A stretch of DNA of 8,690 nt. Source: Thermoflexales bacterium. Its GTDB lineage: Bacteria > Chloroflexota > Anaerolineae > Fen-1058. Within the stretch, counting starts at the first letter, position 1. Each line of letters starts with the position of its first letter. The notes under the pieces were generated by a model that was not told the DNA's origin, made no database searches, and saw only the letters and a program-made list of their open reading frames with translations. Shown here piece by piece: positions 1 through 8,690 of the stretch. The DNA lies in NCBI GenBank assembly GCA_016931085.1, contig JAFGFO010000426.1, forward strand, positions 1 through 8,690, in the 5' to 3' direction. The position numbers and the translations under genes were made by a program.

Positions 1-78
1 ATGGATAGGCCCGTGAATGCCGTCCCGCGCCTGGGCATAGCCGGTCAGGATGGTGTGGATGAGGTGTGAGGATATCAT
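1..78 (-). CDS. Partial CDS, N-terminal 26 codons, possibly an HD-domain-like protein
   Basis: An open minus-strand frame begins with ATG at 78-76 and runs off the window edge without a stop. It encodes 26 residues, starting MISSHLIHTILTGY and ending in the segment DGIHGPIH. The start overlaps the TGA stop of the upstream acetyltransferase (ATGA junction), which strongly favours a real, translationally coupled gene. From memory, an IHGPxHW-like segment close to the N-terminus occurs in small HD-like metal-dependent hydrolase proteins. With only 26 residues visible and no catalytic motif yet reached, that family suggestion is weak. The existence of the gene is much better supported than its function. 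Confidence 0.5.
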   Translation of the reverse strand, partial: MISSHLIHTILTGYAQARDGIHGPIH

Positions 79-644
79 GCACCATTAAGAACTGGCACGT
101 CATTTCGTAATGACGCATTGGCAAACTCGTCTTGCAACGCCGCCATGATGTGCGCGTCCCAGTAACGTCCATCGTGAAAATGGGACTGCCGGCGAGTGCC
201 TTCGCGGCGAAAGCCGCTTTTTTCGTAGCAGCGGATGGCGCGTGGATTGTACTCGAAAACCTCTAGCTCGACGCGGTGGAGATTGAGCGTTCCGAAGGCA
301 AAGGCGAGCATCGTGCGGGTCGCATCGGCGCCATAGCCTTGCCCCCAACACTCCCTCTCTCCCAGGACGATCCCAAATGTGGCAGACCGGTGCTTCCAGT
401 CGATCCGGTGCAATCCCGTATTGCCGATGTGTCGCCACGCATCGCCCGGCTTGGCTTCGATGGCGAACACATAATCGTCTAGCTTGTTTGCCAGTGACTC
501 GATCCAGCGTTCCTCTTGGGCTATCGACATAGGCGCCAACACGAGCAGATAGCTGCGCGTTTCCGGGTCGTTGAACCAGCGGACGAAAGTAGGCGCATCT
601 TCCCGCTCGATGGCTCGCAGCCGAATTCGTTCTCCGTATAGCAT
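75..644 (-). CDS. GNAT-family N-acetyltransferase, RimJ/RimL type
   Basis: This 189-residue protein transfers an acetyl group from acetyl-CoA to an amine. In the RimJ/RimL branch this is often a protein N-terminus, a polyamine or an antibiotic, but the substrate cannot be read from the sequence. The family pattern is clear: an N-terminal GERIRLRAIEREDAPTFVRW segment (residues 4-23), the pyrophosphate-binding loop WGQGYGADAT (100-109), and the C-terminal motif NPRAIRCYEKSGFRREG (133-149), in which Tyr140 sits at the usual general-acid position. The length is normal for the family and the protein should be cytoplasmic. The start is supported by AGGAG (652-656 on the minus strand) 7 nt upstream. 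The gene lies 39 nt after the phosphorylase stop and overlaps the next gene by 4 nt, so all three are probably one transcript. The C-terminal tail after residue 174 is low in conservation signals. Confidence 0.88.
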   Translation of the reverse strand: MLYGERIRLRAIEREDAPTFVRWFNDPETRSYLLVLAPMSIAQEERWIESLANKLDDYVFAIEAKPGDAWRHIGNTGLHRIDWKHRSATFGIVLGERECWGQGYGADATRTMLAFAFGTLNLHRVELEVFEYNPRAIRCYEKSGFRREGTRRQSHFHDGRYWDAHIMAALQDEFANASLRNDVPVLNGA

Positions 645-683
645 TGACCTTCTCCTGTGAAGAGGGTGGGGGGAGCTGTGTGC

Positions 684-3248
684 TCACTGTGCCCACAGAA
701 TCAAATCTTGTTTGTACGGATCGCCCAGGTCGGGGTGGCGCGGCAGCACGCGTACCGTGTAGCCGTGTCGCCCGCTCGTCGCCGTCGAGATGGCCCCGAC
801 GAACTCGTGCCGTTTGCGCTTGACCTGGCCAGTAGGCCCCAGCGGCGTGATCTTGGGCCACAGGATTTCACCATCGGCGTCGATGGCGCCATGATAGAGT
901 TCTACCCTCACGTCATCAGGCGTCAGTTCTCCCAGCTCTAGCCAGGCGCGCACGACCAGTGTGTCGCCAACTGTCATTTCGTCGTGCACTTCGGACGTGA
1001 TCTCGACAATCTTGAGAGCCGGCCAATTGCTGCTCGCCTTCTCTTTCCATTCTGTGAGGAGCCTGGCGCGTTTCAAGTCGTCTCCGATCAAGGCTCTGTA
1101 GCGCTCCAGGGCCGGCAGATAAAACTCTTCCGTATATTGGCGCACCATGCGATTGGTGTTAAAGATTGGGCTGATGCTGCGCATGGCCGATTTCATGCGG
1201 CTGATCCAGGCGCGCGGCAGGCCATCCGTGCCGCGTGTGTAGAACAAGGGGACGACTTCTTTCTCGAGCAGCGTGTACAGGGCATGGGCCTCGACTTCGT
1301 TTTGGTAGGCATGATCCTCGTATTCTTCGCCTTGCCCGATCGCCCAGCCGGTGTCGACGTTATAGCCCTCGACCCACCAGCCGTCGAGGACGCTCAAGTT
1401 CAGAGCGCCATTGAGCGTGGCTTTCATCCCGCTGGTGCCACTGGCTTCTAGCGGCCGGCGTGGCGTATTGAGCCAGATGTCCACACCCTGAACCAGGTAA
1501 CGCGCTACGGTGATGTCATAGTCCTCGATAAAAACCACGTGGCGCCGCATGTCAGGGCGTCGGGCAAAATGCACGATCTGGCGGATGATTTCCTTGCCAG
1601 GGTTGTCGTGCGGGTGAGCCTTGCCGGCAAAGATGATTTGCACCGGACAGTTGATGTCGGTCAGGATGCGGGTGATGCGCTCTATGTCGTGCAGCACGAG
1701 CGTGGCGCGCTTGTAGGTGGCAAAGCGGCGCGCGAAACCGATCGTCAAGGCCTCGGGGTTAAGTATCTCGCTGGCCTGTGCCACTTCAGACGGGGGCGCC
1801 CCGTGCGCTTCCAATTGCGAGCGCAGGCGGCTGCGCGCGAAGGCGACCAGCCGCTCGCGCCGGCGCTCGTGCGTGCGCCACAGCTCTTCGTCGGGAATCT
1901 GGTGAACGCGTGCCCACAGATTGAGATCGCCGGGGTCGCCGCGCCAGCGTGGCCCCAGGTAGCGGTCGAACAGGCTGGCCATGTCACGGCTGATCCACGA
2001 TGGCGCGTGAACACCGTTGGTTATCGCGGCGATAGGCGTATCTTCGGGCGGTATACCTGGCCACACATTTTGCCACATCTGGCGCGACACATCTCCGTGC
2101 AGCCGGCTGACGCCGTTGCTGTGCTCAGACATGCGCAGGGCCAGGATAGTCATGCAAAAGCTCTCCCTCTCGTCGTCGGGATTCTGGCGGCCAAGCGCCA
2201 GGAATTCTTGGCGCGTCAATCCCAACTCGTCGTAGAGAGGCGCAAAGTATTTGTCGATCAGCTCGGGCACGAAATAGTCGTTCCCAGCCGGCACAGGCGT
2301 GTGGGTGGTGAAGACCGTGCCGGCGCTAGCTGCCTCACGCGCTTCGTCAAACGACAAATCGTATTTTTCCATCAGCCCCCGGCAGCGCTCCAACGCCAGG
2401 AAGGCGGCATGTCCCTCGTTGATGTGGCATATCATGGGCTGCATTCCCACGGCCTGCAAGGCGCGATAGCCGCCAATGCCGAGCATGATTTCTTGCTTGA
2501 TCCGCATCTCGCGATCACCGCCATACAGTTGGTCGGTGATGTCTCGATCGCTGGGCGCGTTGGCTTCGATGTTGGCGTCGAGCAGATAGAGCGGAATTCG
2601 CCCTACCTGCACGCGCCATATTTGAGCGTAAACCGGCCCCCACGGGTACTCGATAGATATCGTGATGGGCGTTTTGTCCGCGTCTCGCTCTGGCCGGACG
2701 GGTAGGGTGAAAAAATCGTTCTCCGGGTAACTCTCTTGCTGCCAACCGTCGGCGTTGAGATACTGCCGAAAGTAGCCTTGCTGGTACAGCAGCCCCACAC
2801 CCACCAGTGGCAGTCCCAGGTCACTGGCCGACTTGAGGTGATCGCCGGATAGCACCCCCAGCCCGCCGGAATAGTTGGGCAAACATTCGGTCAGGCCAAA
2901 TTCGGCCGAGAAATAGGCCACAAAAGGCTCACATGGCATGCCGGGCACCCTTTGACACCAATTGGAGGGTGGGTTCATGTATTCCAGGTAGTGTTCCCAA
3001 GCGCGTTCCAATTGGGCCAGGAAGGCGTCGTCGCGTGCAGTGCTGTTCAGTCGATCTTGCTTGATGCTGCCCAGTAAAAGCATCGGGTTGTGGTTAGTTT
3101 TTTCCCACAGATCGCGATCCATCCGGATGAACAACTCGAGCAGTTCGTGGTCCCATGACCATAACACATTGTAGGCTAGCTCGCGCAGGGGCTCGAGTTG
3201 GGCCGGCAGCGAGGGAGCTACGTTGTATGTAAAGATTGGACGAGTCAT
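684..3248 (-). CDS. glgP: Alpha-glucan phosphorylase (DUF3417-type glycogen/maltodextrin phosphorylase)
   Basis: This 854-residue cytoplasmic enzyme removes terminal glucose from alpha-1,4-glucans with phosphate, giving glucose-1-phosphate. It belongs to the distant bacterial/archaeal branch of glycogen phosphorylase. The N-terminal 110 residues fit the DUF3417 region (ELAYNVLWSWDHELLELF, 23-40; NHNPMLLLG, 52-60). Conserved blocks follow: GGLGVLSGDHLKSASDLG (128-145), HINEGHAAF (275-283), THTPVPAGNDYF (315-326), GFARRFATYKRA (504-515), GKAHPHDNPGKEIIR (542-556), and EASGTSGMKATLNG (601-614) with the pyridoxal-phosphate lysine at Lys609. The last ~100 residues are a beta-rich tail seen in this branch. 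The ATG at 3248 is preferred because AAAGGAG (3255-3261) lies 6 nt upstream and MTRPIFTYNV is a normal family start. An in-frame extension to 3371 would run through the promoter and is rejected. The gene leads a minus-strand operon with the acetyltransferase. Confidence 0.95.
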   Translation of the reverse strand: MTRPIFTYNVAPSLPAQLEPLRELAYNVLWSWDHELLELFIRMDRDLWEKTNHNPMLLLGSIKQDRLNSTARDDAFLAQLERAWEHYLEYMNPPSNWCQRVPGMPCEPFVAYFSAEFGLTECLPNYSGGLGVLSGDHLKSASDLGLPLVGVGLLYQQGYFRQYLNADGWQQESYPENDFFTLPVRPERDADKTPITISIEYPWGPVYAQIWRVQVGRIPLYLLDANIEANAPSDRDITDQLYGGDREMRIKQEIMLGIGGYRALQAVGMQPMICHINEGHAAFLALERCRGLMEKYDLSFDEAREAASAGTVFTTHTPVPAGNDYFVPELIDKYFAPLYDELGLTRQEFLALGRQNPDDERESFCMTILALRMSEHSNGVSRLHGDVSRQMWQNVWPGIPPEDTPIAAITNGVHAPSWISRDMASLFDRYLGPRWRGDPGDLNLWARVHQIPDEELWRTHERRRERLVAFARSRLRSQLEAHGAPPSEVAQASEILNPEALTIGFARRFATYKRATLVLHDIERITRILTDINCPVQIIFAGKAHPHDNPGKEIIRQIVHFARRPDMRRHVVFIEDYDITVARYLVQGVDIWLNTPRRPLEASGTSGMKATLNGALNLSVLDGWWVEGYNVDTGWAIGQGEEYEDHAYQNEVEAHALYTLLEKEVVPLFYTRGTDGLPRAWISRMKSAMRSISPIFNTNRMVRQYTEEFYLPALERYRALIGDDLKRARLLTEWKEKASSNWPALKIVEITSEVHDEMTVGDTLVVRAWLELGELTPDDVRVELYHGAIDADGEILWPKITPLGPTGQVKRKRHEFVGAISTATSGRHGYTVRVLPRHPDLGDPYKQDLILWAQ

Positions 3249-3281
3249 CGCTATCTCCTTTGGTTTGAATTTGCCCCCTGC

Positions 3282-3287
3282 ATTGTA
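3282..3287 (-). promoter_or_regulatory. Extended -10 promoter element for the phosphorylase operon
   Basis: On the minus strand TACAAT is preceded by TG and one base (TGcTACAAT), an extended -10 pattern. Transcription would start near 3275, giving a short leader of about 27 nt before the glgP start codon. No good -35 hexamer lies 16-18 nt upstream, which is tolerated for extended -10 promoters. A TTGACA on the same strand (3333-3338) lies too far upstream, at about 45 nt, to pair with it. Confidence 0.45.
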
Positions 3288-3364
3288 GCACACATTAAAG
3301 TTTTTTGCACTTTTCGCCTCGGGCAGTCTCCCTGTCAAGTGTTGATGGGCCAATATTTTGGAAC

Positions 3365-3393
3365 TTGACATTGCGCCTAGTTGACTTTATAAT
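3365..3393 (+). promoter_or_regulatory. Perfect-hexamer sigma-70 promoter for the 31-codon peptide gene
   Basis: TTGACA (3365-3370) and TATAAT (3388-3393) match the housekeeping consensus at every position, with the optimal 17-nt spacer. Transcription should begin near 3400 on the plus strand, leaving a leader of about 165 nt before the small peptide gene at 3565. The promoter lies divergently between that gene and glgP. Confidence 0.8.
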
Positions 3394-3453
3394 ATAGCAT
3401 GTATCCAATGCTGTTTTGCAAGTGGTGCCCACCCAGGTTGTGTGCCTCTAGGC

Positions 3454-3515
3454 CGTTCGCGTTTGATGGACAGCGCGAACGCTGAGTAGCGAGACCTCGT
3501 TTCGCTAGTGCTCAG
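3454..3515 (+). other. Two tandem hairpins in the 5' leader of the small peptide gene
   Basis: Hairpin 1 pairs CGTTCGCG (3454-3461) with CGCGAACG (3474-3481) over a 12-nt loop. Hairpin 2 begins at the next base: CTGAG (3482-3486) pairs with CTCAG (3511-3515), and inside it AGCGA (3488-3492) pairs with TCGCT (3502-3506). No run of T follows either stem, so they are not intrinsic terminators. Their place in a long leader suggests transcript stabilisation or cis-regulation. I do not recognise a known riboswitch class. Confidence 0.5.
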
Positions 3516-3564
3516 GGTGGCTTTCGCGGTATGGATAACTTTTGAATAAGAAAGGAAGATGAAT

Positions 3565-3660
3565 ATGAAAAAACCGTACGATGCTCCTGAGATTATCTTG
3601 GAAGGCGATCTGGAAACACGCGCCGGGTCACCTATTAGCGCACCCCCGATACTTGACTAG
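3565..3660 (+). CDS. Small peptide, 31 residues, RiPP-precursor-like
   Basis: This short frame encodes MKKPYDAPEIILEG at its N-terminus, then DLETRAGSP (15-23), and ends in a Pro/Ile-rich tail with a terminal Asp. The N-terminal half fits the Tyr-x2-Pro-x-(Leu/Ile)-x3-Gly pattern (Tyr5, Pro8, Ile10, Gly14) by which leader peptides of lasso and related RiPPs are recognised by PqqD-like RRE domains. The part after Ala20-Gly21 would then be the core. A canonical lasso peptide is unlikely: the only acidic residue in the core is the last one, not position 7-9, and the core has no Cys. The ATG at 3565 is preferred over the one at 3559 because AGGA (3553-3556) then lies 8 nt upstream. A perfect-hexamer promoter (3365-3393) drives it. 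No modifying enzyme or exporter is within the window. The gene is well supported; its role is a hypothesis. Confidence 0.65.
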   Translation: MKKPYDAPEIILEGDLETRAGSPISAPPILD

Positions 3661-3681
3661 CAATAAGGTGTCTCGCGCGTG

Positions 3682-3751
3682 AAGAACTATGACACGCCGC
3701 TGCCAGCATGCCCTCTTGTCCATCCAGGCTGGCAGCGGTTGTCACGTTCTT
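3682..3751 (+). repeat. Long inverted repeat / hairpin after the small peptide gene
   Basis: A perfect 11-bp inverted repeat, CCGCTGCCAGC (3697-3707) and GCTGGCAGCGG (3728-3738), is extended outward by TGACA/TGTCA (3690-3694 and 3740-3744) and AAGAAC/GTTCTT (3682-3687 and 3746-3751). The loop is 20 nt. It lies 21 nt after the peptide stop and has no clear T-run, so it may protect the 3' end of the peptide transcript, act as a weak or atypical terminator, or regulate read-through into the sigma factor gene. Confidence 0.6.
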
Positions 3752-3927
3752 GAAGTTCATTCTCCTCATCCACGAAGGCCAAGAAGGGGTTTGACATCTC
3801 CCCCTCGGTGATCGAAGCGTTCGTGTACTTTGTGGATAATGGGCTATCGGAATAGCCTGGATAATTTGTCGTTTTGCCTGTAACCCAAAACAGGCAAAGC
3901 TTTGCTGTTCTCTTGTTGACCAAGGAC

Positions 3928-4563
3928 ATGCCTGATTTTGAGCCAAGTTCCGTTCTTCCTAACAAGCCTATTGTAGATCATTTTCTCCGGCCGGCCGACC
4001 AGGCTGATGGACCGATTACGGAGACTTTTTTGCTGCGCCAGGTGGCGGCTGGCGACGAGAGCGCCTTTAACGAGTTGTACCGGCTCTACAACGCTCCGAT
4101 CTACACTTATTTGCTGCACCTCATTCACGAACCGGCCGAGGCGGAGGATTTGCTCCAGGAAGTCTTTGTGGCCGTTTGGAAACAGGCGGCTTCTTTTCGC
4201 GGCCAGGCCAAGGTCAAGACTTGGCTTTTGCAGATCGCGCACAACCAGGCTGTTTCCTGGCTCAGGAAAAACTCGTGTGAACAGGCCACCCTGGATGGCG
4301 GCCTGCCTGAGGCGACGACGGCTGCCACTCCCCTGGATCAGGTGGCGGATCTCTGGCGCGCTGGCCAGGTGCGCTCGGCCCTGGATCAGCTTTCGCGCAA
4401 GCATCGCGCAGTCGTAGAGTTGGCTTTTGTGCATGGCCTTTCGCACTCGGAAATCGCCCAAATCATCGACCGCCCACTGGGGACCGTCAAGAGCCGCATG
4501 AGCTACGCTCTGCATTACCTGGCTGAAACGCTGCGGGAGATGGGCCTGGCACCCGGATCTTAG
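3928..4563 (+). CDS. ECF-like RNA polymerase sigma factor (sigma-70 family)
   Basis: This 211-residue protein has the two-domain layout of an extracytoplasmic-function sigma factor, which directs core RNA polymerase to a specific promoter set. Region 2 spans about 46-112 (FNELYRLYNAPIYTYLL, the core-binding segment EAEDLLQEVFVAVW at 71-84, and the -10-reading part through KTWLLQIAHNQAVSWLRK, 97-114). Region 4 spans about 148-203 with the helix-turn-helix LSHSEIAQIIDRPLGTVKSR (171-190), which reads the -35. An Asp/Ala/Thr-rich linker joins them, and no region 1.2 or 3 is evident. The first ~30 residues precede the usual ECF start. The ATG at 3928 is chosen without a good Shine-Dalgarno; a TTG at 3874 gives 18 more residues and cannot be excluded. 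No anti-sigma gene follows, which is unusual, as a 556-nt non-coding gap comes next. The stimulus and target promoters are unknown. Confidence 0.9.
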   Translation: MPDFEPSSVLPNKPIVDHFLRPADQADGPITETFLLRQVAAGDESAFNELYRLYNAPIYTYLLHLIHEPAEAEDLLQEVFVAVWKQAASFRGQAKVKTWLLQIAHNQAVSWLRKNSCEQATLDGGLPEATTAATPLDQVADLWRAGQVRSALDQLSRKHRAVVELAFVHGLSHSEIAQIIDRPLGTVKSRMSYALHYLAETLREMGLAPGS

Positions 4564-4576
4564 CCCCTAGACCCAT

Positions 4577-4608
4577 ATATTAGACATAATATACATTATG
4601 TCTAATAT
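4577..4608. repeat. Perfect 14-bp AT-rich inverted repeat after the sigma factor gene
   Basis: ATATTAGACATAAT (4577-4590) and its exact complement ATTATGTCTAATAT (4595-4608) flank a 4-nt centre, 13 nt after the sigma factor stop. There is no T-run and the stem is AT-rich, so it is a poor intrinsic terminator. The form suits the operator of a dimeric transcription factor, a cruciform, or an mRNA 3'-end stem. Confidence 0.7.
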
Positions 4609-4976
4609 GCGGCTTTCTACGCCAAAGGCGTCCTGCGGATAGCCGCCGCGCCTGTGGCACGCTTTGCGTGGAAACCTGCCCTACGGGGGTCTCTCCGACA
4701 AGCTCCTAGTTCTCCAAAAGATGTCACGCTTGCAGTGTGATTTACAGTAAATTATCTCCCCCGCTGGCGAAATGTGCCGCCTTCCTTAAGGCGCATCGTC
4801 AAGGTAAATACACATTATTAGCAAACTAAACCTTGCCCTGCGGCGAGCCAGGGATCGAGTCTTTGGCTTGCGCGTAGCGTGCCCACGCCACAGATGGCCC
4901 GCTTCGCGTTGTCCAGGGGAAAACTCGGTTCCTGAAAGCAAGAGCCAAGGGATTTTGCGCCATTAAGAGATGGCGC
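4609..4976. other. Non-coding region with many short stems
   Basis: No convincing gene is visible here on either strand. Several nested pairings are: GCGGCT (4609-4614) with AGCCGC (4641-4646), enclosing ACGCC-aaa-GGCGT (4619-4631); CACGC-ttt-GCGTG (4658-4670); the small palindrome ATTTAC-a-GTAAAT (4740-4752); CGCCTT/AAGGCG near 4773-4788; TTGGCTTGC (4863-4871) with GCAAGAGCCAA (4938-4948, two-base bulge); and GCGCCAT/ATGGCGC (4957-4976). GC-rich structured segments alternate with AT-rich ones. This could hold an unrecognised structured RNA or be decayed DNA. No known RNA family is recognised. Confidence 0.35.
4689..4710 (+). repeat. 22-nt direct repeat, copy 1
   Basis: An exact 22-nt sequence, beginning GTCTCTCCGACAAG and ending CTCCTAGT, is found here and again at 5079-5100. 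Flanking bases differ on both sides. This copy has no recognisable promoter upstream and no convincing frame or ribosome-binding site after it. Confidence 0.9.
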
Positions 4977-5006
4977 GCTGTCGTCACAACTGTCGCTCTT
5001 AGTTTG

Positions 5007-5029
5007 ATTAGTGTTTATAAAACACTAAT
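5007..5029. promoter_or_regulatory. Perfect 10-bp palindrome upstream of the -35, candidate operator
   Basis: ATTAGTGTTT (5007-5016) and AAACACTAAT (5020-5029) flank a 3-nt centre, ending 8 nt before the -35 hexamer at 5038. The position fits an activator or repressor site controlling the second small peptide gene. The regulator family cannot be told from the site. Confidence 0.55.
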
Positions 5030-5037
5030 GGCTTTTG

Positions 5038-5065
5038 TTGACAATAGCTCGATTAGCCTTATAAT
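5038..5065 (+). promoter_or_regulatory. Perfect-hexamer sigma-70 promoter for the secreted peptide gene
   Basis: TTGACA (5038-5043) and TATAAT (5060-5065) match consensus fully with a 16-nt spacer. Transcription should start near 5072, giving a leader of about 48 nt. An imperfect dyad, AGCCT/AGGCT, straddles the -10 (about 5055-5070) and could be a second operator. Confidence 0.8.
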
Positions 5066-5078
5066 TAGGCTTGATGGT

Positions 5079-5100
5079 GTCTCTCCGACAAGCTCCTAGT
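5079..5100 (+). repeat. 22-nt direct repeat, copy 2, in the leader of the secreted peptide gene
   Basis: This is identical to 4689-4710. Here it fills most of the 5' leader of the small peptide mRNA. Its CTCCT (5093-5097) can pair with the Shine-Dalgarno AGGAG (5109-5113), or its GTCTC (5079-5083) with GAGAC (5111-5115). The repeat may therefore mask the ribosome-binding site. Confidence 0.9.
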
Positions 5101-5119
5101 GTAATGAGAGGAGACTCAA

Positions 5120-5212
5120 ATGTTAAAGTATTCTGTCATGCGCGTTCTTGCACTCGGTCTTGTATTGGCAGTCACGTCTGGGGCAGCATATCCCCCTACC
5201 CTTCTCGGCTAG
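5120..5212 (+). CDS. Small secreted peptide, 30 residues, signal peptide with a very short mature part
   Basis: The frame starts with ATG at 5120, 6 nt after a strong AGAGGAG (5107-5113), and stops at TAG 5210-5212. It encodes a basic start (MLKYSVMR), a hydrophobic core (VLALGLVLAV, 9-18), a polar/small stretch TSGAA (19-23) that suits signal peptidase I cleavage (after Ala22 or Ala23), and then a Pro-rich tail YPPTLLG. Export would release only 7-8 residues. It has its own perfect-hexamer promoter (5038-5065) and an intrinsic terminator (5234-5268), so it is a complete monocistronic unit. I know no family for it. Possible roles are an exported signal, a small membrane peptide, or a short regulatory frame. 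The histidine kinase gene follows 143 nt downstream. Expression is well supported; function is unknown. Confidence 0.62.
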   Translation: MLKYSVMRVLALGLVLAVTSGAAYPPTLLG

Positions 5213-5233
5213 AACCTAAGCTTATTTTTTAAT

Positions 5234-5268
5234 GGCGAGTTGCGGGCTACGCTCGCGACTCGCTTTTT
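5234..5268 (+). terminator. Intrinsic terminator after the secreted peptide gene
   Basis: GCGAGTTGCG (5235-5244) pairs with CGCGACTCGC (5254-5263) through ten base pairs, one of them a G-T wobble, around a 9-nt loop, followed directly by TTTTT (5264-5268). It separates the small peptide unit from the histidine kinase gene. Confidence 0.85.
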
Positions 5269-5296
5269 GGTCAAAAATTCCAACTGGTGATACAAT
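5267..5296 (+). promoter_or_regulatory. Candidate promoter for the histidine kinase-recombinase pair
   Basis: TTGGTC (5267-5272) and TACAAT (5291-5296) are separated by 18 nt and lie directly after the terminator. Five of six -10 bases and four of six -35 bases match consensus. A start near 5303 would leave a leader of about 50 nt. Confidence 0.45.
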
Positions 5297-5355
5297 AGAG
5301 AGACAAATGTGTTGGCGAAAGCCGACGTATTTGAAACGTGCTTTGGGGAGTTGGG

Positions 5356-7578
5356 ATGCGACGGCTCAAGTTGATGCCCAAGCTGGTGATGGTGTTTTTG
5401 GCCGTGTCACTGGTACCCTTGCTAGTGCTCGGCTTGTTCCTGTGTTACGCCATGTTGGCGCGAGCCGGAGTCGATCTCAGCTTGCAAGTGACGATCGCCG
5501 CTTTCGGTTTGATAGCGGCTGCGGTGACGGCGCTGGGATTGACGGCCGGCGCTGCGGCGATCTTTCGTCGTTCTATCGTAGAGCCGATTAACCGGCTCCA
5601 GGCCAGCGCGCTCCAATTGTCGGCCGGCGATTTTCCCACCTTTGAGCTTCACGCCGACGCGGAACAGGAGTTGGCCGAATTGGCCGCGGCTCTGCGAGAG
5701 ACCTCGGCTGGCTTGCACGCCTTGTTCATCGAAGCCGATATGCACACCAAGGATACCGAGCGCTTGTACGCCGAGGCCTACCGGCGCGCCACAGCCCTTC
5801 AAATCATTCATAACGTCAGCCAGCGTATTTCGACGATTTTGGATCTCGACGAGCTTTTGACAGAAATCGTCAAGTTGGTTCGCTCCGGTTTCGATTACGA
5901 TCATATCAACTTGTTCGCCATTGACCGTGTGACCAGGGAGATCGTTTTTTATGCTGGCGCCGGCCGGAGTGGAGAAATCAGCGCCAGAGCGGTGGAGCGC
6001 ATCCGCATCAGCTCCGACAACACGATCGGGCATGTGGCCAGCACCGGCCGGCACTTACTTGTGCAGGACTTTGAGCAGGAGCCGCGTTACCGCCCCCACT
6101 CTGTCAAAACCCCCGGTGGTTATGTCTTGTCGCCCGAGGTGCGCTCGGAATTGGTTGTGCCACTCTCATCGGGTAACCAGTTAATCGGTGTGTTGAGCGT
6201 GTACAGCGGCAAAGTGAACGCTTTCTCCGATTACGATTTGTTCGTACTACAGGAGCTGGCCTATCAGGCCGCCGGCGCTATCGTCAACGCGCGGCTGTAC
6301 GAAGAAGCGTTTAGGCGCGCCGAGGAAATTGTGGCGCTCATGATGACTTCACTGGCCCTATCTACTGTGCCAGATCTGGCGGTGAGACTAGAAGCGATCG
6401 CCTACCATGCCGGCCAATTGACCAACGCTGACGGTTGTACGGTTTACCGCCTGGATGCTCAAACGAACGTTTTGTATCCGCTGGTCTCGCACGATCCGCG
6501 CAGTGAGACCATGATGGCGGCGCACATCCAGGCCGGCACTGGCCTCATTGGGCAGGTGGTACAATCAGGTCAAGGTGCCATTGTGAACCACCCGGAGCGC
6601 TTGGACGTGCCTTGGGCGCTCGACGAGCCGGAATGCCTGATTGCTGTGCCTCTTTTGGTGGCTGACCGGCGGATCGGTGTGATGATCGTGCGCCGCCAGG
6701 GTGCCAGTGCTTTCGCCGCGCACGATTTGGAGTTACTGACCCTGTTTGCCAGCCAGGCGGCCGTGGCCATTGAGAGTGCTGAGCTGTACCAACAGCTCAG
6801 AGATCGAGCCGAGGTCCTGCAGCGTGCCTATAAGCAATTGGAGGAGGCCGACAAGCTCAAGGATGAGATGATCCAGAATATCTCGCACGAGCTGCGCACG
6901 CCGCTTACTTTTATCGTCGGCTATATGGGGCTGCTGATCGACGGTGACATGGGACAGCTCAACTCTCGCCAGCACGAGAGCATGCAACTGGTGTATGAGA
7001 AGGTCAACGTTCTCACGCGCATGGTGGATGCTGTCATCACGCTCCAGACTGTGCGGCTTACCCCACCTCAGCTCGTCCCGCTGGACATCGTTGTCCTGGC
7101 GCAGCGGGCGGCAGAGATTGCCCAGGCCCAATCTATCGCGAATAATATGAATATTCAAGTCGGGTCTGAATTCTCTTCGGAAGTTGTTTACGTCATGGGG
7201 GAGCCTGCTTACTTGACCCAGGTTATGGAAAACATATTGAACAATGCGGTCAAATTTAGCCCAGATGGCGGGCAAGTTATTGTGCGTGTTGTTGAGAGTG
7301 TAGACGATGATCCTGAGGTAAGAGTCGAGATCGAGGACAGCGGCATCGGTATACCTGTAGACAAGTTGGAGAAAGTCTTTGAAAGATTCTACCAGGTGGA
7401 TGGCACCTCTACACGCCGTTTTGGGGGAATCGGGATGGGCCTGGCGATTTGCAAAGAAGTCGTAGAGGCCCTGGGAGGACGAGTATGGGTCGAAAGCCCT
7501 ACTCGGAGTGACCACGGCTCCAAGTTTTGTTTCACGCTGCAAAAGGCCAGCAGCGAGCAAGCCAGGGATGCAGGCTGA
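5356..7578 (+). CDS. Membrane sensor histidine kinase (HAMP-GAF-GAF-HisKA-HATPase)
   Basis: This 740-residue kinase should autophosphorylate on His511 in NISHELRTPL (508-517) and pass the phosphate to a response regulator. Two membrane helices (about 10-33 and 45-70) enclose only some ten residues, so there is no real extracytoplasmic sensor domain. A HAMP linker follows (about 71-123; Pro77 in IVEPINRL). Two GAF domains (about 149-312 and 322-478) are the likely sensors of a small molecule or redox state. A helical linker leads to HisKA (about 499-566) and the HATPase domain (about 612-730) with the N box ENILNNAVKFSP (625-636), G1 DSGIGI (661-666), F box ERFYQ (676-680) and G2 GGIGMGL (690-696). 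All catalytic motifs look intact. The ATG at 5356 is preferred to GTG 5338 because GGGGAG (5345-5350) lies 5 nt before it. No response regulator is in the window. The stop overlaps the recombinase start by one base. Confidence 0.93.
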   Translation: MRRLKLMPKLVMVFLAVSLVPLLVLGLFLCYAMLARAGVDLSLQVTIAAFGLIAAAVTALGLTAGAAAIFRRSIVEPINRLQASALQLSAGDFPTFELHADAEQELAELAAALRETSAGLHALFIEADMHTKDTERLYAEAYRRATALQIIHNVSQRISTILDLDELLTEIVKLVRSGFDYDHINLFAIDRVTREIVFYAGAGRSGEISARAVERIRISSDNTIGHVASTGRHLLVQDFEQEPRYRPHSVKTPGGYVLSPEVRSELVVPLSSGNQLIGVLSVYSGKVNAFSDYDLFVLQELAYQAAGAIVNARLYEEAFRRAEEIVALMMTSLALSTVPDLAVRLEAIAYHAGQLTNADGCTVYRLDAQTNVLYPLVSHDPRSETMMAAHIQAGTGLIGQVVQSGQGAIVNHPERLDVPWALDEPECLIAVPLLVADRRIGVMIVRRQGASAFAAHDLELLTLFASQAAVAIESAELYQQLRDRAEVLQRAYKQLEEADKLKDEMIQNISHELRTPLTFIVGYMGLLIDGDMGQLNSRQHESMQLVYEKVNVLTRMVDAVITLQTVRLTPPQLVPLDIVVLAQRAAEIAQAQSIANNMNIQVGSEFSSEVVYVMGEPAYLTQVMENILNNAVKFSPDGGQVIVRVVESVDDDPEVRVEIEDSGIGIPVDKLEKVFERFYQVDGTSTRRFGGIGMGLAICKEVVEALGGRVWVESPTRSDHGSKFCFTLQKASSEQARDAG

Positions 7579-8552
7579 TGCCGAATGTCGACGAAGCGCG
7601 GGAGCGTTTCCTGGCCAAGCTGCCTGGCAGCCCCCGCACCGTTGAGACCTACACAAACGCTCTGGGTGCGTTCGTGCGCTGCTTGCAGGAGGACTATCCT
7701 GGCGTAGCGACCATATCCGATCTGCCGGAAGATATCTTGGCGGGCTTTTTTGTCTGGTTGGATCGCAGCTATGCCAGCCGTGCTACACAGGCCACCTACC
7801 TGGCGGCGGCCCGGCGTTTTCTCACCTGGCTGGATGCCAATGACTGGCTGGCTGAACCCTTCCAGTTGAGCAAGGCTACCAGCAAGTTGTTGGCTGCTCG
7901 TGGCCAAAGGCAGCACAGCGCTTACCAGCACCGGCCGGTGGACCCCGGCATACCACTCATCGTGACGTATTATGATGGTTTGCCCTTGCCGTCCGGCGAG
8001 TCTGTGCCTGATCGCCGCCGCCGACTGATCCTGCTGCGTAACCGCGCCCTGGTCCACACGCTGTACGCCAGCGGGGGACGTGTCAGCGAGATTCTCTCCC
8101 TGACGCGCGCCGGCGTTTTCGATGGGCGCTCGAAGCGTGTGCTTATTACGGGCAAGGGCGGCCGCGATCGTATGTTGCTGCTGACGCTTGAGGCCCAGCG
8201 GGCTATCCAGGCTTATGTCAAGGAACGCGAGGACGAGCAGCCTGCTTTGTTCGTTTCACACGGACGTGAGCGCCAGCCTCGCCCGCTCAACCGCAAGACG
8301 GCCTGGAAAGTCGTCAAGGACGCGGCCAAGGCCTTGGGATTGCACGAAATCACCTCGCCGCACAGCTTTCGCCACTACCGGGCGACCCAGTTGCTCAACG
8401 AGGGCATGCCCCTGGAAAGCGTGCAGGCTTACCTGGGGCACGTGTCCATCGAGACGACGCGCGTGGTGTATGCGCATACCTACACGGCCGTGCTTGAGGA
8501 CCAGTTGGACACCTACGGGCGCTCAGCCCAAGACGCGGCTCGCGATCTGTGA
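7578..8552 (+). CDS. Tyrosine recombinase/integrase, XerC/XerD-like
   Basis: This 324-residue protein cuts and rejoins DNA through a 3'-phosphotyrosine. The N-terminal SAM-like core-binding domain (about 4-88) includes SPRTVETYTNALGAFVRCL (18-36). The catalytic domain (about 145-315) shows the full set: Arg168 in ASGGRVSEIL, Lys193 in ITGKGGRDR, His262 and Arg265 in SPHSFRHYRA, His288 in LGHVSIETT, and the nucleophile Tyr298 in VVYAHTY. Length and order are typical of Xer or phage-type recombinases, which act in chromosome-dimer resolution, mobile-element integration or DNA inversion. The ATG at 7578 overlaps the kinase TGA (TGATG), so it is probably translated by coupling. A frame extending to 7527 would start inside the kinase gene and is rejected. 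No attachment sites, excisionase or phage genes are visible. Housekeeping Xer versus a specialised recombinase cannot be decided from the sequence. Confidence 0.92.
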   Translation: MPNVDEARERFLAKLPGSPRTVETYTNALGAFVRCLQEDYPGVATISDLPEDILAGFFVWLDRSYASRATQATYLAAARRFLTWLDANDWLAEPFQLSKATSKLLAARGQRQHSAYQHRPVDPGIPLIVTYYDGLPLPSGESVPDRRRRLILLRNRALVHTLYASGGRVSEILSLTRAGVFDGRSKRVLITGKGGRDRMLLLTLEAQRAIQAYVKEREDEQPALFVSHGRERQPRPLNRKTAWKVVKDAAKALGLHEITSPHSFRHYRATQLLNEGMPLESVQAYLGHVSIETTRVVYAHTYTAVLEDQLDTYGRSAQDAARDL

Positions 8553-8558
8553 TATCGA

Positions 8559-8690
8559 CTATTCCACCACCTGGATCATCGCCGGCGTCTGCGTATCGCG
8601 CGTGGCGGGGTTGTAATAGTCGTACACGCTGGAGGCCGGCGCCTGGGCGCGCACGACCAGCCGCGCTTTCATGCGATAGTTGAAGCGCAC
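8559..8690 (-). CDS. Partial CDS, C-terminal end of a bacterial alpha-2-macroglobulin-like protein
   Basis: A minus-strand frame enters from the right edge and ends in TAG at 8561-8559, covering 43 residues. It reads YRMKARLVVRAQAPASSVYD (residues 5-24 of the visible part), continues YYNPATRD, and ends MIQVVE. A Tyr-Arg-(hydrophobic)-(Lys/Arg)-Ala-Arg segment followed by a VYDYYNP motif close to the C-terminus is, from memory, typical of the last (receptor-binding-like) domain of bacterial alpha-2-macroglobulins, envelope proteins thought to trap foreign proteases. The thioester motif lies outside the window. The gene converges on the recombinase with only 6 bases between stops and no terminator visible. 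Confidence 0.7.
   Translation of the reverse strand: MRFNYRMKARLVVRAQAPASSVYDYYNPATRDTQTPAMIQVVE

Follow-up and report, generated by a model that had tools for sequence, protein, structure and literature searches.

Linear Polyphosphorylated Peptides (LPP), described with the proteins LppA, LppK, LppB, LppS, LppD, and LppN in Paenibacillus alginolyticus, were reported in 2026 to be confined to Bacillota and to have an unknown biological role (PMC13381572, section 12). The LPP system comprises a discrete RRE encoded near the precursor, an HPr-kinase-type protein with His-Lys-Asp-Asp, an archaeal-type signal peptidase I acting as leader peptidase, an NTP transferase, and an MsbA-like transporter, and the core serine is phosphorylated several times. 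LppA is cleaved by LppS after position -1 and phosphorylated by LppK on Ser 3, and LppA harboring Thr in place of this Ser is not phosphorylated (PMC13381572). In both lasso and LPP systems the RRE binds a YxxP or WxxP motif (PMC13381572); in LppB, residue D70 holds the leader Tyr and N33 holds the Pro region (PMC13381572, section 8). Phosphorylated lasso peptides of the paeninodin type (PadeK, ThcoK; PMC9266682) share a His-Lys-Asp-Asp kinase and an RRE-type leader with the peptide family analyzed below. Unlike the paeninodin type, this family has no linked B2 peptidase or macrolactam cyclase, and the Ser targeted in paeninodin-type peptides is C-terminal (PMC9266682). Further points of comparison are the SynChlorMet cassette (ScmC, ScmD) and the HPr-rel-A system, the NCBIfam models of which are matched, below cut-off, by a kinase-like protein and a PqqD protein encoded at one of the loci related to ours (L118). 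No paper containing the word SynChlorMet was found in the literature search.

The locus considered here is a 31-codon gene in a stretch of 8,690 nucleotides, which appears to be an entire contig, was analyzed over its full length, and is designated the window. A first-pass annotation had proposed that this gene encodes the precursor of a modified peptide with a lasso-type recognition motif. The gene itself, its RRE-type leader, and the association of a conserved leader with a variable tail were retained, but the nearest described system that we found is LPP (PMC13381572), not lasso. The window contains the following features.

75-644, minus strand, GNAT acetyltransferase
684-3257, minus strand, alpha-glucan phosphorylase
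3365-3393, plus strand, promoter TTGACA-17-TATAAT (-35 at 3365-3370, -10 at 3388-3393; 12/12)
3400-3564, plus strand, presumed 5' UTR of about 165 nt with stem-loops, drawn from a predicted transcription start
3553-3558, plus strand, ribosome-binding site AGGAAG, read from the sequence, 6 nt ahead of the ATG at 3565
3565-3660, plus strand, 31-codon frame and stop, reading MKKPYDAPEIILEGDLETRAGSPISAPPILD
3565-3624, plus strand, leader MKKPYDAPEIILEGDLETRA, delimited by tblastn, leader profile, and family alignment, and numbered against LppA
3625-3657, plus strand, presumed core GSPISAPPILD
3682-3755, plus strand, strong hairpin 3' of the peptide gene, without a T-run, detected by folding
3928-4563, plus strand, ECF-type sigma-70 factor (Pfam, NCBIfam; 211-aa form in the database), presumed partner gene
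5338-7578, plus strand, GAF/HisKA sensor kinase
about 7581-8552, plus strand, Xer-type recombinase

The peptide gene and its promoter

The 31-codon frame at 3565-3660 was present as first annotated, with AGGAAG located 6 nt 5' of the ATG, and the motif Y-x2-P-x-I-x3-G, followed by D and then by LETRAGSP, was read in it as claimed. An alternative in-frame ATG at 3559 would lengthen the peptide by two residues. If cleavage occurs after Ala, the leader is numbered with Tyr at -16, Pro at -13, and Ala at -1. The core was taken to begin at 3625, given that the A-G-[ST]-P junction is conserved in the family and that Tyr and the presumed cut are spaced as in LppA. Comparison of the window frame with a local 19-residue leader profile gave an E value of 2.1e-11, the window row being one of the 26 seeds of this profile. 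The peptide had no match in Pfam, Rfam gave no match, and the sole NCBIfam match of the peptide was lasso_cyano, at 11.5 bits for a cut-off of 33.

The TTGACA-17-TATAAT promoter was found exactly as the first-pass annotation had placed it, with consensus residues at 12/12 positions. Two 12/12 sites are present in the window. Since only 1 of 2000 first-order Markov resamples of the window held any such site, the presence of two perfect promoters in one window is not due to chance. Sites with a 17-nt spacer scoring 11 or 12 of 12 were detected in 15 of the 65 upstream regions of the family (window included), several of these 15 regions being close relatives of each other, and the same score reached 11 in about 2 of 650 mononucleotide shuffles of the family upstream regions. 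The 15 promoters are located 119-257 nt 5' of the leader Tyr. As judged from these upstream regions, the window promoter is the best case of a habit recurring in the family and is not singular. Folding of 3399-3561 gave -56.8 kcal/mol (z -1.87), 7 of 200 shuffles being equally good. Folding of 3676-3762, 3' of the gene, gave -38 kcal/mol (z -4.68), with inverted arms at 3697-3710 and 3725-3738.

A peptide family apparently concentrated in a single Chloroflexota class

A tblastn search of 396 genomes sampled from one Chloroflexota class (that of G003, the genome with locus L033), for which the window peptide was the sole query, gave 75 rows at E < 0.01, distributed in 48 of the 396 genomes. The best E value, 2.2e-7, was computed for one genome, with 396 searched. 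At the looser threshold of E ≤ 0.5, rows were obtained in 91 of the 396 genomes, many of them near chance level. A phylum-wide sample gave rows at E ≤ 0.01 in only two of 191 genomes (G384 and G044), both of which were already in the class sample, and the family therefore appears to be concentrated in one class. When 5.8 billion proteins were searched with a profile, 1427 protein clusters were obtained at E ≤ 0.01. Among the 120 proteins listed from these clusters, the named ones are hypothetical proteins, and the organism, shown for six, was a member of Chloroflexota in five cases and a MAG labelled Nitrososphaerales in one.

The first-pass annotation had named the lack of a conserved homologous frame in relatives as an argument against a peptide gene; such frames were found both by tblastn and by the profile search. 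Because of this conservation, the window frame is, on comparative grounds, a real gene rather than a chance frame. The description of the gene as an orphan was in part upheld: no RRE, kinase, peptidase, or other maturation gene was found on 1-8690 by a Pfam scan of the main genes and by local profiles, but the gene is not isolated, being one of 1427 protein clusters, the relatives of which have linked enzymes.

The consensus of the family leader is YxxPx[IV][IV]xExxLExxAG[ST]P, and the tail is more variable. A set of 171 unique sequences was compiled from the loci and the 120 listed proteins, the latter being motif-found and leaning to the subgroup of the query. Hardly any variation is seen in this set at Tyr, Pro, Ala, and Gly; Ser occupies position 18 in 154 sequences and Thr in 13, and the region past position 19 varies more. 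The alignment of relatives thus gave the conserved leader and more variable tail that had been proposed and that are expected of a precursor. No published description of this Chloroflexota peptide family was found in literature searches on RiPPs, RREs, and lasso peptides; the sections of PMC11748557 in which RRE-containing clusters were counted in Anaerolineae MAGs name no such peptide family.

Genes located beside the relatives

Sixty regions and the window were examined, and 60 of these 61 hold 66 peptide genes, L143 having none. The 66 loci comprise profile hits at E < 0.05 together with L157, L161, and L162, weaker loci with a Trp leader that were included manually; L148:3924 was dropped. 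Genes encoding the following proteins were present within 6 kb of the peptide: PqqD at 25 loci, C25 peptidase (gingipain-type) at 23, kinase-like protein at 15, signal-peptidase-like protein at 15, ABC transporter at 6, radical SAM protein at 5, NTP_transf_5-like nucleotidyltransferase at 3, and sigma factor at 3 (window included). Because the loci are related, these counts are not independent. The listed neighbours share the strand of the peptide, the single exception being one ABC transporter.

PqqD was not found within 6 kb at 41 of the 66 loci. Fifteen of the 66 had been chosen for the presence of PqqD on the contig, a choice that also biases the kinase count toward PqqD loci; upon their removal, PqqD was located within 6 kb at 11 of 51. 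Genome-wide searches were based on 72 of the 75 tblastn rows below 0.01. Three rows were omitted, two of them situated in long open frames and the third having an E value of 0.00925; of the two in long frames, G107:C160 later resembled a true family member. PqqD was found within 6 kb of at least 14 of these 72 peptide rows, always on the same strand, for an expected value of 0.46; this number is a lower bound since only the best PqqD matches were listed. Within 1 kb, PqqD was found for 7 of the 72 rows (expected 0.08).

In the kinase-like neighbours, the His-Lys-Asp-Asp residues are invariant. Their fold is PEPCK-like, solved HPr kinases ranking far below PEPCK (TM-score 0.33) and being absent among the 50 VIA-align structure matches listed, an absence that is no argument against an HPr-kinase relationship. 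The kinase-like profile compared with the sequences of solved structures matched mainly ABC transporter P-loops, and PEPCK weakly. For L118, matches to the NCBIfam models of the SynChlorMet cassette (ScmC, ScmD) and of the HPr-rel-A system were obtained at E values of 2.4e-7 to 0.0018 for the kinase-like protein and of 2.9e-13 to 1.1e-5 for the PqqD protein, all of them below the curated cut-offs. Motifs, fold, and these sub-cut-off matches lead us to designate the protein as a putative kinase. Twelve loci harbor a kinase gene within 2 kb of the peptide. In these, AG is followed by Ser in seven cases, by Thr in two, and by neither in three; phosphorylation of this residue therefore cannot be a universal rule.

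The strict Ser-His-Lys-Gly-Asp pattern was present in 10 of the 15 signal-peptidase-like domains, and SM, HR, and GD were seen by eye in the other five. Peptidase_S24 was over the Pfam cut-off in two of the four predicted signal-peptidase-like proteins that were scanned, and Peptidase_S26 was under it. Neighbour cluster c2 was considered as a lasso B2 peptidase and dropped: its sequences are surface proteins of the Fn3-like type, a few of which begin with a signal-peptidase-like domain.

Two subgroups have their own surroundings. A radical SAM/SPASM-type gene directly follows the peptide gene in L113:6522, L114:8685, and L148:3566. Eight orphan loci (L124, L126, L132, L133, L135, L139, L141, and L142) encode peptides with the tail ...DPADLFG or similar and are flanked on one side by the gene of a surface protein with PLD/lamin-tail features and on the other by a ribonucleotide-reductase-like gene. 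An 11/12 promoter is present in seven of these eight loci, and no RRE was found within the regions examined.

Pairing of the leader with the RRE

The regions examined contained 26 PqqD hits, of which one fragment was excluded and 25 were compared by pattern search; the leader of L159, missed by this search, was taken from the leader-profile result. Asn is present in all 25 PqqD sequences, and Asp is located exactly 37 residues further on in 20 of them, as for N33 and D70 of LppB. At loci with a Tyr leader, this position is Asp in 19 of 21 RREs, the other two having Glu and Ser (the latter in a PqqD located 8 kb away). At loci with a Trp leader, the position is Ser in 3/4 and Asp in 1/4. The sister peptides with WxxP leaders (L157, L160, L161, and L162) have Gly/Pro-rich tails (e.g. 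...AQGG...GGGFCV). The apparent pairing of Tyr or Trp in the leader with Asp or Ser in the RRE, read across loci that are not independent, recalls the discrimination between Tyr and Trp reported for LPP.

Comparison of the family with LPP

The family resembles LPP (PMC13381572) in its short precursors with a YxxP leader and a variable tail, and in the location of Tyr at -16, of Pro at -13, and of hydrophobic residues at -11, -10, and -5. Counted from Tyr, the presumed cut is 16 residues away in both systems, the Asn-to-Asp spacing of the RRE is 37 in both, and a hydroxyl residue is found shortly past the presumed cut, with no linked cyclase. Genes for a PqqD-type RRE and a kinase-like protein are likewise located beside Chloroflexota relatives. 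The archaeal-type signal-peptidase-like domain encoded at some loci may be a further parallel, and the rarer genes for a nucleotidyltransferase and for ABC transporters may correspond to the NTP transferase and MsbA-like transporter of LPP.

In contrast to LPP, the window family is found in Chloroflexota, not in Bacillota. The LPP consensus is YxxPxVLxHQxIxFETxxS, of which HQ, FET, and Ser +3 are unmatched in the Chloroflexota leader; the family has Ala at -1, where LPP have Thr, and Ser or Thr at +2 instead of +3. In addition, the cores of the family are very short, a C25 peptidase and, at some loci, an ECF sigma factor are linked to it, and the full gene set was not found together at the window and seldom elsewhere. 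As the HQ/FET consensus and Ser +3 are lacking, we did not assign the window peptide to LPP, a family that its authors call Bacillota-restricted.

Link to an ECF sigma factor

The first-pass annotation left the neighbouring sigma factor gene unconnected to the peptide. In four relatives, the peptide precedes the sigma factor. Eight loci encoding relatives of the sigma factor were compared (L175-L182), consisting of the best six of the class sample and two new ones from an order search. Genes for the kinase, PqqD, and the peptide are located directly upstream of the sigma gene, on the same strand, at four of the eight (G384, G409, G328, and G353), all from one order, the G384 and G409 peptides being nearly identical. 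No kinase, PqqD, or peptide was found within 1.5 kb at the remaining four (G167, G138, G407, and G103). The sigma-linked peptides, of which MYETPMIVFEGELEVHAGSPVQLDVLPELE is an example, have 30 residues and are thus nearly as long as the window peptide. A presumed anti-sigma factor gene follows the sigma gene in G384, where it has no Pfam match, and in G353. The window keeps the peptide-sigma order, with the divergent glucan phosphorylase gene occupying the place of the kinase and RRE genes. Relatives of the window sigma factor at 89, 83, and 82% are present in the protein database; none above 57% was found in the class sample (396 genomes), in two orders (48 and 5 genomes), or in the phylum sample (400 genomes), which gave one sigma match, G384 itself.

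Alternative explanations

That an open frame arose by chance next to a fortuitous promoter is a negligible explanation of the locus: the frame is very short, but the family is conserved and the promoter is beyond chance. It is very unlikely that the peptide is a lasso precursor relying on a B2 peptidase and a cyclase from another locus. Its leader motif is of the lasso type, and an acidic residue is present at 7-9 from Gly in 37 of 63 related loci and in 107 of the 120 listed proteins. Lasso rings, however, are formed in cores with Gly or Ala at position 1 and D or E at 7-9. The window core has PPI or APP at 7-9 and no ring acid, which confirms the misfit of the tail with the ring rule pointed out by the first-pass annotation. 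The genomic evidence is also unfavorable. B2 (PF13471) was over the cut-off in 8 of 53 chosen peptide-bearing genomes, never on a contig where a peptide was listed, and a Pfam scan found no B2 peptidase or macrolactam cyclase on the window contig. Asn_synthase was on the peptide contig in three genomes (G367, G094, and G041), tens of kb or more apart from the peptide, and clusters of PqqD, B2, and Asn_synthase in G060, G311, and G141 are located on other contigs. The score for the NCBIfam lasso model is far under the cut-off.

Maturation by another enzyme, such as a radical SAM/SPASM protein, with a shared leader serving several enzymes, would account for the genes that start 117 nt past the peptide Tyr codon in L113, L114, and L148. 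These peptides, however, form their own subgroup, YVSPEIV(Y/C)EGDLEIQAGSPLS..., a fourth member of which (L173) showed no radical SAM gene on a contig of 6.3 kb, and the sigma-linked relatives nearest to the window arrangement carry a kinase and PqqD; we regard this explanation as quite improbable. It is also unlikely, if a little less so, that the peptide is an unmodified small regulatory protein, for example one binding the ECF sigma factor or an RRE-fold adaptor, that is never processed. The peptide-sigma gene pair in four relatives and the many loci without maturation genes nearby are in favor of this role, but the RRE linkage and the pairing of leader and RRE fit recognition by a processing complex.

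Proposed maturation and function

The frame at 3565-3660 is probably an orphan, LPP-like, RRE-dependent precursor matured in trans, the family being found mainly in one Chloroflexota class. The LPP-like character is proposed because Tyr -16 and Pro -13, counted from Ala, are located as in LppA. From the family, its conserved leader, and its gene linkages, which are established here, we infer, by analogy with LPP, phosphorylation, cleavage, and a product as follows. The leader (YDAPEII...) would dock into an RRE whose gene lies at another genomic site. By this RRE the peptide would be presented to the kinase, for modification of the hydroxyl residue located just past the leader (Ser of AGSP), and to the signal-peptidase-like enzyme, for cleavage after the conserved Ala (TRA|GSP). 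A linear peptide of 11 residues, GSPISAPPILD, probably phosphorylated or further decorated, would be released to the cell surface or the cell exterior. Among possible co-regulated partners, the downstream sigma factor would be the most likely; it would adjust a programme of surface proteins.

If the LPP-like reading is true, peptides of the LPP kind extend from Bacillota to another phylum, and precursors may be dispersed as orphans. The ECF sigma factor would then be the first regulatory partner for probing function, and more than 1000 tiny protein clusters without a family name in the searches made here would gain a working hypothesis. A broader proposal, which we advance as a speculation with the odds against it, is that Chloroflexota have a large class of linear phosphopeptides of their own, which are guided by RREs, are connected both to pairs of ECF sigma and anti-sigma factors and to secreted C25 peptidases, and act in peptide signalling or surface remodelling. 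Orphan precursors like the window peptide, each with its own strong promoter, would share one complex of RRE, kinase, and peptidase for maturation in trans and would feed back on the neighbouring sigma factor.

Other features of the contig

The best relative of the window glucan phosphorylase (66%) is from an Ignavibacteriales MAG, perhaps as a result of horizontal transfer. The second 12/12 promoter is located at 5038-5065, with a 16-nt spacer. A 30-codon frame, MLKYSVMRVLALGLVLAVTSGAAYPPTLLG, is located 3' of this promoter (5120-5212); its N-terminus is hydrophobic and signal-peptide-like, and it is followed by a strong T-tailed terminator at 5234-5264 (z -6.65). No convincing relative of this second micro-ORF was found, the matches in 5 of 48 genomes being at chance level (E 0.17-0.41). 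A perfect 14-nt inverted repeat, ATATTAGACATAAT / ATTATGTCTAATAT, is present just 3' of the sigma gene (4577-4608). A 25-nt repeat occurs in two copies, at 4686-4710 and 5076-5100, the latter falling within the stretch presumed to be the 5' region of the second micro-ORF.
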